Positions 1-64,000 of a stretch of DNA of 64,000 nucleotides are shown piece by piece. The notes under the pieces were generated by a model. The model saw only the letters and a program-made list of their open reading frames with translations, did not search any database and was not told the DNA's origin. The translations under genes were made by a program, and so were the position numbers. This DNA comes from Bacillota bacterium (lineage in GTDB: Bacteria; Bacillota; UBA994). Numbering within the stretch: position 1 is the stretch's first letter; each line of letters opens with the position of its first letter. The stretch covers positions 1 to 64,000 of the forward strand of contig JAGXTJ010000055.1 in NCBI GenBank assembly GCA_018333655.1, written 5' to 3'.

Positions 1-262
1 CGGGTATACCAAACTCCCCCATGCACTCGTAACCGATAGCCTCAAATTCCAGGTTGCGCTGATCCACGGAGGTGATATTTGTCACTACAGGCATGATATC
101 AATTACCGGCTTGGCACAAAGGCCATCTACAGCGGTGCTCCCGATATGATGAACTTCCACCAGCAATTCTCGTAGGATATGTCTGATTTGCTCCGCCTCT
201 GTGGCATATGCTACCCTCCACAGGGGGTCATAGGGGACTACAGTTAAACGGTGAACTAGCAT
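1..262 (-). CDS. GrpB family protein (UPF0157), 3' part outside window
   Basis: The first 87 codons of a GrpB/UPF0157 protein are visible and the C-terminal half lies beyond the left edge. The start ATG (262-260) gives [15 protein letters not shown], followed by the family hallmark [19 protein letters not shown] around residues 39-57, the GSTA(V/I)xGL..KPxIDI signature of this nucleotidyltransferase-fold family. The ATG overlaps the stop codon of the upstream acetyltransferase by 7 bp, so the two are probably translationally coupled. The biochemical role of GrpB proteins is poorly defined; a nucleotidyltransferase fold is family knowledge, not shown here. Confidence 0.85.
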
Positions 263-759
263 TTATACACCATCAGTTCCTCGTCATAATACCGGCCTTC
301 ATGTAAGAGGGCGTTAGGCTCTACGCCATAGGTCTTAAAGCCTAACGACAGGTACAGCGCTTTGGCGGGGGCGTTGTCCGCTACAACTGCTAGGTGTAAT
401 TGTTCTAGACCTGGAAGTTGCCCAGCATTTTCTAATAGTTCCCTTACCAGAGCCTTCCCTACACCTTGTCCTCGACTCTCTGGTACTACATACATCCCGA
501 AAACATTACCCTTGTGCCTGTCTTTGCTGCCTTCATTACGAACGAAAGTCACGATGCCAATTAAACTATCGACATTGTTAAAAGCACCGAGAACGAATTT
601 GTTGTCTGTAGCCCTAATCCGTGATGCTTTTTCGTCAGGCGTGAATTGCACTTCTCGCTCATAAGTCGAGCCATACGCCTCAGGGTTGGTCTTAAGCCCG
701 CGTAGCCTTACCGCAAAATACAGGTCGATATCACTTTCGCCTAATACTCTAATCCTCAT
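256..759 (-). CDS. GNAT family N-acetyltransferase
   Basis: A 167-residue single-domain acetyltransferase of the GNAT superfamily, expected to use acetyl-CoA on an unknown amine or protein N-terminus. The acetyl-CoA loop RGQGVGKAL (R/QxxGxG/A) follows the strand GMYVVPES at about residues 89-108, and a C-terminal [13 protein letters not shown] block completes motif B. I chose the ATG at 759 because GAGGAGG lies six bases upstream; two in-frame TTG codons just before it would leave no spacer. It overlaps the downstream grpB-like gene, so they form a two-gene operon. The substrate cannot be inferred. Confidence 0.85.
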
Positions 760-878
760 CAACAACCTCCTCTAGGTTTTGTTCTAGACTAAGCCTAGTA
801 TACAACAATGCAGTTCATAGGTAGCACCCTATCAGACGACGAAAAGTGACACCGGTGCTAATCAAGCGCGCCCAAATA

Positions 879-887
879 TGCTATGAT
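879..887 (+). promoter_or_regulatory. Extended -10 promoter upstream of EamA gene
   Basis: TGCTATGAT matches an extended -10 element (TGn then TATGAT, one mismatch to TATAAT) about 30 bases before the EamA start. No good -35 is present, which is tolerated for extended -10 promoters. Confidence 0.4.
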
Positions 888-915
888 GGACAAAGATTGC
901 GAGAGGGGGAGAAAG

Positions 916-1827
916 ATGACGCCTAAGCTTGGCTACGCGGCTATAGCGGTCTCTTCTCTCTGCTTTGGTTTCTTGGGCTCCCTAGGCAAGTTTGGCTTTG
1001 CCTTGGGCTACACCCCCCTCACTCTCCTTACCGTGCGCTTTACATTGGCTGCGCTCATGATGTGGGCTGTCGCCCTGGTCGTGGGCCTAGGCAAGTATGC
1101 TGTGACACCTCAGCTTCAGCCGTACCTCATAGCTCAGGGTGTGGCCTACGCCGGAACCTCATTAGGATTCTTCTTGGCTTTACGGCACTTGCCGGCTGGC
1201 CTGGTGAGCATAGTTTTTTACGTCCATCCACTTGTAACTATCATCTTTGCGAGCCTGCTCTGGAAAGAACGCCTGGGGCGCTCGGTCTTGATCGCTGCCC
1301 TGCTCGCGGTGCTAGGAACTGCCCTCGTGTCTCAAGATGGCAGCACAAACTTTAGCACCGGAATGGTCGGCTTTGCTTGGGTGGCGTTCGCAGCGTTCGC
1401 TTACAGTGCCTTTACTCTGCTCGGGCAAAAATCTACACGTCAGCTAAACGCCTTGGTGGTTACTACATATTCTATCACTTACTGCGCTCTCTTCTTAATC
1501 GTTCTCAATCCACCGTTGTACATGTTTGATGGCAGCTTAACTGCTGCTATGTGGCTGATCGGGCTGTTCATTGGTCTCGTTTCCTCAGTCCTCGCCATCC
1601 TTCTCTACATTGTAGGTGTCAAGGCTATTGGCGCAGCCAAGGCCTCAATCGCCAGCGCTCTAGAACCTTTAAGTGGGGTATTTATCGCGGCGCTGTTGCT
1701 CGGTGAAGAACTCCGTCCCCTACAATGGCTCGGGGTTCTTACCGTCATTGTGGCGGTCTTTTACCTGCAGAGAGGGGCTCTCGACGACCCCCGCCATAGA
1801 GAAGTGGCACCTACCAATCGAGCATAG
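916..1827 (+). CDS. EamA/DMT family transporter
   Basis: A 303-residue integral membrane protein of the drug/metabolite transporter superfamily with two EamA repeats. About ten hydrophobic helices alternate with short loops. The first repeat ends near YVHPLVTIIFASLLWKERL and the second has the equivalent IASALEPLSGVFIAALLLGEEL, the paired P-x-x-x-x-(L/F)-x-(W/G)E-x-L pattern of EamA duplications. I start at the ATG at 916 because GAGAGGGGGAGAAAG directly precedes it; an ATG at 883 lies within the likely promoter. These proteins usually export amino acids or other small metabolites; the substrate is unknown. It stands alone, with asnB downstream on the same strand. Confidence 0.88.
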   Translation: MTPKLGYAAIAVSSLCFGFLGSLGKFGFALGYTPLTLLTVRFTLAALMMWAVALVVGLGKYAVTPQLQPYLIAQGVAYAGTSLGFFLALRHLPAGLVSIVFYVHPLVTIIFASLLWKERLGRSVLIAALLAVLGTALVSQDGSTNFSTGMVGFAWVAFAAFAYSAFTLLGQKSTRQLNALVVTTYSITYCALFLIVLNPPLYMFDGSLTAAMWLIGLFIGLVSSVLAILLYIVGVKAIGAAKASIASALEPLSGVFIAALLLGEELRPLQWLGVLTVIVAVFYLQRGALDDPRHREVAPTNRA

Positions 1828-1903
1828 ACAGATCGCCACATTTTGTGGGTAGACTAGTCCAGGAGAAATCTATACTGGGTAAAGTGCTAAGGAGGATGCT
1901 TTA

Positions 1904-3751
1904 ATGTGTGGCATAGTTGGTTTCATAGACAAGGCAGTTAGCCGAGAAGAAAAGGTTGCTCTCCTAAACGCTATGACGTCGTGTATTACACATCGCGGCC
2001 CAAATGATAGCGGTTGTTTTGTTGATGACGATGTAGCCCTCGGCTTTCGCAGATTGAGCATCATAGACCTCGCTGCAGGACACCAGCCCATGGCCAATGA
2101 AGACGAGACCGTGTGGATGACTTTTAACGGCGAAATCTACAACTATCTTGAACTACGCACTTGGCTAATTGAACGCGGCCACCGCTTTGCTACGCTGACT
2201 GATAGCGAGGTAATTATTCACCTCTATGAAGAGCTTGGCATGGAATGTACTGCTAAGTTGCGTGGCATGTTTGCCTTTGTGCTGTGGGACACCAAGACCA
2301 ACACCCTGCACGGAGCGAGAGACCGCTTTGGCATCAAGCCGTTTTACTATGCGCTACAGGGGCAACGCTTGATCTACGGTTCCGAAGCCAAGGCGATTCT
2401 TACCCACCCCAGCATAACGGCCAAGGTCAATGAACAGAGCTTGCAGCACTACTTTACTTTTCAGTTTGTACCCGACCCTGCTACCCTGTTTGAGGGCATT
2501 TACCGCTTGCCGCCGTCACACTACTTTAGCTTTACGGATGGCCACCTCGAGCTTAAACGCTACTGGCATTTAGAATTTAAGCCCGCAGATAAACCCTTAG
2601 ACTACTTTGTCGAGGGCACGCAACACATCCTAAGTGAGGCGGTGCGGATGCACATGATGAGCGACGTACCGCGAGGGGCCTTCCTCTCGGGCGGAGTTGA
2701 TTCTAGCGTGATCGTGGCCCTGCTCAAGCGTCAAGAGAACCTATCTACATATTCTGTGGGCTACAATGAGTCTAAGTACGATGAGCTTTCCGAGGCGCGC
2801 CGCACGGCCGAAGTGCTGGGAACTTCGCACAACGAAGTCAAGGTAGACGCCAAAGAATTTTGGCAGGCACTACCTAGCATTATCTGGCACATGGACGAGC
2901 CTGTTGCCGATCCTGCTGCCTGCGCCCTCTACTTTGTGGCCGAAAGGGCCAGCCGCGATATCACGGTGGTACTAAGTGGTGAGGGCGCGGATGAGGTCTT
3001 TGGAGGCTATGGCATTTACCGCGAGCCGGCGGAAGTGCGCAAGTTTGGTTTTGTTCCCAAAACACTACAAGCCCTGCTGGCCAAAGGGGCCCATTTCCTG
3101 CCGGAGGGCACTAAGGGCAAAGATTATGTCCGCCGCGCCACGACGCCCCTAGCAGAGCGTTATTTTGGAAATGCCTTGATTTTCACCGAAGAGCAAAAGG
3201 ATAAGCTCCTACCCTTTCGTTCCCACCGCTTCCTACCTACGGCGGTGACTGCACCCTATTTTGCCGAGAGCGCTCATCTGGACGAAATTTCGCAGATGCA
3301 GTATCTTGATTTTAACACTTGGCTTTCGGGCGATATCTTGGTCAAGGCCGATCGCATGACCATGGCGCATTCACTTGAGCTGCGCGTGCCATTTCTCGAT
3401 CACCATGTAGTAGAATTTGCGGCCACCATTCCCCCCCACTACAAGATTGCCGAAAACATGACTAAGTACGTCTTGCGACGCGCTGCCACCGACTGGCTGC
3501 CACAGGAGGTTGCTTACCGACCCAAACGAGGCTTTCCTGTTCCAACTCGCGAATGGATGAAGAACGAGTGGCTCGAGGATGTGCGCCGACTGCTTAGCAA
3601 CAGCTCTGCGGCACAGTACATAAACAAGGAGTACGCCCTCGCACTACTTGCGGAGCATGTTAGCGGAAAAAAAGACAACAGCAGAAGATTGTGGGCCATA
3701 ATCGTGTTTCAATTATGGTTTAGTACCTATATCGAGAGGCCTACACTCTAA
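1904..3751 (+). CDS. asnB: Asparagine synthetase (glutamine-hydrolysing)
   Basis: Makes asparagine from aspartate, ATP and glutamine in the cytosol. The 615-residue protein begins MCGIVGFID, so Cys2 becomes the N-terminal nucleophile of the class II glutaminase domain (about residues 2-200), with HRGPNDSG and the FNGEIYN glutamine-binding segment following. The synthetase domain carries the pyrophosphate loop SGGVDSS near residues 264-270, then SGEGADEVFGGY. AAGGAGG sits just upstream of the ATG. Length fits AsnB/AsnO-type enzymes of Bacillota. It follows the EamA gene after a 76-bp gap and precedes surE; no shared function is evident. Confidence 0.95.
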   Translation: MCGIVGFIDKAVSREEKVALLNAMTSCITHRGPNDSGCFVDDDVALGFRRLSIIDLAAGHQPMANEDETVWMTFNGEIYNYLELRTWLIERGHRFATLTDSEVIIHLYEELGMECTAKLRGMFAFVLWDTKTNTLHGARDRFGIKPFYYALQGQRLIYGSEAKAILTHPSITAKVNEQSLQHYFTFQFVPDPATLFEGIYRLPPSHYFSFTDGHLELKRYWHLEFKPADKPLDYFVEGTQHILSEAVRMHMMSDVPRGAFLSGGVDSSVIVALLKRQENLSTYSVGYNESKYDELSEARRTAEVLGTSHNEVKVDAKEFWQALPSIIWHMDEPVADPAACALYFVAERASRDITVVLSGEGADEVFGGYGIYREPAEVRKFGFVPKTLQALLAKGAHFLPEGTKGKDYVRRATTPLAERYFGNALIFTEEQKDKLLPFRSHRFLPTAVTAPYFAESAHLDEISQMQYLDFNTWLSGDILVKADRMTMAHSLELRVPFLDHHVVEFAATIPPHYKIAENMTKYVLRRAATDWLPQEVAYRPKRGFPVPTREWMKNEWLEDVRRLLSNSSAAQYINKEYALALLAEHVSGKKDNSRRLWAIIVFQLWFSTYIERPTL

Positions 3752-3817
3752 CTTTTATCTGCCACTACACAGATGACGCGCTTTACAGAGATAGAACAGA
3801 GAGGCAGTTGATTACGC

Positions 3818-4567
3818 TTGCATATCTTGGTGACCAATGACGATGGCATTCATGCCCCTGGCATTAGAGCTCTGGCCTCCGCCCTCCGCCAACTTGGCAC
3901 AGTTTCTGTGGTGGCGCCAGATAGGGAGCGCAGCGCGACTGGGCATGCCATAACCGTGCATCGCCCTCTACGGGCGCGTCATCTCGCGCTAGACTTTGCC
4001 GACCAAGCTTTTGCCGTCGACGGCACCCCGGCCGATTGCGTCAAGTTAGCCCTTGAAGCAGAGCTTGTCTTACGACCTGACATCGTTGTTTCCGGCATCA
4101 ACAGGGGGGCCAATTTAGGCACAGATGTACTTTACTCGGGCACAGTGTCGGCCGCTATAGAAGCGGCGATGCTCGGGTTGCCCGCCATCGCCATATCTCT
4201 AGATGACCTGCGCAATACCCACTACGAACCGGCTGCGGAATTTGCCTGTTACTTGGCCAAAACCTGGCACAATCGCGACCTACCCCCAGATACATTGCTC
4301 AACGTCAACTGGCCCAAAAACACTCCCTCCCAAGTATTTGTCACCAACCTTGGTCGGCGCAGGTACAGTAACACCTTTGACAAGAGGCAAGACCCCTTGG
4401 GCCGCGACTATTTTTGGATGTGCAATAATGTGGTAGACGACCTCACCCCCCATACCGATGTTTGGGCTGTAGCCGCAGGCCATGTCTCGGTGTCGCCCAT
4501 TCACTTTGACCTGACCAACTACCGGCTAGTGGCTGAAGTCGGCAATTGGCAACTCGCCCTCTCATGA
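3818..4567 (+). CDS. surE: 5'/3'-nucleotidase SurE
   Basis: A 249-residue divalent-metal-dependent nucleotidase that removes phosphate from nucleoside monophosphates. The N-terminal metal site TNDDGIHAPG (DD pair at residues 8-9) and the second signature SGINRGANLGTDVLYSGTV (about residues 92-110) are intact. The start codon is TTG at 3818, giving MHILVTNDDG as in SurE homologues; GAGAGG precedes it at a slightly long spacing. The last codons overlap the ATG of the next gene (ATGA), indicating coupled translation with the metallo-hydrolase. Confidence 0.95.
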   Translation: MHILVTNDDGIHAPGIRALASALRQLGTVSVVAPDRERSATGHAITVHRPLRARHLALDFADQAFAVDGTPADCVKLALEAELVLRPDIVVSGINRGANLGTDVLYSGTVSAAIEAAMLGLPAIAISLDDLRNTHYEPAAEFACYLAKTWHNRDLPPDTLLNVNWPKNTPSQVFVTNLGRRRYSNTFDKRQDPLGRDYFWMCNNVVDDLTPHTDVWAVAAGHVSVSPIHFDLTNYRLVAEVGNWQLALS

Positions 4568-5304
4568 AACTTCGTGTGCTTGGCTGCTACTCTCCCTATC
4601 CTCCCGCAGACGGGGCGGGGCCCGGCTACTTGCTAGAGACTGAATCTACTAAGGTGCTGCTTGACTGTGGTAGCGGTGTCGTCAGCCAGCTAGGTCGCGT
4701 ATGCGACTTAACGAATGGCGAGCTGTCGGCGGTTATTCTTAGCCACCTACATGCCGATCACTTTTGCGACCTACTAGTGTTACGCTATGCCCGCTTTCTA
4801 AGTATGCGCGCGGGCAAGGCAACCCCCCTAGCCGTCTATGCGCCTAGCAAACCTGATTTGGAACGCGCTTCACTACCGTTCTTAGATACATTGAGCATCT
4901 CCACGATTCAACAAGACTCGTCTCTTAGCATCAGTGAGATGAAATTTGACTTTGCCGGCACACTGCACCCCTACCCTGCCCTGGCAATTAAGGCTACGGT
5001 AGACGACCGCTCCATGGTCTACACCGGCGACACGGCTTGGCATGATGACTTGATAGACTTCTGTCGGGGAGCAGACACCTTGCTGGCCGAGGCGAGTTTT
5101 CTGGAGCAGAACAAGGGGACCAATGTGGCCTTGCATCTTAGTGCCCGTGATGCCGGTCGTTTAGCACAGATGGCAGGCGTAAAACGACTTGTTCTAACAC
5201 ATTTTCACCCCGCAGCAAGATTAGATCTGCTCCTAGCGGAGGCAGAGGCGCAGTTTGCCGGAGAGATTATTCTGGCGAGCACAGGCCTTGTCCTCGACAT
5301 ATAA
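4564..5304 (+). CDS. MBL-fold metallo-hydrolase (YhfI/RNase Z-like)
   Basis: A 246-residue metallo-beta-lactamase-fold hydrolase. The zinc motif HLHADH is at residues 61-66, a later GDTAWHDDL supplies the bridging Asp, and THFHP near residue 220 supplies the last His. Overall shape resembles B. subtilis YhfI and short RNase Z-like proteins rather than classical lactamases. Translation starts at 4564 within the surE stop codon (ATGA overlap). A strong bidirectional terminator begins inside the stop codon, so this closes the surE operon. The substrate is unknown; cyclic nucleotide or RNA processing are both possible. Confidence 0.85.
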   Translation: MKLRVLGCYSPYPPADGAGPGYLLETESTKVLLDCGSGVVSQLGRVCDLTNGELSAVILSHLHADHFCDLLVLRYARFLSMRAGKATPLAVYAPSKPDLERASLPFLDTLSISTIQQDSSLSISEMKFDFAGTLHPYPALAIKATVDDRSMVYTGDTAWHDDLIDFCRGADTLLAEASFLEQNKGTNVALHLSARDAGRLAQMAGVKRLVLTHFHPAARLDLLLAEAEAQFAGEIILASTGLVLDI

Positions 5305-5341
5305 AAGTGGCTGCCCCTTTTCTTAAGGGACAGCCACTTTT
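5303..5341. terminator. Bidirectional rho-independent terminator
   Basis: An 11-bp stem AAAAGTGGCTG / CAGCCACTTTT with an extra CCC/GGG-rich extension is flanked by A-rich and T-rich ends. It lies between two convergent genes and can serve the surE operon on the plus strand and the yibE/F-type gene on the minus strand. Confidence 0.88.
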
Positions 5342-5350
5342 CACTTTTAC

Positions 5351-6496
5351 TTAGGGCCTGTGGTGGGCCGTAGGACGCATCAACCACGCTGCGGCCAGCG
5401 CCGTGACGGGAATGGCGGCAACCAGGCCGACGCTGCCTGCTAGGGCACGCAAAACTTCACTGGCTATAGAGTCCATGTTGATAAGCCTCACGAAGGGCAC
5501 TTCGTAGGCCGTAACGAGCAAGAGCAGTGCTAGCGACCCACCAGTATAGGCGAGTATCAGGGTGTTGGCCATGGTGCCCATTACATCGCGCCCTACATTC
5601 ATGCCCGACCAAAACAACGCACGCCGCGACAGGGTAGGGTCGGCACGGCGAATTTCTGTCATCGCTGAAGAAATAGACATGCCAATATCCATGACCGCGC
5701 CTAAGGCACCGATAATGATGCTAGCCATTAACAAGGCGCGAAAATCAAAGCTAATGCCTTGCGGTATAAACATTAGCATCTGCGCTTCTTGACCAGACAA
5801 GCCAGAGGCATGCGTGGCCCCACCAACAACGATGGCTAAGGCACCGGCGACGGACACACCGCCCAAAGTACCCAAGATGGCGGCAGCGCTCTTACGGTTT
5901 ACTCCCCCCACAAGGAGAATAGTAAATATAGTTGCCATGGCCGAAACAGCGACGGAAAGTACGATGGGGCTCGCGCCCCGCAGGAGAAAAGGCACAAATA
6001 CGTAGAGGATTAATATCCCGATCACGATTAGAGACAAGAGACTTTTAAGACCCTTTTTGCCACCTAAACCTACCAGCATACCTGCAAAGAGCAGAGTTAA
6101 GGCGTAGAGCGAACGATCTCTTTCGTAGTCTGCGATGACGACTTCCTGCAGCTCGCCCTCCACAGTTTCCACGCCGACCAGCACCCTATCGCCCTCTTCG
6201 ATCACGATGTCATAGGCAGGCGTGCCAGTCAAAACATGGGTGATCTCCACAACTTGACCGCGAAACCGCCCACTAACGAGCTCTAATTCAGCCCTAAAGC
6301 TACGCAGGGGAAAGCCGAATTCATCGACGCCACCTTCTTCGGGGAGTTCTTCCAATAGTAAGACCCTCGCCCGAGCAAACTCTACTGCAGGCTCTTCCAT
6401 GGCCGGATCGAGCGGGGGCTCTACAGGCGTCTGTGCCTGCGTCGGGGTAGTCATGAACAGCAAGAGAAGTATCCCTATTAGAGACAGTATCTTCAA
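5351..6496 (-). CDS. YibE/F family membrane protein
   Basis: A 381-residue secreted-then-membrane protein of the YibE/F-like family. It starts with a signal-like helix (MKILSLIGILLLLFMTTP), has an extracytoplasmic OB-like segment with LLEELPEEG and ITHVLTGTPAYD up to about residue 125, then about seven or eight hydrophobic helices including MASIIIGALGAVMDIGMSISSAM, a conserved block of this family. The start is TTG at 6496, five bases after GAGGTG. The function is not established; homologues are widespread in Gram-positive bacteria. It shares a terminator with the convergent surE operon. Confidence 0.85.
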   Translation of the reverse strand: MKILSLIGILLLLFMTTPTQAQTPVEPPLDPAMEEPAVEFARARVLLLEELPEEGGVDEFGFPLRSFRAELELVSGRFRGQVVEITHVLTGTPAYDIVIEEGDRVLVGVETVEGELQEVVIADYERDRSLYALTLLFAGMLVGLGGKKGLKSLLSLIVIGILILYVFVPFLLRGASPIVLSVAVSAMATIFTILLVGGVNRKSAAAILGTLGGVSVAGALAIVVGGATHASGLSGQEAQMLMFIPQGISFDFRALLMASIIIGALGAVMDIGMSISSAMTEIRRADPTLSRRALFWSGMNVGRDVMGTMANTLILAYTGGSLALLLLVTAYEVPFVRLINMDSIASEVLRALAGSVGLVAAIPVTALAAAWLMRPTAHHRP

Positions 6497-6561
6497 GTCA
6501 TCACCTCATTGGTTTTTTTGCAGCTTAAGAACTACCATTAGCTTATTACGACTGGCAAGGA

Positions 6562-7740
6562 CTATGCGTTGTGACGCAAAGCCTGAGCGAAATCAGCACA
6601 AATGTCTGCTGAGTCCTCTAGCCCAACCGAAACGCGAAGCATTCCCTCGTCGATGCCGAGCCTAGCCCTAGCCAAGGAAGTGAGCCCACGATGGCTTGTC
6701 TTGGCAGGGTGAGAAATGGTCGTGGCCACGCCGGCTAAACTCGGCACAAAATCTACCATGGAGAGGGCCTTGACCAACTGCTCCGCACCATAGCTGCCGC
6801 CTTCCACCACGAAGCTGAGCATCCCCCCAAAACCAGAGAGCTGCTTTTCGGCCAGGGCATGCTGGGGGTGACCGAGCAGGCCCGGGTAGTGCACGCGCAG
6901 CACACGCGGTAGGCCCGTCAAAAGATCGGCCAAAATGTGGGCATTTTGCGTATGTTGCCGCATGCGCAGGGGCAAAGTCCCCATGCTCCGCATGACAAGC
7001 CAGGCATCAAAGGGACTTGCCGTGGCCCCAAACTGAATATGTAGCGGTTTAACTCTCTCTATGTCATCCGCACTGCCCACTACCGCCCCCAGAGTGACAT
7101 CCGAGTGTCCATTGATATACTTGGTCAAACTTTCCACCACTAAGTCAGCCCCCTGTTCAAGCGGCCGGCACAGCATCGGCGAGGCAAAGGTGTTGTCTAC
7201 GACAAGTTTCAGTTTGTAGGCCCGCTTAAGCATGGCCAACTGCGAGAAATCTACCAGTCGCATAAGGGGGTTAGAAATAGTTTCGACAAAAATGGCTTTC
7301 GTGTTAGGGCGAATGCCTGCTTCAACCTTAGCGGGCAAAGTTGCATCGATAAAGGTGGTCGAAATCCCGAACCGAGACAGCTCTCGTTCTAGTAGGGATT
7401 GTGTGCCCCCGTAGAGATCCTCGGCAGCTATGATATGATCGCCCGCACTGCAAAGTGACAGCAACGTGGCGGTAGTAGCTGCCATCCCTGAGGAAGTGAC
7501 AATACAGTCGCTACCACTTTCTAAAGCAGCTAGGGCCTGCTCTAGGGCCTGCACAGTAGGATTACCATAGCGCGAATAGATATAAGTACCCTCTGCGCCA
7601 CTAAAGGCTTGGTCGACCTCTTCTAAAGAGCTAAAGCTAAAAACAGAAGTCTGGTAAATAGGTTGCACAGTAGGAAGGGTACGCGGCATCTTAATACCCT
7701 TACCTGCCTGTATGGCTTGGCTCCACTTACTTTTTGACAA
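6562..7740 (-). CDS. Trans-sulfuration PLP enzyme (cystathionine gamma-synthase/lyase family)
   Basis: A 392-residue Cys/Met-metabolism PLP-dependent enzyme of fold type I. Recognisable blocks are QPIYQTSVFSF, the substrate loop YSRYGNPT, the PLP ring contact SSGMAATTATLL, DNTFASP, and the Schiff-base lysine in ESLTKYINGHSD. The family includes cystathionine gamma-synthase, gamma-lyase, O-acetylhomoserine sulfhydrylase and methionine gamma-lyase; the exact reaction cannot be decided by eye. I start at TTG 7740, six bases after GGGGGTG; the frame stays open to a TTG at 7794 that overlaps the upstream gene. The ribosome binding site lies inside a 9-bp hairpin. Confidence 0.9.
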   Translation of the reverse strand: MSKSKWSQAIQAGKGIKMPRTLPTVQPIYQTSVFSFSSLEEVDQAFSGAEGTYIYSRYGNPTVQALEQALAALESGSDCIVTSSGMAATTATLLSLCSAGDHIIAAEDLYGGTQSLLERELSRFGISTTFIDATLPAKVEAGIRPNTKAIFVETISNPLMRLVDFSQLAMLKRAYKLKLVVDNTFASPMLCRPLEQGADLVVESLTKYINGHSDVTLGAVVGSADDIERVKPLHIQFGATASPFDAWLVMRSMGTLPLRMRQHTQNAHILADLLTGLPRVLRVHYPGLLGHPQHALAEKQLSGFGGMLSFVVEGGSYGAEQLVKALSMVDFVPSLAGVATTISHPAKTSHRGLTSLARARLGIDEGMLRVSVGLEDSADICADFAQALRHNA

Positions 7741-7746
7741 AGATAT

Positions 7747-7772
7747 CACCCCCGAGTTAGTATTCGGGGGTG
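7747..7772 (-). promoter_or_regulatory. Hairpin enclosing the ribosome binding site of the trans-sulfuration gene
   Basis: CACCCCCGA and TCGGGGGTG form a perfect 9-bp stem with an 8-base loop. Read on the minus strand, its 3' arm is GGGGGTG, which is also the best Shine-Dalgarno for the TTG start at 7740. There is no T-run, so it is not a standard terminator; it could limit translation of the downstream gene. Confidence 0.5.
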
Positions 7773-7786
7773 AAGGCTCAAATCCT

Positions 7787-8191
7787 TTAATCAACTAGGG
7801 CTACTGCCTCGTCCATAACGCTGTCGGGCATGGCAGAGGCTAAGTCAAAGGCAAACACCCCATTGCTTTCGTCCCAATGCCCTTTGACCCTTTTCTTAAT
7901 TAAGAGGTTTTTAACCGCCCACTCGCCAATCGATGCCGCGCACACTTGAGCGCTACTTTTGTTAGTGATAAGCTTGAAGCCCGTACCACCCGTGGCTAGG
8001 GGCTTTACGACAAAGGACTCTTGACGCACGCCCATGAAAACGTAGTCTGCACCTAACTCAGCCAGCTTACGAGTGAGCGCGACATTGCACCGTACGCCTT
8101 TAGGTTTGTCTGTAAAAGTAATCTTGTAGGCCTTATCAATAGCAGCATTTCCTCTACCTTTTGGGGTCTTTTCGAACCAAACTATGTTCAT
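7787..8191 (-). CDS. Conserved-looking hypothetical protein, 134 aa
   Basis: A small soluble protein beginning MNIVWFEKTPKGRGN, with no signal peptide, membrane segment or metal motif. The start ATG at 8191 has AAGGAGG at an ideal distance; upstream codons in frame have no ribosome binding site. The composition is basic in the first half and acidic at the C-terminus (SVMDEAVALVD). I do not recognise a family. It lies between asd upstream and the trans-sulfuration gene downstream, with the downstream frame overlapping its stop, so it may belong to the same amino-acid-metabolism transcript, but that is inference only. Confidence 0.7.
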   Translation of the reverse strand: MNIVWFEKTPKGRGNAAIDKAYKITFTDKPKGVRCNVALTRKLAELGADYVFMGVRQESFVVKPLATGGTGFKLITNKSSAQVCAASIGEWAVKNLLIKKRVKGHWDESNGVFAFDLASAMPDSVMDEAVALVD

Positions 8192-8262
8192 CTTACTTCC
8201 CTCCTTGAGAGTTATTGCTACTAGTATGACCACGCTTCGCACGCCATATACCTAGTCAATTT

Positions 8263-9285
8263 TCATTTGAGAATCTCGGCAATTTGTACAGCATTTGATG
8301 CCGCACCTTTCCTAAGTTGATTGCCCACTGCCCACAAATTGAAGGCATTCGGCAGACTAAAATCTTGTCGCAAACGACCCACAAAAACGTCATCCCTATC
8401 CGGAAAATCGATTGGCATGGGGTAGACTTGATTATCGACATCGTCGAGGAGTACCACACCGGGAGACCTGCCTAGTAACTCCCTCGCCTGCGGCACAGAC
8501 AGGGGACGATGTGTCTCTACATTGATCGAAAGAGAGTGACACCACATGACAGGCACGCGGACTGTGGTCACCGTAATGGCGATCGTCTCGTTACCAAAAA
8601 TCTTCTGCGTTTCATGGACCATTTTCCACTCTTCCTTGGTGTAGCCGTGATCCGCAAACAAATCAACTTGGGGTATGACATTAAAGGCTACTTGGTAATG
8701 CTTCTTGGCGGCAGCCGTAGGTAAAATCTTGGCCGCCACACTTCTGCCCTCTGTAAAAGCTAGTACCTGTTCTTTAAGTTCTTCCACCGCTTCAATGCCT
8801 GCCCCAGACACCGCTTGGTATGTCGATACTACGACGCGCTTCAAGCCTACCGCATCGTAGAGTGGTTTTAGGGCGACGGCCATAATAATGGTCGAACAAT
8901 TCGGGTTAGCTATAATACCGCGATGACCACTAATTGCTGCGGCATTTATCTCGGGCACGATGAGCGGCACATCGTCATCAAGGCGAAACGCCGAACTATT
9001 GTCAATGACAACGGCCCCATGGGCTACCGCAGCTGGCGCGAGCGCCCTTGCCACCTCGCCCGAAGCACAGAAAAAGGCGATATCCACCCCAGCGAAGGCC
9101 TCCGCCCGGGCCTCTCTTACGGTCAGCTGCTCCCCCTGAAACTGATACTGTTTGCCAGCCGAGCGACCTGAGGCCAAAAGACTTACCTCACGTAGCGGAA
9201 AATTGCGTTCTGCCAAGACTTTAAGCAGAGTTTGGCCCACTACACCCGTGGCACCGACGATAGCAATACTTTTGGACAAAGCCAT
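8263..9285 (-). CDS. asd: Aspartate-semialdehyde dehydrogenase
   Basis: Reduces aspartyl phosphate to aspartate semialdehyde with NADPH, the branch point to lysine, diaminopimelate, threonine and methionine. The Rossmann motif IVGATGVVGQ is at the N-terminus, the catalytic cysteine is in NPNCSTIIM, and the active-site His is in RVPVMWCHSLSIN. I start at ATG 9285, five bases after AAGG; a TTG two codons later (9279) is better spaced from GGGAGG and is a real alternative. It lies 7 bp after the aldo/keto reductase and probably shares its transcript with that gene and pfkA. Confidence 0.95.
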   Translation of the reverse strand: MALSKSIAIVGATGVVGQTLLKVLAERNFPLREVSLLASGRSAGKQYQFQGEQLTVREARAEAFAGVDIAFFCASGEVARALAPAAVAHGAVVIDNSSAFRLDDDVPLIVPEINAAAISGHRGIIANPNCSTIIMAVALKPLYDAVGLKRVVVSTYQAVSGAGIEAVEELKEQVLAFTEGRSVAAKILPTAAAKKHYQVAFNVIPQVDLFADHGYTKEEWKMVHETQKIFGNETIAITVTTVRVPVMWCHSLSINVETHRPLSVPQARELLGRSPGVVLLDDVDNQVYPMPIDFPDRDDVFVGRLRQDFSLPNAFNLWAVGNQLRKGAASNAVQIAEILK

Positions 9286-9292
9286 ACCTCCC

Positions 9293-10300
9293 TTAAGTCT
9301 GTCGAAAAACCTCTGCCGTCGTTTTGAGCTTGCGTCGTATGCTGAGCCCATACGGACAGCGCTGCTCGCAGAGGCCGCATTCGGTGCAATCATCGGCATG
9401 GACAGGCATCCCTGCGTACCGCTCGCGTGCCCATTCCTGCAACCCATAGCGACTGGTGTAACCTTCGAGAATGAATAGTGTAGGAATACGAATGCCCTGT
9501 GGACAGGGCAGGCAGTATTCACACCGCCGGCAAAAGTCTTCTCCGAGAGACTTGGCATCGGCTTCTAGCTCAGTCAACTCCTGTGGCGATAAAGCGCCCA
9601 ACTCTAGAGCCCTGTAGTTCGCGTGTAGCTGTTCCACCGTATCCATGCCGGGTATAAGCGTGTCGATGTCACTTGGCAGAAGGTAGCGCAAAGCCAGATC
9701 GGCTCGTTGCAGAGCACCACCCGCGAGCGGTTTCATAGCTATAGTGCCCATCTTTAGCTCTCGAGACAAGGTCAATGAGCCTACAAACTGCGACTCGACC
9801 ACATTTAAGGGAAACTGCGCTGTATCGAAGAGATTACTCTTAATTATTACTTCGAGAACGTCATTATTATGACTGGTAACACCAATGAATCGCACTAAGC
9901 CTTGTTCCCGGGCGGCGAGAAGTGCGGATAGCGCTCCGTCCTTAGCCTGCACTTGCTCCCAGACATCAAACGCACTGACCATATGTAATTGATAGATATC
10001 AATATAGTCTGTTTGCAGCAGTTTAAGGCTAAGCTCTAAGTCCTGCCTAAAACCTTCGGCATCGCGTCGTGCAGATTTTGAGGCCAAGTAGAAAGAACTT
10101 CTTCTCGACTGCAAAGCCTTGCCTAATTTTTCTTCACTATCGCGATAACCTCTAGCTGTGTCTATAAAATTAATCCCTAGGTCGTGACAAACGGCAATCA
10201 TCTCAGCGGCAACTTCTTGTGTGGCACGCTGAATTGGTATGCCCCCTAAACCTAGTCTTGACACTGTGAGGCCTGTCAACCCAAGTGTACGATACTCCAT
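9293..10300 (-). CDS. Aldo/keto reductase with C-terminal 4Fe-4S ferredoxin domain
   Basis: A 335-residue protein. Residues 1-250 form an aldo/keto reductase barrel with FIDTARGY (Asp/Tyr of the tetrad), the Lys in YLASKSAR and the His in DIYQLHMVSA. The C-terminus adds cysteine clusters CRRCEYCLPCP and CTECGLCEQRCPYG, typical of the Fe-S aldo/keto reductases common in anaerobes. TAGGAGG precedes the ATG. It sits 9 bp after pfkA and 7 bp before asd, so all three are likely co-transcribed. The substrate is unknown; electrons may come from ferredoxin rather than NAD(P)H. Confidence 0.9.
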   Translation of the reverse strand: MEYRTLGLTGLTVSRLGLGGIPIQRATQEVAAEMIAVCHDLGINFIDTARGYRDSEEKLGKALQSRRSSFYLASKSARRDAEGFRQDLELSLKLLQTDYIDIYQLHMVSAFDVWEQVQAKDGALSALLAAREQGLVRFIGVTSHNNDVLEVIIKSNLFDTAQFPLNVVESQFVGSLTLSRELKMGTIAMKPLAGGALQRADLALRYLLPSDIDTLIPGMDTVEQLHANYRALELGALSPQELTELEADAKSLGEDFCRRCEYCLPCPQGIRIPTLFILEGYTSRYGLQEWARERYAGMPVHADDCTECGLCEQRCPYGLSIRRKLKTTAEVFRQT

Positions 10301-10309
10301 ATAGTCCTC

Positions 10310-11269
10310 CTACTGAGCGAGAATCGCGGCGAGTTTGTACAAGTCGTGCTTAAAATTAGGGCCGCTTTGGAGGGCTTCCGTTATGGACATGGGCACAACT
10401 GCACCCGCTCTTACACCCACCATCAGACCGCCGCGTTTGTCCTTAATTAATTCCACAGCCAAGGCACCCATGCGACTGGCCAACATGCGATCGCGGGCAC
10501 TAGGGGTGCCGCCGCGTTGCACATGGCCCAAAACGGTGACCCTCGTATCTAGGCCCGAACAATTCGCCACATATTCACCAATGGCCACGCCCGACCCCAC
10601 GCCTTCAGCGACCACGATAATACTGTAGAGTTTGCCCCTCTCTTGACCACGCTTAAGCCTCGCGCAAATTTCTTCTAGGGGCAGAGGCACTTCCGGCACC
10701 AGTATTGATTCCGCGCCAGCGGCGATACCTGCCGCTACTGCCAGCTGCCCGGAGTTACGGCCCATTACCTCCACGACGAAGGTCCTTTCATGAGAGGTCG
10801 CGGTATCGCGAATGCGATCCATGGCCTCTACAGCCGTATTTACCGCCGTGTCGAAGCCCAGACACTCCTCTGTCCCCGGAATGTCATTATCTATCGTCCC
10901 TGGTATGCCTACCGTTAGGACGCCGTGCTCATACAGTTTCTGCGCTCCTTGTAGTGAGCCATCGCCCCCAATGACAACAAGCCCCTCAATTTGTTTGTCG
11001 CGCAGTACAGCTAGTGCGCTCTGAAAACCCGCGCTCGTCATAAACTCGGGCGAACGCGCGGTGCGCAAAATTGTACCCCCGCGATGAATAGTATCGGCCA
11101 CCGACCCAGCATCTAGCCGAGCTATGTCACCCGCTACTAGGCCTGCATAACCACGACGTATACCAAACACTGTCAACCCTTCACTGAGGCCCTTCCGTAC
11201 TACGGCCCTAATGGCGGCATTCATGCCTGGCGCATCGCCGCCACTCGTGAGCACCCCAATTTTCATCAC
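10310..11269 (-). CDS. pfkA: ATP-dependent 6-phosphofructokinase
   Basis: The committed step of glycolysis, phosphorylating fructose 6-phosphate with ATP. The 319-residue protein has the bacterial PfkA length and motifs: GVLTSGGDAPGMNAAIRA at the N-terminus, GGDGSLQGA at about 102-110, the substrate/base motif GTIDNDIPGT, and the effector-site region LGHVQRGGTPSARDR. Glycine (GGDGS) at the ATP site argues for an ATP- rather than a PPi-dependent enzyme. Start is the GTG at 11269 with AGGAGAGG seven bases upstream; ATG at 11266 is equally possible. It leads into the aldo/keto reductase and asd genes. Confidence 0.95.
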   Translation of the reverse strand: MMKIGVLTSGGDAPGMNAAIRAVVRKGLSEGLTVFGIRRGYAGLVAGDIARLDAGSVADTIHRGGTILRTARSPEFMTSAGFQSALAVLRDKQIEGLVVIGGDGSLQGAQKLYEHGVLTVGIPGTIDNDIPGTEECLGFDTAVNTAVEAMDRIRDTATSHERTFVVEVMGRNSGQLAVAAGIAAGAESILVPEVPLPLEEICARLKRGQERGKLYSIIVVAEGVGSGVAIGEYVANCSGLDTRVTVLGHVQRGGTPSARDRMLASRMGALAVELIKDKRGGLMVGVRAGAVVPMSITEALQSGPNFKHDLYKLAAILAQ

Positions 11270-11300
11270 TTAAATCCCTCTCCTATCACTAAGAACATGC

Positions 11301-11765
11301 CTACTTAAATATATTGTGTGCTATGCGCGCCGACGCTGCGGCAGCGACCCCTGCTACCAGGTCATCCAAAAATGTGTGCACCTGTGTCGGGTGATTGTTG
11401 AGTAGACGCAAAATACCTGGCTTGACTTTGTCTAGATACCCGAAGTTCGTCAGCCCAATGGTGCCATAGACATTCGTGATACCAAGGGCGAGAATCTCAT
11501 CTACGCCAAAGAGCGGCTCGTCTTCACTTACTATGGCGCAAAGCGGATCCTCTAAAAAGCCCTGTTCGGCCATGGTATCCAGAGCTATACCGACAAGAAT
11601 AGTATGCTGAACTTCACGCTTGTCTAGCACCGCCAGTACGGTGCTTAAAGAGACTTCAGGCGTAAGGCCAGGATGGTAGGGCTTCTGCAACTCGCTCACG
11701 ATGGCCGCAATGTCTACTAACTCCACACCTCGCTCAGACAACTTGCGAATAACAATGTCTTTCAT
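11301..11765 (-). CDS. PgpA/YutG-like phosphatidylglycerophosphatase family protein
   Basis: A 154-residue all-helical protein of the PgpA superfamily in the soluble YutG branch. Family blocks are GVELVDIAAIVSELQKPYHPGLT, LDKREVQHTILVGIALD and the C-terminal FLDDLVAGV with its acidic residues. Gram-negative PgpA dephosphorylates phosphatidylglycerophosphate at the membrane; YutG relatives lack clear transmembrane helices, so that activity is less certain here. The ATG at 11765 overlaps the dnaE stop codon (ATGA) and has GGAGG upstream, so it is translationally coupled to dnaE. Confidence 0.85.
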   Translation of the reverse strand: MKDIVIRKLSERGVELVDIAAIVSELQKPYHPGLTPEVSLSTVLAVLDKREVQHTILVGIALDTMAEQGFLEDPLCAIVSEDEPLFGVDEILALGITNVYGTIGLTNFGYLDKVKPGILRLLNNHPTQVHTFLDDLVAGVAAAASARIAHNIFK

Positions 11766-14700
11766 GTGCACCTCCATAATATCTCTACATTTGACGCTCC
11801 AAGCTTACTTTCTAACTCTGCCTTAAGGTAGGGACCAAAGGCTACATACAGACTTTGATCCACTCTAATCGAGGCTTCAGGCATAAGCAAGTAGACAGGG
11901 ACAGGACCAGGCGTGCGCTGTAATAGGTTTCGCAATTCTTCTAGGTGCGACTTATCCTGCTTATCTAGGCGCAGTGATATTCTCTCTGGTTGCCGATCGG
12001 TGTCATTTTCGCATTCCCCCAGCCCGAGCAGGGTAACTTCGTTCACCGCCAGAGAAACGCGCTCCTCGCGCCGAGTAATGGCTCCACGCAGCATCGCGGC
12101 GCGCCCGGCGATCAGCTGCTCTCCTTGTTTTTCGAAAATCTGAGGAAAGAATACTACTTCTATGGTGCCGCCAAAGTCTTCCACTTGCGCAAAGGCCATG
12201 CGCCGACCCGCCTTGGTAACAATAACCCTGACTTCAGCAATCATACCGGCGATAGTAACCTCGGCCTTGTCTTCGCATTCGCCGAGTAGACCGATGGAAT
12301 GCTTGCCGTGTTTGCGCAGGACGGCTGTGTACTGATCGAGAGGGTGACCAGAGACATAGAAACCCAGCAAATCCTTTTCCATTTCGAGAATTTCACTCAC
12401 ACTAAAATCAGTGAGATCAGGAATTTTGATGGCAGCTTTACTGGCTTCGGCCTCTCCAAAGACATCAAAGAGAGAGATTTGCCCTGTTTCACGCTGTCGC
12501 TTTTCTTGAGCCACCTTGTCAAAGCATTCTTCCATAATGTCAAGAAGCTGACGGCGGTTAAGTCCTAGCGAAGCCATAGCTCCAGCGCGAATTAAGTGCT
12601 CGACCGTACGCCGATTCATTACTCCGTCGTTAACCCGCAGCAAGAAGTCATAAAGACTGCCGTACTTCCCCTCCTGTCGCTTTCTGACAATAGGTTCGAT
12701 GACTTTCCCCCCCACGTTCTTGATGGCGGCCAAGCCAAAACGAATGGCCTCCCCTTTAACGACAAAATTAGACTCACTCTCATTAATGTCTGGTGGTAAG
12801 ACAGGAATACTCCGTCGCCTGCATTCTTCAAGGTACAGCTGCAATTTATCGGTGTTGCCAGCCACCGAGGTAAGCAAGGCAGCCAAGAACTCGCGCGGGT
12901 AGTGACACTTAAGGTAGGCTGTCTGGTAGGCCAGTACCGCATAACCTGCGCCATGAGATTTATTGAAGGCGTATTTTGCAAATTCAGCCATCAAATCAAA
13001 AATGCTGTTGGCTACCTGCTTCGATAACCCGAGAGCCAATGCTCCGGGGACCATTTTTGTGCCGCTAGCCTCGTCGACTATTCCGTGCAAAAAGTACTCG
13101 CGCTCTAGCGCCATAACTTCGGGTTTTTTCTTCGCCATAGCCCGACGCACTAGATCTGCTCGTCCTAGAGAGTAGCCCGCAAGCTCACGAAAAATACGTT
13201 GCACCTGCTCTTGGTAGACAAGGCAGCCATAGGTCACCTTGAGGATCGGCTCTAAGCGAGAATCCGCGTACTCAATGTCCTCCGGGGACTCTCTCCCTGC
13301 TAGGTAACGGGGGATTTGTTCCATGGGGCCTGGGCGAAATAGTGAGATGCCCGCCACAATGTCCTCAAAGCAGGTGGGGCGCAGTTTGGCGAAGAAGTTG
13401 CGCATTCCTCCGCCTTCAAGCTGAAACACCCCTAGGGTATCACCGCGGGCGATCATGGCATAGGTGTCGGCATCTTCATACCCGAGCTCTGCAAAATCTA
13501 TAGCCAGCCCCGTATTATCTTTGACATTGGCTAGGCAGTAGCGGATAACAGTGAGAGTACGCAGACCGAGAAAGTCCATCTTAAGCAACCCTAAATCTTG
13601 CACTGTGTCCATATCAAACTGCGTTATAACTGCCTGCCCAGATTTAGCAAGAGGAATCAAAGTATTGAGCCTAGCAGGAGCAATAACCACCCCTGCGGCA
13701 TGGACCGAAAGGTGCCGCGGCACGCCTTCAAGAGCTTGCGCGAGGTCTAAGAGTTCTTTAATGCGGTGGTCTGTATTGTAGAGTGCCAGTAAGTCCGCAG
13801 ACTTATCGAGAGCGTCTTTCAGGGTAATGTTTAGCTCCTCAGGCACTAACTTGGCGATGCGATCGACCTCGGGCAGCGGTATGGACAGCGCCCGCGCCAC
13901 ATCTCGCACGGCCGCACGCGCCCCGAGGGTACCAAAGGTCACAATTTGGCAGACGTTATCGTGCCCATACTTGTCCGTGACGTACTTAATTACTTCGTCG
14001 CGACGCTCGTAGCAAAAATCAATATCAATATCAGGCATGCTGATGCGCTCAAGATGCAAAAACCGCTCGAACAAGAGATCATAAGGCAGGGGGTCGAGGT
14101 CGGTGATACCGAGAATGTAGGCTACTATAGAACCAACGGCCGAGCCACGACCGGGTCCTACAGGGATTCCTTGCTGCCGCGCAAAGCTTGTAAAGTCCTG
14201 CACGATGAGCATGTAGCCGGCATAGCCCGCTTTACCGAGGATCTCAAGCTCGTAGACTAGGCGCTGCTGCACTTCTTGGCTAGGGTTAGGGTAACGCCAG
14301 TGTACCTTGTCATGACACAATTTCTCGAGGTATGACAACTCGGTGTAGCCCTCGGGAATCTCGTACTGAGGCAAGTGTACTTGATCGAAACGAAAATCTA
14401 CATTACAGCTGTCAGCAATGCGTACCGTACTGGCTACAGCCTCCTCTACAACCGCGGACGGCAAGTAGGACAGGCGCGCCATGAGTTCTTCTGCCGAAGT
14501 AGCATGAAATTGTGGCACAAAACGCATCCGGTTAGGGTCATTAATCGCCTTGGCCATTTGTACGCAAAGAAGCACATCATGTGCTGCGTGATCGCTAGGG
14601 GAAACATAATGCACATCATTAGTGAGCACGAGAGGCAGCGACAACTCTTGTGCTAGGGTGACAAGGGCCATATTTATTGGCCGCTGCTCCGGCAAGCCAT

Positions 14701-15226
14701 GGTCTTGCATCTCCAAGTAGAACCGCTCCGGAAAAATGCGCGCCAGGCGGCACGCCACTTCACGCGCCCCGCTGTGATCATTACGCATCATGCGCTGCGG
14801 TATTTCGCCGCCTAGGCAGGCACTTAGGGCGATGAGCCCGTCAGAGTGCGCTTCTAGGAGCTCCCAGTCCACGCGGGGACGATAGTAGAACCCATCTAAG
14901 TAGCTTGCACTGACCATGCTTATAAGGTTCTTATACCCTAGGTCATTCATGGCCAAAAGCACCAAGTGATAATTATCAGCATCGATTTTCGATTCGCGGT
15001 CTAAACGTGTGCGCGTAGCGACATAGACCTCGCATCCAATAATCGGCTTGATACCCTCTTTTTTTGCCGCGCGATAAAAATCGATTACTCCATGCATGTT
15101 GCCATGGTCTGTGATAGCTACGGACTTCTGCCCGAGGGACTTAACATGTTTGATTAAGTTATCAATCTTAGCGAATCCGTCCAGCAGGCTGTATTCAGTA
15201 TGTAAATGCAAGTGCACAAAATCCAT
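11762..15226 (-). CDS. dnaE: DNA polymerase III subunit alpha, DnaE type
   Basis: A replicative C-family DNA polymerase of 1154 residues. The N-terminal PHP domain starts FVHLHLHTEYSLLDG. The catalytic Asp pair is in MPDIDIDF at about residue 395, followed by YGHDNVCQIVTFGT, and a later EFAKYAFNKSHGAGYA segment is part of the fingers. Helix-hairpin-helix and OB-fold regions (AEVTIAGMIAEVRVI) occupy the C-terminal third. The gene has AGGAGG upstream of its ATG. Organisms of this type also carry PolC, so this is probably the second, lagging-strand-start polymerase. It is followed by an overlapping YutG-like gene. Confidence 0.96.
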   Translation of the reverse strand: MDFVHLHLHTEYSLLDGFAKIDNLIKHVKSLGQKSVAITDHGNMHGVIDFYRAAKKEGIKPIIGCEVYVATRTRLDRESKIDADNYHLVLLAMNDLGYKNLISMVSASYLDGFYYRPRVDWELLEAHSDGLIALSACLGGEIPQRMMRNDHSGAREVACRLARIFPERFYLEMQDHGLPEQRPINMALVTLAQELSLPLVLTNDVHYVSPSDHAAHDVLLCVQMAKAINDPNRMRFVPQFHATSAEELMARLSYLPSAVVEEAVASTVRIADSCNVDFRFDQVHLPQYEIPEGYTELSYLEKLCHDKVHWRYPNPSQEVQQRLVYELEILGKAGYAGYMLIVQDFTSFARQQGIPVGPGRGSAVGSIVAYILGITDLDPLPYDLLFERFLHLERISMPDIDIDFCYERRDEVIKYVTDKYGHDNVCQIVTFGTLGARAAVRDVARALSIPLPEVDRIAKLVPEELNITLKDALDKSADLLALYNTDHRIKELLDLAQALEGVPRHLSVHAAGVVIAPARLNTLIPLAKSGQAVITQFDMDTVQDLGLLKMDFLGLRTLTVIRYCLANVKDNTGLAIDFAELGYEDADTYAMIARGDTLGVFQLEGGGMRNFFAKLRPTCFEDIVAGISLFRPGPMEQIPRYLAGRESPEDIEYADSRLEPILKVTYGCLVYQEQVQRIFRELAGYSLGRADLVRRAMAKKKPEVMALEREYFLHGIVDEASGTKMVPGALALGLSKQVANSIFDLMAEFAKYAFNKSHGAGYAVLAYQTAYLKCHYPREFLAALLTSVAGNTDKLQLYLEECRRRSIPVLPPDINESESNFVVKGEAIRFGLAAIKNVGGKVIEPIVRKRQEGKYGSLYDFLLRVNDGVMNRRTVEHLIRAGAMASLGLNRRQLLDIMEECFDKVAQEKRQRETGQISLFDVFGEAEASKAAIKIPDLTDFSVSEILEMEKDLLGFYVSGHPLDQYTAVLRKHGKHSIGLLGECEDKAEVTIAGMIAEVRVIVTKAGRRMAFAQVEDFGGTIEVVFFPQIFEKQGEQLIAGRAAMLRGAITRREERVSLAVNEVTLLGLGECENDTDRQPERISLRLDKQDKSHLEELRNLLQRTPGPVPVYLLMPEASIRVDQSLYVAFGPYLKAELESKLGASNVEILWRCT

Positions 15227-15317
15227 GTCGGGAACCTCCTAGTGAAAACACTGTGTTCTAGTAATTTAAGTTCGCCACTAGAGAGCTGTTTCCCTTGTAG
15301 CCTCGCCATACCCCAAG

Positions 15318-15346
15318 TTGACAATAATACTCCCCCTGTGTATACT
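15318..15346 (+). promoter_or_regulatory. Sigma-A promoter for the riboswitch-sleB transcript
   Basis: A perfect TTGACA (15318-15323), a 17-base spacer and TATACT (15341-15346). The predicted start site near 15353 coincides with the first bases of the c-di-AMP riboswitch. Consensus quality implies vegetative, not only sporulation-specific, transcription. Confidence 0.85.
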
Positions 15347-15349
15347 AAC

Positions 15350-15482
15350 CATAGCCGAATCTGGTATGTACTTACCAGTACGGGGGATATACTTTTGGGG
15401 TGAATCTAGCTAACGCTAGTAGGGTCTGCCTTTCTTCCCGAACCCGACAACTAACCTCGGAGGCTAATGACAACGAGAGAGG
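15350..15482 (+). ncRNA. Cyclic di-AMP riboswitch (ydaO/yuaA)
   Basis: The leader of sleB reproduces the conserved ydaO/yuaA core in order: GCCGAATC near 15354-15361, a variable hairpin, TTTTGGGGTGAATCT (15394-15407), a short hairpin CTAGC/GCTAG, AGTAGGGTCTGCC (15418-15430), CCCGAACCCGACAACTAACC (15437-15456), TCGGAGGC and AATGA, ending in GAGAGAGG. The class binds the second messenger c-di-AMP and usually shuts off downstream wall-hydrolase or transporter genes when c-di-AMP is high. No separate terminator stem is obvious; the aptamer ends at the ribosome binding site, so translational control is possible. Confidence 0.92.
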
Positions 15483-15491
15483 ATGAACATC

Positions 15492-16328
15492 ATGATTAAG
15501 CGCCAGTTAGTTTCTATCTTGGGTGTACTAGTGACGACCGCCTTCTTGCTAAGCGGAACTGTCAGCGCGGCCACCCTCGGCTCCCGATCGCTTAGCCTCG
15601 GCTCACGCGGTCAGGATGTGCGTGAGGTGCAGCGCATCCTTGCCCAGAACGGCTTCTCACCAGGTCAGCAAGATGGCATCTTTGGGCCACGCACAGAACA
15701 AGCGGTAGTTGCGTTTCAGCGCACCGTGGGCTTACCCACCATCGGCATTGTTGGCCCACGCACAACCGCTAGTCTCTTGGCCCACAGAGCAATTTACACT
15801 GTGGTGCGGGGTGACACCCTCACTAGCATTGCGCGGCGCAAGGGCACAACCGTAGCGGAACTCAAGGCGGCCAATAAGCTAGAGAGCGATTTCCTTGTAG
15901 CTGGTCGCCGTATAATTATCCCTGGAGCTTCTACTAGCGCGGTAACTACACCTTCTAGGAGTCGCCTCGCGATCACCAGAGAGGAGCGCAGCACCCTGGC
16001 TAGACTTGTACATGCCGAGGCTCAAGGCGAATCATTTCTCGGCAAAGTGGCAGTGGCTGCGGTTGTACTAAACCGTGTAGACGACGCGCGATTTCCTGAC
16101 ACGATTCAACAAGTGCTCTATCAACCTTTCCAGTTTGAGCCAGTGTTGAATCGTTGGATTTACAAGCCAGCTGGAGAAGCGGCATACCGAGCCGTAGATG
16201 CTGCCCTCGCGGGGCAGGACCCCTCCCAAGGCGCAGTGTTCTTCTACAATCCACAAAAAGCCCCTCACACTTGGATGGCAACTCGTCCCGTCATCTTGCG
16301 CATCGGCAACCATGTCTTTATGCGTTAG
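15492..16328 (+). CDS. sleB: Spore cortex/cell-wall hydrolase SleB-like, with PG-binding and LysM domains
   Basis: A secreted peptidoglycan hydrolase of 278 residues. A signal peptide (IKRQLVSILGVLVTTAFLL to VSA) is followed by a PG_binding_1 domain (LGSRGQDVREVQRIL ... AVVAFQR), a LysM repeat (YTVVRGDTLTSIARRKGTTV, about 100-143) and a C-terminal SleB/CwlJ hydrolase_2 domain with LVHAEAQGESFLGKVAVA and VLNRVDD. SleB enzymes degrade spore cortex during germination, marking a spore-former. I use the ATG at 15492, nine bases from GAGAGG; the ATG at 15483 abuts it. The c-di-AMP riboswitch upstream suggests it also acts in vegetative wall turnover. Confidence 0.92.
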   Translation: MIKRQLVSILGVLVTTAFLLSGTVSAATLGSRSLSLGSRGQDVREVQRILAQNGFSPGQQDGIFGPRTEQAVVAFQRTVGLPTIGIVGPRTTASLLAHRAIYTVVRGDTLTSIARRKGTTVAELKAANKLESDFLVAGRRIIIPGASTSAVTTPSRSRLAITREERSTLARLVHAEAQGESFLGKVAVAAVVLNRVDDARFPDTIQQVLYQPFQFEPVLNRWIYKPAGEAAYRAVDAALAGQDPSQGAVFFYNPQKAPHTWMATRPVILRIGNHVFMR

Positions 16329-16644
16329 AGCGAGTTCGCTGCTGTCTTTCGTTTTGCTGTACTTGACCTATGGTTTTGGGTGGCCGCAAGGAAACAGTGG
16401 CCACCCTTTTTTTGTGCCCACGCCGCTTGCGCAATTCTAGACCGTGCGAAATGAGGACGCCCCCAGCGAGCACTAGCCAAGCCAAAGAAAAAAGACCCTC
16501 ACCGGTGTAAGGACTAGCAGGCGAAAGACGTGGCAAAGCGATAGTAAACATCCCTATAACAGAAAGCAGCGCGACTATCGACCATAGTTTCTGCACCCCA
16601 CTCACCCCTTGTATAGGTATGCTCATGAGGGTCCGGTTAGACAC
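16318..16644 (-). CDS. Possible small membrane protein, 108 aa
   Basis: A short frame with two hydrophobic stretches (LWSIVALLSVIGMFTIALP and LFSLAWLVLAGGVLISHGL) separated by a Pro/Ser-rich loop, ending in a very basic tail. It begins 3 bp after the ABC-F stop with no convincing ribosome binding site (GTG 16644; an ATG lies at 16626). Its tail is encoded by the opposite strand of the sleB terminator and overlaps the sleB stop by 11 bp, so the C-terminus may be accidental. A two-helix membrane protein read through from the ABC-F gene is plausible; no family is recognised. Confidence 0.4.
   Translation of the reverse strand: MSNRTLMSIPIQGVSGVQKLWSIVALLSVIGMFTIALPRLSPASPYTGEGLFSLAWLVLAGGVLISHGLELRKRRGHKKRVATVSLRPPKTIGQVQQNERQQRTRSNA
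16378..16413 (+). terminator. Rho-independent terminator of sleB
   Basis: GGGTGGCC and GGCCACCC form an 8-bp GC-rich stem with a 13-base loop, directly followed by seven T. It lies 50 bp after the sleB stop. Confidence 0.9.
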
Positions 16645-16647
16645 ATC

Positions 16648-18501
16648 TTATTTGTCTTGTACCGCCCGTTCCCATGTTGCCAGAAGCTCTTCTAGACGAG
16701 AGCAAAGCCGCATGTAACGGTCTACCATTCCCTTCTTGCCATCCTTGAGCTTTAAAAAATCCATGCTGGCCATGTACTCTTCCTGGGCTTGTTTTTCAAG
16801 TTCGAGGCGAATTATCTCCCGCTCTATAACGGAAACATCGAGAGAGGTCTTCTTTACCTCTAGCATCTTCTTAGACGGTCCCTTAGCCATGGGCATAGGC
16901 GGGGAGAAAAACTGTGTCTGACGCCAATTGCTGTAGTTTTGCCGGTGGTCAATTATATTCTTGTCGCTCCCAAACCGCCACAGGCGGGTGGCAACCTTGT
17001 CAAGAAAGTAACGGTCGTGCGAGACAAAGAAAATTGTACCTGTGTAACTAAGCAGGGCCTTTTCAAGCACCTCGCGACTCTCTATATCGAGATGGTTGGT
17101 AGGTTCGTCAAGGAGCAGCACATTTCGCCCGAGAAGCAGCAGCTTAGCGAGACTAAGACGAGTGCGCTCCCCACCTGAAAGCGTCGACAGGCAGGCAAAC
17201 ACCTGCTCCCCGCGAAACAAGAATTGCGCGAGGTAGGAGCGGGCCTCCCATTCTGACATGGTGCCACCGACGTTCATAACCTCGGCTAGCACCATTCCCC
17301 GCGGGCTAAGGAGCGCTAGACGCTGATCAAAGTAGCCAATTTCGACACCAACCCCCCACCGCACCAAGCCATGATGGGGTAAGTCGCCGAGCAAAGCACA
17401 GAGGAGAGAGGTCTTGCCACAACCGTTCGGGCCAAGCAGGGCAATGCGCTCGCCACGCTTGATAGTCGCCGAGAACGGAGCAAAGAGCATGTTGCCCGCG
17501 AAACCTACCTGCAGGTCGCAGACTGTGAGCACGTCCCGCCCGCTGCGACGACGTTCGGCGACAGTGAGAGTAAGGTGCTCTTTGCTCTGCGGCTTGGCAG
17601 TAGCACTTTTCTCCCGGCGCTCGAGTCTTTTGGCCCAGCTCTTCGACAAGGTGGCGCGCGAGCCAGCACGGTAGCGATTAACAAAGTCTTTCATGCGTAA
17701 CATTTCTGCCTGCTCGCGCTCGTAGGCCGTGCCCTGCAGAGCCAAGCGTTCTGCCTTCAAGGCCCGATACTTGCTGAAGTTACCAGGATACTCGGTCAGC
17801 TTGTGGTTCTCAAGCTCTAAACAACGCGTCACCACTTTATCGAGAAAATGACGGTCATGCGAAACGATTAGCACGGCGCCCTTGTAGGTAGGCAAGAACC
17901 CCTCTAGCCATTCTACCGCCGCCAAATCAAGGTGATTAGTGGGCTCGTCTAAGAGCAAAAGCACCGGCTCCTCAAGCAAGGCCTTAGCTAAAGCTGCTCT
18001 TACTCGTTGTCCGCCGCTCAAATATTCGATGGGGGCGGCAAGATCTCCCTCTGAGAAGCCAAGGCCCATAAGCACCTTCTTGATGGCACTCTCTAGGCCA
18101 TAGCCACCTAAGGCCTCGAACCTTTCGGTTAGCAAGCTGTAACGTTGCAAGAGCTTTGCTACATCTTCGGCCCCCGCCATTTGCTCTTCTAGGCTGCGTA
18201 GCTCTTTTTCTAAGTCGATTACAGGCGCAAAGACCTGGCTTACGGCGTGGTACAGCGACAAACGAGGCGTGAACTCAGGCTCTTGCTCCAAGTAATGCGC
18301 CTTGCCTCCAGAAACTACGCTAACCTGGCCATCATCAGGCGTCAAGCGCCCGGCGACAACTTTGAGCAGTGTAGTTTTACCACAACCATTCGCGCCTAAG
18401 AGTGCTACTTTTTCCTTAGCGTGCAGCGCAAAGCCCACACCGTCTAAGACAATATTGTCGCCATAGTATTTCGTGATATTACTTACTTGTAAAACGGGCA
18501 T
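16648..18501 (-). CDS. ABC-F family ATP-binding protein
   Basis: A 617-residue tandem ABC ATPase without membrane domains, the ABC-F type that acts on ribosomes. Domain 1 has Walker A GANGCGKTT, signature LSGGQRVR and Walker B LLLLDEPTNHLD; domain 2 has GPNGCGKTS, LSGGERTRLSLAKLL and VLLLDEPTNHLD. Between them lies a charged linker (about residues 235-310) carrying the P-site-interacting motif region, and a C-terminal coiled coil follows. The ATG at 18501 is preceded by GGAG. Uup/YdiF-like translation factors and antibiotic-resistance proteins share this layout; genomic context does not point to resistance. Confidence 0.92.
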   Translation of the reverse strand: MPVLQVSNITKYYGDNIVLDGVGFALHAKEKVALLGANGCGKTTLLKVVAGRLTPDDGQVSVVSGGKAHYLEQEPEFTPRLSLYHAVSQVFAPVIDLEKELRSLEEQMAGAEDVAKLLQRYSLLTERFEALGGYGLESAIKKVLMGLGFSEGDLAAPIEYLSGGQRVRAALAKALLEEPVLLLLDEPTNHLDLAAVEWLEGFLPTYKGAVLIVSHDRHFLDKVVTRCLELENHKLTEYPGNFSKYRALKAERLALQGTAYEREQAEMLRMKDFVNRYRAGSRATLSKSWAKRLERREKSATAKPQSKEHLTLTVAERRRSGRDVLTVCDLQVGFAGNMLFAPFSATIKRGERIALLGPNGCGKTSLLCALLGDLPHHGLVRWGVGVEIGYFDQRLALLSPRGMVLAEVMNVGGTMSEWEARSYLAQFLFRGEQVFACLSTLSGGERTRLSLAKLLLLGRNVLLLDEPTNHLDIESREVLEKALLSYTGTIFFVSHDRYFLDKVATRLWRFGSDKNIIDHRQNYSNWRQTQFFSPPMPMAKGPSKKMLEVKKTSLDVSVIEREIIRLELEKQAQEEYMASMDFLKLKDGKKGMVDRYMRLCSRLEELLATWERAVQDK

Positions 18502-18531
18502 TTCGTACCACTCCATCAAGCATCTTGACTC

Positions 18532-18561
18532 AGTGTAGAATGCCAAGCCACAGCGTGTCAA
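18532..18561 (-). promoter_or_regulatory. Sigma-A promoter of the ABC-F gene
   Basis: On the minus strand TTGACA (18561-18556), an 18-base spacer and TACACT (18537-18532), about 30 bases before the start codon. Confidence 0.65.
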
Positions 18562-18701
18562 CTTTGTACCTCTTTCGTAAGATTACTGACAAAAATCTTA
18601 TGGTACGCTTAATATTTTCGCTGTCTTGTGCCAATCGCTGGTGTATAATTAACCGTAACTACTTAAACGCATGGACTTTGCGAGGTTGAAAGGAGAGCCC
18701 T

Positions 18702-19907
18702 ATGGCCATAGCCGGTGTAGCCTTCTCATTTGTCGTCATCATCTACCTCGTGCAACGCAAGGTGCACTTGTACCTAGCCTTACTTGTCGGCGCACTTCTC
18801 GTAGGACTTACCACCGGGCAGGCTCCCCTCTCCTTGCTGCAGGTCTCGGCTGAGGCCTTACTTATGCCTATGGCCATAGATTTAATGATGGCGCTAGCAC
18901 TAATCAGCATGCTAGGTAGTGTGATGCAGGAACTAGGCCTACTCGCCAAGATGGTGGAACTACTACAGGTTGTTCTGCAGAGCACCAAACTGACTATTAT
19001 TTTCGTTCCCTCCATAATTGGCTCGCTCCTAGTGACCGGCGGCGCGATCTTGTCAGCCCCCACAGTAGGAGAATTGGGGGCACAGCTCGATCTTCCACCA
19101 GAAAGACTTTCTGCCATCAATTTATTGTTTCGCCATGGCTGGTACTTTGTCTATCCCCTTATGCCAGCTTTCATCCTCATCACCAGCATCACGGATGTTG
19201 CTCTGTCGACCCTAGTCCTGTGGCAACTACCACTCACAGTCGCCGTTTTAGTCGCAGGTTACTTTAGCTACCTCCACAAAGTAAAGGATCGCAATACAAC
19301 GAAGCGTTTGCCCACCCGACAGGATTTCATTGATCTTATAAAGTATACCTCCCCCCTCTGGGCGAGCCTTACTTTGACTGTGGCCTTTAATCTCTCCTTT
19401 CCGCTGGCTCTCCTGCTGGGCCTAGGGCTAGCCCTCGCTATAGGCGATGTTACCCTCGCGATGCTGCCAAGGCTACTTTACCGCAGCCTAAACTTTCCGA
19501 TTATCGCCTCGGGCGCCAGTATTATTATTTTTAAGGCGGTTACAGGGCAGGTGACCGCTCTACCACCTCTCATCGAGCAACTCCTCCAAGCCGGGTTGCC
19601 GCCACAGGCCCTCTTTATCGTGGTGCCCTTCTTGGTTGGCTTTTTGTCCTCGTCTAATACTTCCGCCATCGCCCTAACGATGCCTCTCTTGCTCCCGATT
19701 ATGCAGAAGACCGATTTAGTGCTTTTTGGCGCCATTGCCGCCTATTCCTCCTCATTAGTTGGCTACTTTGCTTCTCCGCTACATCTCTGCCAAGTCGTTA
19801 CGCTATCGCACTTTAAGTGCAAAATAATGCCTCTCTACCGTGAATACATTTGGCCGCTAATTGCCGTAGTTGTCACCATGACGGCAATATCTCTGCTTCT
19901 ACTGTAG
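18702..19907 (+). CDS. DUF401 family membrane protein (putative permease)
   Basis: A 401-residue very hydrophobic protein with about ten transmembrane helices in the ion-transporter-like DUF401 family. Distinctive stretches are IVFVPSIIGSLLVTGGAI-like sequence with SAPTVGELGAQLDLPPERL after it, INLLFRHGWYFVYPLMPAFIL, and FLSSSNTSAIALTMPLLLPI near the C-terminus, repeated half-domain features seen in GntP/DctM-like permeases. GGAG precedes the ATG. A canonical TATAAT lies about 50 bases upstream with a poor -35, and a terminator follows the stop, so it is a single-gene transcript. Substrate unknown, possibly an organic anion. Confidence 0.85.
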   Translation: MAIAGVAFSFVVIIYLVQRKVHLYLALLVGALLVGLTTGQAPLSLLQVSAEALLMPMAIDLMMALALISMLGSVMQELGLLAKMVELLQVVLQSTKLTIIFVPSIIGSLLVTGGAILSAPTVGELGAQLDLPPERLSAINLLFRHGWYFVYPLMPAFILITSITDVALSTLVLWQLPLTVAVLVAGYFSYLHKVKDRNTTKRLPTRQDFIDLIKYTSPLWASLTLTVAFNLSFPLALLLGLGLALAIGDVTLAMLPRLLYRSLNFPIIASGASIIIFKAVTGQVTALPPLIEQLLQAGLPPQALFIVVPFLVGFLSSSNTSAIALTMPLLLPIMQKTDLVLFGAIAAYSSSLVGYFASPLHLCQVVTLSHFKCKIMPLYREYIWPLIAVVVTMTAISLLLL

Positions 19908-19932
19908 ACTCATACTAAGACCAATCAAGCAT

Positions 19933-19972
19933 GATCCCCCCACCGTGCCGAGCGGTGAGGGGGTCATTTGTT
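19933..19972 (+). terminator. Rho-independent terminator after the DUF401 gene
   Basis: GATCCCCCCACCG pairs with CGGTGAGGGGGTC around a short loop and is followed by ATTTGTTG. Located 25 bp past the stop codon. Confidence 0.8.
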
Positions 19973-20039
19973 GATGCTGCATATCTACACCTAGGGTGGG
20001 CAAAATGAAGAGACATTTGGTGAAAGCGAGGCTTTGATT

Positions 20040-20297
20040 ATGGAAAAAGAACTAAGCATTGTCGGCATACTGGTAGACAACAGGCCCGATCATGCTCCCC
20101 TTGTGCAGCGCGTAATCTCAGACTTTGGGCAGTGCATCCTAGGTCGCTTCGGCATTCCAGACCCATGTGGAGAAAATGGGCTCATCACCTTGGTAATGGA
20201 ATGTGATAGCGAGACCCGCAATCAACTACAAAAGCGCTTAACAGACCTGTCAACCGTTTCTTTTAACAGCATGTGCGTAAAGAGAAACCCCCACTAA
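20040..20297 (+). CDS. TM1266-family ACT-like regulator (iron-only hydrogenase system regulator)
   Basis: An 85-residue protein with the ferredoxin-like fold of the TM1266 family: MEKELSIVGILVDNRPDHAPLVQRVI, then the conserved GQCILGRFGIPDP, and LITLVMECDSET. Members are small dimeric ACT/NikR-C-like proteins often linked to FeFe-hydrogenase genes; none are seen here, so the hydrogenase link is family knowledge only. The ATG at 20040 follows GCGAGG. Its last 48 bp overlap the 3' end of the convergent DUF1461 gene, which is unusual for this compact region. Confidence 0.75.
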   Translation: MEKELSIVGILVDNRPDHAPLVQRVISDFGQCILGRFGIPDPCGENGLITLVMECDSETRNQLQKRLTDLSTVSFNSMCVKRNPH

Positions 20298-20945
20298 CGC
20301 GGCTACACCCGCTAAGGCAAATTTACCTACCGTCAGGAGCACAATCCTAAGGGCCGCGGCCATAAAGAATGGCTCCGGCACCATGCGAATCAAGTACTCT
20401 GTGGCGGGGTTGAGTAACCACAAATCGTTGTCGAAGGTGAGTAAGTGGAATAGAGTGAAGTAATGCGTGAAATCTACCGCCGCCAAAAGGCCCAAAATGA
20501 GGAGCAGGCAAGAAATTACGGCTGACCCACAGAAGTAGCCCCTGACTCCTCTATTAAAGTTGCGCGTCCAAAGTAAGGCCGTTAACAGGAGCAACAGGGC
20601 GACGATGCTGATATTGCGCACTAAAAAAGTCAGAGCGAAAAGATAGCGCACGTCTCGCAAATGTTTTACTTCTCGCTCGCCGTAAAGCAACCCATTACGT
20701 CCCCGCACTGTTGCCACTACGTTTGGGCTAGGCACCTCGCCCCGTAAGTAGTCGAGTAAGACCTCGGTGTAACTCATGAGCGTCGGCAAATCAACCCTAA
20801 GATCTTCTGGAACACCTAGGGCGGTGTATTGTGCGGCGTAGAACTGCCTGTCAAAACTTACCTCGATTATGGCCATAGACAAAAAGGCCAAAAAGACGGC
20901 AACGGCGAGAAAGGCACCCAGTACAAAAGGCAGTTTGCGCCTCAT
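20250..20945 (-). CDS. Lit-like DUF1461 (TIGR01906) integral membrane protein
   Basis: A 231-residue four-helix membrane protein. An N-terminal helix follows MRRKLP, then an extracytoplasmic segment with PTLMSYTEVLLDYLRG and FGEREVKH-like LLYGEREVKHLRDV, two central helices, and the family block TLFHLLTFDNDLWLLNPATE before the last helix. DUF1461 includes Lit, the lipoprotein intramolecular transacylase that makes lyso-form lipoproteins in some Bacillota. Whether this member has that activity is inference. Its ATG is 3 bp after the queF stop, so it is coupled to queF, and it overlaps the convergent TM1266-like gene by 48 bp. Confidence 0.85.
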   Translation of the reverse strand: MRRKLPFVLGAFLAVAVFLAFLSMAIIEVSFDRQFYAAQYTALGVPEDLRVDLPTLMSYTEVLLDYLRGEVPSPNVVATVRGRNGLLYGEREVKHLRDVRYLFALTFLVRNISIVALLLLLTALLWTRNFNRGVRGYFCGSAVISCLLLILGLLAAVDFTHYFTLFHLLTFDNDLWLLNPATEYLIRMVPEPFFMAAALRIVLLTVGKFALAGVAALVGVSLYAHAVKRNG

Positions 20946-20948
20946 CCC

Positions 20949-21359
20949 CTACTCCCTGACGTAGGCGGCCTTAACCCGCGTGCCCATACCACCACGCAGG
21001 GCGAAATCCCCTTCTACTTCCATCGAGAGCGGTTGACAGGCCGCTACCAAATCATTTAGGATCTGCACCACAACATGCTCTTGTAAGACACCGACGTTGC
21101 GGTAGGTTAACAGGTAGTACTTGAGGCTTTTTAACTCGATGAGCTTCTTGTCAGGCACGTAGCTGATGTAGATACCGCCAAAGTCAGGCAGACCAGTCCA
21201 CGGACATACCGATGTGAATTCCTCAGTATAGTACTCCACATCAACCTCTTGGCCGGGATACTGGTAGTCCATGACCTCTAGCAAATCGGCTCGCACTGCT
21301 GTTTCTTTTTCTACGTCAAAGCGTAGACTGGTGTATTTGTCGCCTATCACGTTACTCAT
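20949..21359 (-). CDS. queF: NADPH-dependent 7-cyano-7-deazaguanine reductase
   Basis: Reduces preQ0 to preQ1 in queuosine tRNA modification. This is the short, unimodular type of 136 residues. The catalytic cysteine lies in FTSVCPWTGLPDFG, the NADPH-binding region in LIELKSLKYYLLTYRN, and the substrate Glu/His in LQEHVVVQILNDL. AAGGAGG precedes the ATG and a good promoter lies 27 bp upstream. Other queuosine genes are not in the window. It is followed immediately by the Lit-like gene. Confidence 0.94.
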   Translation of the reverse strand: MSNVIGDKYTSLRFDVEKETAVRADLLEVMDYQYPGQEVDVEYYTEEFTSVCPWTGLPDFGGIYISYVPDKKLIELKSLKYYLLTYRNVGVLQEHVVVQILNDLVAACQPLSMEVEGDFALRGGMGTRVKAAYVRE

Positions 21360-21385
21360 TCCGCCTCCTTCTAGTATTCATCCTG

Positions 21386-21414
21386 ATTGTAGCAAACTGC
21401 CGTCCCCAGAACAA
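21386..21414 (-). promoter_or_regulatory. Sigma-A promoter of queF
   Basis: On the minus strand TTGTTC (21414-21409), 17 bases, then TACAAT (21391-21386), with TGC directly before the -10 making it extended. The leader would be only about 20 bases, leaving no room for a preQ1 riboswitch. Confidence 0.7.
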
Positions 21415-21430
21415 CCATCGCCCCGCCCTA

Positions 21431-23680
21431 CTACCTGCCGCGCCTACTATTTTGGCGATTATTGACAAATACCTTGTCTGGCGCCGGACTCTTTTGCTCG
21501 TCTTGCCGGAGCGCTCTACTTATTTCCGCCGCAACATGTTCCTTTAGCGCCTCATTGCGGCCTTCTAGCAAGGCGGCGAGCTCCTGCTTATGCCTCGCGG
21601 TTAGCTCATCGGCAAGCTTCCCTAGCCGTCCGCGATAATCAAGATGTGCCTCGGCCTTGAGCGCATCTAATCTAACTAGGTATGCACGCTCTATCTCTGC
21701 CACCATTTCAGCCGCACGGCGACTAATGGCACTCTGCAGCAGTTGCTCTACCTCTCCTAGTTTGGCCTCTATCGCCCCCAGCCATCGCGCGTACACATCC
21801 TGCACTTTGATATTGATTTCTGAGACTATCTGCGTTTCGTGCCCGCGCATGGTTTCTGTCGTTGTGCTCTTTAGTTCCTCGCGGAATAGTGCCGCCTGCC
21901 GATTCATCTCTGCCCGCTCTTCGTCCCAGACCGCGCGCCAAGTAGAGAAGTGAGTTTCCATCTGGGAGTTCCATCCCACAACTGAAGACTCAAAGCGCGC
22001 TCTAAACTCATGGTAGAGATTCGCCGCTAGCGCTTCTTGTGCTTTGCTCTGCCGCTCTACTAGCGCCTGGTAAGCATGCTCTTGCTTGGTCACGACTTCG
22101 GCTTCAAGCTGATGTAAGGCACCGGCAATGGTCTGTGAAAATTTGCCTTCGAGATTTTGGAGCAGCCTAGCCGTATCTTCCTGCCACGAGGACGAGGTGA
22201 GAGTGAGGCGCGCAGCCAGCTGTTCGACGCTCTCTAGACGCAGGCCCTCTTGTTCGGCACGAAACATCTCACGATAGACATCACTCAGATTTTCGGCCTC
22301 GGCCTCAAATTTTGCACTCAGGGCAAGCGAGGCGCTCTCAAATAGTCTGCCCAAGTCAAGCCGAAAATCCTGCCCGAGGAGCTCAATCTCTGCTTGGTGT
22401 TGTCTCAATAAGTCTGCTCTCTGATCGGTGACATATTCCGCGCAGGCAGACTTAAGCTTGTTTAGGGAGGTCTCCTCCCACGCCAGTAGGTCCGCCCTCG
22501 TCTTCTGATTGTATTCGTTGCCTAGAGTCATAACTTGCCCACTCAGCTCGGCTAGGAGCTCTGTGCGTGACGATTTATGGTCTTCTCTGATCTGGCGAGC
22601 GAGCTCGTTTAGTCGCCCCTCATTCTGCCCTTTCATCTGCTCTTCAAGCTCATGCCACCGCCCCTGCCACGAACGGAGGGCCTTTTCTACGAGCGGGGCA
22701 ATTTGCCGCGCGATATGTTCCTCTTCCTTGGTTAGCCAGTGCTTAAAAATATCGGCCACATGCTCATTCCAGCCCGTCAAATTGGCATTCAACCACTGGT
22801 GTATCACTCTGTCCTGTGCCTGCTGCCAGTCGCGTCCCTGTTTAGCGACTTGCTCAACTAGCTGTTTTTTCCACTCCGTCAAATCTGCCCCTAGGTCATG
22901 CTCCACCTGTTTCTGCCACTGCAAGACTCCTTGCGCTGATCTCTCCTGCTCTCGCTGACATATCAGCTGCCACTCTTGATGCCACTTCTCTTGCACTAGC
23001 GACCACGCCTCAGCTACGGCCAGCAAGTGACCATTAAGGGCTTCCTTTTGCAGAGCCAGCAACTCATCGCGCTGCTGCTGCATCTGCTGCCCTGAAGCTA
23101 GTCTGTCCTTCTCGCGGAGCTCTCTCTCTAGTTCGGCAAAACGAGCGCTCTCTCTGTGTATTACCTCTTGCTCGCGCCAATCAACTTCTAGTCTTTGCAG
23201 CTCTCGCCCAAACCTATCTCGCCACTCACCCTCTAACTGTATAAGGCGCTTGGTCGATTGCTCCTGCCATGCCGCTTCGCGTGCCTCCATATCTTGCCGC
23301 AGTTTCTGCATGTTTTGCTGCAATTCTTGGCTTACCAACCTTTGATTCTCGCGCAACCAATCTAGTGCCTTGCCCTCGCTGTCGGTCTTGCGTTGTAGTA
23401 CCCACTCTGACTCTAGCTTGGCCTGCCTAAAGGCGATAGCCTCGAGAAACTTGCGCTCTTGTTCATCAATGCGTGAGCGTTCCGCCTGTCGCCACTCTCG
23501 CTCACTGCGCTGACGCTCGTTTTCGAGCGCCTCCACTAAGTGCCTCTCAAACTTGAGGCGTTCGTTGTCGAGCCGCTCTCGCCACGCCACAGCGCTCTCC
23601 GGGCTAGTCACAGGAGGTGCCTGTGAGTCTTGCACCGGCACCTCCTTATGTCCTTGCTGAGCCCCTTTTTTCTTAGTCAC
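21431..23680 (-). CDS. Large Trp-rich coiled-coil protein of unknown function
   Basis: A 749-residue protein that is helical and charged almost throughout, with no signal peptide, membrane segment, Walker motif or other domain. Glu, Gln, Arg, Ala and Leu dominate; about two dozen tryptophans recur, most preceded by an acidic or small residue and followed by a polar one (EREWRQ, EGEWRDR, EVDWREQ, LTEWKKQ, GRDWQQ). A Ser/Arg tail (NNRQNSRRGR) ends it. Start is GTG 23680, eight bases after AAGGGGGG. It may be a scaffold or an SMC-like spacer without ATPase heads. It has no obvious operon partner. Function unknown. Confidence 0.8.
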   Translation of the reverse strand: MTKKKGAQQGHKEVPVQDSQAPPVTSPESAVAWRERLDNERLKFERHLVEALENERQRSEREWRQAERSRIDEQERKFLEAIAFRQAKLESEWVLQRKTDSEGKALDWLRENQRLVSQELQQNMQKLRQDMEAREAAWQEQSTKRLIQLEGEWRDRFGRELQRLEVDWREQEVIHRESARFAELERELREKDRLASGQQMQQQRDELLALQKEALNGHLLAVAEAWSLVQEKWHQEWQLICQREQERSAQGVLQWQKQVEHDLGADLTEWKKQLVEQVAKQGRDWQQAQDRVIHQWLNANLTGWNEHVADIFKHWLTKEEEHIARQIAPLVEKALRSWQGRWHELEEQMKGQNEGRLNELARQIREDHKSSRTELLAELSGQVMTLGNEYNQKTRADLLAWEETSLNKLKSACAEYVTDQRADLLRQHQAEIELLGQDFRLDLGRLFESASLALSAKFEAEAENLSDVYREMFRAEQEGLRLESVEQLAARLTLTSSSWQEDTARLLQNLEGKFSQTIAGALHQLEAEVVTKQEHAYQALVERQSKAQEALAANLYHEFRARFESSVVGWNSQMETHFSTWRAVWDEERAEMNRQAALFREELKSTTTETMRGHETQIVSEINIKVQDVYARWLGAIEAKLGEVEQLLQSAISRRAAEMVAEIERAYLVRLDALKAEAHLDYRGRLGKLADELTARHKQELAALLEGRNEALKEHVAAEISRALRQDEQKSPAPDKVFVNNRQNSRRGR

Positions 23681-23907
23681 CCGCGTATCCCCCCTTGCCA
23701 CATATTCACATCATCATATGCAGCACTAGGGCGCAGGGATAAAAATTACGCCACCACGAAAGCTATGAGCAGGCCGGCAATGGACACGACTAGGGGCGGA
23801 GCGAAGTCTAACCCCAGCCCGAAGACATTCAGTGTCAAACTTAGCACTGCCCCAACTTTTCTTAATGAGCAAGGTGGGGCTGTCTGACGCCTGCAATAAT
23901 TCTTTGC
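23681..23907. other. Intergenic stretch with possible coding remnant
   Basis: Holds the promoter region of the coiled-coil gene and, on the minus strand, a frame ending at about 23750 that would encode a short hydrophobic tail (LTLNVFGLGL ... VSIAGLLIAFVVA) but has no ATG or ribosome binding site. A GCCCCA..TGGGGC inverted repeat near 23850-23882 may terminate the PH-domain gene. The remnant could be the end of a decayed membrane protein. Confidence 0.3.
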
Positions 23908-24456
23908 TCACGCTTTTCGGAGCGTCTCAATTATCTTGACTACCCGGTCTGGATCTTCAGGTGTGAAGAGAACCGGACGCCCTTTTTTAAGTTTTAACAC
24001 TACCACTGCCTCATCGACATGACTTGCTACCGCATCCACTAGGCCAAACTCGCCGAATGGAAAAATGCCCACCTTATAATCCGAAGTACCATATGCCCAC
24101 CATGCCCACCATCCCAGCGAAGGCATGTCAGCATAAACAGTCGCTAGCTCAATGTCAGCGTAGGCAATAGTACGTCTTCGGAAAGCGGAACATAGATACA
24201 CGCCATCTCCTCTAAGCTCGTAAGACAGATACCCCGGCAGGTACAGATCTATGGTTACCTTGACCAGAATGAACAGGGGGAACCCTACCATCTGGATTAG
24301 GCGTCCTTCTCTCCACAAGCCAAAGGCTACAGGCACCGCCAACAAAGCACTTAGCACGATTAGCTGCTGTATCACCGCCGAATAATCTTGTGGATTCTCT
24401 CTCTTAATAAGCTTCACAGGGAGTACCAAGGTTGGTTTAGCTACTTGGACCGCCAT
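23908..24456 (-). CDS. Bacterial PH-domain membrane protein
   Basis: A 182-residue protein with two N-terminal transmembrane helices (QLIVLSALLAVPVAFGLW and MVGFPLFILVKVTIDLYL) followed by a cytoplasmic PH-like beta domain: YELRGDGVYLCSAFRRRTIAYADI, then a Trp-rich turn GWWAWWAYGT and the C-terminal strand/helix VLFTPEDPDRVVKIIETL, a hallmark of bacterial PH (bPH) proteins. AGGGGG lies upstream of the ATG. Such proteins act as membrane-associated sensors or scaffolds of unknown ligand. It is close to the border of the accessory island on its upstream side. Confidence 0.75.
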   Translation of the reverse strand: MAVQVAKPTLVLPVKLIKRENPQDYSAVIQQLIVLSALLAVPVAFGLWREGRLIQMVGFPLFILVKVTIDLYLPGYLSYELRGDGVYLCSAFRRRTIAYADIELATVYADMPSLGWWAWWAYGTSDYKVGIFPFGEFGLVDAVASHVDEAVVVLKLKKGRPVLFTPEDPDRVVKIIETLRKA

Positions 24457-24504
24457 AATTACATACCCCCTATGTCCTTGTGCACTACATCTTCTTCTTG
24501 ACCA

Positions 24505-24780
24505 CTAGTGTGGTAGCCCGAGATGTCGCTTGTAGTTGTTCATAGCAGTCTGCATAAGGCCCTGAACATCATCAAAGTCCCAGTGCCGATTGTCTGCCAC
24601 TGTTTCAACCCCCAGACCCCCTGGACCACTCAGAAACGCAAAATAAGCAGTTCGACCCGCCCAATACCAAATCCTGTTTTGAGGATCTTGCTCGATGCGC
24701 ACAACCCTTTGCCAATCTCGGCGCACCTCGTCCTTCTCTACCGTGACAAATGAAATTAGCTGAATGACGCTGTTTATCAC
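24505..24780 (-). pseudogene. 5'-truncated gene cut by IS remnant
   Basis: The 3' end of a minus-strand gene remains: about 90 codons ending in FDDVQGLMQTAMNNYKRHL, preceded by YWAGRTAYFAFLSGPGG and SFVTVEKDEVRRDWQR. It looks like a soluble domain, perhaps from a membrane protein given the hydrophobic start. Its reading frame runs into sequence that belongs to the opposite-strand transposase remnant near 24775-24800, so the natural start is lost. The family is not recognised. Confidence 0.6.
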
Positions 24781-25315
24781 GCCCACAGCAGGCCGGGAAG
24801 CCCCAGATAAGGAATACAACGCCGATAAGTTTACCTACGTCGAGGGCAAGGATTGCTACATTTGCCCGCTTGGCCAAGTACTAAAGCGCACTGGCACAAA
24901 GGAGAGCCGAGTATACCAGAACAAAAAGGCTTGCGAACAATGCCCCGAAAGGGCCAAGTGCACTACCGGTGACTTTAAGCGACTTAGCATTAGCCATTAC
25001 CAGAGGATCTTCACTGCAACTGACAAGCGCTTGGCGGAGAACTTAGAACTCTACAGGCGGCGACAAATGATCGTGGAGCACCCTTTAGGGACCATTAAGC
25101 GCTCTATGAATGGCTACTACTTCCTGCTCCGCACCATAAAGAAGGTGCGGAGCGAAGTTGCGTTGCTGTTCTTCGCCTACAACCTAAAACGTGTACAAAA
25201 TATCCTCGGTCAGAAGGAATTAATGAAGAGACTTGCTGCTCTTCTTTTTCGGCTCTATTCCGGCAATGCAAAAATGGTCGCCAGATTGCACTTGTTGGCC
25301 AGTGAGGGATACTAA
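24781..25315 (+). pseudogene. IS1182-family transposase, C-terminal remnant
   Basis: About 178 codons of the C-terminal part of a DDE transposase: FTYVEGKDCYICPLGQVL, a zinc-like CEQCPERAKC, and the catalytic Glu region RRRQMIVEHPLGTIKRSM followed by LRTIKKVRSEVALLFFAYNLKR. This order is typical of the IS1182 group. The N-terminal half with the two catalytic Asp residues is missing, so the element cannot move by itself. It truncates the minus-strand gene to its left. Typical IS-like 3' sequence (ending near CAGTCT at 25371) follows. Confidence 0.85.
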
Positions 25316-25360
25316 AACACGCATTCTAAGAGTAGTAAAGGCTATTAAAACACGCATTCT
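25313..25360 (+). repeat. 15-bp direct repeat at the transposase 3' end
   Basis: TAAAACACGCATTCT occurs at 25313-25327 (starting in the stop codon region of the transposase) and again at 25346-25360, a 33-bp period. The second copy runs into CGCACAGTCTG, which may be the right inverted terminal repeat of the IS. Confidence 0.6.
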
Positions 25361-25370
25361 CGCACAGTCT

Positions 25371-25830
25371 GCCGTCCCTTTTGGACGCCGCCTGCATACC
25401 GGTCACCTATGGAATTTCATTAAACACTGAAATTCCCGTTCTGGACAGTTAACAGGTTGTCTTCCAGACTAATCCCGGGGCAGGGACGAGGCCCCGGTTT
25501 TGATGACATCTCACCATTTCGATACTTCTCCAGCGGTTCAGTTTCCTTGGGAAATTTCAGTGTTGATTGAAATTCCATTCGTCTCCGTAGTACTCACCTG
25601 CCGGGGTCTCTGCCCCGACTTTCCCCCTAACGCTCACCACCATGGCTTTTGCCCACAGCAGCTTAGGGTGGTTTGAAGTCTCCACCTGCATGGTGACTCC
25701 GAAGGGCCTTCCTTCATCTTTTGTGCAGCAAGGCTGCAGTCGCGTTGACTACAGCTTTCGTGGCGCAACGTCCCTTCTGGTTCATACGAGGCAAAGTGTC
25801 GCTAAAACCTGCGGCGAGCGTTGATATTCC
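25371..25830. other. Structured noncoding stretch rich in inverted repeats
   Basis: No gene is visible in 25316-25889. The segment contains, in order, GGAATTTCA/TGAAATTCC (25411-25436), TCTGGAC/TTCCAGA (25441-25468), CCGGGGC/GCCCCGG (25475-25497), a second copy of the first hairpin in inverted orientation (25549-25577), CGGGG/CCCCG (25602-25617) and CACCATG/CATGGTG (25638-25695). Such dense structure suggests a folded RNA or a mobile noncoding element such as a decayed group II intron; no domain V or intron ORF was found. The 25830-25889 remainder shows nothing. Confidence 0.5.
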
Positions 25831-25889
25831 TTGGTCTTACGCGTTGCTCATCGTTATGCATTTCGGGAACTCGGGTTGTAAGCAATGTC

Positions 25890-26198
25890 TCAATGCTTAG
25901 CGCTGTCTCTGAAGGATACATAACAGCCGAAAGCCAAGACGGCATATGCAAACCGAGTTAGGGCAAAGCTGGTTTGACTCACTATGAGCCAACCGCTAAC
26001 GTTTATGATCGTCGACGGATCTACGACGAGTAGTTGCACTAGCCCCACTAGCTGTGTGAGAAGCATGGTAAGGAAAAACAAGAATGTGTACCTCGAGATG
26101 ATTGCAGCACTCTTGCTAATGATGTTGTAGCTAAAATACGTTCCTAGCGCCATAATTAGTGCTGTCACAAGAGCAACTGGAACCTGTATGTCGCGCAT
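25890..26198 (-). CDS. Small membrane protein, 102 aa
   Basis: A hydrophobic protein with three predicted transmembrane helices: VPVALVTALIMALGTYFSYNI, YTFLFFLTMLLTQLVGLVQLLVV and SFALTRFAYAVLAFGCYVSF. The ATG at 26198 has GGAGGT at normal distance. The family is not recognised. It is the first gene right of the structured noncoding stretch and belongs to the accessory island; a partly repeated GCTATTGTC(G/T)CA motif occurs twice (about 26229 and 26311) in its upstream region. Confidence 0.6.
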   Translation of the reverse strand: MRDIQVPVALVTALIMALGTYFSYNIISKSAAIISRYTFLFFLTMLLTQLVGLVQLLVVDPSTIINVSGWLIVSQTSFALTRFAYAVLAFGCYVSFRDSAKH

Positions 26199-26433
26199 TT
26201 TGTTTACCTCCGTTGGGGGGATTTCTTGCGGGCTATTGTCGCATGAGCACATGTGGTCGCTGACTACAATCGTCAGCAATGGCGTGGCCTCCCATCTATT
26301 AGGCTCCCCCACGCTATTGTCTCACGAAGACTTGTGTTTGTTCAGCCCCTCTGTGCGAAAAATTGCTTTCCCTTTCCGCCTTAACCCTTGCTACATATGG
26401 ACTTTAAAATTATGCGTCATTTCTGAACATGTC

Positions 26434-27405
26434 TCAGGGGGTCTTTGGATTAGCACGCCTGAGATTGGTCACACTCATAAGTCGCTGGTATTCCTGTGCG
26501 ACAAAAGCCCAGTATTCATCTTCGGTCATCCCGAGGGCGAAGATAATCGTGTTAATGATTCGTGCAGTGGTGTGATCATAGCGAACGTTAGCTCGGGCGA
26601 AAGCAGCCTTTCCAGTTGCCTCCTCCTTGCTTACGCCAAGCCCATGTCTCAGTGCCTCCTGATAATCAAGCTCGGTCTCAATCAACCGGCTTAATATCTC
26701 TTGTTTCGTGGTTTCAACTCCGTGGATAGCGAGCAAGCGGTACATCACTTCGACCTTACGTGCAGATATGCTTCTGTCACCGATGCGCGCGGCCACTAAA
26801 TTCTTCGGTACATCAATTTCCAGAACAGCAGTAAAGTCTACTTCTATTCCTGAGTTATCCATTACGACAGCATGCACTGGAATGGATGCATCCCATACAT
26901 TTGCGCGAAGTGTAAAGTTACGCATGCGCGGCAAGGTTGAGTTGCTCCAGTAGGTTGAAGTGACTGAGGCATCATAAGCATTGCCTGCTAAAGGAAGCGT
27001 AATCCGTGTCGTGTTGCGCCCACCCCAAAAACTGTGATATGACGAATGAAAGACGCTGTAATCATGAATAAACCCGAACAACTCATGGATCATCTGTGTC
27101 GAATTTCTCCACCAACGGAAATTGCTGGGCATAATATCCCATGCGTAGGGGTATCCCCGAAAATTATGCCGAAGTCCGTCATTATAATGTGAGATTATAG
27201 ACATTTCATGCGCGTAATCTGTGAAGAAATCAAACCGCAAATTCTGTGATATTGACTTAACGAAAGGCACAAGGTCGTAAGTTACCCAGAATGCATGCGT
27301 AACGGTTGTAGTATGTGTGCGGATTGCGGGACTAGCGCCATGAGTAACCCCAGCTACAGAAATGGTGCACACCAGCGCAAGAACAAATGCGATGATCTTT
27401 TTCAT
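26434..27405 (-). CDS. Secreted protein with SurA/PpiC-like N-terminal helical domain
   Basis: A 323-residue exported protein. The signal peptide MKKIIAFVLALVCTISVAG ends before THGASPA. The middle part is rich in aromatic residues (YPYAWDIMPSNFRWWRNS, FHSSYHSFWGGRN) without a known motif. The C-terminal third, from VPKNLVAARIGDRSISARKVEVMYRLL, matches the helical chaperone domain found in SurA/PrsA-type proteins (a GD-x-x-I-x-x-x-(K/E)(V/L) start and a ETELDYQEA helix), but no parvulin PPIase domain follows. GGAGGA precedes the ATG at 27405. It may be a secreted chaperone-like or surface protein. Confidence 0.65.
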   Translation of the reverse strand: MKKIIAFVLALVCTISVAGVTHGASPAIRTHTTTVTHAFWVTYDLVPFVKSISQNLRFDFFTDYAHEMSIISHYNDGLRHNFRGYPYAWDIMPSNFRWWRNSTQMIHELFGFIHDYSVFHSSYHSFWGGRNTTRITLPLAGNAYDASVTSTYWSNSTLPRMRNFTLRANVWDASIPVHAVVMDNSGIEVDFTAVLEIDVPKNLVAARIGDRSISARKVEVMYRLLAIHGVETTKQEILSRLIETELDYQEALRHGLGVSKEEATGKAAFARANVRYDHTTARIINTIIFALGMTEDEYWAFVAQEYQRLMSVTNLRRANPKTP

Positions 27406-28072
27406 GTGTTGGCTCCTCCTCAGGTCTGAATTAATCGCGCGGATAGCAAATATTGTGAAAATTGTGGCGGAGAACGTAATCGACGCCCATTCGGCAACAG
27501 CTGTCAGATTGCATAAAGCCATAGTACGCCCCGCATCTCCCGCCTATGACCCCCCACTTCAGACACGGCGGACAACGACTTCAACCGTGTTGTGCTAACA
27601 GACACCCATCGCTAGCGCCTACTTTATTCACGCATAATCGTGTGTTGCGCTTAGGGCTTTGGAGGGTCCCACTGCACTAAAACACCGGTGTCACCAAAAG
27701 AGACGCCAGAAGAGTGGTCACAACAACGACTGAAAACAACTGAGTAATCTTTCCTTTCATTCATCTACCCGCCTTTCAATCTAGGCAACTGCCGCTGGCG
27801 CCACTCCCTACAGTCCCCACCCCTCCGCAAATTCGGCAATAGTTTCCTAGTTGCCATTATTTTACCCCCCCCTCCCCAAAGGTCAAGGTAATCCATATTA
27901 CATTTTCGTCATATTTGAATTGTTTTGCCATATCATCAACTGCTTATCTTTTCCCGCTACAGGGGACACGATTGGTTTTGTGGCGATAATCCGACACAAC
28001 GAAAAGTCCGCTTTGTCCGCTGCGGCCATTAAGTAGCTAGTAGTCTGGGATTAAGCATGCTCTTGACGAAGT
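27406..28072. other. Gene-poor stretch upstream of the secreted protein
   Basis: Contains the promoter region of the secreted protein, one tiny possible peptide frame (27677-27760), a C-rich run near 27861-27875 and AT-rich sequence at 27890-27960. I see no larger gene, RNA or terminator that I can support. It separates the secreted protein from the HEPN/MNT genes. Confidence 0.5.
27677..27760 (-). CDS. Possible 27-aa signal-like hydrophobic peptide
   Basis: An ATG frame encodes a positively charged start (MKGKITQ) and one hydrophobic helix (LFSVVVVTTLLASLLVTPVF) ending in a stop. GGCGGG lies about nine bases upstream. It could be a small membrane peptide or a signal peptide orphaned by a frameshift, since another frame continues GDTGVLVQWDPPKP past the stop. 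Very short and unproven. Confidence 0.3.
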   Translation of the reverse strand: MKGKITQLFSVVVVTTLLASLLVTPVF

Positions 28073-28393
28073 CTACGCTACAGGTTTTTCTTTGACCACT
28101 ACTCTTTCTGCTGCGATTGTGGCCCGAAAAGCCTCACTGGTGGTCGCCCAGTCCACAACGTCAACCTTGAAGGGGAGATTTGACTCGGCAAAAGCGTCGC
28201 ACAGGTGCGCGTACTGTCTAAAACTTAAGGGATTGTCAGTTAGAACTGCCAAGTCGAGGTCGGAGTATGGCTTGGCAGGGCCTCTCGCGCGTGAGCCAAA
28301 GGCCCAAACCTCAAACTGCTGCAGGTGCAGTTCCATTATGGCCCGCACGATTTCCCAATGGTCAGGGGATATAGCAAGGGGTGGGCTAGACAT
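28073..28393 (-). CDS. MNT-type nucleotidyltransferase (antitoxin of HEPN/MNT pair 1)
   Basis: A 106-residue minimal nucleotidyltransferase with the polymerase-beta-like motif GSRARGPAKPYSDLDLAVL (GS, then the Asp pair SDLDL). In HepT/MntA systems this protein adds AMP to the HEPN ribonuclease and neutralises it. The ATG at 28393 overlaps the stop of the upstream HEPN gene by 8 bp, so the two are translated together. It closes a four-gene group of two HEPN/MNT pairs. Antitoxin role is inferred from family and context. Confidence 0.85.
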   Translation of the reverse strand: MSSPPLAISPDHWEIVRAIMELHLQQFEVWAFGSRARGPAKPYSDLDLAVLTDNPLSFRQYAHLCDAFAESNLPFKVDVVDWATTSEAFRATIAAERVVVKEKPVA

Positions 28394-28811
28394 TGCGAGC
28401 CACCAGCTCCTGCAGCAAAGCCTTAGCGTCGTCAAGGAATTTATGTGCGCCTTGGTAGACGAGCATAGCCTTGGCGTGGTCGTAGGTGTGCGAAGTGATG
28501 TTGCGCATGCTGCGATACTCAAACCAAGCCAGAACATCAGCAACAAGACCTTTTTCTGCTGCAGTGCGCAGCAACCCTCGATAGTCAGCAAAATCAACCT
28601 CAGTTGGCGAAGCGGCATCCATTTCTAGCCTGCGCCGCATCATTTTGATGCTCTGTTCGTAGGCAAACTCAAAATTTTGGATAACTCCAGCTATGATGGT
28701 GTTCTGCACATCCTCAGACTGCTCAGAAAACCAGGCCCCCTCGCTCACGATACGAGTGCCTGCCTGCAATGAAGCTATAGCGTTTGTTAGCGAAGTCAGG
28801 TTGAGTTTCAC
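28386..28811 (-). CDS. HEPN-domain protein, HI0074/HepT type (pair 1)
   Basis: A 141-residue helical HEPN protein of the nucleotidyltransferase-substrate-binding type: IIAGVIQNFEFAYEQSIKMMRR, then DYRGLLRTAAEKGLV, and the RX4HXY motif in SMRNITSHTYDHA, intact. In HepT toxins this motif forms the RNase site that is AMPylated by the partner. Start is GTG 28811, seven bases after GGGAG. It overlaps the downstream MNT gene by 8 bp. The RX4HXY motif here supports an active toxin. Confidence 0.85.
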   Translation of the reverse strand: MKLNLTSLTNAIASLQAGTRIVSEGAWFSEQSEDVQNTIIAGVIQNFEFAYEQSIKMMRRRLEMDAASPTEVDFADYRGLLRTAAEKGLVADVLAWFEYRSMRNITSHTYDHAKAMLVYQGAHKFLDDAKALLQELVARNV

Positions 28812-28864
28812 CTTTACACTCCCTTTCCTCCGACAAAGTTGGCTAGGCATTTCATAGAACGCAA

Positions 28865-29356
28865 CTACTTGCTATAAGAGGCATGTACCTGTTCCAGGAA
28901 CTCAGAGAACGCCAACAACTCTATGCGCACTGCGGTAAAAAGCGGGCGCACTTGCGCAATGAGACGGGCTATTCTCTCGCCGTCAAACGTGAAGGCGTAA
29001 ATATTGCGTACCACATGCCTAAACCGCAAATATTCGTCCAGCGCATTGCTGGTGTGGGTGGAAAGCACCTCTGGACGGATCTGCGGCAGGGCCATACTCA
29101 TCTGGCGTAGCAAGTCCCTGTGCCAATCCAAGCCGAGGGAGAGACTCCGGTCTACATCGGTAGCAATGTGCCGAAAAATACGCTCGAGTCCACTATAGAA
29201 ATCATGTAAATTCAGTGCTGCCGAATCGAGATACAAGTCGTGCTCTTGGCACTTCTCCGCTAGCAGCATGGCTTGTTCAGCACGGGATACGACTCTCTCT
29301 AATTCGGCTATCTCTTGACGAATACGACTAGCGACGACTATATAACGTTCGCTCAT
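28865..29356 (-). CDS. HepT-like HEPN protein (pair 2), RX4N variant
   Basis: A 163-residue HEPN protein: LYLDSAALNLHDFYSGLERIF in the middle and FRHVVRNIYAF near residue 113. Relatives of this subfamily usually read RHVVRHxYGF, i.e. RX4HXY; here the catalytic His position holds Asn (R-HVVR-N-I-Y). That may reduce or remove RNase activity. It starts inside the stop codon of the upstream MNT gene (ATGA overlap). A 53-bp gap separates it from pair 1. Confidence 0.8.
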   Translation of the reverse strand: MSERYIVVASRIRQEIAELERVVSRAEQAMLLAEKCQEHDLYLDSAALNLHDFYSGLERIFRHIATDVDRSLSLGLDWHRDLLRQMSMALPQIRPEVLSTHTSNALDEYLRFRHVVRNIYAFTFDGERIARLIAQVRPLFTAVRIELLAFSEFLEQVHASYSK

Positions 29357-29754
29357 AACTCCTGTCCCTCCTGTTCGATGATTAATCTCAGCGCATCACG
29401 ACAGGTATTCATGTCCACTAGGTTGACCTCAATGTCCTCACCTAAATCCATCACCGCACCTATTGCCCGGAAGGTATCCCCCAAGGCGAGACCCCAAGCC
29501 GCAATATCCACATCGGACCATCTAGTAAAACAATCTGGACGAAGGAGTGAGCCAAACACTGCCACTCGCTCTGCGCCAAAGTTTGTCTTGAGGAGTGCTG
29601 CGGCCTGCCGCGCAATCTCCCAAGCCTTCTCTTTTCGGCATAGTAATAGCTTCGCCTCTTGCTCTTGCTGCAGCTTAGCAGCGGCTCTATACACAGACAT
29701 ATCCTCTTCACTTGTCCTGCGTTCTGAGATACTTGCTTTGTCGCGCTTCTCCAT
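29353..29754 (-). CDS. MNT-type nucleotidyltransferase (pair 2)
   Basis: A 133-residue nucleotidyltransferase with VAVFGSLLRPDCFTRWSDVDIAAWG, the GS..SDVDI catalytic pattern, preceded by a charged helical N-terminus (MEKRDKASISERRTSEED). I use the ATG at 29754: the frame is open further upstream, but an extended -10 promoter at 29810-29818 would place the transcript start near 29803. An ATG at 29700 is a possible alternative. It overlaps the downstream HEPN gene by 4 bp. As first gene it probably controls expression of the whole four-gene set. Confidence 0.8.
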   Translation of the reverse strand: MEKRDKASISERRTSEEDMSVYRAAAKLQQEQEAKLLLCRKEKAWEIARQAAALLKTNFGAERVAVFGSLLRPDCFTRWSDVDIAAWGLALGDTFRAIGAVMDLGEDIEVNLVDMNTCRDALRLIIEQEGQEL

Positions 29755-29809
29755 ATGTTTTGCAACACCCTCTTCTAATCCCCCTCTCTGGGAAAAAGGG
29801 GACGCCATA

Positions 29810-29818
29810 ATTATACCA
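29810..29818 (-). promoter_or_regulatory. Extended -10 promoter of the HEPN/MNT group
   Basis: TGGTATAAT on the minus strand is a perfect -10 with TGn extension. No good -35 is seen. It lies about 50 bp before the chosen start of the first MNT gene. Confidence 0.55.
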
Positions 29819-29857
29819 CACACCAAGTCTTGGATGAGTTAACAAAGTAGCCCTTGA

Positions 29858-31120
29858 CTACGCCTTGGTGCTTTCCTTGAGCTTCCTCCAGGCGGCTAAA
29901 GTATGTTGCCACTGCACCGAGGTCAACTTGCGCTCACCATAGCGTACATCCTCAAATGAACTTGTGATCGTCCGCACTTCAGCAGAGGGCAAGATGTCGC
30001 GTAATGCCTCCTCGTATTCGGCTACGGTTTCCGTCTCGGCACGTGGCCGCGACTTAGCCTTGCCGTACAATTCAAGGTAAGCGAAAATTTGCCAAATATT
30101 CTCTGGCTCGAGAGGGAGTCTACGTTTTGGTTTGGCGCGAGCTTTCCTGGTGCCCCTAGGAGAGAAAATCTGCCCCAGCAGAGACTCATGCTCATCGAGA
30201 GGATGAGTTACTACAGGCGAAGCAGGCCTACTAATACGCCTTAGTAGCAGCCAGACTAATGCTACCAAGAAGACAATGCTGAAGACCTGTAAGAGCCACG
30301 GTACGCCTGTGTCTAAGTCGCGCACCGCCTCGAACAACCCCTCTGGCATTCTTTCCTCGCCCCTAGCGGTCGGGTCACCAGCTAGTAAGGCGGCAAGGGC
30401 ACGTGTCACAATGAGTATCAAGTAGATCATGTAGCCAAAAGGCACAAGAAAAACCAAAAAAATCTCGCGGGCGATATAGGCGATGTAGTCTAGCATGGGC
30501 CTAACGCTAAAAGCTCCTGCCCCGGCCAAGAGAGTAGCCGCTAAGAATAGAGCGGTGCTTAAAAGCAGAAACTTCGTCCGGCCGCTCATGGGCCTTTGCT
30601 TGGTCACTTGCTCGACATATTGGTCCCAGGCTAGGCCGAGCGCTAACATGCTAGCAAGGGCTAAACCTAGCAGTGCGTTAGATATAGCCATCATGCCAGC
30701 TGCATGAGCGAAGGGTATGGCCACGGCAAATATTACAGCAAGTTGGGCGAAGTAAGCCCTCGCTTCGCTGTAACCCCAATCATGTCGACCGATGTCTATG
30801 GCTGCGTAGGCTGCCGCAAAAACCAACAATGAAAAGAGAGAAACGCTCACAGGGAGCCCTCGTCCTACCGCGGGCAGCAGCAAAGCCACACTTAGTGCCA
30901 GCACTACAAGCGTGATCCTGCGCCACCAAAGCGGCCACTTAAGAGAAAACCGACCCACAAACAGCGTCATTAGGGTAGCTACTAAAATGTTCCACAAGGG
31001 CAGCCCTGGAAGCACCCCTCTATGCATAAAGCGATAAAGAGTCTCTGCCCACACCTGCGTTACAATCGACAGAGCTACCACGGCAAGCACTTGGGCCAGT
31101 AGAAGGCGCACTCTAGGGTA
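29858..31120 (-). CDS. DUF4129-containing membrane protein (TgpA-like, no transglutaminase domain)
   Basis: A 420-residue protein with eight or more N-terminal transmembrane helices up to about residue 300, a Pro/Lys-rich linker, and a C-terminal DUF4129 domain (IWQIFAYLELYGKAKSRPR ... TVAEYEEALRDILP). In most MoxR-DUF58 operons the third gene carries a periplasmic transglutaminase core between these parts; it is absent here. The TTG start at 31120 has GGAG seven bases upstream and overlaps the DUF58 stop. Likely role: membrane partner in surface-protein assembly or turnover (inference). Confidence 0.8.
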   Translation of the reverse strand, partial: YPRVRLLLAQVLAVVALSIVTQVWAETLYRFMHRGVLPGLPLWNILVATLMTLFVGRFSLKWPLWWRRITLVVLALSVALLLPAVGRGLPVSVSLFSLLVFAAAYAAIDIGRHDWGYSEARAYFAQLAVIFAVAIPFAHAAGMMAISNALLGLALASMLALGLAWDQYVEQVTKQRPMSGRTKFLLLSTALFLAATLLAGAGAFSVRPMLDYIAYIAREIFLVFLVPFGYMIYLILIVTRALAALLAGDPTARGEERMPEGLFEAVRDLDTGVPWLLQVFSIVFLVALVWLLLRRISRPASPVVTHPLDEHESLLGQIFSPRGTRKARAKPKRRLPLEPENIWQIFAYLELYGKAKSRPRAETETVAEYEEALRDILPSAEVRTITSSFEDVRYGERKLTSVQWQHTLAAWRKLKESTKA

Positions 31121-32306
31121 CAATTTCGCTCTCCTCCTTCTGCACCCACAGCATCGAGGTATCGTCAAAAAGAGCCGAAGGGGTGCTTCCGGTGTAGACT
31201 ACACGTAGTGGCACACGGCGTAGCGCGAAAAGTTGTTTGGCGGACAGCAGTTCCTCTGTCAGCATAGGTGTGACCAGTACGAGAGTCGTCCCAAAATGTC
31301 GCCTCTCGAGGGCATTGACCAGAAAGGTACTTGGCCTGACCATGGCAAATTGTGTTGTGCCGGCGAGTGCTGCTAAAAAGCTATGCCTCTGCTCTGCCCC
31401 GGCGCTACTGGGTACATCGGTGATGTAGTCATTGGCTAATACGCCCACACTACAGGCGCCATCCAGTAAAGACATGCCCAAACTGGCAACTACTTCAATC
31501 GCCCACTCTGTTTCTCTGGCGTCTTGCCGAAACCATACGACGTCGCTACTCGAAAGATTAAGCAAGAACAGCACTTCTCTACTTGCAGATGGTTCATGCA
31601 CATGCACCATGTGACGCGCTGCTCTTGCTGTCGCCTTCCAATTAATGCGGTTTAGAGGGTCTCCCGGTCGGTATTCGCGCACTCCTCGAATGCGCAACGG
31701 GTCCTCATGTATAAAACTCTGCAAGGTAGTGGGCCCTAGCAGGGTAGATGGAACGACACGCAGGGCGTCAAGAGCATGCACTCGTGGATAGATGGTAATT
31801 TCTGTTTCGTCAGTACGCTTACTATATGCGCTTCCGTAACCAAGAGGCCCTGTCACTTTAATTTCGGTGGGACCAAGTTTCGCTACACCACGCCGTTCGC
31901 ACAGGACGGTATAGCGACGGCGCACTCTTTGCCACATGCCCAAGCGAAAAGCGTGTTCTAGCTGACGCAGGGCGCCACCAACCGCGGGAGGAACGCCAAC
32001 AACCTGCGTGTGGTGCGAAACATCATGCCACAGCTGCAGCAAAGATATGGGCAGGAAACTGCGGTTTTCAAGCTCCACCGTAAGCTTAACGCTGTCCCCC
32101 GGCCAAGCATAGGACTGTGAAAAATAGGCGCGATGGTGCAAAGCCTGTCGTCCCCACTTGGCATACAGGCGAGGAAAATACGCCAAAACAAAGCCACCAC
32201 AGCCAGTAATGATGAGCGCGGGTGAGCGTAAGATTAGCCCAAGAATGAAACCTATGGCTATGAGTATGGTACTTAGCTTGGGCAGCTTCATCTTACTGTC
32301 ATTCAT
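31113..32306 (-). CDS. DUF58 domain-containing protein
   Basis: A 397-residue protein with two N-terminal hydrophobic helices (ILIAIGFILGLILRSPALII), a beta-rich middle, and the DUF58 signature EYRPGDPLNRINWKATARA at about residues 216-234, followed by a von Willebrand-like HVHEPSASREVLFLLNLSS. Such proteins accompany MoxR ATPases. The ATG at 32306 overlaps the MoxR stop (ATGA), and the gene overlaps the next one too, so all three are coupled. Confidence 0.9.
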   Translation of the reverse strand: MNDSKMKLPKLSTILIAIGFILGLILRSPALIITGCGGFVLAYFPRLYAKWGRQALHHRAYFSQSYAWPGDSVKLTVELENRSFLPISLLQLWHDVSHHTQVVGVPPAVGGALRQLEHAFRLGMWQRVRRRYTVLCERRGVAKLGPTEIKVTGPLGYGSAYSKRTDETEITIYPRVHALDALRVVPSTLLGPTTLQSFIHEDPLRIRGVREYRPGDPLNRINWKATARAARHMVHVHEPSASREVLFLLNLSSSDVVWFRQDARETEWAIEVVASLGMSLLDGACSVGVLANDYITDVPSSAGAEQRHSFLAALAGTTQFAMVRPSTFLVNALERRHFGTTLVLVTPMLTEELLSAKQLFALRRVPLRVVYTGSTPSALFDDTSMLWVQKEESEIVP

Positions 32307-33253
32307 GCTTCAGTGCTAGGCAAAACTGGAACAGGAACAACCGACAATATTGCATCGAGTACGCTTTCAGCCGTTTGCCCGCGGAGACGAACCTGACTTT
32401 TGACTATAAGTCGGTGGCAGAGAACGGGCTTTGCTAACTCCTTGACATCGTCAGGCAAGGCAAAGGCCCTCCCCAAAAGGGCAGCGCGCGCGCGTGCACT
32501 ACGCATCAATGCCAGTGTGGCACGTGGGCTAGCCCCTAGTCGTAAGTCTTCGTGTACACGGGTCGCCCTCACGATGTTAGCGATGTATTCCGCCACCGCC
32601 TCGCTGACATGAACAGCCTCTGCGCCCGCGCAGAGAACAGACAAGTCACAGGCCTTTGCCACTGGTGTCAAAGTTGTGAGCGGATTTGTCTCAGCGAAAC
32701 GACTAATGAGACGCATCTCTTCCTCTAGCGTGGGGTAACCAAGCGACAACCGCATCAGAAAGCGATCTAGTTGTGCCTCGGGCAAGGGGAAAGTGCCCTC
32801 CTGCTCAATATGGTTTTGCGTTGCCACCACCAAGAAGGGCATCCCTAGCATGCGAGTTTCGCCATCGACGGTGATTTGGCGCTCCTCCATGCACTCCAGT
32901 AAGGCTGCCTGCGTACGCGGTGTGGCTCTATTGATTTCGTCGGCGAGGAGCACATTAGTAAAAGCGGGGCCGGGACGAAACTCAAAGTGCGATGTGGCCT
33001 CATTAAATACGCTTACACCTGTTACGTCAGACGGCAAAAGGTCGGGGGTGAACTGTACTCGCTTAAACTCAAGCTCTAGAGAACGGCTTAAGGTTTTGGC
33101 GAGCATGGTCTTGCCAGTGCCTGGCACATCCTCAATGAGCACATGTCCCTGGCAGGCTAAGGCGATCAGTATTAAGTCTACAATCTTCTCTTTGCCTATA
33201 ATTACTTTGGCAATGTTTTCGCGCAGTCGGTCGGCTATCTCTTTAACATCCAT
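32303..33253 (-). CDS. MoxR family AAA+ ATPase
   Basis: A 316-residue AAA+ ATPase. Walker A is EDVPGTGKTML at about residues 41-51, Walker B VLLADEINRATPRTQ, sensor 1 VATQNHIEQEGTFPLPEAQLDRF, and a lid domain with LGASPRATLALMRSA. MoxR proteins work as chaperone-like motors with DUF58/VWA partners, encoded just downstream. The start is ATG 33253 with AGGAGG nine bases upstream; eight further upstream codons in the frame include the ribosome binding site. First gene of a three-gene operon. Confidence 0.93.
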   Translation of the reverse strand: MDVKEIADRLRENIAKVIIGKEKIVDLILIALACQGHVLIEDVPGTGKTMLAKTLSRSLELEFKRVQFTPDLLPSDVTGVSVFNEATSHFEFRPGPAFTNVLLADEINRATPRTQAALLECMEERQITVDGETRMLGMPFLVVATQNHIEQEGTFPLPEAQLDRFLMRLSLGYPTLEEEMRLISRFAETNPLTTLTPVAKACDLSVLCAGAEAVHVSEAVAEYIANIVRATRVHEDLRLGASPRATLALMRSARARAALLGRAFALPDDVKELAKPVLCHRLIVKSQVRLRGQTAESVLDAILSVVPVPVLPSTEA

Positions 33254-33419
33254 CGGTATACCTCCTAAAAAATACAATCCGGGGCTTAACCGGGCGTTGG
33301 TAGCAGTGCCATGCGTAGTTGTGCTAAGATATTGGCATAAGCACTTGTTTTATTTTAGTTTATGCGAGGGATGGTGTACCCCTATTTTTAACTATCTATT
33401 ACTGATTCTCTTGGCAGTC

Positions 33420-33800
33420 ATGTGGTCTATAGTTTTTTTGCTGCCAGTTCGCAAAAAGAAAAAGAGCAAAGGGCGTCTTTTGCAGGTAGTACGCGTGGCA
33501 GCCATGTGGTGGGTGCTCGGTATGGCCTATCATTTGGTAGGTTTTCTCATGCCCGACCGCTCGCTACTCGGGCTTTTTGACCAGTTTTTGTCGTATACCA
33601 TCTCCCTGCCCACCCGCCTGGGAATCGGGCTAGAGAATGCGCGAGTTAGCGCCTTCGCGTCAACTCGCTTCGATTTAGCCCTAGCTATGATACTTGGGCT
33701 ACCCTTCGCCTTTGTTTTGGCGCTTGGCCTGCTGGTTGTTATCTCTGCCCATAAAAAACGCCGCGCCCCGCGGCAACAGTCTATCGGGCAGGGCATGTAG
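33420..33800 (+). CDS. Small membrane protein upstream of nitrilase gene
   Basis: A frame of 126 codons with three hydrophobic helices (WSIVFLLPV after the start, VAAMWWVLGMAYHLVGFLM, LALAMILGLPFAFVLALGLLVVI) and a basic linker KKKKSKGR. The start is uncertain: ATG 33420 has no strong ribosome binding site, and a TTG at 33411 is possible; GAGGG lies at 33366. It ends 41 bp before the nitrilase gene on the same strand. No family recognised. Confidence 0.6.
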   Translation: MWSIVFLLPVRKKKKSKGRLLQVVRVAAMWWVLGMAYHLVGFLMPDRSLLGLFDQFLSYTISLPTRLGIGLENARVSAFASTRFDLALAMILGLPFAFVLALGLLVVISAHKKRRAPRQQSIGQGM

Positions 33801-33841
33801 GGCAACCAGACCACAAACAAAACCTGGAGGAGGTCATCGCT

Positions 33842-34615
33842 ATGCAACTAAAAGTAGCCCTCATACAAATGGATATCGCTCTCGGCGACCTGCAAGCTAA
33901 TGCCCAAAAAGCTAGACAACTGGCGGCAGGTCTAGCAGAATGCAGCTTCATTTTACTGCCCGAGCTCTGGAGCACCGGCTATGCCTTAGACCGAGCCCAT
34001 GAGTTGGCAGAAGACGGCACGGGTCTCTGCACCACTGTGATGCGCGAAATTGCCTGCGCCAAAAATGCCTATGTAGGCGGTTCAGTTCTCATGCAAAGAG
34101 AGGGCGGCATCTACAACACCTTTGTCCTCATTTCACCCACAGGGCAAGTTGTGGCCACCTATGACAAGACTCACTTGTTTAGACTTATGCAGGAGGACAT
34201 TTTCTTAAGCCCTGGTGACAGGCTGGTCACCGCGCAAACCACCCATGGCCAGGTCGGCTTAGCCATATGCTACGACCTGCGTTTTCCCGAGGTCTTTCGT
34301 CACTATCGGAATGCGGGGACCGACTTTAATTTGCTAGTAGCAGAATGGCCGCTGCCCCGCCTCGAACATTGGCGCACCCTGGTACGGGCGCGCGCCATAG
34401 AAAACCAGTGCTACCTCTTAGCCTGCAATCGTGTAGGTCGCGACCAGAACAACACTTTCGGAGGCCATTCTCTAGTAGTAGACCCTTGGGGCGAAATCTT
34501 GCTAGAGGCGGATACCACTGAAGGTGTCTATGTTGTTGACCTTGAGACGGAAAGCATCATGGCAGCACGCAGTAGAATCCCGGTACAGGGAGACAAGCGC
34601 AGCGACCTCTACTAG
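33842..34615 (+). CDS. Carbon-nitrogen hydrolase (nitrilase superfamily, omega-amidase-like)
   Basis: A 257-residue amidase of the nitrilase superfamily. The Glu-Lys-Cys triad is visible: Glu in ILLPELWSTGY (about residue 41), Lys in YDKTHLF (about 110) and Cys in GLAICYDLRFPE (about 144). The closest recognisable branch is YafV/Nit2-like omega-amidase, which hydrolyses alpha-keto amides such as ketoglutaramate formed by methionine or glutamine transaminases. GGAGGAGGT precedes the ATG. Probably co-transcribed with the preceding small membrane protein; the exact amide substrate is unknown. Confidence 0.9.
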   Translation: MQLKVALIQMDIALGDLQANAQKARQLAAGLAECSFILLPELWSTGYALDRAHELAEDGTGLCTTVMREIACAKNAYVGGSVLMQREGGIYNTFVLISPTGQVVATYDKTHLFRLMQEDIFLSPGDRLVTAQTTHGQVGLAICYDLRFPEVFRHYRNAGTDFNLLVAEWPLPRLEHWRTLVRARAIENQCYLLACNRVGRDQNNTFGGHSLVVDPWGEILLEADTTEGVYVVDLETESIMAARSRIPVQGDKRSDLY

Positions 34616-34637
34616 TTCATAGCAGTATGACCAGCGG

Positions 34638-35603
34638 TTATTGCTGGTAGTAACTTAGCATCTTCGTTGCGCTTTCGCGCATGCTATCCCGCAGAGCGCT
34701 AGGATGTAAGACCTCGGCATGTTCGCCGTAGGCCAAAACCCAGCGCGCAAACTCCTCGAGGCCCTCTACTTCGGCCGTAAAAGTAATGCTGCCATCTGCG
34801 CCCTGTTCAATTTTTTGGCTAGGATGCCACTTGCTCTCGGCAATGAACCGAGAGTGGGGGGGCATAAAACGCACTGCGACGCGGTGTTTTTCTCCTTTAA
34901 TCATGCTCCAGGCATGTCCCAGGTAGTTATTCAAATTGAAGCTAGTAGGACGCTCAAAGAGTCTTTCTAGCATCGTCAATTCCTTAATGCGGTCCAAGCG
35001 GAACACACGCATTTGTTGACGATGATGGCACAGGGCGATTACATACCACACACCCTTGTGACCATACAAATGGTAAGGGTCAATTTCGCGAAGTTCTTCG
35101 CTGTCCCGGTAGAGCGAGTAGTAGGTCATGCTGACGACTCGTTGGTGCGCTATTGCTTTAGCCAGGACATCCAAGTATTCGCTGCAATAATCTGGGTCGA
35201 CAATTCGCTCCTGAGCACAACTGACATTAGGCAGGGTCTCCTCCATCTCCTCCCGGGCAGTAGGCGACAGGCTATTCCAAATTTTATCTATGGCATCATC
35301 GAGTGCCTGTGCTGAGGGCAGGGTTTGGTTGTCTCGCGCTAGACTTGCCGCTACCAATATGGCGCATGCTTCCTCCACGGTGAACTCTTGGGCCGCGGAT
35401 AGCGGCCTTACTGTACGGCGAAAACCCCCCTGACTTCCTGGAAAGGCTTCTACATGGAAGCCTTGTTTTTTTAAGCGCTCGATGTCCCTGTAAATTGTGC
35501 GCCTGCTGGTCATAAATACTTCTGCTAATTCCTGCGCTCGTACACTGCCCCTCTCCATGATTAGGTCGGCAATCTGCTGCACGCGACTCGCCTTTTTTCT
35601 CAC
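34638..35603 (-). CDS. WYL-domain transcriptional regulator (HTH_11, YafY family)
   Basis: A 321-residue regulator: an N-terminal winged helix (RVQQIADLIMERGSVRAQELAEVFMTSRRTIYRDIERLKKQG), a central WYL domain (VVSMTYYSLYRDSEE ... HKGVWYVIALCHHRQQMRVFRLDRI), and a C-terminal WCX segment. WYL domains bind ligands, often nucleic acids or nucleotides. The GTG at 35603 follows GGGGGC at a workable distance; an upstream ATG in frame lacks a ribosome binding site. It is convergent with the nitrilase gene; the regulated genes are unknown. Confidence 0.88.
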   Translation of the reverse strand: MRKKASRVQQIADLIMERGSVRAQELAEVFMTSRRTIYRDIERLKKQGFHVEAFPGSQGGFRRTVRPLSAAQEFTVEEACAILVAASLARDNQTLPSAQALDDAIDKIWNSLSPTAREEMEETLPNVSCAQERIVDPDYCSEYLDVLAKAIAHQRVVSMTYYSLYRDSEELREIDPYHLYGHKGVWYVIALCHHRQQMRVFRLDRIKELTMLERLFERPTSFNLNNYLGHAWSMIKGEKHRVAVRFMPPHSRFIAESKWHPSQKIEQGADGSITFTAEVEGLEEFARWVLAYGEHAEVLHPSALRDSMRESATKMLSYYQQ

Positions 35604-35679
35604 TCCACACGCCCCCTTTGAGTGAGTATTCCCTCTTAACCCCACGAAGTCCTGCTACTTCCGTGGCGTAATTTGGAGA

Positions 35680-37101
35680 CTAGCGATGGCGCGTCTCTCT
35701 TAGCCATGCCGGTCGCACGTTGGTGATTTCACAGATATGGGGCGTCAATCCCGCAAGGTCATCCCCACAGACTTGCGAAAGTGAAACTTTCCCCAGCGCT
35801 TGCACACCCTGGGCCATTTCGTCTTGACAGGCCAGAAGAAAGTTTGCCAAGTGTTGAGCGCCCTTTTCTACGTTAAACTGCGCAGCGTAGCGACCTGTGT
35901 ACCACACCACTTCTGTAGGTGGTTCATAGGGCAGCGCTTTGAGCGTCTGCGTGTGGGTGACCGCGAATAGTGCCGCGGTGCCTATGTACACGGCGTCAGC
36001 ACCAAGGGCTAGGGCTTTGAGAAAATCCCCCGGGGTGAACAGGCCGCCGCCGACAATGAGACTAACCCGCTCACGCGCTCGCAACCTCTCTAATTGCCCC
36101 ACCGCCCTACACAAAGCCACAACTGTAGGCAGGCCAAAATCGTCCTGCAAAATGGGGGCCGACCCCTTGGTGGCAGCTTGTGCGCCGTCGATCGATATAA
36201 AGTCAACTCCGCTTTTGACCAAGAAGGTAATGTCGCTCTCAATATCCATGCCCGCAGCAATCTTAGCGCCAATGGGCACGCCAGAAGTCAAGGCCCGCAG
36301 GCGATCGACAAAATCGCCAAACTCCTCAGGAGAGGCGGTGTGCTTTTGTCGTGCTGCGATGACTGCTGCTTGTCCGCGTGGAATTTTAAGCGCCTTGTAG
36401 AGGGGGGCATCAATTTCGCCTGGCGAAATGCAGTGCCCCACACCACCCATCGCCCCCTGCCCAATCTGAATCTCAATGGCATCAGCCTGCTTGAGAGCTT
36501 CGCGCTCTTTGCCCCAGGAGGCGCGATTATACTGCATGATGTAGTGTTTCGCAGCTCTGCGCTCGGCGGGCAAGAAGGGCCCTTCGCCGCTATTAATTGC
36601 CCCACCAGCCAGAGTGACCCCTTTCGCCAGAGCTATCTTTACTTTGGCACTAAGTGCCTCGCCATAGGCCATGGCGGACACCAAGATGGGGCTTTTAAGC
36701 TTAAGGGGGCGAGCGGCTTGAGGCCCAATAACCGTGGACAGGTCAATGAATACTTCACGCGGGGTGGGCAGAGTTGTCAGTTGTGCTACGTTAAACATAA
36801 GCGCCGTAAAATCTGGCATGGCCCGCGGCGAGCCCATGGGTCGAGCTAGTGCCGTACCGGTTTCAGCTCGCAAATTTGTCTCCATAATGTTCTGTACACC
36901 CATCCGCCTGCTCGCTGAATAGAATTCGGCCATATTCTCGGCATAGTCATCAGTCATGATACGTGTCAAAGTCCACTTTGCCACTTGCCTGACTACAGCT
37001 CGCGTGAGCCACACCGCCCCTACTCCACCTAGGAGCAATGCCCCCAGCAAGCTGCCTACTTCGCGATATACCCCACCCACCCGCGACCCGGTTTTCTCCA
37101 T
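35680..37101 (-). CDS. FMN-binding glutamate-synthase-like protein
   Basis: A 473-residue protein with an N-terminal membrane helix (VGSLLGALLLGGVGAVWLTRAV) and a GltS-type FMN-binding barrel: SPILVSAMAYGEALSAKVKIALAKG, then AIEIQIGQGAMGGVG, the substrate loop FISIDGAQAATKGSAPI, and GGGLFTPGDFLKALALGADAVYIG. It lacks the glutaminase and 3Fe-4S parts of full GltB. Membrane-tethered stand-alone versions are common in anaerobes; their substrate is not known. AGGAGG precedes the ATG at 37101. Confidence 0.88.
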   Translation of the reverse strand: MEKTGSRVGGVYREVGSLLGALLLGGVGAVWLTRAVVRQVAKWTLTRIMTDDYAENMAEFYSASRRMGVQNIMETNLRAETGTALARPMGSPRAMPDFTALMFNVAQLTTLPTPREVFIDLSTVIGPQAARPLKLKSPILVSAMAYGEALSAKVKIALAKGVTLAGGAINSGEGPFLPAERRAAKHYIMQYNRASWGKEREALKQADAIEIQIGQGAMGGVGHCISPGEIDAPLYKALKIPRGQAAVIAARQKHTASPEEFGDFVDRLRALTSGVPIGAKIAAGMDIESDITFLVKSGVDFISIDGAQAATKGSAPILQDDFGLPTVVALCRAVGQLERLRARERVSLIVGGGLFTPGDFLKALALGADAVYIGTAALFAVTHTQTLKALPYEPPTEVVWYTGRYAAQFNVEKGAQHLANFLLACQDEMAQGVQALGKVSLSQVCGDDLAGLTPHICEITNVRPAWLRETRHR

Positions 37102-37127
37102 TACTATCACCTCCTGCCTAGCATGCC

Positions 37128-37162
37128 AAAAAAGGAGCAGCTCCATTAATTAGAGCTGCTCC
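37128..37162 (-). terminator. Rho-independent terminator of the M20 amidohydrolase gene
   Basis: GGAGCAGCTC and GAGCTGCTCC make a perfect 10-bp stem with a 9-base loop; on the minus strand six T follow. It lies 40 bp past the amidohydrolase stop. Confidence 0.9.
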
Positions 37163-37202
37163 TCCTGTCATTTAAGGCGATAAAGCACACACATTCGCAC
37201 AT

Positions 37203-38378
37203 TTACCGCAGTGCGTCTACTGCTAGTTGCACCATCACGGCCGCACCGCGGGCTAAGGCCCTTTCATCAAAATCATACCGCGAGTTGTGTACTGGAAAAG
37301 GAGCTGTGTCAACGCCTTTACAGCCCAACCAAAACATGGCGCCAACGGCATGGTCGAGAAAGTAGGCAAAGTCCTCGCCACCCATGGAGGGTTGATCGAG
37401 CATAAAGACACTCTCTTCTCCTAGTGCAGTCGAAGTGGCCTCCACCACCATCCTCACCCCGTCAGGATGGTTATGCAAAGTGGGATAGCCGAATTCATAC
37501 TCCACACTAGCACTAGCGCCAAAGCCAGCGGCTATACTCTCAACCAATTGCGATATTTTTTGCGGTAGGCCATGGCGCACTGCCTCGTTTTGAGTGCGTA
37601 CAGTGCCGTCTAAATACGCAGTCGGTGCTATGACATTGTGCCTCTGCCCCGCTATAAAGCGACCAATAGTCACCACTACCGGCTCAAGGGGATTCATCTG
37701 CCGGCTGACAATGGATTGCAGTGCCGTCACAATATGGCTGGCCACTACGACGGAGTCTATGGCAGCGTGAGGCGCAGCACCATGCCCACCTCGCCCGGTC
37801 ACATTAACCTGAATTCGGTCCGAGGCCGACATCAGGGGACCGGCCTTAATGCCGACTTTGCCAAACGGTACTTCGGGCCACAGGTGCAAGGCGAACACAA
37901 AATCCACCTTCGGGTTCTCCATGACACCGGCCTCGATGAGCGGGATGGCGCCACCCCGTGGTGAACATTCTTCGGCCGATTGGAAAAAAAACTTTACCAC
38001 TCCAGAAAGCTCACTGCGCTTAGCGGCTAGCACTCGAGCGGCCCCGAGCAGCATCGCAGTATGACCGTCATGGCCGCAGGCATGCATGCAGCCAGGGCTC
38101 TGTGAAGCAAAAGGCAACTCTGTCTCTTCTTGAATGGGCAGGGCGTCCATATCGGCTCGCAGAGCCACACAACGCCCGGGCTTTGCGCCGCGCAGCACCC
38201 CGACTACACTAACGCCCCCGACGCCTTCTTGTACTTCTAGGCCAAAGGAACGCAGTTTCTCGGACACAAAAGCGGCCGTTTCATGCTCCTCGTAGCCGAG
38301 TTCCGGATGCGCATGAAGGTGCCTGCGCCACAGAATGATCTCTTCCTCGATACCAGCAACTTCTTTGAGAATGTCCAT
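37203..38378 (-). CDS. M20D family amidohydrolase/peptidase
   Basis: A 391-residue metal-dependent amidohydrolase of the IAA-amino-acid/N-acetyl-diaminopimelate deacetylase type. Family blocks: HLHAHPELGYEEHETAAF, ALRADMDALPIQEET, GCMHACGHDGHTAM with its Cys/His metal ligands, FFQSAEECSPRGGA, and GRGGHGAAPHAAIDSV in the lid domain. The ATG at 38378 has AGGAGAGG eight bases before it. Possible roles are release of amino acids from N-acyl conjugates or N-acetyl-Dap deacetylation; it follows the feo operon's last gene after 51 bp, and a terminator ends it. Confidence 0.92.
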   Translation of the reverse strand: MDILKEVAGIEEEIILWRRHLHAHPELGYEEHETAAFVSEKLRSFGLEVQEGVGGVSVVGVLRGAKPGRCVALRADMDALPIQEETELPFASQSPGCMHACGHDGHTAMLLGAARVLAAKRSELSGVVKFFFQSAEECSPRGGAIPLIEAGVMENPKVDFVFALHLWPEVPFGKVGIKAGPLMSASDRIQVNVTGRGGHGAAPHAAIDSVVVASHIVTALQSIVSRQMNPLEPVVVTIGRFIAGQRHNVIAPTAYLDGTVRTQNEAVRHGLPQKISQLVESIAAGFGASASVEYEFGYPTLHNHPDGVRMVVEATSTALGEESVFMLDQPSMGGEDFAYFLDHAVGAMFWLGCKGVDTAPFPVHNSRYDFDERALARGAAVMVQLAVDALR

Positions 38379-38429
38379 ACTCTCCACCTCTCCTACTCTC
38401 GGATTGCCGTGTTAACCCTGGCTGACGGC

Positions 38430-38756
38430 CTAAAAATGCAGGCCGTCCTCGTAGTAGCGCCGCCTCTCAAGCAGCAAAAAGGTCACGTCAACACTCGGGC
38501 AGCCTACACCTTTCAAGTGACGCGTGATGGTTTCCGCCATGCGATCATACGCTTCTTCGCCCCTGTCAAAGCAATACACCTCGACAAAGGGATGGCCTTC
38601 TACCTCTTGTCCATCCCACACATAAGTTGAAGCCACACACTCCAGCACAAAGTGCTCCCGCGCGCACTTTATGATTGCCGATAACTCCTCCGTCAAAGGC
38701 TGAGAAACGGCTTGCACATAGTCAAGTGATATCGCGTGAAAACGTAATTGCGGCAT
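38430..38756 (-). CDS. DUF1904 domain-containing protein
   Basis: A 108-residue protein of the DUF1904 (tautomerase-superfamily-like) family: MPQLRFHAISLDYVQAVSQPL, CVASTYVWDGQEVEGHPFVEVYCFDRGEEA, and the C-terminal LLERRRYYEDGLHF. Members have the beta-alpha-beta fold of tautomerases with Pro at residue 2, as here. GGGGAGGAAAGAGT precedes the ATG at 38756. It lies 16 bp behind a Cys-rich small gene that follows feoB, so it may share the iron-regulated transcript. A GACGGCCT/AGGCCGTC hairpin overlaps its stop. Confidence 0.85.
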   Translation of the reverse strand: MPQLRFHAISLDYVQAVSQPLTEELSAIIKCAREHFVLECVASTYVWDGQEVEGHPFVEVYCFDRGEEAYDRMAETITRHLKGVGCPSVDVTFLLLERRRYYEDGLHF

Positions 38757-38772
38757 ACTCTTTCCTCCCCAG

Positions 38773-38937
38773 CTAAGACTTCTGCCCTTCTTGGCATTTC
38801 TTTTCTGATGGTACAGACCGGCAACTAGAACAAGCACCCTGGCAGGGCAGAAGTGTAACGACTAAGCACAAGCAACGCACACATCGTAGAGCGCCCTCGA
38901 CACAGGGGGCTCCACAGCGAGGGCAGTGCGGAGTCAC
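38773..38937 (-). CDS. Cys-rich 54-aa protein behind feoB (zinc-ribbon-like)
   Basis: A frame starting with GTG directly after the feoB TAA (TAAGTG) encodes 54 residues with ten cysteines: HCPRCGAPC, then LRCVRCLC, PCQGACSSC and KKCQ. The CPxCG...CxxC spacing is that of a zinc ribbon, and the CxGxCSSC part resembles the Cys tail of small proteins encoded after feoB in Clostridia. No ribosome binding site other than coupling to feoB is visible. Possibly a metal-binding accessory of the Feo system; the role is inference. Confidence 0.6.
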   Translation of the reverse strand: MTPHCPRCGAPCVEGALRCVRCLCLVVTLLPCQGACSSCRSVPSEKKCQEGQKS

Positions 38938-40770
38938 TTAGACCACCACCCGAGCTACCAGGCCACCAACAAGAAAGGCGACCGCAAAAGCGCTGAGCCA
39001 AAGCACGAGAGCCTCTTGCCAGCTACGTTCCTTAAACATAACTATAACAGAAGCGATGCAGGGCACAAAGAGAGTAATCGTAATCATGGAGACCACAGTT
39101 TGCGCAGCGGTCAAAGACATATCAGCTAGGCCCGCAGCACCGAAGTCACGCCGCACTACTCCCATAATAAAGGCGGTGGCGGCTTCGCTAGGCAGACGCA
39201 GCCAGCCTACGGTTAGCGGCGTGAACACTTGCTCTAGGGCGAGCAGCGCGCCGGTCTGCTCTAAGACTGTTATCAGGAGTGCCCCGAGCGCGAACAGCGG
39301 TGCAGCTTCGACAATAAACATGTAAGATTTGTTCATAGTCTTCTTTAAAATGTTACTTAGGCGTGGCCAGCGCAAGGGCGGTATATCTATAAGTAAGTCA
39401 GATGATTTCCCGGGCAATAATCTATGCAATAGTGTACCTATAAAGATAAATACTGTAACGATGGTCGCCATATAGATGGCTACATAGGGCCAGCCGAGGG
39501 GAGCAATAAGCCCGACAACTACACCTAGCTGCGCCGAACAAGGAATTGTTATGGCCAGCAGTGTGATGGCGATAAGGCGCTCTCGCGACGTGCCAAGTAG
39601 ACGCGTCGTGATTTTGGCCATGGTTACACAGCCAAAGCCGAGCACCAGCGGTATGACGGCGCGACCGTTAAGACCAATCGCCGTTAGCGAGCGGTCGAGC
39701 AAAACAGCGATGCGCGGCAAGTATCCTGTGTCTTCAAGTAGTGCGAGCAGCAAGTAGAAACCAATAACGAGCGGCAGCAAGAGCCCGAAGACGTAGGTAA
39801 TGGTCATGGTTAGAATGCCAAATTCTCCGACGAGGACCACCCATGGCCAGGTCCCTACCTGGAACAGCCTTTCTACCGCAGCCCGCATAAAAGGCTCGTA
39901 GAGTCCAATCATAATGGTTTCCTCGGTCACCCCGACTACAGTACCGGCAATAAAGACTCCTAGCACATGGTACATCCCATAGAGAGTTGCCAGCAGTAAA
40001 GGCACCCCCGTCCAAGGCTTAAGCATAAGTCGCCCGAGCAGGGCCGCGAAACCTAACCCGCTGTTTGACTCCCGCAGCACCTTAGTGACTAACTCATTAA
40101 CTCTTTCCCGTCGCGCTAGGTAGATCTTTTCACGGCTGCCAGGCGGCTTGAGCCCATGCCGCAGCGCGATATCCGCATCATCTTCTAAGTACAGCATGAC
40201 TTCGGCCTGACTACCAAGTCTATCGAGCCAGTGCACTTTTTCTTGAGACAGGTAGTCGCCAGCTATACCCACCTCTGGCTTAAGAAGGGCCTGCATTAAC
40301 TGCGGAAACCCCTTCTTCTCCACAGCTACCGTACCCACCACCGGTACGCCTAGCATTTGAGACAGCATCTGTAGGTCCACTTTAAGCCCCTGCGCCGCCG
40401 CCTCATCTAGCATGTTGACAGCCACGACAGTCGGTATCCCGGTGTCAATACACTGCTGAGTGAGAAACAAGTCGCGCTCTAAATAGACTGCATTGACGAC
40501 ATTAAGAATGACGTCGGCAGTGATAGCGACATCGCGCGTCACCCGCTCTTCATCATTAAATGCAGAGATACCATAGACACCCGGGGCGTCTATGAAGATT
40601 TGGTTGCCCACGCGAGCCTCGGTTATCTCGACAGTCGTGCCTGGGTAGTTAGATACGTCGACATAGACGCCAGTAAGGGCGTTAAAAAATACCGACTTGC
40701 CGGAATTAGGATTGCCCACTAGAACAATGCGCCGCGCTGCTCCCTTGCTGTGCTGATGGTGCTTAGGCAT
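38938..40770 (-). CDS. feoB: Ferrous iron transport protein B
   Basis: A 610-residue Fe2+ transporter with an N-terminal G domain and a polytopic membrane part. G1 is VGNPNSGKSVFFNALTG (about residues 18-34), G3 DAPGVYGIS, G4 VNMLDEAA. The membrane part has two Gate repeats (VVLVGEFGILTMTITYVFG and APLFALGALLITV) and the Cys-bearing VLGFGCVTMAKI segment. The start overlaps the feoA stop by 8 bp. It is shorter than many FeoB proteins. Iron regulation is indicated by a Fur-like box before feoA. Confidence 0.95.
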   Translation of the reverse strand: MPKHHQHSKGAARRIVLVGNPNSGKSVFFNALTGVYVDVSNYPGTTVEITEARVGNQIFIDAPGVYGISAFNDEERVTRDVAITADVILNVVNAVYLERDLFLTQQCIDTGIPTVVAVNMLDEAAAQGLKVDLQMLSQMLGVPVVGTVAVEKKGFPQLMQALLKPEVGIAGDYLSQEKVHWLDRLGSQAEVMLYLEDDADIALRHGLKPPGSREKIYLARRERVNELVTKVLRESNSGLGFAALLGRLMLKPWTGVPLLLATLYGMYHVLGVFIAGTVVGVTEETIMIGLYEPFMRAAVERLFQVGTWPWVVLVGEFGILTMTITYVFGLLLPLVIGFYLLLALLEDTGYLPRIAVLLDRSLTAIGLNGRAVIPLVLGFGCVTMAKITTRLLGTSRERLIAITLLAITIPCSAQLGVVVGLIAPLGWPYVAIYMATIVTVFIFIGTLLHRLLPGKSSDLLIDIPPLRWPRLSNILKKTMNKSYMFIVEAAPLFALGALLITVLEQTGALLALEQVFTPLTVGWLRLPSEAATAFIMGVVRRDFGAAGLADMSLTAAQTVVSMITITLFVPCIASVIVMFKERSWQEALVLWLSAFAVAFLVGGLVARVVV

Positions 40771-40999
40771 GCTTCTGGCCCTTTACTTTCTCTACTTGTA
40801 TCTGCCTGGCCAAGTTTCGCCCTAGAGCATAGCGCATTAAACCGCGCCGCAGCACGATAGGACCGGAATGCAAAACTTCTTCCACACTTACCAGAGCCCC
40901 CTCGGCGATGCCAAAGCGTATGGCCTGCGCCCGCACTAAGTCGTTCTGGATGCTCTTGACAATAACTACATCACCTTTGCGCAACTCACTCATCTTCAC
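40763..40999 (-). CDS. feoA: Ferrous iron transport protein A
   Basis: A 78-residue SH3-like FeoA protein: LRKGDVVIVKSIQND, ALVSVEEVLHSGPIVLRRGLMRYALGRNLARQIQVE. FeoA is a cytoplasmic activator of FeoB. The GTG at 40999 is seven bases from GGGAGG; an ATG two codons later (40993) is the alternative. The frame is open far upstream, but that part crosses the promoter and is not coding. It overlaps feoB. Confidence 0.93.
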   Translation of the reverse strand: MKMSELRKGDVVIVKSIQNDLVRAQAIRFGIAEGALVSVEEVLHSGPIVLRRGLMRYALGRNLARQIQVEKVKGQKHA

Positions 41000-41055
41000 A
41001 CTGCTGCCTCCCCAAATGACACACTTTCTTAATACAATGTCACACTTTTGATATC

Positions 41056-41074
41056 GACAATCATCATCATTATA
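41056..41074 (-). promoter_or_regulatory. Fur box-like operator of the feo operon
   Basis: TATAATGATGATGATTGTC on the minus strand matches 15 of 19 positions of the classical Fur consensus (GATAATGATAATCATTATC). It starts at the -10 element and covers the transcription start, which would block transcription when iron is plentiful. Confidence 0.7.
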
Positions 41075-41097
41075 TGCTGCAAGGGGCCATACGTCTA
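41069..41097 (-). promoter_or_regulatory. Sigma-A promoter of feoAB
   Basis: On the minus strand TAGACG (41097-41092), exactly 17 bases, and a perfect TATAAT (41074-41069), about 70 bp before feoA. The -10 is embedded in the Fur-like box. Confidence 0.7.
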
Positions 41098-41170
41098 TAG
41101 CTAAAGCATTGTCTATTTCTACGAGGTGTTTAGGTAAAAAATTCTCCGCCGCCGTTACTAATCGCCCGTC

Positions 41171-41222
41171 AAAAACTAGAGTGCCTCCACCTTGCAGCGC
41201 ACAAGATAGAGGCACTCTAGTT
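41171..41222 (-). terminator. Rho-independent terminator of the AOR-moaD-moeB operon
   Basis: AACTAGAGTGCCTC and GAGGCACTCTAGTT form a 14-bp perfect inverted repeat with a 21-base loop; five T follow on the minus strand. It lies between moeB and the feo promoter. Confidence 0.88.
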
Positions 41223-41249
41223 GAACTAGGTCGGCAAGCGTAAGCGACC

Positions 41250-42002
41250 TTACGGCGTGCCGCAATCCGGACACTCGGGGTCGCGCCTCGCCTCCGCCGC
41301 TTCAAAGGTCATAGACAGACCGTCAAAAATCAGCATACGGTTAACCAAGAGCTCGCCCTGCCCGAGCAAGTACTTGATGGCCTCGGTCGCTTGCAGGCAG
41401 GCCGCCAAACCCGGAATAGCGCCCAACACGCCTAGCTCAAAGGTAGTCTTGGCACTTAGAGAAGGCGGTTCGCGAAATACACAGCGCAAGCAAGGCCCCT
41501 CATAGGGCAGCATGGTCATGACACGGCCTGCCATGGAGAGCACCGCAGCATGGATAAAGGGCCTCCTCGTTTCGAGACAGGCCTTGTTAAGGACGAACCG
41601 CGCGGCAAAATTATCGGTGGCATCGATAACAAGGTCATACTGCGCCACTAACTGTGTGGCGTTTTCAGCCGTTACGACAAAGTTATGCGGGACTACCTCA
41701 CAGTCGGGGTTCAGTGCCCGCAGTTTGTCCGTGGCAGACTCTACTTTAGGCCTGCCGAGGTCAGGCGTAAAGTGCAGTATCTGACGCTGTAAGTTTGTCA
41801 GATCTACGACATCACCATCGGCAAGCCCCAGCCGCCCGATGCCTGCCGCGACAAGATAGTAGGCAGCGGGAGAGCCAAGCCCTCCCGCACCCACCACCAA
41901 CGCTGATGACCGGAGCAACTTTTTCTGCCCTTCTACGCCAACACAGGGCACTTGAATGTTCCGGTGGTAACGCTTCTCCTGCAGGGGAGATAAGTCTACC
42001 AT
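41250..42002 (-). CDS. MoeB/ThiF/HesA family adenylyltransferase
   Basis: A 250-residue E1-like enzyme that adenylates the C-terminal Gly of ubiquitin-like MoaD/ThiS proteins. The N-terminus has RYHRNIQVPCVGVEGQ, the ATP motif VVGAGGLGSPAAYYLVAAG, DGDVVDLTNLQRQ, and DATDNFAARF. Zinc is held by CLRC and CPDC. A MoaD-like gene lies 19 bp upstream and an AOR gene before that, so its natural role here is tungsto/molybdopterin synthesis. An E1-type start has GAGGAG upstream of the ATG. Confidence 0.92.
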   Translation of the reverse strand: MVDLSPLQEKRYHRNIQVPCVGVEGQKKLLRSSALVVGAGGLGSPAAYYLVAAGIGRLGLADGDVVDLTNLQRQILHFTPDLGRPKVESATDKLRALNPDCEVVPHNFVVTAENATQLVAQYDLVIDATDNFAARFVLNKACLETRRPFIHAAVLSMAGRVMTMLPYEGPCLRCVFREPPSLSAKTTFELGVLGAIPGLAACLQATEAIKYLLGQGELLVNRMLIFDGLSMTFEAAEARRDPECPDCGTP

Positions 42003-42021
42003 TACTCTACCACTCCTCGCC

Positions 42022-42258
42022 TTAGCCGCCGCCTACAGGGGGGAATAGCGATACCCGGTCACCGTCTTGCAGGCAGTAATCAAGCGATTTATGGAGGCCA
42101 TTAACCAAGGCGGCAGACACTTCGCTCGCAGGGATACTGTAGCGAGCCAAAAGATCACGAATTGTCGTGGACCTGTCGATTGTAACCGGTATTTTCTCTC
42201 CGTAGCGGGTGCCGAGATATCTCTCTAGACCCGTGTAGACTCGCAGTTCAATAAGCAT
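42022..42258 (-). CDS. MoaD/ThiS family sulfur-carrier protein
   Basis: A 78-residue ubiquitin-like protein: MLIELRVYTGLERYLGTRYG at the start, RDLLARYSIPASEVSAALVNGL in the middle, and the thiocarboxylate tail VSLFPPVGGG. The terminal Gly-Gly(-Gly) is intact, as needed for activation by MoeB encoded just downstream. GAGG precedes ATG 42258. In AOR operons this type supplies sulfur for tungstopterin. Confidence 0.9.
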   Translation of the reverse strand: MLIELRVYTGLERYLGTRYGEKIPVTIDRSTTIRDLLARYSIPASEVSAALVNGLHKSLDYCLQDGDRVSLFPPVGGG

Positions 42259-42321
42259 CTCTCGCACCTCTACTCTCTGCGCACTTTATCTATAGGCATA
42301 CTGACATCTGCTGCCTAGTCT

Positions 42322-44055
42322 CTAGGTCCTAAATACGCTGTCGAGCTCTGCGTCACTGATGTCAAAAACGGTGTTATGTGGCGCGAGTTTCTCGTTGCAG
42401 AAGAATTCTGGCAGACGATCGGCGGCCTTAGTAAAGCCGGCAGCCTCGTTAAAGGCTAGTTCGCCCTTGAGAATATTCTTACCTAAGGCGAGTACATCAT
42501 CTGTGGTCAGAGTCAAATTATACTGGGCGTTTAGCATTTCTACTATGGTAGGTAGTCCATCGGGATTGTCTAAGACGGGGAAGGCCACGAAGAGACAGAG
42601 ACCTGAAGCATCGATGGCAGCTGTCGCCACCTGCAAATTGCGCGAGAGCTCTATCTGTCCTTCTGCCTTTAGAGGGTCGACAAAGCCACCCACCTTGAGG
42701 ATATTGGCAGTCACAGCGTATCCTGCGGTATGGTCCGCACCCATGGGACTAGTAGCATAGGTGACGCCCATGCCCTTGCAGGCGCGCGGGTCGTAAGCTG
42801 GAATGCCCTGACCCTTTACTGTGGCTACGCGGGTCACGCTGTAGGCCTTGCCAGTAAAGTCGGCACCGTTTCCGAGAATGCGGCCGGCAGCTGTACCCTT
42901 CGCTACCTCACTGAGGGCGGCAATAGCAGCTTTACCATCACCAAAAGGTATGACACCCGCCTCCATCATCACACCTAGGGCCACGCCAGCTTCGATGGTA
43001 TCGAGCCCGGCATCATTGCAAATGTAGTTGAGCTCAGCTATGGTATCGAGGTCTTTGATTTCGAGATTGGCGCCAAAGCCCCAGGCCGTCTCATATTCTA
43101 TCGGCGAACAAATCCTGCCGTCTGGCATCGGGTAGGCGTTAGAACAGCGGATAACACAGCCAGGGTGGCAAGCATGCGCTACGCGCCCTCCCTTTCTCTC
43201 CTTGGCAATGCGAGCGAGCGACTCCCCGCCAATCTCATTGGCATGCTCAAAGCGTCCATTGTTGCTAAAATTTCGTACTGGTAAAGTTCCGGCTTCGCTA
43301 ATAACATTCATTAGTACATTGGTGCCATAGCTAGGCAGCCCTGTACCGCTAACCGGGTGGTCAAGGAGTATCTTGGCAAATTTCTTGGCGGCAGATGAGA
43401 ACTTCTCTTTATCGTGCACTGGTACGCCATAGGTGGTTGGCGAATCGATGACAATCGCTTTGAGGCGCTTAGAACCGAGCACAGCACCCAGGCCTCCCCG
43501 CCCGGCATAACGGCTGGAGTTGCCATCGCCATCGTTGCTGGCGACACCCGCTCCAGAGAGCATCATTTCTCCCGCTGGGCCGTTGCAGATGACGCCGACC
43601 TTGCTGCCGTAGCGTTCGCGCAGTATGGCCGTCAGCTCGTATGTTCCTTTGCCCGCCAACTCATCGGCCGAGATAATTTCGGCTCCCGCAGGAGACACCT
43701 TGGCAAGCCAAGTGCCCTGTCCTTTAGGCATGCCCTCGACAACGATAGCCTTAATGTCCAGGCTGGCTATTTTCTGCGAACAGATGCCACCCGCATTCGC
43801 CTCCTTGATGCCCCCTGTCAAGGGGCTTTTTCCGCCGAAGGAGAGACGGCCAGATGAGGGAGCCGTGGTGCCTGACAGCAGCCCCGGGGCGATGACAAGC
43901 TTGTTAAACTCGCGCAGGGGATGACATTCTGGGGGCACTTCGTCGCAGACCATTTGCGATGTCAGCGCACGCCCTCCTAGCGGCAAATACTTCTCAGGTA
44001 CTTCCTCAAATTTAGCCTCACACGTCGACATGTTAATACGCAGCAATCTTGGCAT
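42322..44055 (-). CDS. aor: Aldehyde ferredoxin oxidoreductase
   Basis: A 577-residue tungsten-bispterin enzyme oxidising aldehydes to acids with reduction of ferredoxin. N-terminal pterin-binding segments (PGLLSGTTAPSSGRLSFGGKSP and AVVVEGMP-type repeats), the 4Fe-4S cysteines CHPGCVIRCSNAY at about 294-306 with a fourth Cys in SGLCLF, and DPRACKGMGVTYATSPMGADHTAGYA in the second pterin region are all present. GGAGGAGG precedes the ATG. It heads an operon with MoaD and MoeB genes and a divergent MoaD-like gene. Marks a strict anaerobe. Confidence 0.95.
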   Translation of the reverse strand: MPRLLRINMSTCEAKFEEVPEKYLPLGGRALTSQMVCDEVPPECHPLREFNKLVIAPGLLSGTTAPSSGRLSFGGKSPLTGGIKEANAGGICSQKIASLDIKAIVVEGMPKGQGTWLAKVSPAGAEIISADELAGKGTYELTAILRERYGSKVGVICNGPAGEMMLSGAGVASNDGDGNSSRYAGRGGLGAVLGSKRLKAIVIDSPTTYGVPVHDKEKFSSAAKKFAKILLDHPVSGTGLPSYGTNVLMNVISEAGTLPVRNFSNNGRFEHANEIGGESLARIAKERKGGRVAHACHPGCVIRCSNAYPMPDGRICSPIEYETAWGFGANLEIKDLDTIAELNYICNDAGLDTIEAGVALGVMMEAGVIPFGDGKAAIAALSEVAKGTAAGRILGNGADFTGKAYSVTRVATVKGQGIPAYDPRACKGMGVTYATSPMGADHTAGYAVTANILKVGGFVDPLKAEGQIELSRNLQVATAAIDASGLCLFVAFPVLDNPDGLPTIVEMLNAQYNLTLTTDDVLALGKNILKGELAFNEAAGFTKAADRLPEFFCNEKLAPHNTVFDISDAELDSVFRT

Positions 44056-44254
44056 TAAACCTAACCTCCTCCATATTTCTCGCTTCTGTCACCAAAATAC
44101 ATTCTACATCGGGCAATATTTTCCTTCAGATAGCGCAAATTTCGCACAAATTATTTTGCTCTCTGGCCCACTGTCAGTCTATTTGCGTGGCTAAGGAGGT
44201 ATTACCAATTCTTTGTAGAATACTTGCTACACTGTGGCAGGGGAGGTTTTGCAA

Positions 44255-44551
44255 GTGGGAACCATCGAACTAAGGTTTTTTTCAACGCTACAAGATATTA
44301 TGCATGAAAAGGGCTTCGCTTTTCCTACGTATCTGGAGGTAGGCCAAGGCTTAACCGTCAGAGAACTACTGCATCACCTTGGCATAGATGCGCAAGAGGT
44401 TGAGGCGGTAATGGTTAATGGCAAGGTGGAGAATTCTGAAAAATTTATCTGCGCAGGCGATAGAGTAGCGCTTATCCCCCCGGGAACACCCGGCCCTTAC
44501 CGCGTCATGCTAGGCATCAAAGGCAAACTAGACAGCAAGGCCCGAGCCTAG
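44255..44551 (+). CDS. MoaD/ThiS-like protein with extended tail
   Basis: A 98-residue ubiquitin-like protein: TIELRFFSTLQDIMHEKGF, LTVRELLHHLGIDAQEVEAVMVNGKVE, and the tail DRVALIPPGTPGPYRVMLGI. It lacks a terminal Gly-Gly and extends past the usual end by about 20 residues, a form often seen next to AOR genes. The GTG at 44255 follows GGGGAGG at eight bases. It is divergent from aor. Possibly a non-sulfur-carrying regulator or a pro-form; inference only. Confidence 0.8.
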   Translation: MGTIELRFFSTLQDIMHEKGFAFPTYLEVGQGLTVRELLHHLGIDAQEVEAVMVNGKVENSEKFICAGDRVALIPPGTPGPYRVMLGIKGKLDSKARA

Positions 44552-44675
44552 TATTACGCAACCCTAACGTCTGCTTAATGCCCACAAAACTTCGATTAGC
44601 CATAATTAAGCAAATTGTGATATCATTATTTTGCAGTTCTCGACCGCCCAGTATTATACAAGGAGGGATTCCACA

Positions 44676-46418
44676 TTGAAAATCGGTAAAACTCTAATGG
44701 GACTCACTGCTACCGTCGTCGCGCTCATTCTCTTACTCACCTCACCCCTAACAGCAGCACTCACTCCCGGTGCGACCATGAGCATCGTCCTTGATGGACG
44801 AGCCATTGTCACTGCTACACCTCTTGTTACTGTCAACGACATTATCATGGTGCCTTGGCGCCCAGTCAGTGATGCTATGGGATTAAAGCTTGAGTGGATG
44901 TCGGCCACAAGTACCATTCTGGCCCACGGCCACAATGTGCACGTCATGCTGCGCATTAACGATCGTACTGCGCAGGTGAACGATCGCGCTGTAGCACTAG
45001 ATGCACCACCGCGGATAGAGAACGGCCGCACAGTCGTGCCGCTTAGCTTTCTCAGCAGCTTAGGCTTACGCACTAGGTGGGACAGCGCCTCTCGCACTGT
45101 TTCCATCTTTACCGACCATGGCCCCCGCAATGTTATTTTCATCCATCCCGATGGCGCCTCGCCGTCCTTCTTTGCCGCGGCCAGAATGCTACACTCCGGG
45201 CCCGATGGCGAGCTAAACTGGGACCGGCTTCCGGCTACGGCGGTGTACAAAGGGCACATGCTGAACGAGTTAGTAGGCACCTCAAATGGCGGTGCTGTAA
45301 CACATGCTTATGGCGTCAAAGTGTGGGATGGCTCCTTCGGTATGGATCAGCAGAACGTGCAGATTATTTCGCGCTCCGGTCAACCCCACACCATTTTGGA
45401 AGAAGCAAAGATTGCTGGCTTCTCGGTGGGCATGATTAACACCGGCACGATAACTGAACCTGGTTCAGGCGTGTGGGGTGCCAGCGTTGTCAACCGCGGC
45501 GACCATCTTGGCATCGCTCGCGAGCTTATCATTCGCCCTGACGGCCAACAAATTGATGTTATCTTTGGTGGTGGCGAAGTATGGTTCCTGCCTAACACTG
45601 TTACTGGCCGGCATGGTGTGCGCGGACGGAGGACAGACGGCGTGAACCTCATCAATGAAGCTATCGCCAGAGGCTACCGCGTCATCTACACGCGCGAAGA
45701 ATTGCTAAATCTACCTGTCAATACCACGCGCGTGCTTGGACTTTTTGCCGCCCATGATACTTACAACGACAATAACGAAGAGGCCTCACCACGTTACATA
45801 TATACCGAGGAGCAGCTTCGCGCTGAGGGCCTACCAGACTTCGACCCCAATGCTCCTACCTTTGCCCAGATGATGACGGCAGCGATTCAAATCCTGTCAC
45901 GCAATCAAGACAAGGGCTTCTACCTGGTTGCCGAAGAAGAAGGCACCGATAACTTGGCTAATGGCGCTCTTAATGCCCGTGGCACCATAGAAGCGACCAA
46001 GCGTGCTGACGACGGTATTGGCGTGGCTTTAGAGTTCGCCAAGAGTCATCTCAACACACTCGTCATCACTGCAGCTGATAGCGAGGCGAGCGGCCTCTCC
46101 ATTTTGGGGAACCCCGTTCTTGACGCCGCAGGCAATGTGGTACCTACACAAGTGTTACGTAACCGCGCCGGTGAAATATACTTCACCGAACTGCTTGATG
46201 GCAGAGACGGCACTGGTACACCGCCCTTTATGTCCGCACCCGATCGCAATGGCCGCCGCTTTCCTTTTGCCATAGCATGGTCATCGCGCTGGGACCACTC
46301 TGGCAGCATAGTAACGCGCGCCTTTGGCCTACACTCTGACATGGTGAGTGGAACTATCGACAACACCGATATCTACCGTATTAAGTATCGCGCTCTCTTT
46401 GGTCGCTTGCTGCCATAA
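44676..46418 (+). CDS. Secreted alkaline-phosphatase-family protein with copper-amine-oxidase-N-like domain
   Basis: A 580-residue exported protein. Signal peptide to about residue 29, then a copper amine oxidase N-terminal-like beta domain (MVPWRPVSDAMGLKLEWM ... VVPLSFLSSLGLRTRWD, about 30-150), then an alkaline phosphatase fold: HPDGASPSFFAAARM, SNGGAVTHAYGVKVWDG, FYLVAEEEGTDNLANG, LVITAADSEASG and WDHSGSIVTRAFG. Some metal-ligand positions differ from PhoA (TADHE is AADSE, RIDHxxH is GTDNLAN). TTG 44676 has AAGGAGG upstream. Probable phosphomonoesterase or phosphodiesterase at the cell surface. Confidence 0.85.
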   Translation: MKIGKTLMGLTATVVALILLLTSPLTAALTPGATMSIVLDGRAIVTATPLVTVNDIIMVPWRPVSDAMGLKLEWMSATSTILAHGHNVHVMLRINDRTAQVNDRAVALDAPPRIENGRTVVPLSFLSSLGLRTRWDSASRTVSIFTDHGPRNVIFIHPDGASPSFFAAARMLHSGPDGELNWDRLPATAVYKGHMLNELVGTSNGGAVTHAYGVKVWDGSFGMDQQNVQIISRSGQPHTILEEAKIAGFSVGMINTGTITEPGSGVWGASVVNRGDHLGIARELIIRPDGQQIDVIFGGGEVWFLPNTVTGRHGVRGRRTDGVNLINEAIARGYRVIYTREELLNLPVNTTRVLGLFAAHDTYNDNNEEASPRYIYTEEQLRAEGLPDFDPNAPTFAQMMTAAIQILSRNQDKGFYLVAEEEGTDNLANGALNARGTIEATKRADDGIGVALEFAKSHLNTLVITAADSEASGLSILGNPVLDAAGNVVPTQVLRNRAGEIYFTELLDGRDGTGTPPFMSAPDRNGRRFPFAIAWSSRWDHSGSIVTRAFGLHSDMVSGTIDNTDIYRIKYRALFGRLLP

Positions 46419-46445
46419 CGACTTTACCCTTACCCATTGAACAAG

Positions 46446-46489
46446 AAGGAGACGGACTAAGTCCTTTCGGACAGGTCCCGTCTCCTTTT
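46446..46489 (+). terminator. Rho-independent terminator of the phosphatase gene
   Basis: AAGGAGACGG pairs with CCGTCTCCTT, with a second inner GTCC/GGAC pairing, and TTTT follows. It lies 28 bp after the stop codon. Confidence 0.85.
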
Positions 46490-46563
46490 AAACATCCTTG
46501 CTTGCCCCTAAACTCGCGCCCTATTAAGACCATGTCGCTATAGAGACCGCTTCGCGTTCCTAA

Positions 46564-46851
46564 CTACAACTGGTTTAAGTATTTTTTGGCGTAGCTCACT
46601 GCCTCATCGGTGCTGACGCCCTGCTCTACCGCTTGTCTCACGGCACTTTCCAAGAGACAGGCCACCATTGTCAGCCCTACCTGTTCTACAGCGGCCTTAA
46701 GAGCGGCCACTTGGGTGACGACATCCTCACAGCTTCTGCGTTCCTCTAGCATGCGCTGGAGGCCCCTCGCTTGGCCTTCAATGCGCCGCAAGCGCATTTG
46801 CAAGTCGGGCATGGCTTTCTCCAGAATTTCGGCGTTGGTCGTGGACACCAT
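46564..46851 (-). CDS. CsoR/FrmR family metal- or thiol-sensitive repressor
   Basis: A 95-residue all-helical DUF156 repressor: LQMRLRRIEGQARGLQRMLEERRSC, then DVVTQVAALKAAVEQVGLTMVACLLESAV. The classical copper site C-H-C is altered: Cys41 is kept, the His position is Leu66 and the last Cys is Ala70, while a new Cys65 appears. This is closer to the dithiol, sulfide-responsive CstR idea than to a copper sensor. The ATG at 46851 has GGAGG eight bases before it. It faces a thioredoxin-reductase-like gene over a shared operator. Confidence 0.88.
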   Translation of the reverse strand: MVSTTNAEILEKAMPDLQMRLRRIEGQARGLQRMLEERRSCEDVVTQVAALKAAVEQVGLTMVACLLESAVRQAVEQGVSTDEAVSYAKKYLNQL

Positions 46852-46887
46852 GATGAACACCTCCAAAAATGCTTTGTAGCAGTAAAT

Positions 46888-46916
46888 TTGTTGTTGACTA
46901 CCCCTGTGGGTATAAT
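46888..46916 (+). promoter_or_regulatory. Promoter with CsoR-type operator upstream of the flavoprotein gene
   Basis: TTGTTG (46888-46893), 17 bases, and a perfect TATAAT (46911-46916). The spacer and -10 contain TACCCCTGTGGGTA (46899-46912), the pseudopalindromic TACCC..GGGTA motif typical of CsoR/CstR operators, so the adjacent repressor should block this promoter. Confidence 0.75.
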
Positions 46917-46999
46917 ATATCCTCTATCTTAGATGTGGTTAAGCCTTGCGTTCATGATATCACTTTGTAATAAATTGCGAAAGCCGAGGTTTTTTCGAG

Positions 47000-47857
47000 A
47001 TGGAGAGTTTTGATATTGCCATTATTGGGTGTGGACCAGCGGGGCTGTCGGCAGCGATAAATGCCAAGATACGCGGCAAGAAAGTGCAAGTTTTCGGGGC
47101 AGAGGTCTGTAGCCCAAAACTTGAGAGCGCGCCTTGGGTAGAAAACTACCTTGGCCTCCCCCTCTCGGGGTCTGAATTAGGGCAACGCTACTTAAAACAT
47201 TTTACCGACATGGGGCTGACTATCCACCGCCATAGAGTAGATACCATTGTCTCAACAGGGACCGGTTTTATGTTGGCAGCCAAGGGCGAAATCTATGAGG
47301 CCCGCAGCTTAATTCTCGCCACGGGCATCTCACAAACAAGCTACCTACCTGGAGAACGCGACTTTGTGGGTCTTGGCGTAAGTTACTGCGGAACATGCGA
47401 TGGTCCTCTCTACAAAGGCAAGGTAGTTGCGGTGGTGGGCTACACCAGTGAGGCAGTAGAGGAAGCCAATTTTCTCGCTACGATTGCGGCCAAGGTCTAC
47501 TTCATTCCGCAGAACATACCTTTTGCGGATATTCATGACGACATAGAAGTGGTGCCCGGCAAGCCTATCGGCATACTAGGCGAAGACCACCTAACCAAGC
47601 TGGCGCTACGCGACAGAGAACTACAAGTAGATGGCGTGTTTATTTTCCGCGAGGTAACACCGGTGGAGCAACTACTCACTGACTTAGCCCTCTCGCAAGG
47701 AGCTATTGACGTCGACCGACAGATGGCCACGAATATTCCTGGCGTTTTCGCCGCCGGTGACTGTACCGGACGCCCCTTTCAGCTCGCTAAAGCAGTAGGT
47801 GAGGGGGCAGTCGCCGGTCTTAGTGCGGCCTCTTTTCTCGATAGAAAGCCACGCTAG
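47000..47857 (+). CDS. NAD(P)/FAD-dependent oxidoreductase, thioredoxin-reductase-like
   Basis: A 285-residue flavoprotein with FAD motif IIGCGPAGLSAAINA, the redox CxxC in SYCGTCDGPLYKG, a degenerate pyridine-nucleotide motif VVGYTSEAVEEANFL, and the C-terminal FAD motif GVFAAGDCTGRP. It is smaller than standard thioredoxin reductase and has an altered NADPH loop (GYTSE in place of GxGxxA), so electrons may come from another donor such as ferredoxin. The ATG follows GAGG ten bases upstream. It is expected to be controlled by the divergent CsoR-type repressor; its end overlaps rtcB by 4 bp. Confidence 0.88.
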   Translation: MESFDIAIIGCGPAGLSAAINAKIRGKKVQVFGAEVCSPKLESAPWVENYLGLPLSGSELGQRYLKHFTDMGLTIHRHRVDTIVSTGTGFMLAAKGEIYEARSLILATGISQTSYLPGERDFVGLGVSYCGTCDGPLYKGKVVAVVGYTSEAVEEANFLATIAAKVYFIPQNIPFADIHDDIEVVPGKPIGILGEDHLTKLALRDRELQVDGVFIFREVTPVEQLLTDLALSQGAIDVDRQMATNIPGVFAAGDCTGRPFQLAKAVGEGAVAGLSAASFLDRKPR

Positions 47858-49272
47858 GCCTCGTCTTCACCTTTAATTACGGCCAACGGTTTGAGGCGTG
47901 CTACTAGCCGGGTCATGCCGATATCTGCGAGCACTGCACTGACAGCATCGATGTCCTTGTACGCCGCAGGCGCCTCATCGATAATACTACGCATGTTTCG
48001 TGCACTGACGAGTGTGGAGCCCAAGCTTCCATATAGTTCGCTTTCGCTGATACTTTTGCGGGCGAGACTACGCGACATACTCCGACCCGCCCCATGATTG
48101 ACCGAGAAGAATGTTTCGCTTAATAGGGGTGTACCAACTACGACATAGGAGCCAGTGGCCATGCTCCCCGGCAAGAGGGCGGGATGGCCACTTTGTTTGT
48201 ATGGCTCTGGATTCTGCGCATGCTGAGGAGGAAGCGCCCGCGTGGCGCCTTTGCGATGAACGAGTACTTTTTGCCCAAAATGCTCTTCAAATTTGGCGAT
48301 ATTGTGGGCGACGTCATACACCTGCCGGACCTCGTGTGGGGGCACATTAAGCACCTCGCGCAGCACCTCGCGCACCGCATGAGCCATAAGCTGGCGGTTG
48401 GCAAAGGCGTAATTAACGGCACAGGCCATCGCACTGAGGTAGCATTGCCCCTCGCTAGACTGAATGGGAACGGCAGCAAGCCCCTTGCTCGGCAAGTTAA
48501 TACCATAGCGCGGGGCGGCAAGCAGCATAAGCTTAGAAAAATCTGTGCAAGTTTGGTGCCCTAGCCCTCTGCTACCGCTATGAATTAGTACAGCGAGGGT
48601 GCCTTGCCGCAGCGAAAAACTGCTGGCCACCTCACTGTCTAGCACTTTTTGCACGACACAGAACTCGAGAAAATGATTTCCCCCACCTAGGGTTGATAAC
48701 TGCCCGACGCGCTCTTGGGCGGCTTTGGTAAGGGAACTTGGGTCGGCCCCAGGTAACGTTCCGTTTTCCTCTGTCAAGGCCAGGTCGTTAGCGTTTCCGT
48801 AACCCTGCATAACTACTGCCTTCGCACCTAGGGTTAGGACTTCGCGGGCTAAATTGCCGCGGAGCTCGCCCTGGGGACTTTTTTTGCCAATGCCAGTGGG
48901 GATGCGTGTTTCTAGCGATAGCATCAACTGCCGCAGAGTTTTAGCACTGAGCTCCGCTGCCTCGATATCAGTAGCCAGCAATCTAACACCGCAGTTAATG
49001 TCCATGCCGACAGCTCCGGCTGACACCACCCCAGACTCGGCATCGGTTGCTAATACGCCGCCAATGGGCATGCCAAACCCACTGTGCATATCGGGCAGAC
49101 CCACAACATGCTTAAAAGCCCCAGGCAGACAGGCTACGTCTCGTAATTGCTGCAGAGAATCATCCTCACCTAGTTGCTCACGCAAGGCATCGCTTAAATA
49201 GACGCGGCCTTCTACCAGCATAGCGCCGCTCCTTGGCAACCGATAGAGGTTCTGCGCGATCTTGGTCAGCAC
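47854..49272 (-). CDS. rtcB: RNA-splicing ligase RtcB
   Basis: A 472-residue RNA ligase joining 2',3'-cyclic phosphate or 3'-phosphate ends to 5'-OH ends with GTP and Mn2+. Signatures: LPDMHSGFGMPIGGVLA, the Cys/metal GMDINCGVRLL, GGGNHFLEF, IHSGSRGLGHQ, and the guanylylated His region FFSVNHGAGRSMSR. The start is GTG with GGAGG upstream. It is 17 bp after rnhA and probably co-transcribed with it, suggesting an RNA repair or RNA-DNA hybrid maintenance unit. Confidence 0.95.
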   Translation of the reverse strand: MLTKIAQNLYRLPRSGAMLVEGRVYLSDALREQLGEDDSLQQLRDVACLPGAFKHVVGLPDMHSGFGMPIGGVLATDAESGVVSAGAVGMDINCGVRLLATDIEAAELSAKTLRQLMLSLETRIPTGIGKKSPQGELRGNLAREVLTLGAKAVVMQGYGNANDLALTEENGTLPGADPSSLTKAAQERVGQLSTLGGGNHFLEFCVVQKVLDSEVASSFSLRQGTLAVLIHSGSRGLGHQTCTDFSKLMLLAAPRYGINLPSKGLAAVPIQSSEGQCYLSAMACAVNYAFANRQLMAHAVREVLREVLNVPPHEVRQVYDVAHNIAKFEEHFGQKVLVHRKGATRALPPQHAQNPEPYKQSGHPALLPGSMATGSYVVVGTPLLSETFFSVNHGAGRSMSRSLARKSISESELYGSLGSTLVSARNMRSIIDEAPAAYKDIDAVSAVLADIGMTRLVARLKPLAVIKGEDEA

Positions 49273-49289
49273 GTGAAGTCCTCCTCTCT

Positions 49290-49742
49290 CTATGTGGCGC
49301 TAGAGGCACGCAGACCTGCTATGGCAGCACGGGCGAGCTGGTCGCAACGCTCGTTCTCCGGCACTCCCGCATGACCTTTAACTTTAACCCAAGTCACGCG
49401 GTGTTCCTTGGCGAGACTTCGCAGTTCACGCCACAAGTCCGCGTTTTCTACTGGCTGTTTCTTGCTGTTAAGCCAACCGTTCACTTCCCACTTGGCAAAC
49501 CAGTTTTGCACAAAGGCATTAATTAGGTACGCGCTGTCGCTGTACAAGGTGACTGCACAGGGCATCTTTAGAGCGGCCAGAGCCATAACGGCAGCTTTTA
49601 GCTCCATGCGCTGATTAGTCGTGAGCACTTCTGCCCCGTTAAGTTCTTTGCGTGTCTCGCCATATAGGAGCACTGTGCCCCATCCGCCTGGACCAGGATT
49701 GCCAGAGCAGGCGCCGTCCGTGTAAATTACTACTTCTTTCAT
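49290..49742 (-). CDS. rnhA: Ribonuclease HI
   Basis: A 150-residue type 1 RNase H that degrades RNA in RNA-DNA hybrids. Catalytic acidic residues are visible in YTDGACSGNPGPGGWG, NQRMELKAAVMAL, YSDSAYLINAF and ENERCDQLAR, with HAGVP (flexible His) before the last. GAGGAAGAAGTA lies before the ATG. It leads into rtcB. An extended -10 (TGCTAAAAT, minus strand, around 49792-49800) may be its promoter. Confidence 0.94.
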   Translation of the reverse strand: MKEVVIYTDGACSGNPGPGGWGTVLLYGETRKELNGAEVLTTNQRMELKAAVMALAALKMPCAVTLYSDSAYLINAFVQNWFAKWEVNGWLNSKKQPVENADLWRELRSLAKEHRVTWVKVKGHAGVPENERCDQLARAAIAGLRASSAT

Positions 49743-49804
49743 TACTTCTTCCTCAACGCCTTTGCCGTCGTTTACTTGTTTATTCCCTTACATTTTAGCA
49801 CACT

Positions 49805-49834
49805 AAAAGGCCTAGCCGTTACTTGCTAGGCCTC
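49805..49834 (-). terminator. Rho-independent terminator after the NYN gene
   Basis: AGGCCTAGC/GCTAGGCCT is a 9-bp perfect stem with an 8-base loop, followed by TTTTAG on the minus strand. It lies about 40 bp after the NYN stop. Confidence 0.8.
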
Positions 49835-49873
49835 AGGATGCCGCCTGAAGCGGGAAGAACCGTCCCTAGCGAT

Positions 49874-50659
49874 TCAGCTGGCGGCGACGCGCAAAATCTC
49901 CTGAACGAAGGGGTGCTCGCGGTTGAGGCGACAAGCTGTGGTGGGAAAGTCGGCATTGCTGGGGTTAGGCACCTTGTAGGTTTCAAGGATGCCGTCACCG
50001 ATAGCCCTCGATACCACTCTCTGCGGGTCAGCCAAATGGCCTAGTACACGATTGGTCAAAAGCTTTAGCCCCACAAAGAGCATACAGGAACGCTCCAGCC
50101 CGTCAATTTTGCGAATGAGGTAGGCTACGTCTGGGGTAATAATCCCCGACTCCACGGTACGACTTTTTTCGATATTCAGTATGTCCTCGACGGTGCAATA
50201 TTCATCAGCGAACTGCTTGAGGTCTCGACTTGTGGTCCGCTCGACACCTACTATGTGCACTCTTTTGCGCCGGGTACGAAGTTTTTTAATTACTTGAATC
50301 ATATCCCTATCACCGCAGACAATGTAGTACAGATCGATATCCCCACGTGTGTAGACCATCTCAAGCGCATCTAGTGAAAGTTCAATGTCGGCTGCGTTCT
50401 TGCGTCTTCCTTCCTCTGAGGATACCGAGTAGACATGTCTTGGTTCCACGGAGCGGCGTTGTAGCTCGGTCTGCAGGCCCTTAAACTCGACGTGGTCAAA
50501 GTCTGCGTAGGCCAACATAAGTACTACCTCTCCGTATCTCATAGCATGTTGGCGAAGACCATCGACTAACCTCTCGGTTTCTGGGGTGAATCCATAGGCA
50601 TTCTTAGTGCTCCAGTAGACATTTTCGTAGTCAATAAATACTGCCACATTACCAGTCAT
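49874..50659 (-). CDS. NYN-domain (PIN-like) nuclease protein
   Basis: A 261-residue protein with an N-terminal NYN/LabA-DUF88 domain: VAVFIDYENVYWSTKN, KNAADIELSLDALEM, and YIVCGDRDMIQVIKKLR, which together place the four acidic catalytic residues. The C-terminal about 90 residues (YLIRKIDGLERSCMLFVGLK...) resemble a winged-helix module seen in LabA-like proteins. NYN enzymes act on RNA. AGGGGG precedes the ATG. It lies next to rnhA and rtcB but with its own terminator. Confidence 0.9.
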   Translation of the reverse strand: MTGNVAVFIDYENVYWSTKNAYGFTPETERLVDGLRQHAMRYGEVVLMLAYADFDHVEFKGLQTELQRRSVEPRHVYSVSSEEGRRKNAADIELSLDALEMVYTRGDIDLYYIVCGDRDMIQVIKKLRTRRKRVHIVGVERTTSRDLKQFADEYCTVEDILNIEKSRTVESGIITPDVAYLIRKIDGLERSCMLFVGLKLLTNRVLGHLADPQRVVSRAIGDGILETYKVPNPSNADFPTTACRLNREHPFVQEILRVAAS

Positions 50660-50783
50660 ATCGCGCCCCCTAAAATAGTTTCGGCTTAATAATGTTGCCC
50701 ATCGCCCCTCTACTCTATTCCGTTATAATCGCATACATGGTGAATCCCACTAGCGGCTCGGCATACCTATACAAACTACCCCA

Positions 50784-50822
50784 ACCAAAACAAAGAGCCA
50801 GCCCATCAACTGGCTAGCTCTT
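50784..50822 (-). terminator. Rho-independent terminator of pdxST
   Basis: AAGAGCCAGCC pairs with GGCTAGCTCTT (one mismatch) around an 8-base loop; on the minus strand TTTGTTTTGG follows. It lies 26 bp past pdxT. Confidence 0.85.
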
Positions 50823-50847
50823 ACAGTACTATATGGTTTTCTGGGGT

Positions 50848-51402
50848 CTATACTCCCTGCAAGAACCAAGCATGCAGCCGAGTGTCACTCGTCATTTCGG
50901 GGTGAAATGTTAAGGCCCACAGGTGCTTGTGACGCACCCCCACAATGTCATCCCCGATAGCGGCGATAATTTCTACCGCGGGATCTAACGCCGTGATCAG
51001 GGGCGCACGAATAAAGACCAGCGGAAAATCGCGGATTTCGCCCACGTCGCCTCGCCCGATGAAACTGTCGAGCTGTGAGCCGTAGGCATTTCTTTGTATG
51101 GAGATATCCAGAAGACCAAGATAAGGCGTGCCCTCATTCACAATGGTTTTCGCCAAAAGAATAGCACCAGCGCAAGTCCCGAGCGTGGGCTTGTGTGAGG
51201 CAAACTCCCTCAGCGGTTCGAGCAAGTCATTGCGGGCGATGATCCTGCCCATGGCTGTGCTCTCCCCACCCGGCAAAATAAGGGCGTCGATGTCTTTGAG
51301 ATCTGCACTTGTTCTAACCTCACGCGCCTGATGTCCTAATGTTTGGACTGCCTTCAGGTGCTCGCGAAAAGCACCCTGCAAGGCTAGTACACCTACGCGC
51401 AT
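50848..51402 (-). CDS. pdxT: Pyridoxal 5'-phosphate synthase glutaminase subunit
   Basis: Class I glutaminase that supplies ammonia to PdxS. The 184-residue protein starts [15 protein letters not shown], has the oxyanion region LILPGGESTAMGRI, the catalytic Cys in GTCAGAILLAK, and the His/Glu in TFHPEMTSD. Its start overlaps the pdxS stop (TAATG), giving coupled synthesis, and a terminator follows. Confidence 0.95.
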   Translation of the reverse strand: MRVGVLALQGAFREHLKAVQTLGHQAREVRTSADLKDIDALILPGGESTAMGRIIARNDLLEPLREFASHKPTLGTCAGAILLAKTIVNEGTPYLGLLDISIQRNAYGSQLDSFIGRGDVGEIRDFPLVFIRAPLITALDPAVEIIAAIGDDIVGVRHKHLWALTFHPEMTSDTRLHAWFLQGV

Positions 51403-52268
51403 TAAGAGCCGCGCTCCGCAAATGTTGTCGCTAGACTCTGTATCTCAAGACCACTCATCGCCGTGCCAAGCCCGCGCGAGATGTGCGCCAGCCTTTCTTT
51501 GTCGGCAAAATGTGTGGTCGCCTCGACAATGGCGGCAGCGCGACGAGCGGGATTAGACGACTTAAAAATGCCCGAGCCCACAAAAACACCGTCGCAACCT
51601 AGCTGCATCATCAGTGCAGCGTCGGCAGGAGTGGCTAGGCCACCGGCGGCAAAATTAACGACAGGGAGCTTGCCTAGGCGCTTAACTTCTTGCAGCAAGG
51701 CAAAGGGGGCGCCAAACTCTTTGGCGAGAGTCATAAGCTCTTCGTCAGGAGCGAGCAGCACGCGGCGTATTTCCGACATCATGGTACGCATATGACGAAC
51801 CGCTTCGACCACATTGCCCGTGCCTGCCTCGCCCTTAGTGCGAATCATCACTGCGCCTTCGCCTATGCGCCGCAAAGCCTCGCCTAGGTTACGTGCGCCG
51901 CACACAAAGGGGATTTCAAAGCGGTGCTTATCAATATGGTACTGATCGTCAGCCGGAGTAAGCACTTCGCTCTCATCGATAAAATCAATGCGCAGGGCTT
52001 CGAGAATTTGTGCCTCGACGAAGTGGCCGATACGCACTTTCGCCATGACGGGGATGGTTACGGCTTGCTTAATCTCTAAAATAAGCTCGGGGTCGCTCAT
52101 GCGAGCTACTCCGCCATCGCGGCGTATATCAGATGGAACGCGCTCGAGCGCCATAACGGCACAGGCACCAGCTGCCTCGGCAATTCTAGCCTGTTCGGCG
52201 TTTACTACATCCATGATCACGCCGCCTTTAAGCATTTCGGCTAGGCCCTTGTTCAAATCGGTACGCAT
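51402..52268 (-). CDS. pdxS: Pyridoxal 5'-phosphate synthase lyase subunit
   Basis: The synthase subunit making PLP from ribose 5-phosphate, glyceraldehyde 3-phosphate and ammonia. The 288-residue beta/alpha barrel has [20 protein letters not shown], the Schiff-base lysines in [10 protein letters not shown] and [13 protein letters not shown], and [18 protein letters not shown]. The ATG at 52268 is eleven bases after AAGGAG; no closer in-frame start fits better. The promoter region is shared with the divergent pdxR-like gene. Confidence 0.96.
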
Positions 52269-52283
52269 TACGAAATCCACTCC

Positions 52284-52338
52284 TTGACAATTGTTCAGTG
52301 TACCGATACAGTTCTAACTGTATGGCCCACACTGTCAA
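52284..52338. promoter_or_regulatory. Divergent pdxS/pdxR promoters with 18-bp palindrome
   Basis: Plus strand: TTGACA (52284-52289), 17 bases, TACAGT (52307-52312). Minus strand: TTGACA (52338-52333) with a weak -10 (TAGAAC) around 52311-52316. Between them is ATACAGTTCTAACTGTAT (52306-52323), a perfect palindrome that overlaps both -10 regions. It is a candidate operator for the adjacent MocR-type regulator. Confidence 0.75.
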
Positions 52339-52384
52339 GGCAATTATAACTACTGTAGAAAGCTTGTCAAGGGGGAGAGAAAGC

Positions 52385-53755
52385 ATGAAGAGGCCTCCAC
52401 AGAGCATCTTAAAGCCACTTTATGTCAAACTGGCCGAACATCTGCGCAATAAGTTCCACAACCTGCCTCCACATAGCAAGCTGCCCTCTGTGCGTAGCCT
52501 CGCCGAGGTCTACAAAGTTAATCCTTCCACCGTTGTGTCCGCACTTAAGCTCTTAGAGGACGAGGCTATGGTGTACAGCCGCAAAGGCAGCGGCACCTAT
52601 CGGGCGCCACAGGCTACCGAGCGCCCCCTTCCCAGAGCAGCACAACAGTTCGCAGTAGACTTCACTTCGGGCACCCCTTCGCCCGAGTACTTTCCGGTCG
52701 ACGACTTCAAAATTGCTTTCCAGGCAGTGCTTGAACGCGACGGCGGTCAGGCCTTTGCCTATCCAGAAGCACAGGGCTACCCCAAGCTGCGACTGTCCAT
52801 CGCCGGCTACCTAGCAAGTCAGGGCATGGACGTTGATCCGGACCAAGTACACATTACCTCGGGTGCGCAACAGGCGATTTTTCTCTTGGCCCAAGTACTG
52901 CTCTCCCCGAGGGATACCGTTCTCATGGAATGTCCGAGTTATGGAGGAGCACTGCAAGTGTTCGCGGCCTGTAATGCGCGTGTCATCGGTGTTCCTTTAG
53001 GGTATCAAGGCCTGCGCGTCAAGGAGCTTGCTCAGGCACAAAAACAGAACCCGAGGCTGATCTATACCATTCCTAACTTCCATAATCCGACCGGAATTAG
53101 TTACGGTCATGAATCTCGACAAGCACTCATTGCCTTTGCACGACAGAACGATTACTACATCATCGAAGATGACCATATCTCTGAGCTTTACTACACTGCT
53201 TCTCGCCCGCGCCCACTGTGGCAGGACGCGCCTGACAGGGTGCTGTACGTGAAAAGTTTTTCGAAGCTTTTTATGCCTGGGCTACGCCTTGGTTTTCTCG
53301 TCGTGCCTCATGCGCTCAGCGCGGCGCTAAACAAGGCCAGGCAAGCGGTCGACCTAGGAAGTTCGGGGATAACGCAACGCGCCCTCCAATTTTACTTAGA
53401 GAGCGGCAAATGGCAACAGCACCAGGAATCTCTGCGCCGCATCTATGGTGAGAGAGCAGTCGCTCTCTATGCAACTTTAAAAAAGCATCTGCAGGGTGAA
53501 GCGCACTTTAGCCCGCTCAAGGGCGGTATGAATTGCTGGGTGGAGTTGTCGCCCGCAACGCAGTCTAACGCCCTACTAGAGCTAACCGCCCCCCAGGGAG
53601 TGTCGTTTACTCCCGGCGCACAATTTAGCCTGGCGCCCTATGACTACAAAAACTATCTGCGGCTTAGCATTGCCGCTACTTCAGAAAGCCAGATTAGCGC
53701 CGGCATGGCCATTATGGCAGCGAGCCTAGCTAAGTTAAACCGGCCGAAGCCGTAG
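52385..53755 (+). CDS. pdxR: MocR/GntR-type regulator with aminotransferase domain, PdxR-like
   Basis: A 456-residue chimera: an N-terminal GntR winged helix (YVKLAEHLRNKF ... SVRSLAEVYKVNPSTVVSALKLLEDEAM) and a C-terminal fold-type-I aminotransferase domain with NFHNPTGISY and the PLP lysine in YVKSFSKLFMPGLRLGF. MocR proteins named PdxR sense PLP and control pdxST; location directly opposite pdxS strongly suggests that here. GGGGGAG precedes the ATG. Confidence 0.92.
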   Translation: MKRPPQSILKPLYVKLAEHLRNKFHNLPPHSKLPSVRSLAEVYKVNPSTVVSALKLLEDEAMVYSRKGSGTYRAPQATERPLPRAAQQFAVDFTSGTPSPEYFPVDDFKIAFQAVLERDGGQAFAYPEAQGYPKLRLSIAGYLASQGMDVDPDQVHITSGAQQAIFLLAQVLLSPRDTVLMECPSYGGALQVFAACNARVIGVPLGYQGLRVKELAQAQKQNPRLIYTIPNFHNPTGISYGHESRQALIAFARQNDYYIIEDDHISELYYTASRPRPLWQDAPDRVLYVKSFSKLFMPGLRLGFLVVPHALSAALNKARQAVDLGSSGITQRALQFYLESGKWQQHQESLRRIYGERAVALYATLKKHLQGEAHFSPLKGGMNCWVELSPATQSNALLELTAPQGVSFTPGAQFSLAPYDYKNYLRLSIAATSESQISAGMAIMAASLAKLNRPKP

Positions 53756-53769
53756 AGCATTACTCGCTC

Positions 53770-54582
53770 TCAGTCTAGACCTGCGCTCTCTGTCATTGTA
53801 TCCACTAAAACAGTTGTTTCCCAGGCGCTGGCCACAGTGAGCACGCCATCATACCGCAGTCGGCGTAAATGCGAGGAGACTGTTTGCAGCGCTCGTGCAG
53901 GTGTATTGCAGTCTAGACTGAGATGCGCCAGCATAATGCCCTTAGTCCGCTCTGTAATAAGTGCCGTCAAGGCTTCGCCCGCCTCGTCATTTGACAAGTG
54001 GCCGTACCGGCCCATAACGCGCCTAATGAGAGACCACGGGCGTCCGGAGCTCTGCTCCATATCGCGATCATGGTTGCTTTCAAAAATGAGGTAGTCACAG
54101 CCCAAAGCGCCTCGCACAACCTCGTCCGTGACCTCGCCAAGGTCTGTGACTACAGCTACACTGGTGCCATCGGGCGCTGTTAAGCGAAAACCTAGGGGCG
54201 CGATAGCGTCATGGGATTTCTTAAACGCGGCAACCGTCAAAGCACCCGCGTGGACGCTCTCTCCATGCTCCATAGCTCGGCACAGAGCATGAGGCACAGG
54301 CCCAAAACTGCTCTGCCCCGACCACAGCAAGTGAGAACTGTAACTGGGCACATGGTACTTGGTGGGGAACGGCGTTCTAAGTTGCAGAGCACGAACATGA
54401 TCCCCATGTTCGTGGGAGACAAATATTCCATTTAGCGTGTGAGGGTCAATGTTTAGGGCCTGCAAGCTCTTTTCGAGCCGGCGGATGGGCAGGCCACAGT
54501 CAACTAGCACATTTGTGCTTCCCCAACCGACCAAGTAGGCGTTGCCATGCACGCTTGAACTGGCCAAAGAAACAACTCTCAT
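53770..54582 (-). CDS. MBL-fold metallohydrolase WalJ/YycJ-like
   Basis: A 270-residue metallo-beta-lactamase-fold protein of the WalJ (YycJ) type: VVSLASSSVHGNAYLVG, the zinc motif SHEHGDH at about residues 56-62, TDLGEVTD with the bridging Asp, and HLSNDEAGEAL typical of the family. In Bacillus it lies in the walRK operon, linked to cell-wall and DNA repair functions; here it is alone and convergent with pdxR. A weak GGTGAT lies upstream of the ATG. The function is uncertain. Confidence 0.9.
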   Translation of the reverse strand: MRVVSLASSSVHGNAYLVGWGSTNVLVDCGLPIRRLEKSLQALNIDPHTLNGIFVSHEHGDHVRALQLRTPFPTKYHVPSYSSHLLWSGQSSFGPVPHALCRAMEHGESVHAGALTVAAFKKSHDAIAPLGFRLTAPDGTSVAVVTDLGEVTDEVVRGALGCDYLIFESNHDRDMEQSSGRPWSLIRRVMGRYGHLSNDEAGEALTALITERTKGIMLAHLSLDCNTPARALQTVSSHLRRLRYDGVLTVASAWETTVLVDTMTESAGLD

Positions 54583-54640
54583 CTACATCACCGCACCGAT
54601 TATATCATAGCTAGGAAATACACTGTGTTATTCGTGAGAG

Positions 54641-54673
54641 AAAAAAGACTACCCGCTAAAGGGTAGTCTTTTT
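54641..54673. terminator. Bidirectional terminator between helicase and WalJ genes
   Basis: AAAAGACTACCC and GGGTAGTCTTTT form a 12-bp stem around a 6-base loop, with A-rich and T-rich flanks. On the minus strand it ends the helicase transcript and lies ahead of the WalJ gene. Confidence 0.9.
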
Positions 54674-54682
54674 CTAGACAGC

Positions 54683-56101
54683 CTATCTGTAAGAAGGTTC
54701 TCTACGACCTCTGTTGTCACGATGTTGCCGCGGACGCGAGTGCGGCGGTGCGTTGTGTGGCGGGCGAGGGCGACGCGTGCTACGCAAGGGAGCCTCTTCC
54801 GTAATGGCTACCGGTGTTTCATCCGGCTCCTTGGTTATCATCTTTAGCGCTGCGGCGACTAGGGCCACTGAGTCCGCTCTCTCTAAGAGCACCTCAGCCG
54901 CTGAGGTGTAGTGCTCAATGGTGCCCTCCTCAACAATCTGCAGCAACTTTTCCATGCTTAATCTGCGTTGTCCTTCAAGAGCCTCACTAAAGCTCGGGCT
55001 GGGGCGACGCTTAATCTTGCGATTAATGATGCGCTCAATAACGCGTAGCAAGTCAAGTTCACGCGGGGTGACGAAAGTGGTAGCCTGGCCTGCCCTTCCG
55101 GCGCGGCCAGTGCGTCCCACACGGTGCACATAGCTCTCTGGGTCTTGGGGAATGTCGAAATTGTAAATATGCGACACGCCTTCAATGTCTAGTCCCCTAG
55201 CGGCAACATCTGTCGCCACTAAGATATCAATGGTGCCCTCTCTAAACCTACGCATGACGAGGTCACGCTTCGATTGCGTGAGATCACCATGAATGCCCAT
55301 CGCCGCATACCCGCGCTTAATGAGGGCCTCAGAGACCTCATCGACACGACGTTTAGTCCTGCCGAAGACAATTGATGAACCTGGGGTAGAGGTGTCGAGC
55401 AAACGGCAGAGAATGTCAAACTTCTGTCCCTCTCTAGCCTCAGTATAGAACTGCTCGATGGTCGATACTGTTAGCTCCTTCACGGGAGCCGCAACCTGCA
55501 TCGCATTCCTCATAAAGCGTGTGGCCAAATTTCTGATGGCTTCGGGCATGGTGGCAGAGAACAGCATCGTCTGGCGCTCTGCGGGGGTTTGCTCTAATAT
55601 CTTTTCGATATCTTCGATGAAGCCCATGTTTAGCATCTCATCCGCCTCATCGAGCACGACAAAATTAACACTTTGCAGCCTAATGGTGCGCCGACGTATG
55701 TGATCTAGAAGTCGCCCTGGGGTTGCTACAATGATTTGGGGATACGCCCGCATGGCGCGCATCTGCCGATCGATTTCCTGCCCGCCATAAATGGGCAAGC
55801 TACGAATTCCCTTAACCTGACCGATACGGTTAAGCTCCTCTGCTACTTGCATAGCCAATTCTCGCGTGGGGGCGAGCACTAAGGCCTGCACATAGTTGAC
55901 ATTAGTTTGCAGACGCTCCACCAAGGGAATGCCGAAAGCAGCGGTCTTGCCGGTGCCGGTTTGTGCCTGACCGATGACGTCCTTGCCCTCTAGGGCAAGA
56001 GGAATCACCTGAGCTTGGATAGGCGTCATTTCCTCAAAACCCATCTCGGCGATGGACTGCAGAACCTGTGCTCCTAGTGATAAATTAACAAAATTGGACA
56101 A
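54683..56101 (-). CDS. DEAD-box ATP-dependent RNA helicase (CshA/DeaD-like)
   Basis: A 472-residue helicase with all motifs: Q motif [13 protein letters not shown], motif I AQTGTGKT, Ia [41 protein letters not shown] and [13 protein letters not shown] short C-terminal extension ends in Arg/Pro/His-rich [19 protein letters not shown], typical for RNA contact. The TTG start at 56101 has AGGAGAG eight bases upstream. A promoter 190 bp upstream and a terminator hairpin inside the leader point to attenuation. Confidence 0.93.
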
Positions 56102-56211
56102 CTTTACATCTCTCCTGTTTATTTCTTTATGGTGCATCCCGCGGGCGAAGGGCTTTCGCAAGCACGCCCGACTCAGCATGCCCAACTGTAAGACCTTCTC
56201 TCAGACTCAAC

Positions 56212-56249
56212 AAAAAGCCTCCAACACTACTTTGCGCAGTACCGGAGGC
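56212..56249 (-). terminator. Terminator-like hairpin in the helicase leader
   Basis: On the minus strand GCCTCC (56249-56244) pairs with GGAGGC (56222-56217) and is followed by five T and GTTG. It begins about 35 bases after the predicted transcription start and would stop transcription before the helicase. A second hairpin (CGGGCG/CGCCCG with an inner GCTT-GCGA-AAGC) lies further down. Confidence 0.6.
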
Positions 56250-56291
56250 GGCAATTCACACCGAATGCGAGGCGAGTCACCACACTTAGGT

Positions 56292-56320
56292 ACTATAACA
56301 TAGCAACTAAAACTACACAA
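56292..56320 (-). promoter_or_regulatory. Sigma-A promoter of the helicase gene
   Basis: TTGTGT (56320-56315), 17 bases, and TATAGT (56297-56292) on the minus strand. The transcript would start near 56285, leaving a leader of about 184 bases. Confidence 0.7.
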
Positions 56321-56350
56321 GTCTTTTTATGGAACAAGTGTCGCCCTATG

Positions 56351-56977
56351 CTAGAAACCTTGAAACAAGGTATACCCGATCTCGAAATTGCCGAGCGGAC
56401 TCATCCACAACTTTTCAAACAGAGTGACGCCTACACCCTCCGTAAATTCGCGCCGCTCGAAGTAGGGTGTGCCGCGTTCACGATAGACAACTACAACCAC
56501 ACGCCGCGGTTCTAGGCGAATGTCCTCTATTAAACTGTCGAGTACACGCCGTCGCCCCTCCTGATCTACTTGTTCTTGGCTCCAGGTGGTACCCTCTACG
56601 ATAGGGCCACGCAGCAGCTCGAGCCGGTCAAACTCGGAATCCATCATGCTTTCTTCTTGTTTCTCTTGCGTCCAAACACCATCATTGATGATGTAAGTGA
56701 TGGTGAGCGAACGATCGCGCACGGCCTCTCCCCCCGAAGGGTCACCAACTGTCCCTGCGATATGATACTTCGTCAGGCCACGGCGCGCCTCAATAGAGCG
56801 AAGAGACATCTCGTGATCGTATCCCGAAAAACCAGAGTACTTCCATGTGAACCCGCTCACATTAGGCAGAAATCGCTTTAGTTCTCGATCGTAACGGTTG
56901 ACGAAGAGACCACAACCCGTAGCCCCTACAACTACCACGGCGAGCATAAGTACTACCAAGTATGCGCCTTTCTTCAT
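56351..56977 (-). CDS. Putative lipoprotein of unknown function
   Basis: A 208-residue exported lipoprotein. The signal peptide MKKGAYLVVLMLAVVVVGATGC ends in a lipobox (ATGC, Cys22), after which the mature part is a beta-rich domain with KYHIAGTVGDPSGG, SLTITYIINDGVWTQEK and the C-terminal FEKLWMSPLGNFEIGYTLF. Similar small anchored proteins are common in sporulating Bacillota; no family is recognised. GGAGGTGACAC precedes the ATG. It is divergent from the FMN riboswitch. Confidence 0.8.
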   Translation of the reverse strand: MKKGAYLVVLMLAVVVVGATGCGLFVNRYDRELKRFLPNVSGFTWKYSGFSGYDHEMSLRSIEARRGLTKYHIAGTVGDPSGGEAVRDRSLTITYIINDGVWTQEKQEESMMDSEFDRLELLRGPIVEGTTWSQEQVDQEGRRRVLDSLIEDIRLEPRRVVVVVYRERGTPYFERREFTEGVGVTLFEKLWMSPLGNFEIGYTLFQGF

Positions 56978-57008
56978 GTGTCACCTCCAATCTGCAGAAT
57001 TACGCCCC

Positions 57009-57037
57009 TTGACATGGACCATGACCTTCGATAGTAT
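57009..57037 (+). promoter_or_regulatory. Sigma-A promoter of the FMN riboswitch-ribU transcript
   Basis: TTGACA (57009-57014), 17 bases, TAGTAT (57032-57037). The start site near 57044 lies just before the riboswitch. Confidence 0.8.
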
Positions 57038-57054
57038 GGTAGCAGTAACTGAAT

Positions 57055-57174
57055 AATAACCTTCGGGGTCGGGTGTAATTCCCTACCGGTGGTAATGCGC
57101 AAGCTAGCCCACGAGCCATTTGGCAGACCTAGTGTGATTCTAGGGCCGACAGTAAAGTCTGGATGAAAGAAGGT
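57055..57174 (+). ncRNA. FMN riboswitch (RFN element)
   Basis: The conserved RFN blocks appear in order: CCTTCGGGGTCGGGTG (57060-57075), TTCCCTACCGGTGGTAA, AGCCCACGAGCC, GCAGACC, GATTCTAGGGCCGACAGT, AAAGTCTGGATGAAAGAAGG. The closing P1 pairs CCTTC with GAAGG. FMN binding is expected to favour the terminator just downstream and so reduce the riboflavin transporter RibU when flavin is plentiful. Confidence 0.95.
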
Positions 57175-57202
57175 ATGGCATTATTTCTTGTGCTATCTTT
57201 GC

Positions 57203-57233
57203 GCCCCGATCGTTGTCGGGGCTTTGTTTTGTT
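57203..57233 (+). terminator. Riboswitch expression-platform terminator
   Basis: GCCCCGA/TCGGGGC (57203-57222) is a 7-bp stem with a 6-base loop, followed by TTTGTTTTGTT. It sits between the FMN aptamer and ribU. Confidence 0.9.
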
Positions 57234-57290
57234 GACGGTGATGGCCACACTCGCACCAGGCAAAGCCAGCACAATAAGGGAGGTTTACCT

Positions 57291-57845
57291 ATGAACAAGC
57301 AAACACGCAACTTAGTCATCATCTCGATGCTAGCAGGCATGAGCTACATCCTCATGTTTGTCCTGCAGGTTCCCCTGATCCCCTCCGCGCCTTTTCTCAA
57401 ATATGATCCTAGTGATGTACCTGCCCTTATCGGCGCGTTTATCTTCGGCCCTCTCGCCGGAGTCGTAATCTCGTTTATTAAGGCCACACTATTCCTACTG
57501 ACCAAGGGTACAAGCGGCCCGGTTGGATCTATACAAAACTTTCTGGCGTCGGCGTCTTTCGCCTTGGTGGCTGGGCTAGTCTACAAGAAAATGCCGACTA
57601 AGCTCGGCGCCTTCATTAGTATGATCGCGGGTGGGCTCGCTATGACGGCCGTCATGCATGTATCTAACGCCACATGGGCCCTAGCCGCTTGGGGTGTGCC
57701 AGAAGCGGGGCGCTCCGCTATGCTTTTGACCGCCATCCTACCCTTTAACCTCGCACGTATGACAGTTAGTACTCTCATTACTTTCCCCATGTTCCTAGGT
57801 GTTATGCCCATCCTCAAGCGGCTTGGCTGGATAGGTATCAACTAG
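57291..57845 (+). CDS. ribU: Riboflavin ECF transporter S component
   Basis: A 184-residue membrane protein of the RibU family with about six helices: LVIISMLAGMSYILMFVLQVPLI, DPSDVPALIGAFIFGPLAGV, the Arg/Lys-containing loops near TKGTSGPVGSIQNFLAS, and a C-terminal ALPFNL-type ILPFNLARMTVSTLITFP. RibU binds riboflavin and works with the shared ECF ATPase module. AGGGAGGT precedes the ATG at 57291. Regulation by the upstream FMN riboswitch supports the riboflavin assignment. Confidence 0.93.
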   Translation: MNKQTRNLVIISMLAGMSYILMFVLQVPLIPSAPFLKYDPSDVPALIGAFIFGPLAGVVISFIKATLFLLTKGTSGPVGSIQNFLASASFALVAGLVYKKMPTKLGAFISMIAGGLAMTAVMHVSNATWALAAWGVPEAGRSAMLLTAILPFNLARMTVSTLITFPMFLGVMPILKRLGWIGIN

Positions 57846-57860
57846 AAGTAGATTATTCAT

Positions 57861-58709
57861 TTAGTGTTTGCGAAACGGGTTGTAGGCGGCAAAGCGTCCC
57901 ACTACTTCTTCGACATCAGATATGGTCATAAAGGCCGTCGGGTCAATAGCGAAGACCGTTTCTTTAAGTTGGACTAGTTCAAAGCGAGTGAGCACGCAGA
58001 CAATCACTTTACGCGGTTGTTGTTCGTACGCCCCCTCGCCGTGGAGAAAGGTAACCCCACGCAGCAGCTTTGCATTTAGAGCCTTGGCCACTTCTTCGGG
58101 TTTTGTGGAAACGATCAGCACATTTTTCTTGTCACGCGAGGACTGCATCGAATCAACGATGCGGGCCGTGACAAACATGGCCAGCAAGGTGTAAAGGGCC
58201 GAGGTCAAATCAAAGAGCACGGCGCCCAGGCCCACGATGATGGCATTGAAGGCCATGAGCACTTCGCCGATGGATAGCGAAAACTTGCGGTTCAAGATAA
58301 CCCCCAAGACATCCGTACCGCCGGTAGAGGCCCCTGCTTTAAACACCAAGCCGAGCCCCAAACCGTTCATAGCCCCGCCAAAGACTGACGCGAGTATAAT
58401 GTCATCTACGGCGGGGCTTACTGGTACCCAATCCAAAAACGTAGAAAACATCAATACGGCAAAAGAAGTTAGCATAATAAACTTACCGCCGATATATCTG
58501 TAACCAAGGTATAAAATGGGCAGGTTGAAGATCAAGACAAGTATGCCAATGGGCCACCCCGTCAGTGTACCAATAATAATGCTCATGCCAGAGACTCCAC
58601 CCGCCAGCATGCGGTGGGGCAAGAGCATCATGTTAAATGACGCTGCCGAACACAGCGCACCAATAAGGATGACTATAATCGGCCACACATAACCCTTTAT
58701 GATTTTCAT
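57861..58709 (-). CDS. YitT family membrane protein with DUF2179 domain
   Basis: A 282-residue protein with five or six N-terminal helices (VWPIIVILIGALCSAASFNMMLLP, GVSGMSIIIGTLTGWPIGILVLIF), the family block KAGASTGGTDVLGVILNRK, and a C-terminal cytosolic DUF2179 domain (VLIVSTKPEEVAKAL ... VFAIDPTAFMTISDVEEVVG). YitT-type proteins have no established transport substrate. GAGGAGG precedes ATG 58709. Confidence 0.92.
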   Translation of the reverse strand: MKIIKGYVWPIIVILIGALCSAASFNMMLLPHRMLAGGVSGMSIIIGTLTGWPIGILVLIFNLPILYLGYRYIGGKFIMLTSFAVLMFSTFLDWVPVSPAVDDIILASVFGGAMNGLGLGLVFKAGASTGGTDVLGVILNRKFSLSIGEVLMAFNAIIVGLGAVLFDLTSALYTLLAMFVTARIVDSMQSSRDKKNVLIVSTKPEEVAKALNAKLLRGVTFLHGEGAYEQQPRKVIVCVLTRFELVQLKETVFAIDPTAFMTISDVEEVVGRFAAYNPFRKH

Positions 58710-58827
58710 CTCGATTACCTCCTCGCGAGCGTTCCCCTTGAGTATAACACGCAACTACTATCGTAGTGTTAAGGCAACTTGCGTTGTTCGGTCCGTCTTA
58801 AAAGAACGTGCTACGCAGTGGCCACTG

Positions 58828-58836
58828 TGCTATAAT
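58828..58836 (+). promoter_or_regulatory. Extended -10 promoter of the yybP-ykoY transcript
   Basis: TGCTATAAT, a perfect -10 with the TGn extension. The -35 region is poor. Transcription would begin near 58843, at the first base of the riboswitch. Confidence 0.7.
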
Positions 58837-58845
58837 TATTTCGCA

Positions 58846-58930
58846 TGAAGGGGAGTAACCTTAACTCGGCGTCAACATACTGGGTGATGAGCCCTGGCTG
58901 CCGAGGCCAATTTAATTGGCTGGTGAGACT
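58846..58930 (+). ncRNA. yybP-ykoY (Mn2+) riboswitch
   Basis: The leader carries the class signature: AAGGGGAGTAACC (58848-58860), CGTCAACATACTGGG, GAGCCCTGGC and, on the distal side, GGTGAGACTTTC (58922-58933). These riboswitches bind Mn2+ and usually turn on Mn2+ exporters such as MntP or GDT1/MneA-type proteins; the next gene is a GDT1 family protein, which agrees. Confidence 0.92.
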
Positions 58931-58961
58931 TTCGGCGCACAGCGCCGAGAGTCTTTTGTTT
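58927..58961 (+). terminator. Expression-platform terminator of the Mn2+ riboswitch
   Basis: GACTTTCGGCGC pairs with GCGCCGAGAGTC around a 3-base loop (one mismatch), followed by TTTTGTTT. Its 5' arm shares bases with the aptamer end (GGTGAGACT), so metal binding can prevent its formation. Confidence 0.88.
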
Positions 58962-58990
58962 CTAGAGACCAGAACCGAAACCGAGGAGGA

Positions 58991-59659
58991 ATGAAATTGT
59001 TAGTCTCCCTCGTTACTGCTGCCTTTGTTGTCTTTCTGGCCGAGCTAGGCGACAAAACCCAACTAATGTGCATGGCCTTTGTGGCCAAGTACGGCATGCG
59101 ACGGGTGTTTGCGGGGGCAGCTGCGGCAGCTGTACTTAATACAGCGCTAGCCGTGCTGATGGGCGAGGGCCTGACTAGGATTATTCCGCTCTCCACCCTG
59201 CAGCTCTTCGCGGGCATGGGCTTCCTAGTGTTTGGCTTCTGGACCATGCGGCAGGGCGAGCGCGAGGATATGTGTCCCTCGCAAACCGCTACCAAGAAAC
59301 ATCCTTTTTGGACGGTTTTCTTCTCTTTTTTTGTCGCAGAATTTGGCGATAAGACTCAGCTGGTCACGCTAGGACTTACTGCCAAATTCGACGCCCCGCT
59401 CCTCATGTGGGCAGGGGCAAGTTTAGGCTTGGTAGCGGCGCAACTAGTCGGCATCAGCATGAGCGGCTGGCTCAGCAAACGCGTGCCACCGCGTATTTTA
59501 CAGGCCAGTGCGGCCATCATGTTTTTAGCATTTGGCAGCGCAACTCTCTACCAAAGCGCTCCAGACAGCGCAAAAACCCCTATGATCTTGATGACTTATG
59601 TAGCCCTCTTGGGCCTAACTTCTTATCTAATGGTGCAGAAGAAACGTATGTGCGACTAA
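58991..59659 (+). CDS. TMEM165/GDT1 family transporter, probable Mn2+ exporter
   Basis: A 222-residue membrane protein with two repeats of the GDT1 motif: VVFLAELGDKTQLMCMAFVAK near the start and FFVAEFGDKTQLVTLGLTAK in the second half, both with the E-x-G-D-K-T cation site. About six helices. Bacterial relatives (MneA type) export Mn2+. GAGGAGGA lies before the ATG at 58991, and a Mn2+ riboswitch precedes it, which supports manganese as substrate. Confidence 0.92.
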   Translation: MKLLVSLVTAAFVVFLAELGDKTQLMCMAFVAKYGMRRVFAGAAAAAVLNTALAVLMGEGLTRIIPLSTLQLFAGMGFLVFGFWTMRQGEREDMCPSQTATKKHPFWTVFFSFFVAEFGDKTQLVTLGLTAKFDAPLLMWAGASLGLVAAQLVGISMSGWLSKRVPPRILQASAAIMFLAFGSATLYQSAPDSAKTPMILMTYVALLGLTSYLMVQKKRMCD

Positions 59660-59699
59660 CCTGTTGCAGCTAGAAGGAGAGGAGGTCGCCAGCAGCACC

Positions 59700-60683
59700 A
59701 TGAGCCATCTCGATAGCAGTGTTACTTGCTCTACCCCACTTCTAGGCGGTCAGAGCGGCAGCAAGGTTTCGCGCCTCACAGAAGGGAGTGGCGAAACCAA
59801 GATCATTAAAACTACCCGCCGCGAAGACATGCCTGACTACCTTACGGCTAACTACCCCTCAGTCGACATGGCAGAGTATCTGTTCTACACGGAGCTTCAA
59901 CCTAAGCTCGACCTACCCGCGCCCTCTCTACTCGGGCACGGGCATTTGCCGCAGGGCGGGGTATTCTTGGTGCTAGAAGATGTCGCGAAAAGCCATCGTC
60001 TGCTGCCTCTAGGGCACCACTACACAACTCTAGAGCTCTTGTCCATCATCGCTACCTATGCTCGCCTACACGGTAGGGGACAGAGGATAGCTGCCGCCGA
60101 TAAGGCCTACTCATGGCTGCACCAAGACCCGCGCACTACTCTTGCCGCACACCTCGTTTTGCGACACCTGCAAGAGCTAGCAAGAAACGAGTGGACTAAT
60201 GCTCTGGCAGCTGTGCCCCTTTACTCGCCCCGCCTGCCCTCTCTCTTGCGCGAGGTGGCAGCGCGCCTAGCCCACTTGCCTTCGACCATTCTCCACAACG
60301 ACTTCTATGCGACAAATGTCGCTTTGCCCCTAGACTGCACACAACCCGCAGTCTTGCTGGACTGGCAACTTATCGGGCGTGGCCCCTTACAACTTGATCT
60401 CGCCAACATTGGCCTCCTCAGCGCAAGCCCGTGTTTTAAAGAAGTAGATAAAGATGCCGTGCTACTTGGCTACCTTGAGGCTTTGGCACGAGAAGGCGGC
60501 CCCAAAATCACTCTCAGGGCTTTACGCGAGCAGTATACCTACGCTGAGCTCTTGCTGGCGCTCGATTTCTTGCCACGCTTTGTGCGCGCCATGCATCGCG
60601 CCAATGATCTTAACGAGCCTTGGATTCCCTGGATGCGCGATGCCTATGCAACGAACATGGCCAATATTGCGGTTCATCTTTAA
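59700..60683 (+). CDS. Phosphotransferase/kinase-like (APH fold) protein
   Basis: A 327-residue protein of the aminoglycoside phosphotransferase/choline kinase fold. The Brenner-type catalytic segment is TILHNDFYATNVALPLDC (H-N-D..N) and the metal DFG-like site is AVLLDWQLIGRGPLQLDLANI. The N-lobe has KIIKTTRRED and EYLFYTELQPKL. The ATG at 59700 has GGAGG thirteen bases upstream; a TTG at 59664 in frame is the other option. It follows the GDT1 gene by 40 bp. A resistance or small-molecule kinase role is possible; substrate unknown. Confidence 0.82.
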   Translation: MSHLDSSVTCSTPLLGGQSGSKVSRLTEGSGETKIIKTTRREDMPDYLTANYPSVDMAEYLFYTELQPKLDLPAPSLLGHGHLPQGGVFLVLEDVAKSHRLLPLGHHYTTLELLSIIATYARLHGRGQRIAAADKAYSWLHQDPRTTLAAHLVLRHLQELARNEWTNALAAVPLYSPRLPSLLREVAARLAHLPSTILHNDFYATNVALPLDCTQPAVLLDWQLIGRGPLQLDLANIGLLSASPCFKEVDKDAVLLGYLEALAREGGPKITLRALREQYTYAELLLALDFLPRFVRAMHRANDLNEPWIPWMRDAYATNMANIAVHL

Positions 60684-63394
60684 CGTTCTTGGCGTGTGAC
60701 GGTAACAGGCTGGCCCCAGTCGCAGAAAATATCGCTATGGCTGAGCAAAATACTCTGTCTACCAAGGGAGAGCACGGCCTGCCGCATTTTTGCTAGGCGT
60801 TCTCTGTCTGTGTTAAGAAAGGGATCGTCAAATAGAAGTGGTATGGTGCTCTCTGCGCTTACAAGATCAGCCATGGCCAGACGGAGTGCTAAGTACAACT
60901 GGTCCCTAGTCCCCTGGCTTAACTCAGCCGGGGTTACTTTGTTGCCCCGTTCGGCCACCACAAAGACGTGAAATCCTTCGTCAAGCCTAACATGGCGGCC
61001 TGTTCCCGTTATCGCCGCAAAGTAGTGCGTAGTTCGGTCTTCCATGTGCCCTCTAGCCGCTGTGTGAAACTCCTCGGCCGCGCTCTTTAGCTCGGTGATG
61101 GCGATTCCGAGCACCCGCGCCTCGCGGGTGTGCTGCCTTTCGCGCTCTAACACTTCTGCTAGCGCTTCTTCTCCGAGCGCTAGGCTTTCTGTGCTCTGCC
61201 CAACGAGGTAGCCTTGCCGATTGCGCAAGCTAAATATTTCCTGCTCGAGGCTTTCAACTTGTGCCCGTGCAAGTTCCAATTGTCTCTCGAGCGCTTTCTT
61301 GGCTTGGTCCACACCGAGCACATCGTCGGCCTGCTCAGGTGACGGCAGCCCAGGATACTTATCCACATGCGCTAGCCACTCTTGGCGCGCTAACAACATA
61401 TCGGTAGTAGCATCTATTTTGCGACGTGCCAAGGCCGCTATGTCAACTGCATTGTAGTTCGCTAGCAGGTAGGCTAGCTGGCCTTGCCTAGTACTAATAT
61501 CTTGTTGCGCCTCTTTTTCGGCCAGGGCAAGGTCAACGTCAATCTGCATCAGCTGCTTGCTTAGCCCCACATATTCTTTGGCTTGCCGTTCAAAATCGTC
61601 CCAAGATGCTTTACGGAGATCGGCCAAGGCATCACTCAATCTTCGCCCCTCTAGAGAGCAAGAGGAAAGCGCAGAGACTTCGGCGAAGTAACGCGGCAGA
61701 CCCCTGACACCGTCAGAGCTTCCGCTAGACAACAGGGCGTCGATTTTCTGCCTTAACTCAGTACTGCGACCTTTCATGTATCGCACGCGCTCTGCGGCCA
61801 CTCGTTGGCCTTCCCTGACGGTCCCTTCCCTCTCCTTGTACAACAAAAAGTCTTGCCTCGCTGCGACCAGTAACTCGCTCGAGCCTACATCCAGAAAGGC
61901 AGAAGACAAGTCATATGAGGCGAGAGACCCCTCTGTCTCGCGTAGCTCCCCCTGAAGGATACGAGTCGCCGGGTTCTTTCCGCGCCAAAATAGAGAGACG
62001 GCGAGGCCAAGAGCAAGGAGCAAGACCCCTGCCCCCACCCCCATCTGCCCTCCAATAGCCATGACGGCCAATGCTCCAGCTAGTAGCCCTGCTACTGCCG
62101 GCCAGGCTGTGCGGCGAGGGCGAGAAAGCGCCTCTCGTAGCCTGGCCTCTTGCCGCGACTTTTTCTCAAGTAACGACTGTCGTGTACTAAAATTATCAAA
62201 ATCCTGTAGAGATAGCGCCCGCGGGGCTAGCCCATACTTCTTCTCATAGTCATTCGCCCAGTTAAGGAGCAGAGCTTCGCTCAAGGCGACCTGTCGTTCA
62301 CTCTCTAGAGCTTGTGCGAGGTCTTGCTCGCGTTCTTCAAGTTGTGCACTGAGCTCCGTAACAAAGCGGCGCACAGCATGTACATGCTCCACCGCATGTT
62401 CCCCTAAGAGGGCCATGAGCCTAAGAGCTGCGTGCCGAGTCTGTGCCGCGGCCTTTTCGGACTGTAATTCTCGCAGTCGGGGCAGCTCCCGCGCCGCCAG
62501 CTCCAAGGTGCTTTTCTCTATCGCTTGTGATAGGTTGCTGGCGCTAGTACTATCGGCGTCGATTTTTTGCGCCTTATCGCGGCTGGCCACATACTTGTCT
62601 CGCATCACACTCCACTGTTGCCAGGCCACTTGGATGCCAGCTTGGGCCAAAATGTTCGCCTTCTTGGCTCTTAATTCTCCCAACAGAGCGTCTAGCTTGC
62701 TTTCAACCTGCCGTAGCTCCTCTGTAGCTCCCCTTTGTTCGGCTAGACGAAGCTCTAGCTCCCGTCTCTCGTCCTGTACCTTCTCGAGGGCGCGTTCTTT
62801 AGTGCCGCTGCCCAGGCTAGGCGCATAGGCCCTCCAGTTTCGCGTCACATTCTTCAAACTATCCTGCAAGAACTCACGAGCCGCCAGGTGATGGGTGCCT
62901 CCACCCGAGATAAGCTCCTGCACCTTGGCATCTAGCGCCTGTCCCAGAGGCAAGGGTTGCGCCACATAGTAGGTGCTACGAAAGGCTTCGCTGCTAGTGA
63001 CCCCAAAGGTCTCTCGCAAGAAATCTAGATAGGCCTTGTTTGGCTTATGCGCCTCTGGTTTATGCACCCCGGTAGCAGAGTGATGCCACTTACCGGCGGG
63101 GTCGACGCGTCTGACCTCAATGGTGTTCGTGGCAAATGAACGCCTTATGCATAACTCTACTCCTTGGCACGAGAGCCACAGCTCACCCTCAAAAGAGCTG
63201 CTCCCTCCCCAGTGTCGATACTGCAGTGCAGGCGCTTTCAGACCGAAAAGTACGCCACACAGGCCCTCGGCCATAGTGGATTTACCACTCTCATTGGCGC
63301 CTAGCAAGATATTGCTGCCCGGCGAAAAATCAAAGACGGCTTCGCCGCCGTAGAGCCCCAAGCCGCGCAGAATCAGTCGCTTAAACAATACCAT
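60680..63394 (-). CDS. YhaN-like ATPase (SbcC/Rad50 family) with internal membrane hairpin
   Basis: A 904-residue ABC-type ATPase with long coiled coils. Walker A is GANESGKST near residue 33; the C-terminal head has LSQGTRDQLYLALRLAM (signature) and IPLLFDDPFLNTD (Walker B). In the centre a hydrophobic hairpin (WPAVAGLLAGALAVMAI and GAGVLLLALGLAVSLFW) sits between coiled-coil stretches, as in YhaN proteins. It works with the metallophosphoesterase encoded just upstream, an SbcCD-like pair for DNA end processing. ATG 63394 has GGTGG-type sequence before it. Confidence 0.9.
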   Translation of the reverse strand: MVLFKRLILRGLGLYGGEAVFDFSPGSNILLGANESGKSTMAEGLCGVLFGLKAPALQYRHWGGSSSFEGELWLSCQGVELCIRRSFATNTIEVRRVDPAGKWHHSATGVHKPEAHKPNKAYLDFLRETFGVTSSEAFRSTYYVAQPLPLGQALDAKVQELISGGGTHHLAAREFLQDSLKNVTRNWRAYAPSLGSGTKERALEKVQDERRELELRLAEQRGATEELRQVESKLDALLGELRAKKANILAQAGIQVAWQQWSVMRDKYVASRDKAQKIDADSTSASNLSQAIEKSTLELAARELPRLRELQSEKAAAQTRHAALRLMALLGEHAVEHVHAVRRFVTELSAQLEEREQDLAQALESERQVALSEALLLNWANDYEKKYGLAPRALSLQDFDNFSTRQSLLEKKSRQEARLREALSRPRRTAWPAVAGLLAGALAVMAIGGQMGVGAGVLLLALGLAVSLFWRGKNPATRILQGELRETEGSLASYDLSSAFLDVGSSELLVAARQDFLLYKEREGTVREGQRVAAERVRYMKGRSTELRQKIDALLSSGSSDGVRGLPRYFAEVSALSSCSLEGRRLSDALADLRKASWDDFERQAKEYVGLSKQLMQIDVDLALAEKEAQQDISTRQGQLAYLLANYNAVDIAALARRKIDATTDMLLARQEWLAHVDKYPGLPSPEQADDVLGVDQAKKALERQLELARAQVESLEQEIFSLRNRQGYLVGQSTESLALGEEALAEVLERERQHTREARVLGIAITELKSAAEEFHTAARGHMEDRTTHYFAAITGTGRHVRLDEGFHVFVVAERGNKVTPAELSQGTRDQLYLALRLAMADLVSAESTIPLLFDDPFLNTDRERLAKMRQAVLSLGRQSILLSHSDIFCDWGQPVTVTRQER

Positions 63395-63403
63395 TCCCAC
63401 CGC

Positions 63404-64000
63404 CTAATGCTCCTTGCCAAGCGCCGCCAGGCCCAAGCGAAGGGCCTGCAGGCACTCTTGTTTTTCTTCGACACTAGGCGCAGCTTCGGCTTTGGCCAAG
63501 AGTTGACGAGCAAAGTAGCCACGCACAGTGACTTCCTCGGCAATCTGTGACAGATAGAGCGGAGAGAGCCCCATGGCCTGGTCAACTACTTCGCAGTGGT
63601 AGCACAAACCCCTGGCGTAGGCTGATACTTTTTCACCGGCCAGCGCAAAATTCTCGGTGCCTTGTAGCACGATGCGTACCAGGGCTTCTTTATCTAGGCG
63701 CTCGTCAAGCCAGGATCGCAAGTAAGCCTCATCGGGCACTTCATCTAGGTTAAGTGTGAGAACCCGCTGTGGGCGCACCGCGAGCGCGACGCTACGTAGC
63801 GTGGTTCGACCACTGCCTAGTTCTACCAACTGTACCCGGCCGGTACCGCAATCGTCAAGACCTTTGCCTTCTATGGCGCCACAGTATGATATCACCATTT
63901 GTCCGAGCTGATGACTTCGCGCTTGATGAAAGTGCCCCAGGGCCACATAATCATATGCTGCTCTGGAGAGTTCCTTACTTGACAGAGGCAGACTTCGCCA
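63404..64000 (-). CDS. YhaO/SbcD-like DNA repair exonuclease, 5' part outside window
   Basis: The C-terminal about 198 codons of a metallophosphoesterase; the frame is open to the right edge, so the start is beyond the window. YDYVALGHFHQAR carries the last metal-binding GHxH motif, followed by ISYCGAIEGKGLDD and a capping region with DEVPDEAYLRSWLDE. The stop is 9 bp before the YhaN-like gene, so the two are co-transcribed. As in SbcD/Mre11 it should be a nuclease working with the ATPase. Confidence 0.9.
   Translation of the reverse strand, partial: WRSLPLSSKELSRAAYDYVALGHFHQARSHQLGQMVISYCGAIEGKGLDDCGTGRVQLVELGSGRTTLRSVALAVRPQRVLTLNLDEVPDEAYLRSWLDERLDKEALVRIVLQGTENFALAGEKVSAYARGLCYHCEVVDQAMGLSPLYLSQIAEEVTVRGYFARQLLAKAEAAPSVEEKQECLQALRLGLAALGKEH

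Follow-up and report, generated by a model that had tools for sequence, protein, structure and literature searches.

In a 64,000-nucleotide stretch of the genome of an anaerobic member of the Bacillota (hereafter the window), a gene for a 95-residue CsoR-family repressor and a flavoprotein gene are arranged divergently, 148 bp apart (Table 1). Between them lies the candidate operator TACCCCTGTGGGTA, which lies in the spacer of the putative promoter facing the flavoprotein gene and overlaps its TATAAT hexamer. This bears out the claim of an earlier note on this DNA that a palindrome covers the -10 region of the divergent promoter. A consensus scan picks a slightly different promoter pair, TTGACT at 46894 and TATCCT at 46923. 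The hairpin and T-run downstream of csoR, a feature that the listing of the consensus scan does not contain, probably terminate both csoR and the convergent phosphatase-like gene. The latter, a large alkaline-phosphatase-like gene (44631-46418), sits between a MoaD-like gene and csoR, where one of the two sister genomes described below (L035) has a transposase gene.

Table 1. Coordinates of the features at the csoR/flavoprotein locus of the window.
Feature	Position	Strand	Basis or remark
Probable csoR terminator (hairpin, then T-run)	46446..46489	.	Sequence and RNA fold
csoR-like repressor gene (C41/C65 two-Cys site, no His)	46564..46851	-	ATG at 46851; 95 aa
Ribosome-binding site of csoR, GGAGG	46860..46864	-	Read from sequence
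Putative FFTR promoter: -35-like TTGTTG (46888-46893), 17 nt, -10 TATAAT (46911-46916)	46888..46916	+	Read from sequence
Candidate operator, TACCC-N4-GGGTA (TAC-X8-GTA), 14 bp	46899..46912	.	Sequence; conservation in sister genomes; enrichment near related csoR genes
FFTR (ferredoxin-dependent flavin thioredoxin reductase) gene, assigned by sequence	47000..47857	+	Full-length PDB matches; no GxGxxA/HRRxxxR
Codons of the CGTC redox motif (residues 130-133)	47387..47398	+	Sequence

The repressor matches Pfam family PF02583 with 75.2 bits (E 5.6e-21; curated cut-off 22.8), which places it in the CsoR/RcnR superfamily, and scores far under the cut-offs of the NCBIfam FrmR and RcnR models. C41 and C65 are the sole cysteine or histidine residues of the protein. 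In alignments to solved CsoR and CstR proteins, C41 falls on the conserved first cysteine and C65 on the residue immediately preceding CsoR His61 (CsoR position 60), with leucine at the His61 position and alanine at that of the second CsoR cysteine, Cys65. The earlier note had described a repressor that keeps its first cysteine, has lost the histidine and second cysteine of the copper site and has gained Cys65 one position away, and the alignments agree on each point. Only C41 thus remains of the Cys-His-Cys site that binds Cu(I). The two-cysteine arrangement of CstR (C31/C60, CsoR positions 36 and 65) is likewise absent, the second cysteine being at position 60. FrmR, RcnR and InrS differ in combining Cys35 with His or Glu second-site residues. 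The 11 orthologues compared, which represent two families and five genera within the class, all retain both cysteines of the window protein.

An AlphaFold2 monomer model (mean pLDDT 85.7) predicts the three-helix CsoR fold and has InrS, CsoR and CstR as its best PDB matches (TM about 0.7-0.77). In helix 2, C41 is placed at the beginning and C65 beyond the midpoint. An ideal-helix calculation puts an angle of about 100 degrees between the direction of C65 and that of His61. Because of this direction, and because C65 is off the second-cysteine position of CstR, a bridge between C41 and C65 of a neighbouring protomer (C65') is hypothetical, the model being of a monomer only. The geometry of such a link makes the shifted-cysteine variant worth a structure.

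The partner flavoprotein had been described as thioredoxin-reductase-like, and the likeness to a reductase holds while the type can now be specified. Its best PDB matches, 6gna, 6gnd and 6gnc, extend over the full length (E 4e-82 to 4e-80), and the next thioredoxin reductases follow at 4e-41 or weaker. These entries are titled 'Thioredoxin reductase'; we take them to be clostridial FFTR structures. Against the NADPH-type model TIGR01292 the protein reaches 195.7 bits, below the cut-off of 343. It retains CxxC as CGTC, as the earlier note had stated. Comparison with the NADPH-dependent paralogue encoded in this genome (L102) shows GYTSEA in place of GGGDTA and FIPQNIPF in place of HRREKFRA. Clostridial FFTRs are recognised by the loss of GxGxxA and HRRxxxR (PMC10880999); with ferredoxin as their electron donor, they are unable to use NADPH (PMC12796991). 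By the criteria of sequence, namely full-length similarity, a preserved CxxC and absent NADPH motifs, the flavoprotein is an FFTR, and this identity explains the missing motifs. The altered NADPH loop that had caught attention is therefore real but is a hallmark of the FFTR family and not an oddity. A damaged NADPH thioredoxin reductase was ruled out as well, since the full-length FFTR matches account for the missing motifs. With the Clostridium FFTR (6gna-6gnd) the window protein shares full-length alignment, CxxC, the lack of both motifs and a short length. The two differ in their presumed control: the window FFTR would stand under the adjacent CsoR-family gene, whereas the C. difficile FFTR-trxA operon depends on sigma-B (PMC10880999).

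The surroundings of the locus, including AOR, MoaD-like, RtcB and RNase H genes, recur in two congeneric relatives (L034 and L035, with 80% identical proteins). In both, the gene order is FFTR, TACCCTACGGGGTA, trxA, a gene for a 484-residue protein and csoR; around the operator, their sequence can be aligned with that of the window. The interval between csoR and FFTR thus holds trxA and a protein with NapH-like 4Fe-4S and FAD/NAD domains. In the window genome, homologues of both (trxA 61% and the 484-residue protein 60% identical) lie together on the same contig, 108 kb away. The simplest reading is that the window lineage lost the two genes from this interval; a gain in the sisters is the less favoured alternative. 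Fusions of 484-494 residues, joining a NapH-like membrane 4Fe-4S part to a ferredoxin-reductase FAD/NAD module, accompany trxA or csoR with the same operator in several genomes (L035 4516-5970; in the window genome C55:156629-158080, corresponding to L095 5600-7084). They are possible electron donors of the thioredoxin system.

The 2.2-Mb genome contains three exact matches to TACCC-N4-GGGTA, two of them between genes. The sites lie in the csoR/FFTR promoter region, at the distant trxA and inside an MFS gene. The trxA site, TACCCTAGGGGGTA, is 19 nt upstream of trxA, just past a TTGACA-17-TAAACT promoter. Assuming uniform placement, the probability that the csoR/FFTR and trxA regions would each receive a site by chance is about 2e-8. 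Since the pattern is found only three times in 2.2 Mb and gene pair and site are conserved in two sisters, the association of site and gene pair exceeds chance. The site also precedes trxA or the gene for the 484-residue protein in G007, G004 and G005, but the exact N4 form was not found in G003 and G006. Four genomes of another family in the class also carry it, three in front of trxA-csoR and one upstream of csoR, and a rhodanese gene is present in several of these cases. Rhodanese adjoins csoR only in this sister family, and the regulon we infer for the window comprises FFTR and trxA. Across 12 genomes the N4 pattern gave 35 sites and the reversed control 30, which is no clear excess, and for this reason total counts were dropped as evidence and only positions are regarded as informative. 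Most of the other N4 sites inspected were within genes or in hairpins. The intergenic TACCCTCCCGGGTA (G005:C79:12538-12551, L217) is flanked by one gene for a GltD-like oxidoreductase and another that resembles cysteine synthase; this genome encodes a shifted-cysteine CsoR. A hairpin-like palindrome with 12-bp arms and an X8 core, TTTAATATACCCCGCAGGGTATATTAAA (G004:C16:8878-8891, L127), is found between genes about 4 kb from an FFTR gene.

The adjacency of repressor and FFTR could in principle be accidental, with the repressor acting on an unlinked target and FFTR expressed constitutively. At most FFTR loci examined in the phylum a csoR neighbour is indeed absent, which fits such a reading. 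Nevertheless, synteny and operator are conserved in the sisters, a second operator stands at trxA, and the three genes have come together independently in two distant families, as a trxA-csoR-FFTR operon with TACCCCGTAGGGTA (G393) and as a csoR-FFTR-trxA operon (G125). We consider accidental adjacency highly unlikely. Literature searches, which covered mainly openly accessible papers, returned no report of a CsoR paired with thioredoxin or FFTR.

We surveyed 93 Bacillota CsoR-family loci, picked by similarity to the shifted-cysteine group, together with as much as 4 kb of flanking sequence in either direction. By site class they comprise 22 shifted-cysteine, 41 Cys-His-Cys and 24 Cys-Cys repressors without the histidine, along with 6 others. 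An immediate same-strand trxA neighbour was present at 20 of the 93 loci and in all three site classes, and CopA-like neighbours at six. A tree was computed without the site columns; it is based on few columns and leaves many forks open. One branch with support of 96/98 separates a copper group of 29 rows, six with CopA, from a group of 63 rows that includes the window and has no CopA (p 7e-4). FFTR, trxA and rhodanese genes are associated with the window's own clade (6 rows, support 99/96), and those CstR-type rows that have rhodanese arrays are likewise placed on the window's side of the division. trxA also neighbours some csoR genes of the copper clade. The shifted-cysteine state requires at least four changes on this poorly resolved tree. 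At two loci (L160 and L193, genomes G188 and G346) a shifted-cysteine csoR is found near genes for a small MvhD-like protein and a 900-residue HdrA-like protein, together with a TusA-like gene at L160 and X8 operators in the gap at L193. These neighbours possibly link the shifted-cysteine repressors to persulfide or heterodisulfide metabolism.

Operator length follows the same division. Exact sites near surveyed csoR genes were of the N4 type (X8, 14 bp) in 35 of 35 cases on the non-copper side and of the N5 type (X9, 15 bp) in 5 of 5 cases in the copper clade (p 1.5e-6), and with one mismatch allowed near the csoR start and one best site per locus the ratio of X8 to X9 was 35:1 against 0:11 (p 7e-10); both p-values overstate independence because the rows are related. 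An operator site was present at 14 of the 22 shifted-cysteine loci and in about 1% of shuffled windows. Published sites are in line with this division: copper CsoR sites read TAC-X9-GTA (PMC3902906), and ScCsoR, a sensor of sulfane sulfur (persulfide), binds ATACC-n6-GGTAT, which equals X8 (PMC7533328). We restrict the length rule to the surveyed Bacillota, since an X9 site occurs at a Chloroflexi locus (L039) that combines a shifted cysteine with a neighbouring trxA. Within these limits, a 14- or 15-bp operator offers a simple sequence test of whether an uncharacterised Bacillota CsoR serves thiols or copper.

Both lengths occur in the window genome, X8 at FFTR/csoR and trxA and X9 at copA. 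The copA site, TACCCCCACTGGGTA, is located 23 bp before copA on another contig, and both sisters also have X9 at copA. It likely belongs to a Cys-His-Cys CsoR paralogue encoded on contig C8, which groups with the CopA-linked rows. This paralogue (G000:C8:23769-24026; L001, L102 13767-14129) lies between a Fur-like gene and an NADPH-type thioredoxin reductase with SelA/SelB-like genes, an arrangement also seen in both sisters. Both thioredoxin reductases of the genome therefore have a CsoR-family neighbour.

The copper sensors of G. thermodenitrificans (4m1p), S. lividans (4adz) and M. tuberculosis (2hh7) share with the window repressor the PF02583 fold, the first cysteine and an operator with G-tracts and TAC/GTA ends. 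In contrast to them, the window protein lacks equivalents of His61 and Cys65, has a 14-bp instead of a 15-bp site, falls outside the CopA-linked clade and has no copper genes in its predicted regulon; neither copA/copZ linkage nor an X9 operator was found for it. The change in residues does not by itself exclude copper, because a two-cysteine site can in principle bind Cu(I), and linear binding by two cysteines is known, for example, from CueR. It is therefore conceivable that a protein with the CsoR fold senses Cu(I) through two-coordinate binding by both cysteines and induces thioredoxin because copper damages thiols. However, the repressor stands outside the copper clade on a side of the tree without CopA neighbours, copA carries its own X9 site and a Cys-His-Cys paralogue that groups with the CopA-linked rows is encoded in the genome, so that we regard this reading as improbable. 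A copper sensor was rejected on tree, regulon, operator and residues taken together.

Based on residues, gene order, operators, conservation and phylogenetic side, regulator and target probably form a thiol switch, responding to persulfide or disulfide, that derepresses the FFTR-thioredoxin system. The reduced repressor, a tetramer by homology, would bind the 14-bp operator between csoR and FFTR and cover the FFTR -10 region. It would also bind the second operator at trxA, 108 kb away, and in this way hold the thioredoxin system low. Oxidised sulfur species are expected to react with C41 and C65, which belong to neighbouring protomers in the family, whereupon the repressor would leave the DNA. 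FFTR would then pass electrons from reduced ferredoxin to thioredoxin, which could reduce (per)disulfides and reset the switch. The earlier note had proposed a thiol or persulfide switch and not a copper sensor; tree side, regulon (FFTR and trxA, with rhodanese neighbours in relatives), operator length and the separate X9 site at copA speak for this proposal, with persulfide and disulfide as candidate effectors.

Persulfide or polysulfide is our first choice of effector, held with somewhat less than even confidence. In this narrower form of the thiol switch, C41 and C65' would be joined by di-, tri- or tetrasulfide links similar to those between C31 and C60' of CstR, and thioredoxin and rhodanese would clear persulfides. 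This ranking follows from the persulfide sensing of characterised two-cysteine relatives and from the rhodanese and TusA-like genes found next to relatives. CstR and YrkD (PMC9918477) as well as ScCsoR (PMC7533328) belong to the same side of the family and sense sulfane sulfur through two cysteines. The rhodanese genes of the sister family, the rhodanese arrays beside CstR-type rows and the TusA- and HdrA-like neighbours of shifted-cysteine csoR genes also suggest this effector. The window operon itself, however, is without a persulfide dioxygenase, SQR or rhodanese, and other relatives adjoin AhpC/AhpF and rubrerythrin genes, which point to oxygen or peroxide. These genes form the basis of the other narrower form, a general switch for disulfide or oxygen stress, which comes second and which we consider possible at rather lower confidence. 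Oxygen or peroxide would here produce a C41-C65' disulfide and derepress FFTR and trxA and, in relatives, ahpCF and rubrerythrin. Repressors of the same shifted-cysteine type neighbour ahpF-ahpC (L012/L096) and rubrerythrin (L011), and C. difficile responds to low O2 by inducing the clostridial FFTR/trxA operon (PMC10880999). Those neighbours, however, are found in a sister clade outside the window clade, and the rhodanese neighbours favour sulfur.

The window repressor may work in analogy to CstR in spite of its differently placed second cysteine. It resembles CstR, YrkD and ScCsoR in its fold, first cysteine and two-cysteine site, in an X8 14-bp operator (ScCsoR, PMC7533328) and in the rhodanese neighbours of its relatives. 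It differs from them in a second cysteine located five residues earlier in the helix, with a spacing of 24 instead of 29, and in its likely targets, FFTR and thioredoxin instead of operons for persulfide dioxygenase, SQR or rhodanese. Its operator is of type 2, as opposed to the type 1 operator of RcnR (TACT-G6-N-AGTA). A comparable redirection from copper to sulfur and redox genes is known for TTHA1953 of Thermus thermophilus, a CsoR-like regulator of sox genes (PMC10318464), whose operator, TACNNTACNNNNGTANNGTA, and targets both differ from those of the window.

Clostridial-type anaerobes have many thioredoxin systems whose control, above all that of FFTR, is of interest, and a C. difficile study suggests an uncharacterised common regulator (PMC10880999). 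A CsoR-family thiol switch acting on FFTR and trxA would be a concrete candidate in related anaerobes and an example of a metal-sensor scaffold re-aimed at sulfur chemistry by moving one cysteine. As a tentative generalisation, the thiol-responsive CsoR branch, in which the second cysteine has moved by five residues in the window clade, might be dedicated to the control of thioredoxin systems, ferredoxin-driven ones among them, across many anaerobic Bacillota, and the one-base difference between X8 and X9 might prevent cross-talk with the copper sensor of the same cell.

At three further loci (L129, L130 and L200 in G259, G144 and G282) a csoR gene with an ACHLAD motif, that is, with adjacent Cys and His and no later Cys, faces a gene for a NapH-like 4Fe-4S membrane protein, with X8 operators between the two. 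These genes possibly constitute a third site type.
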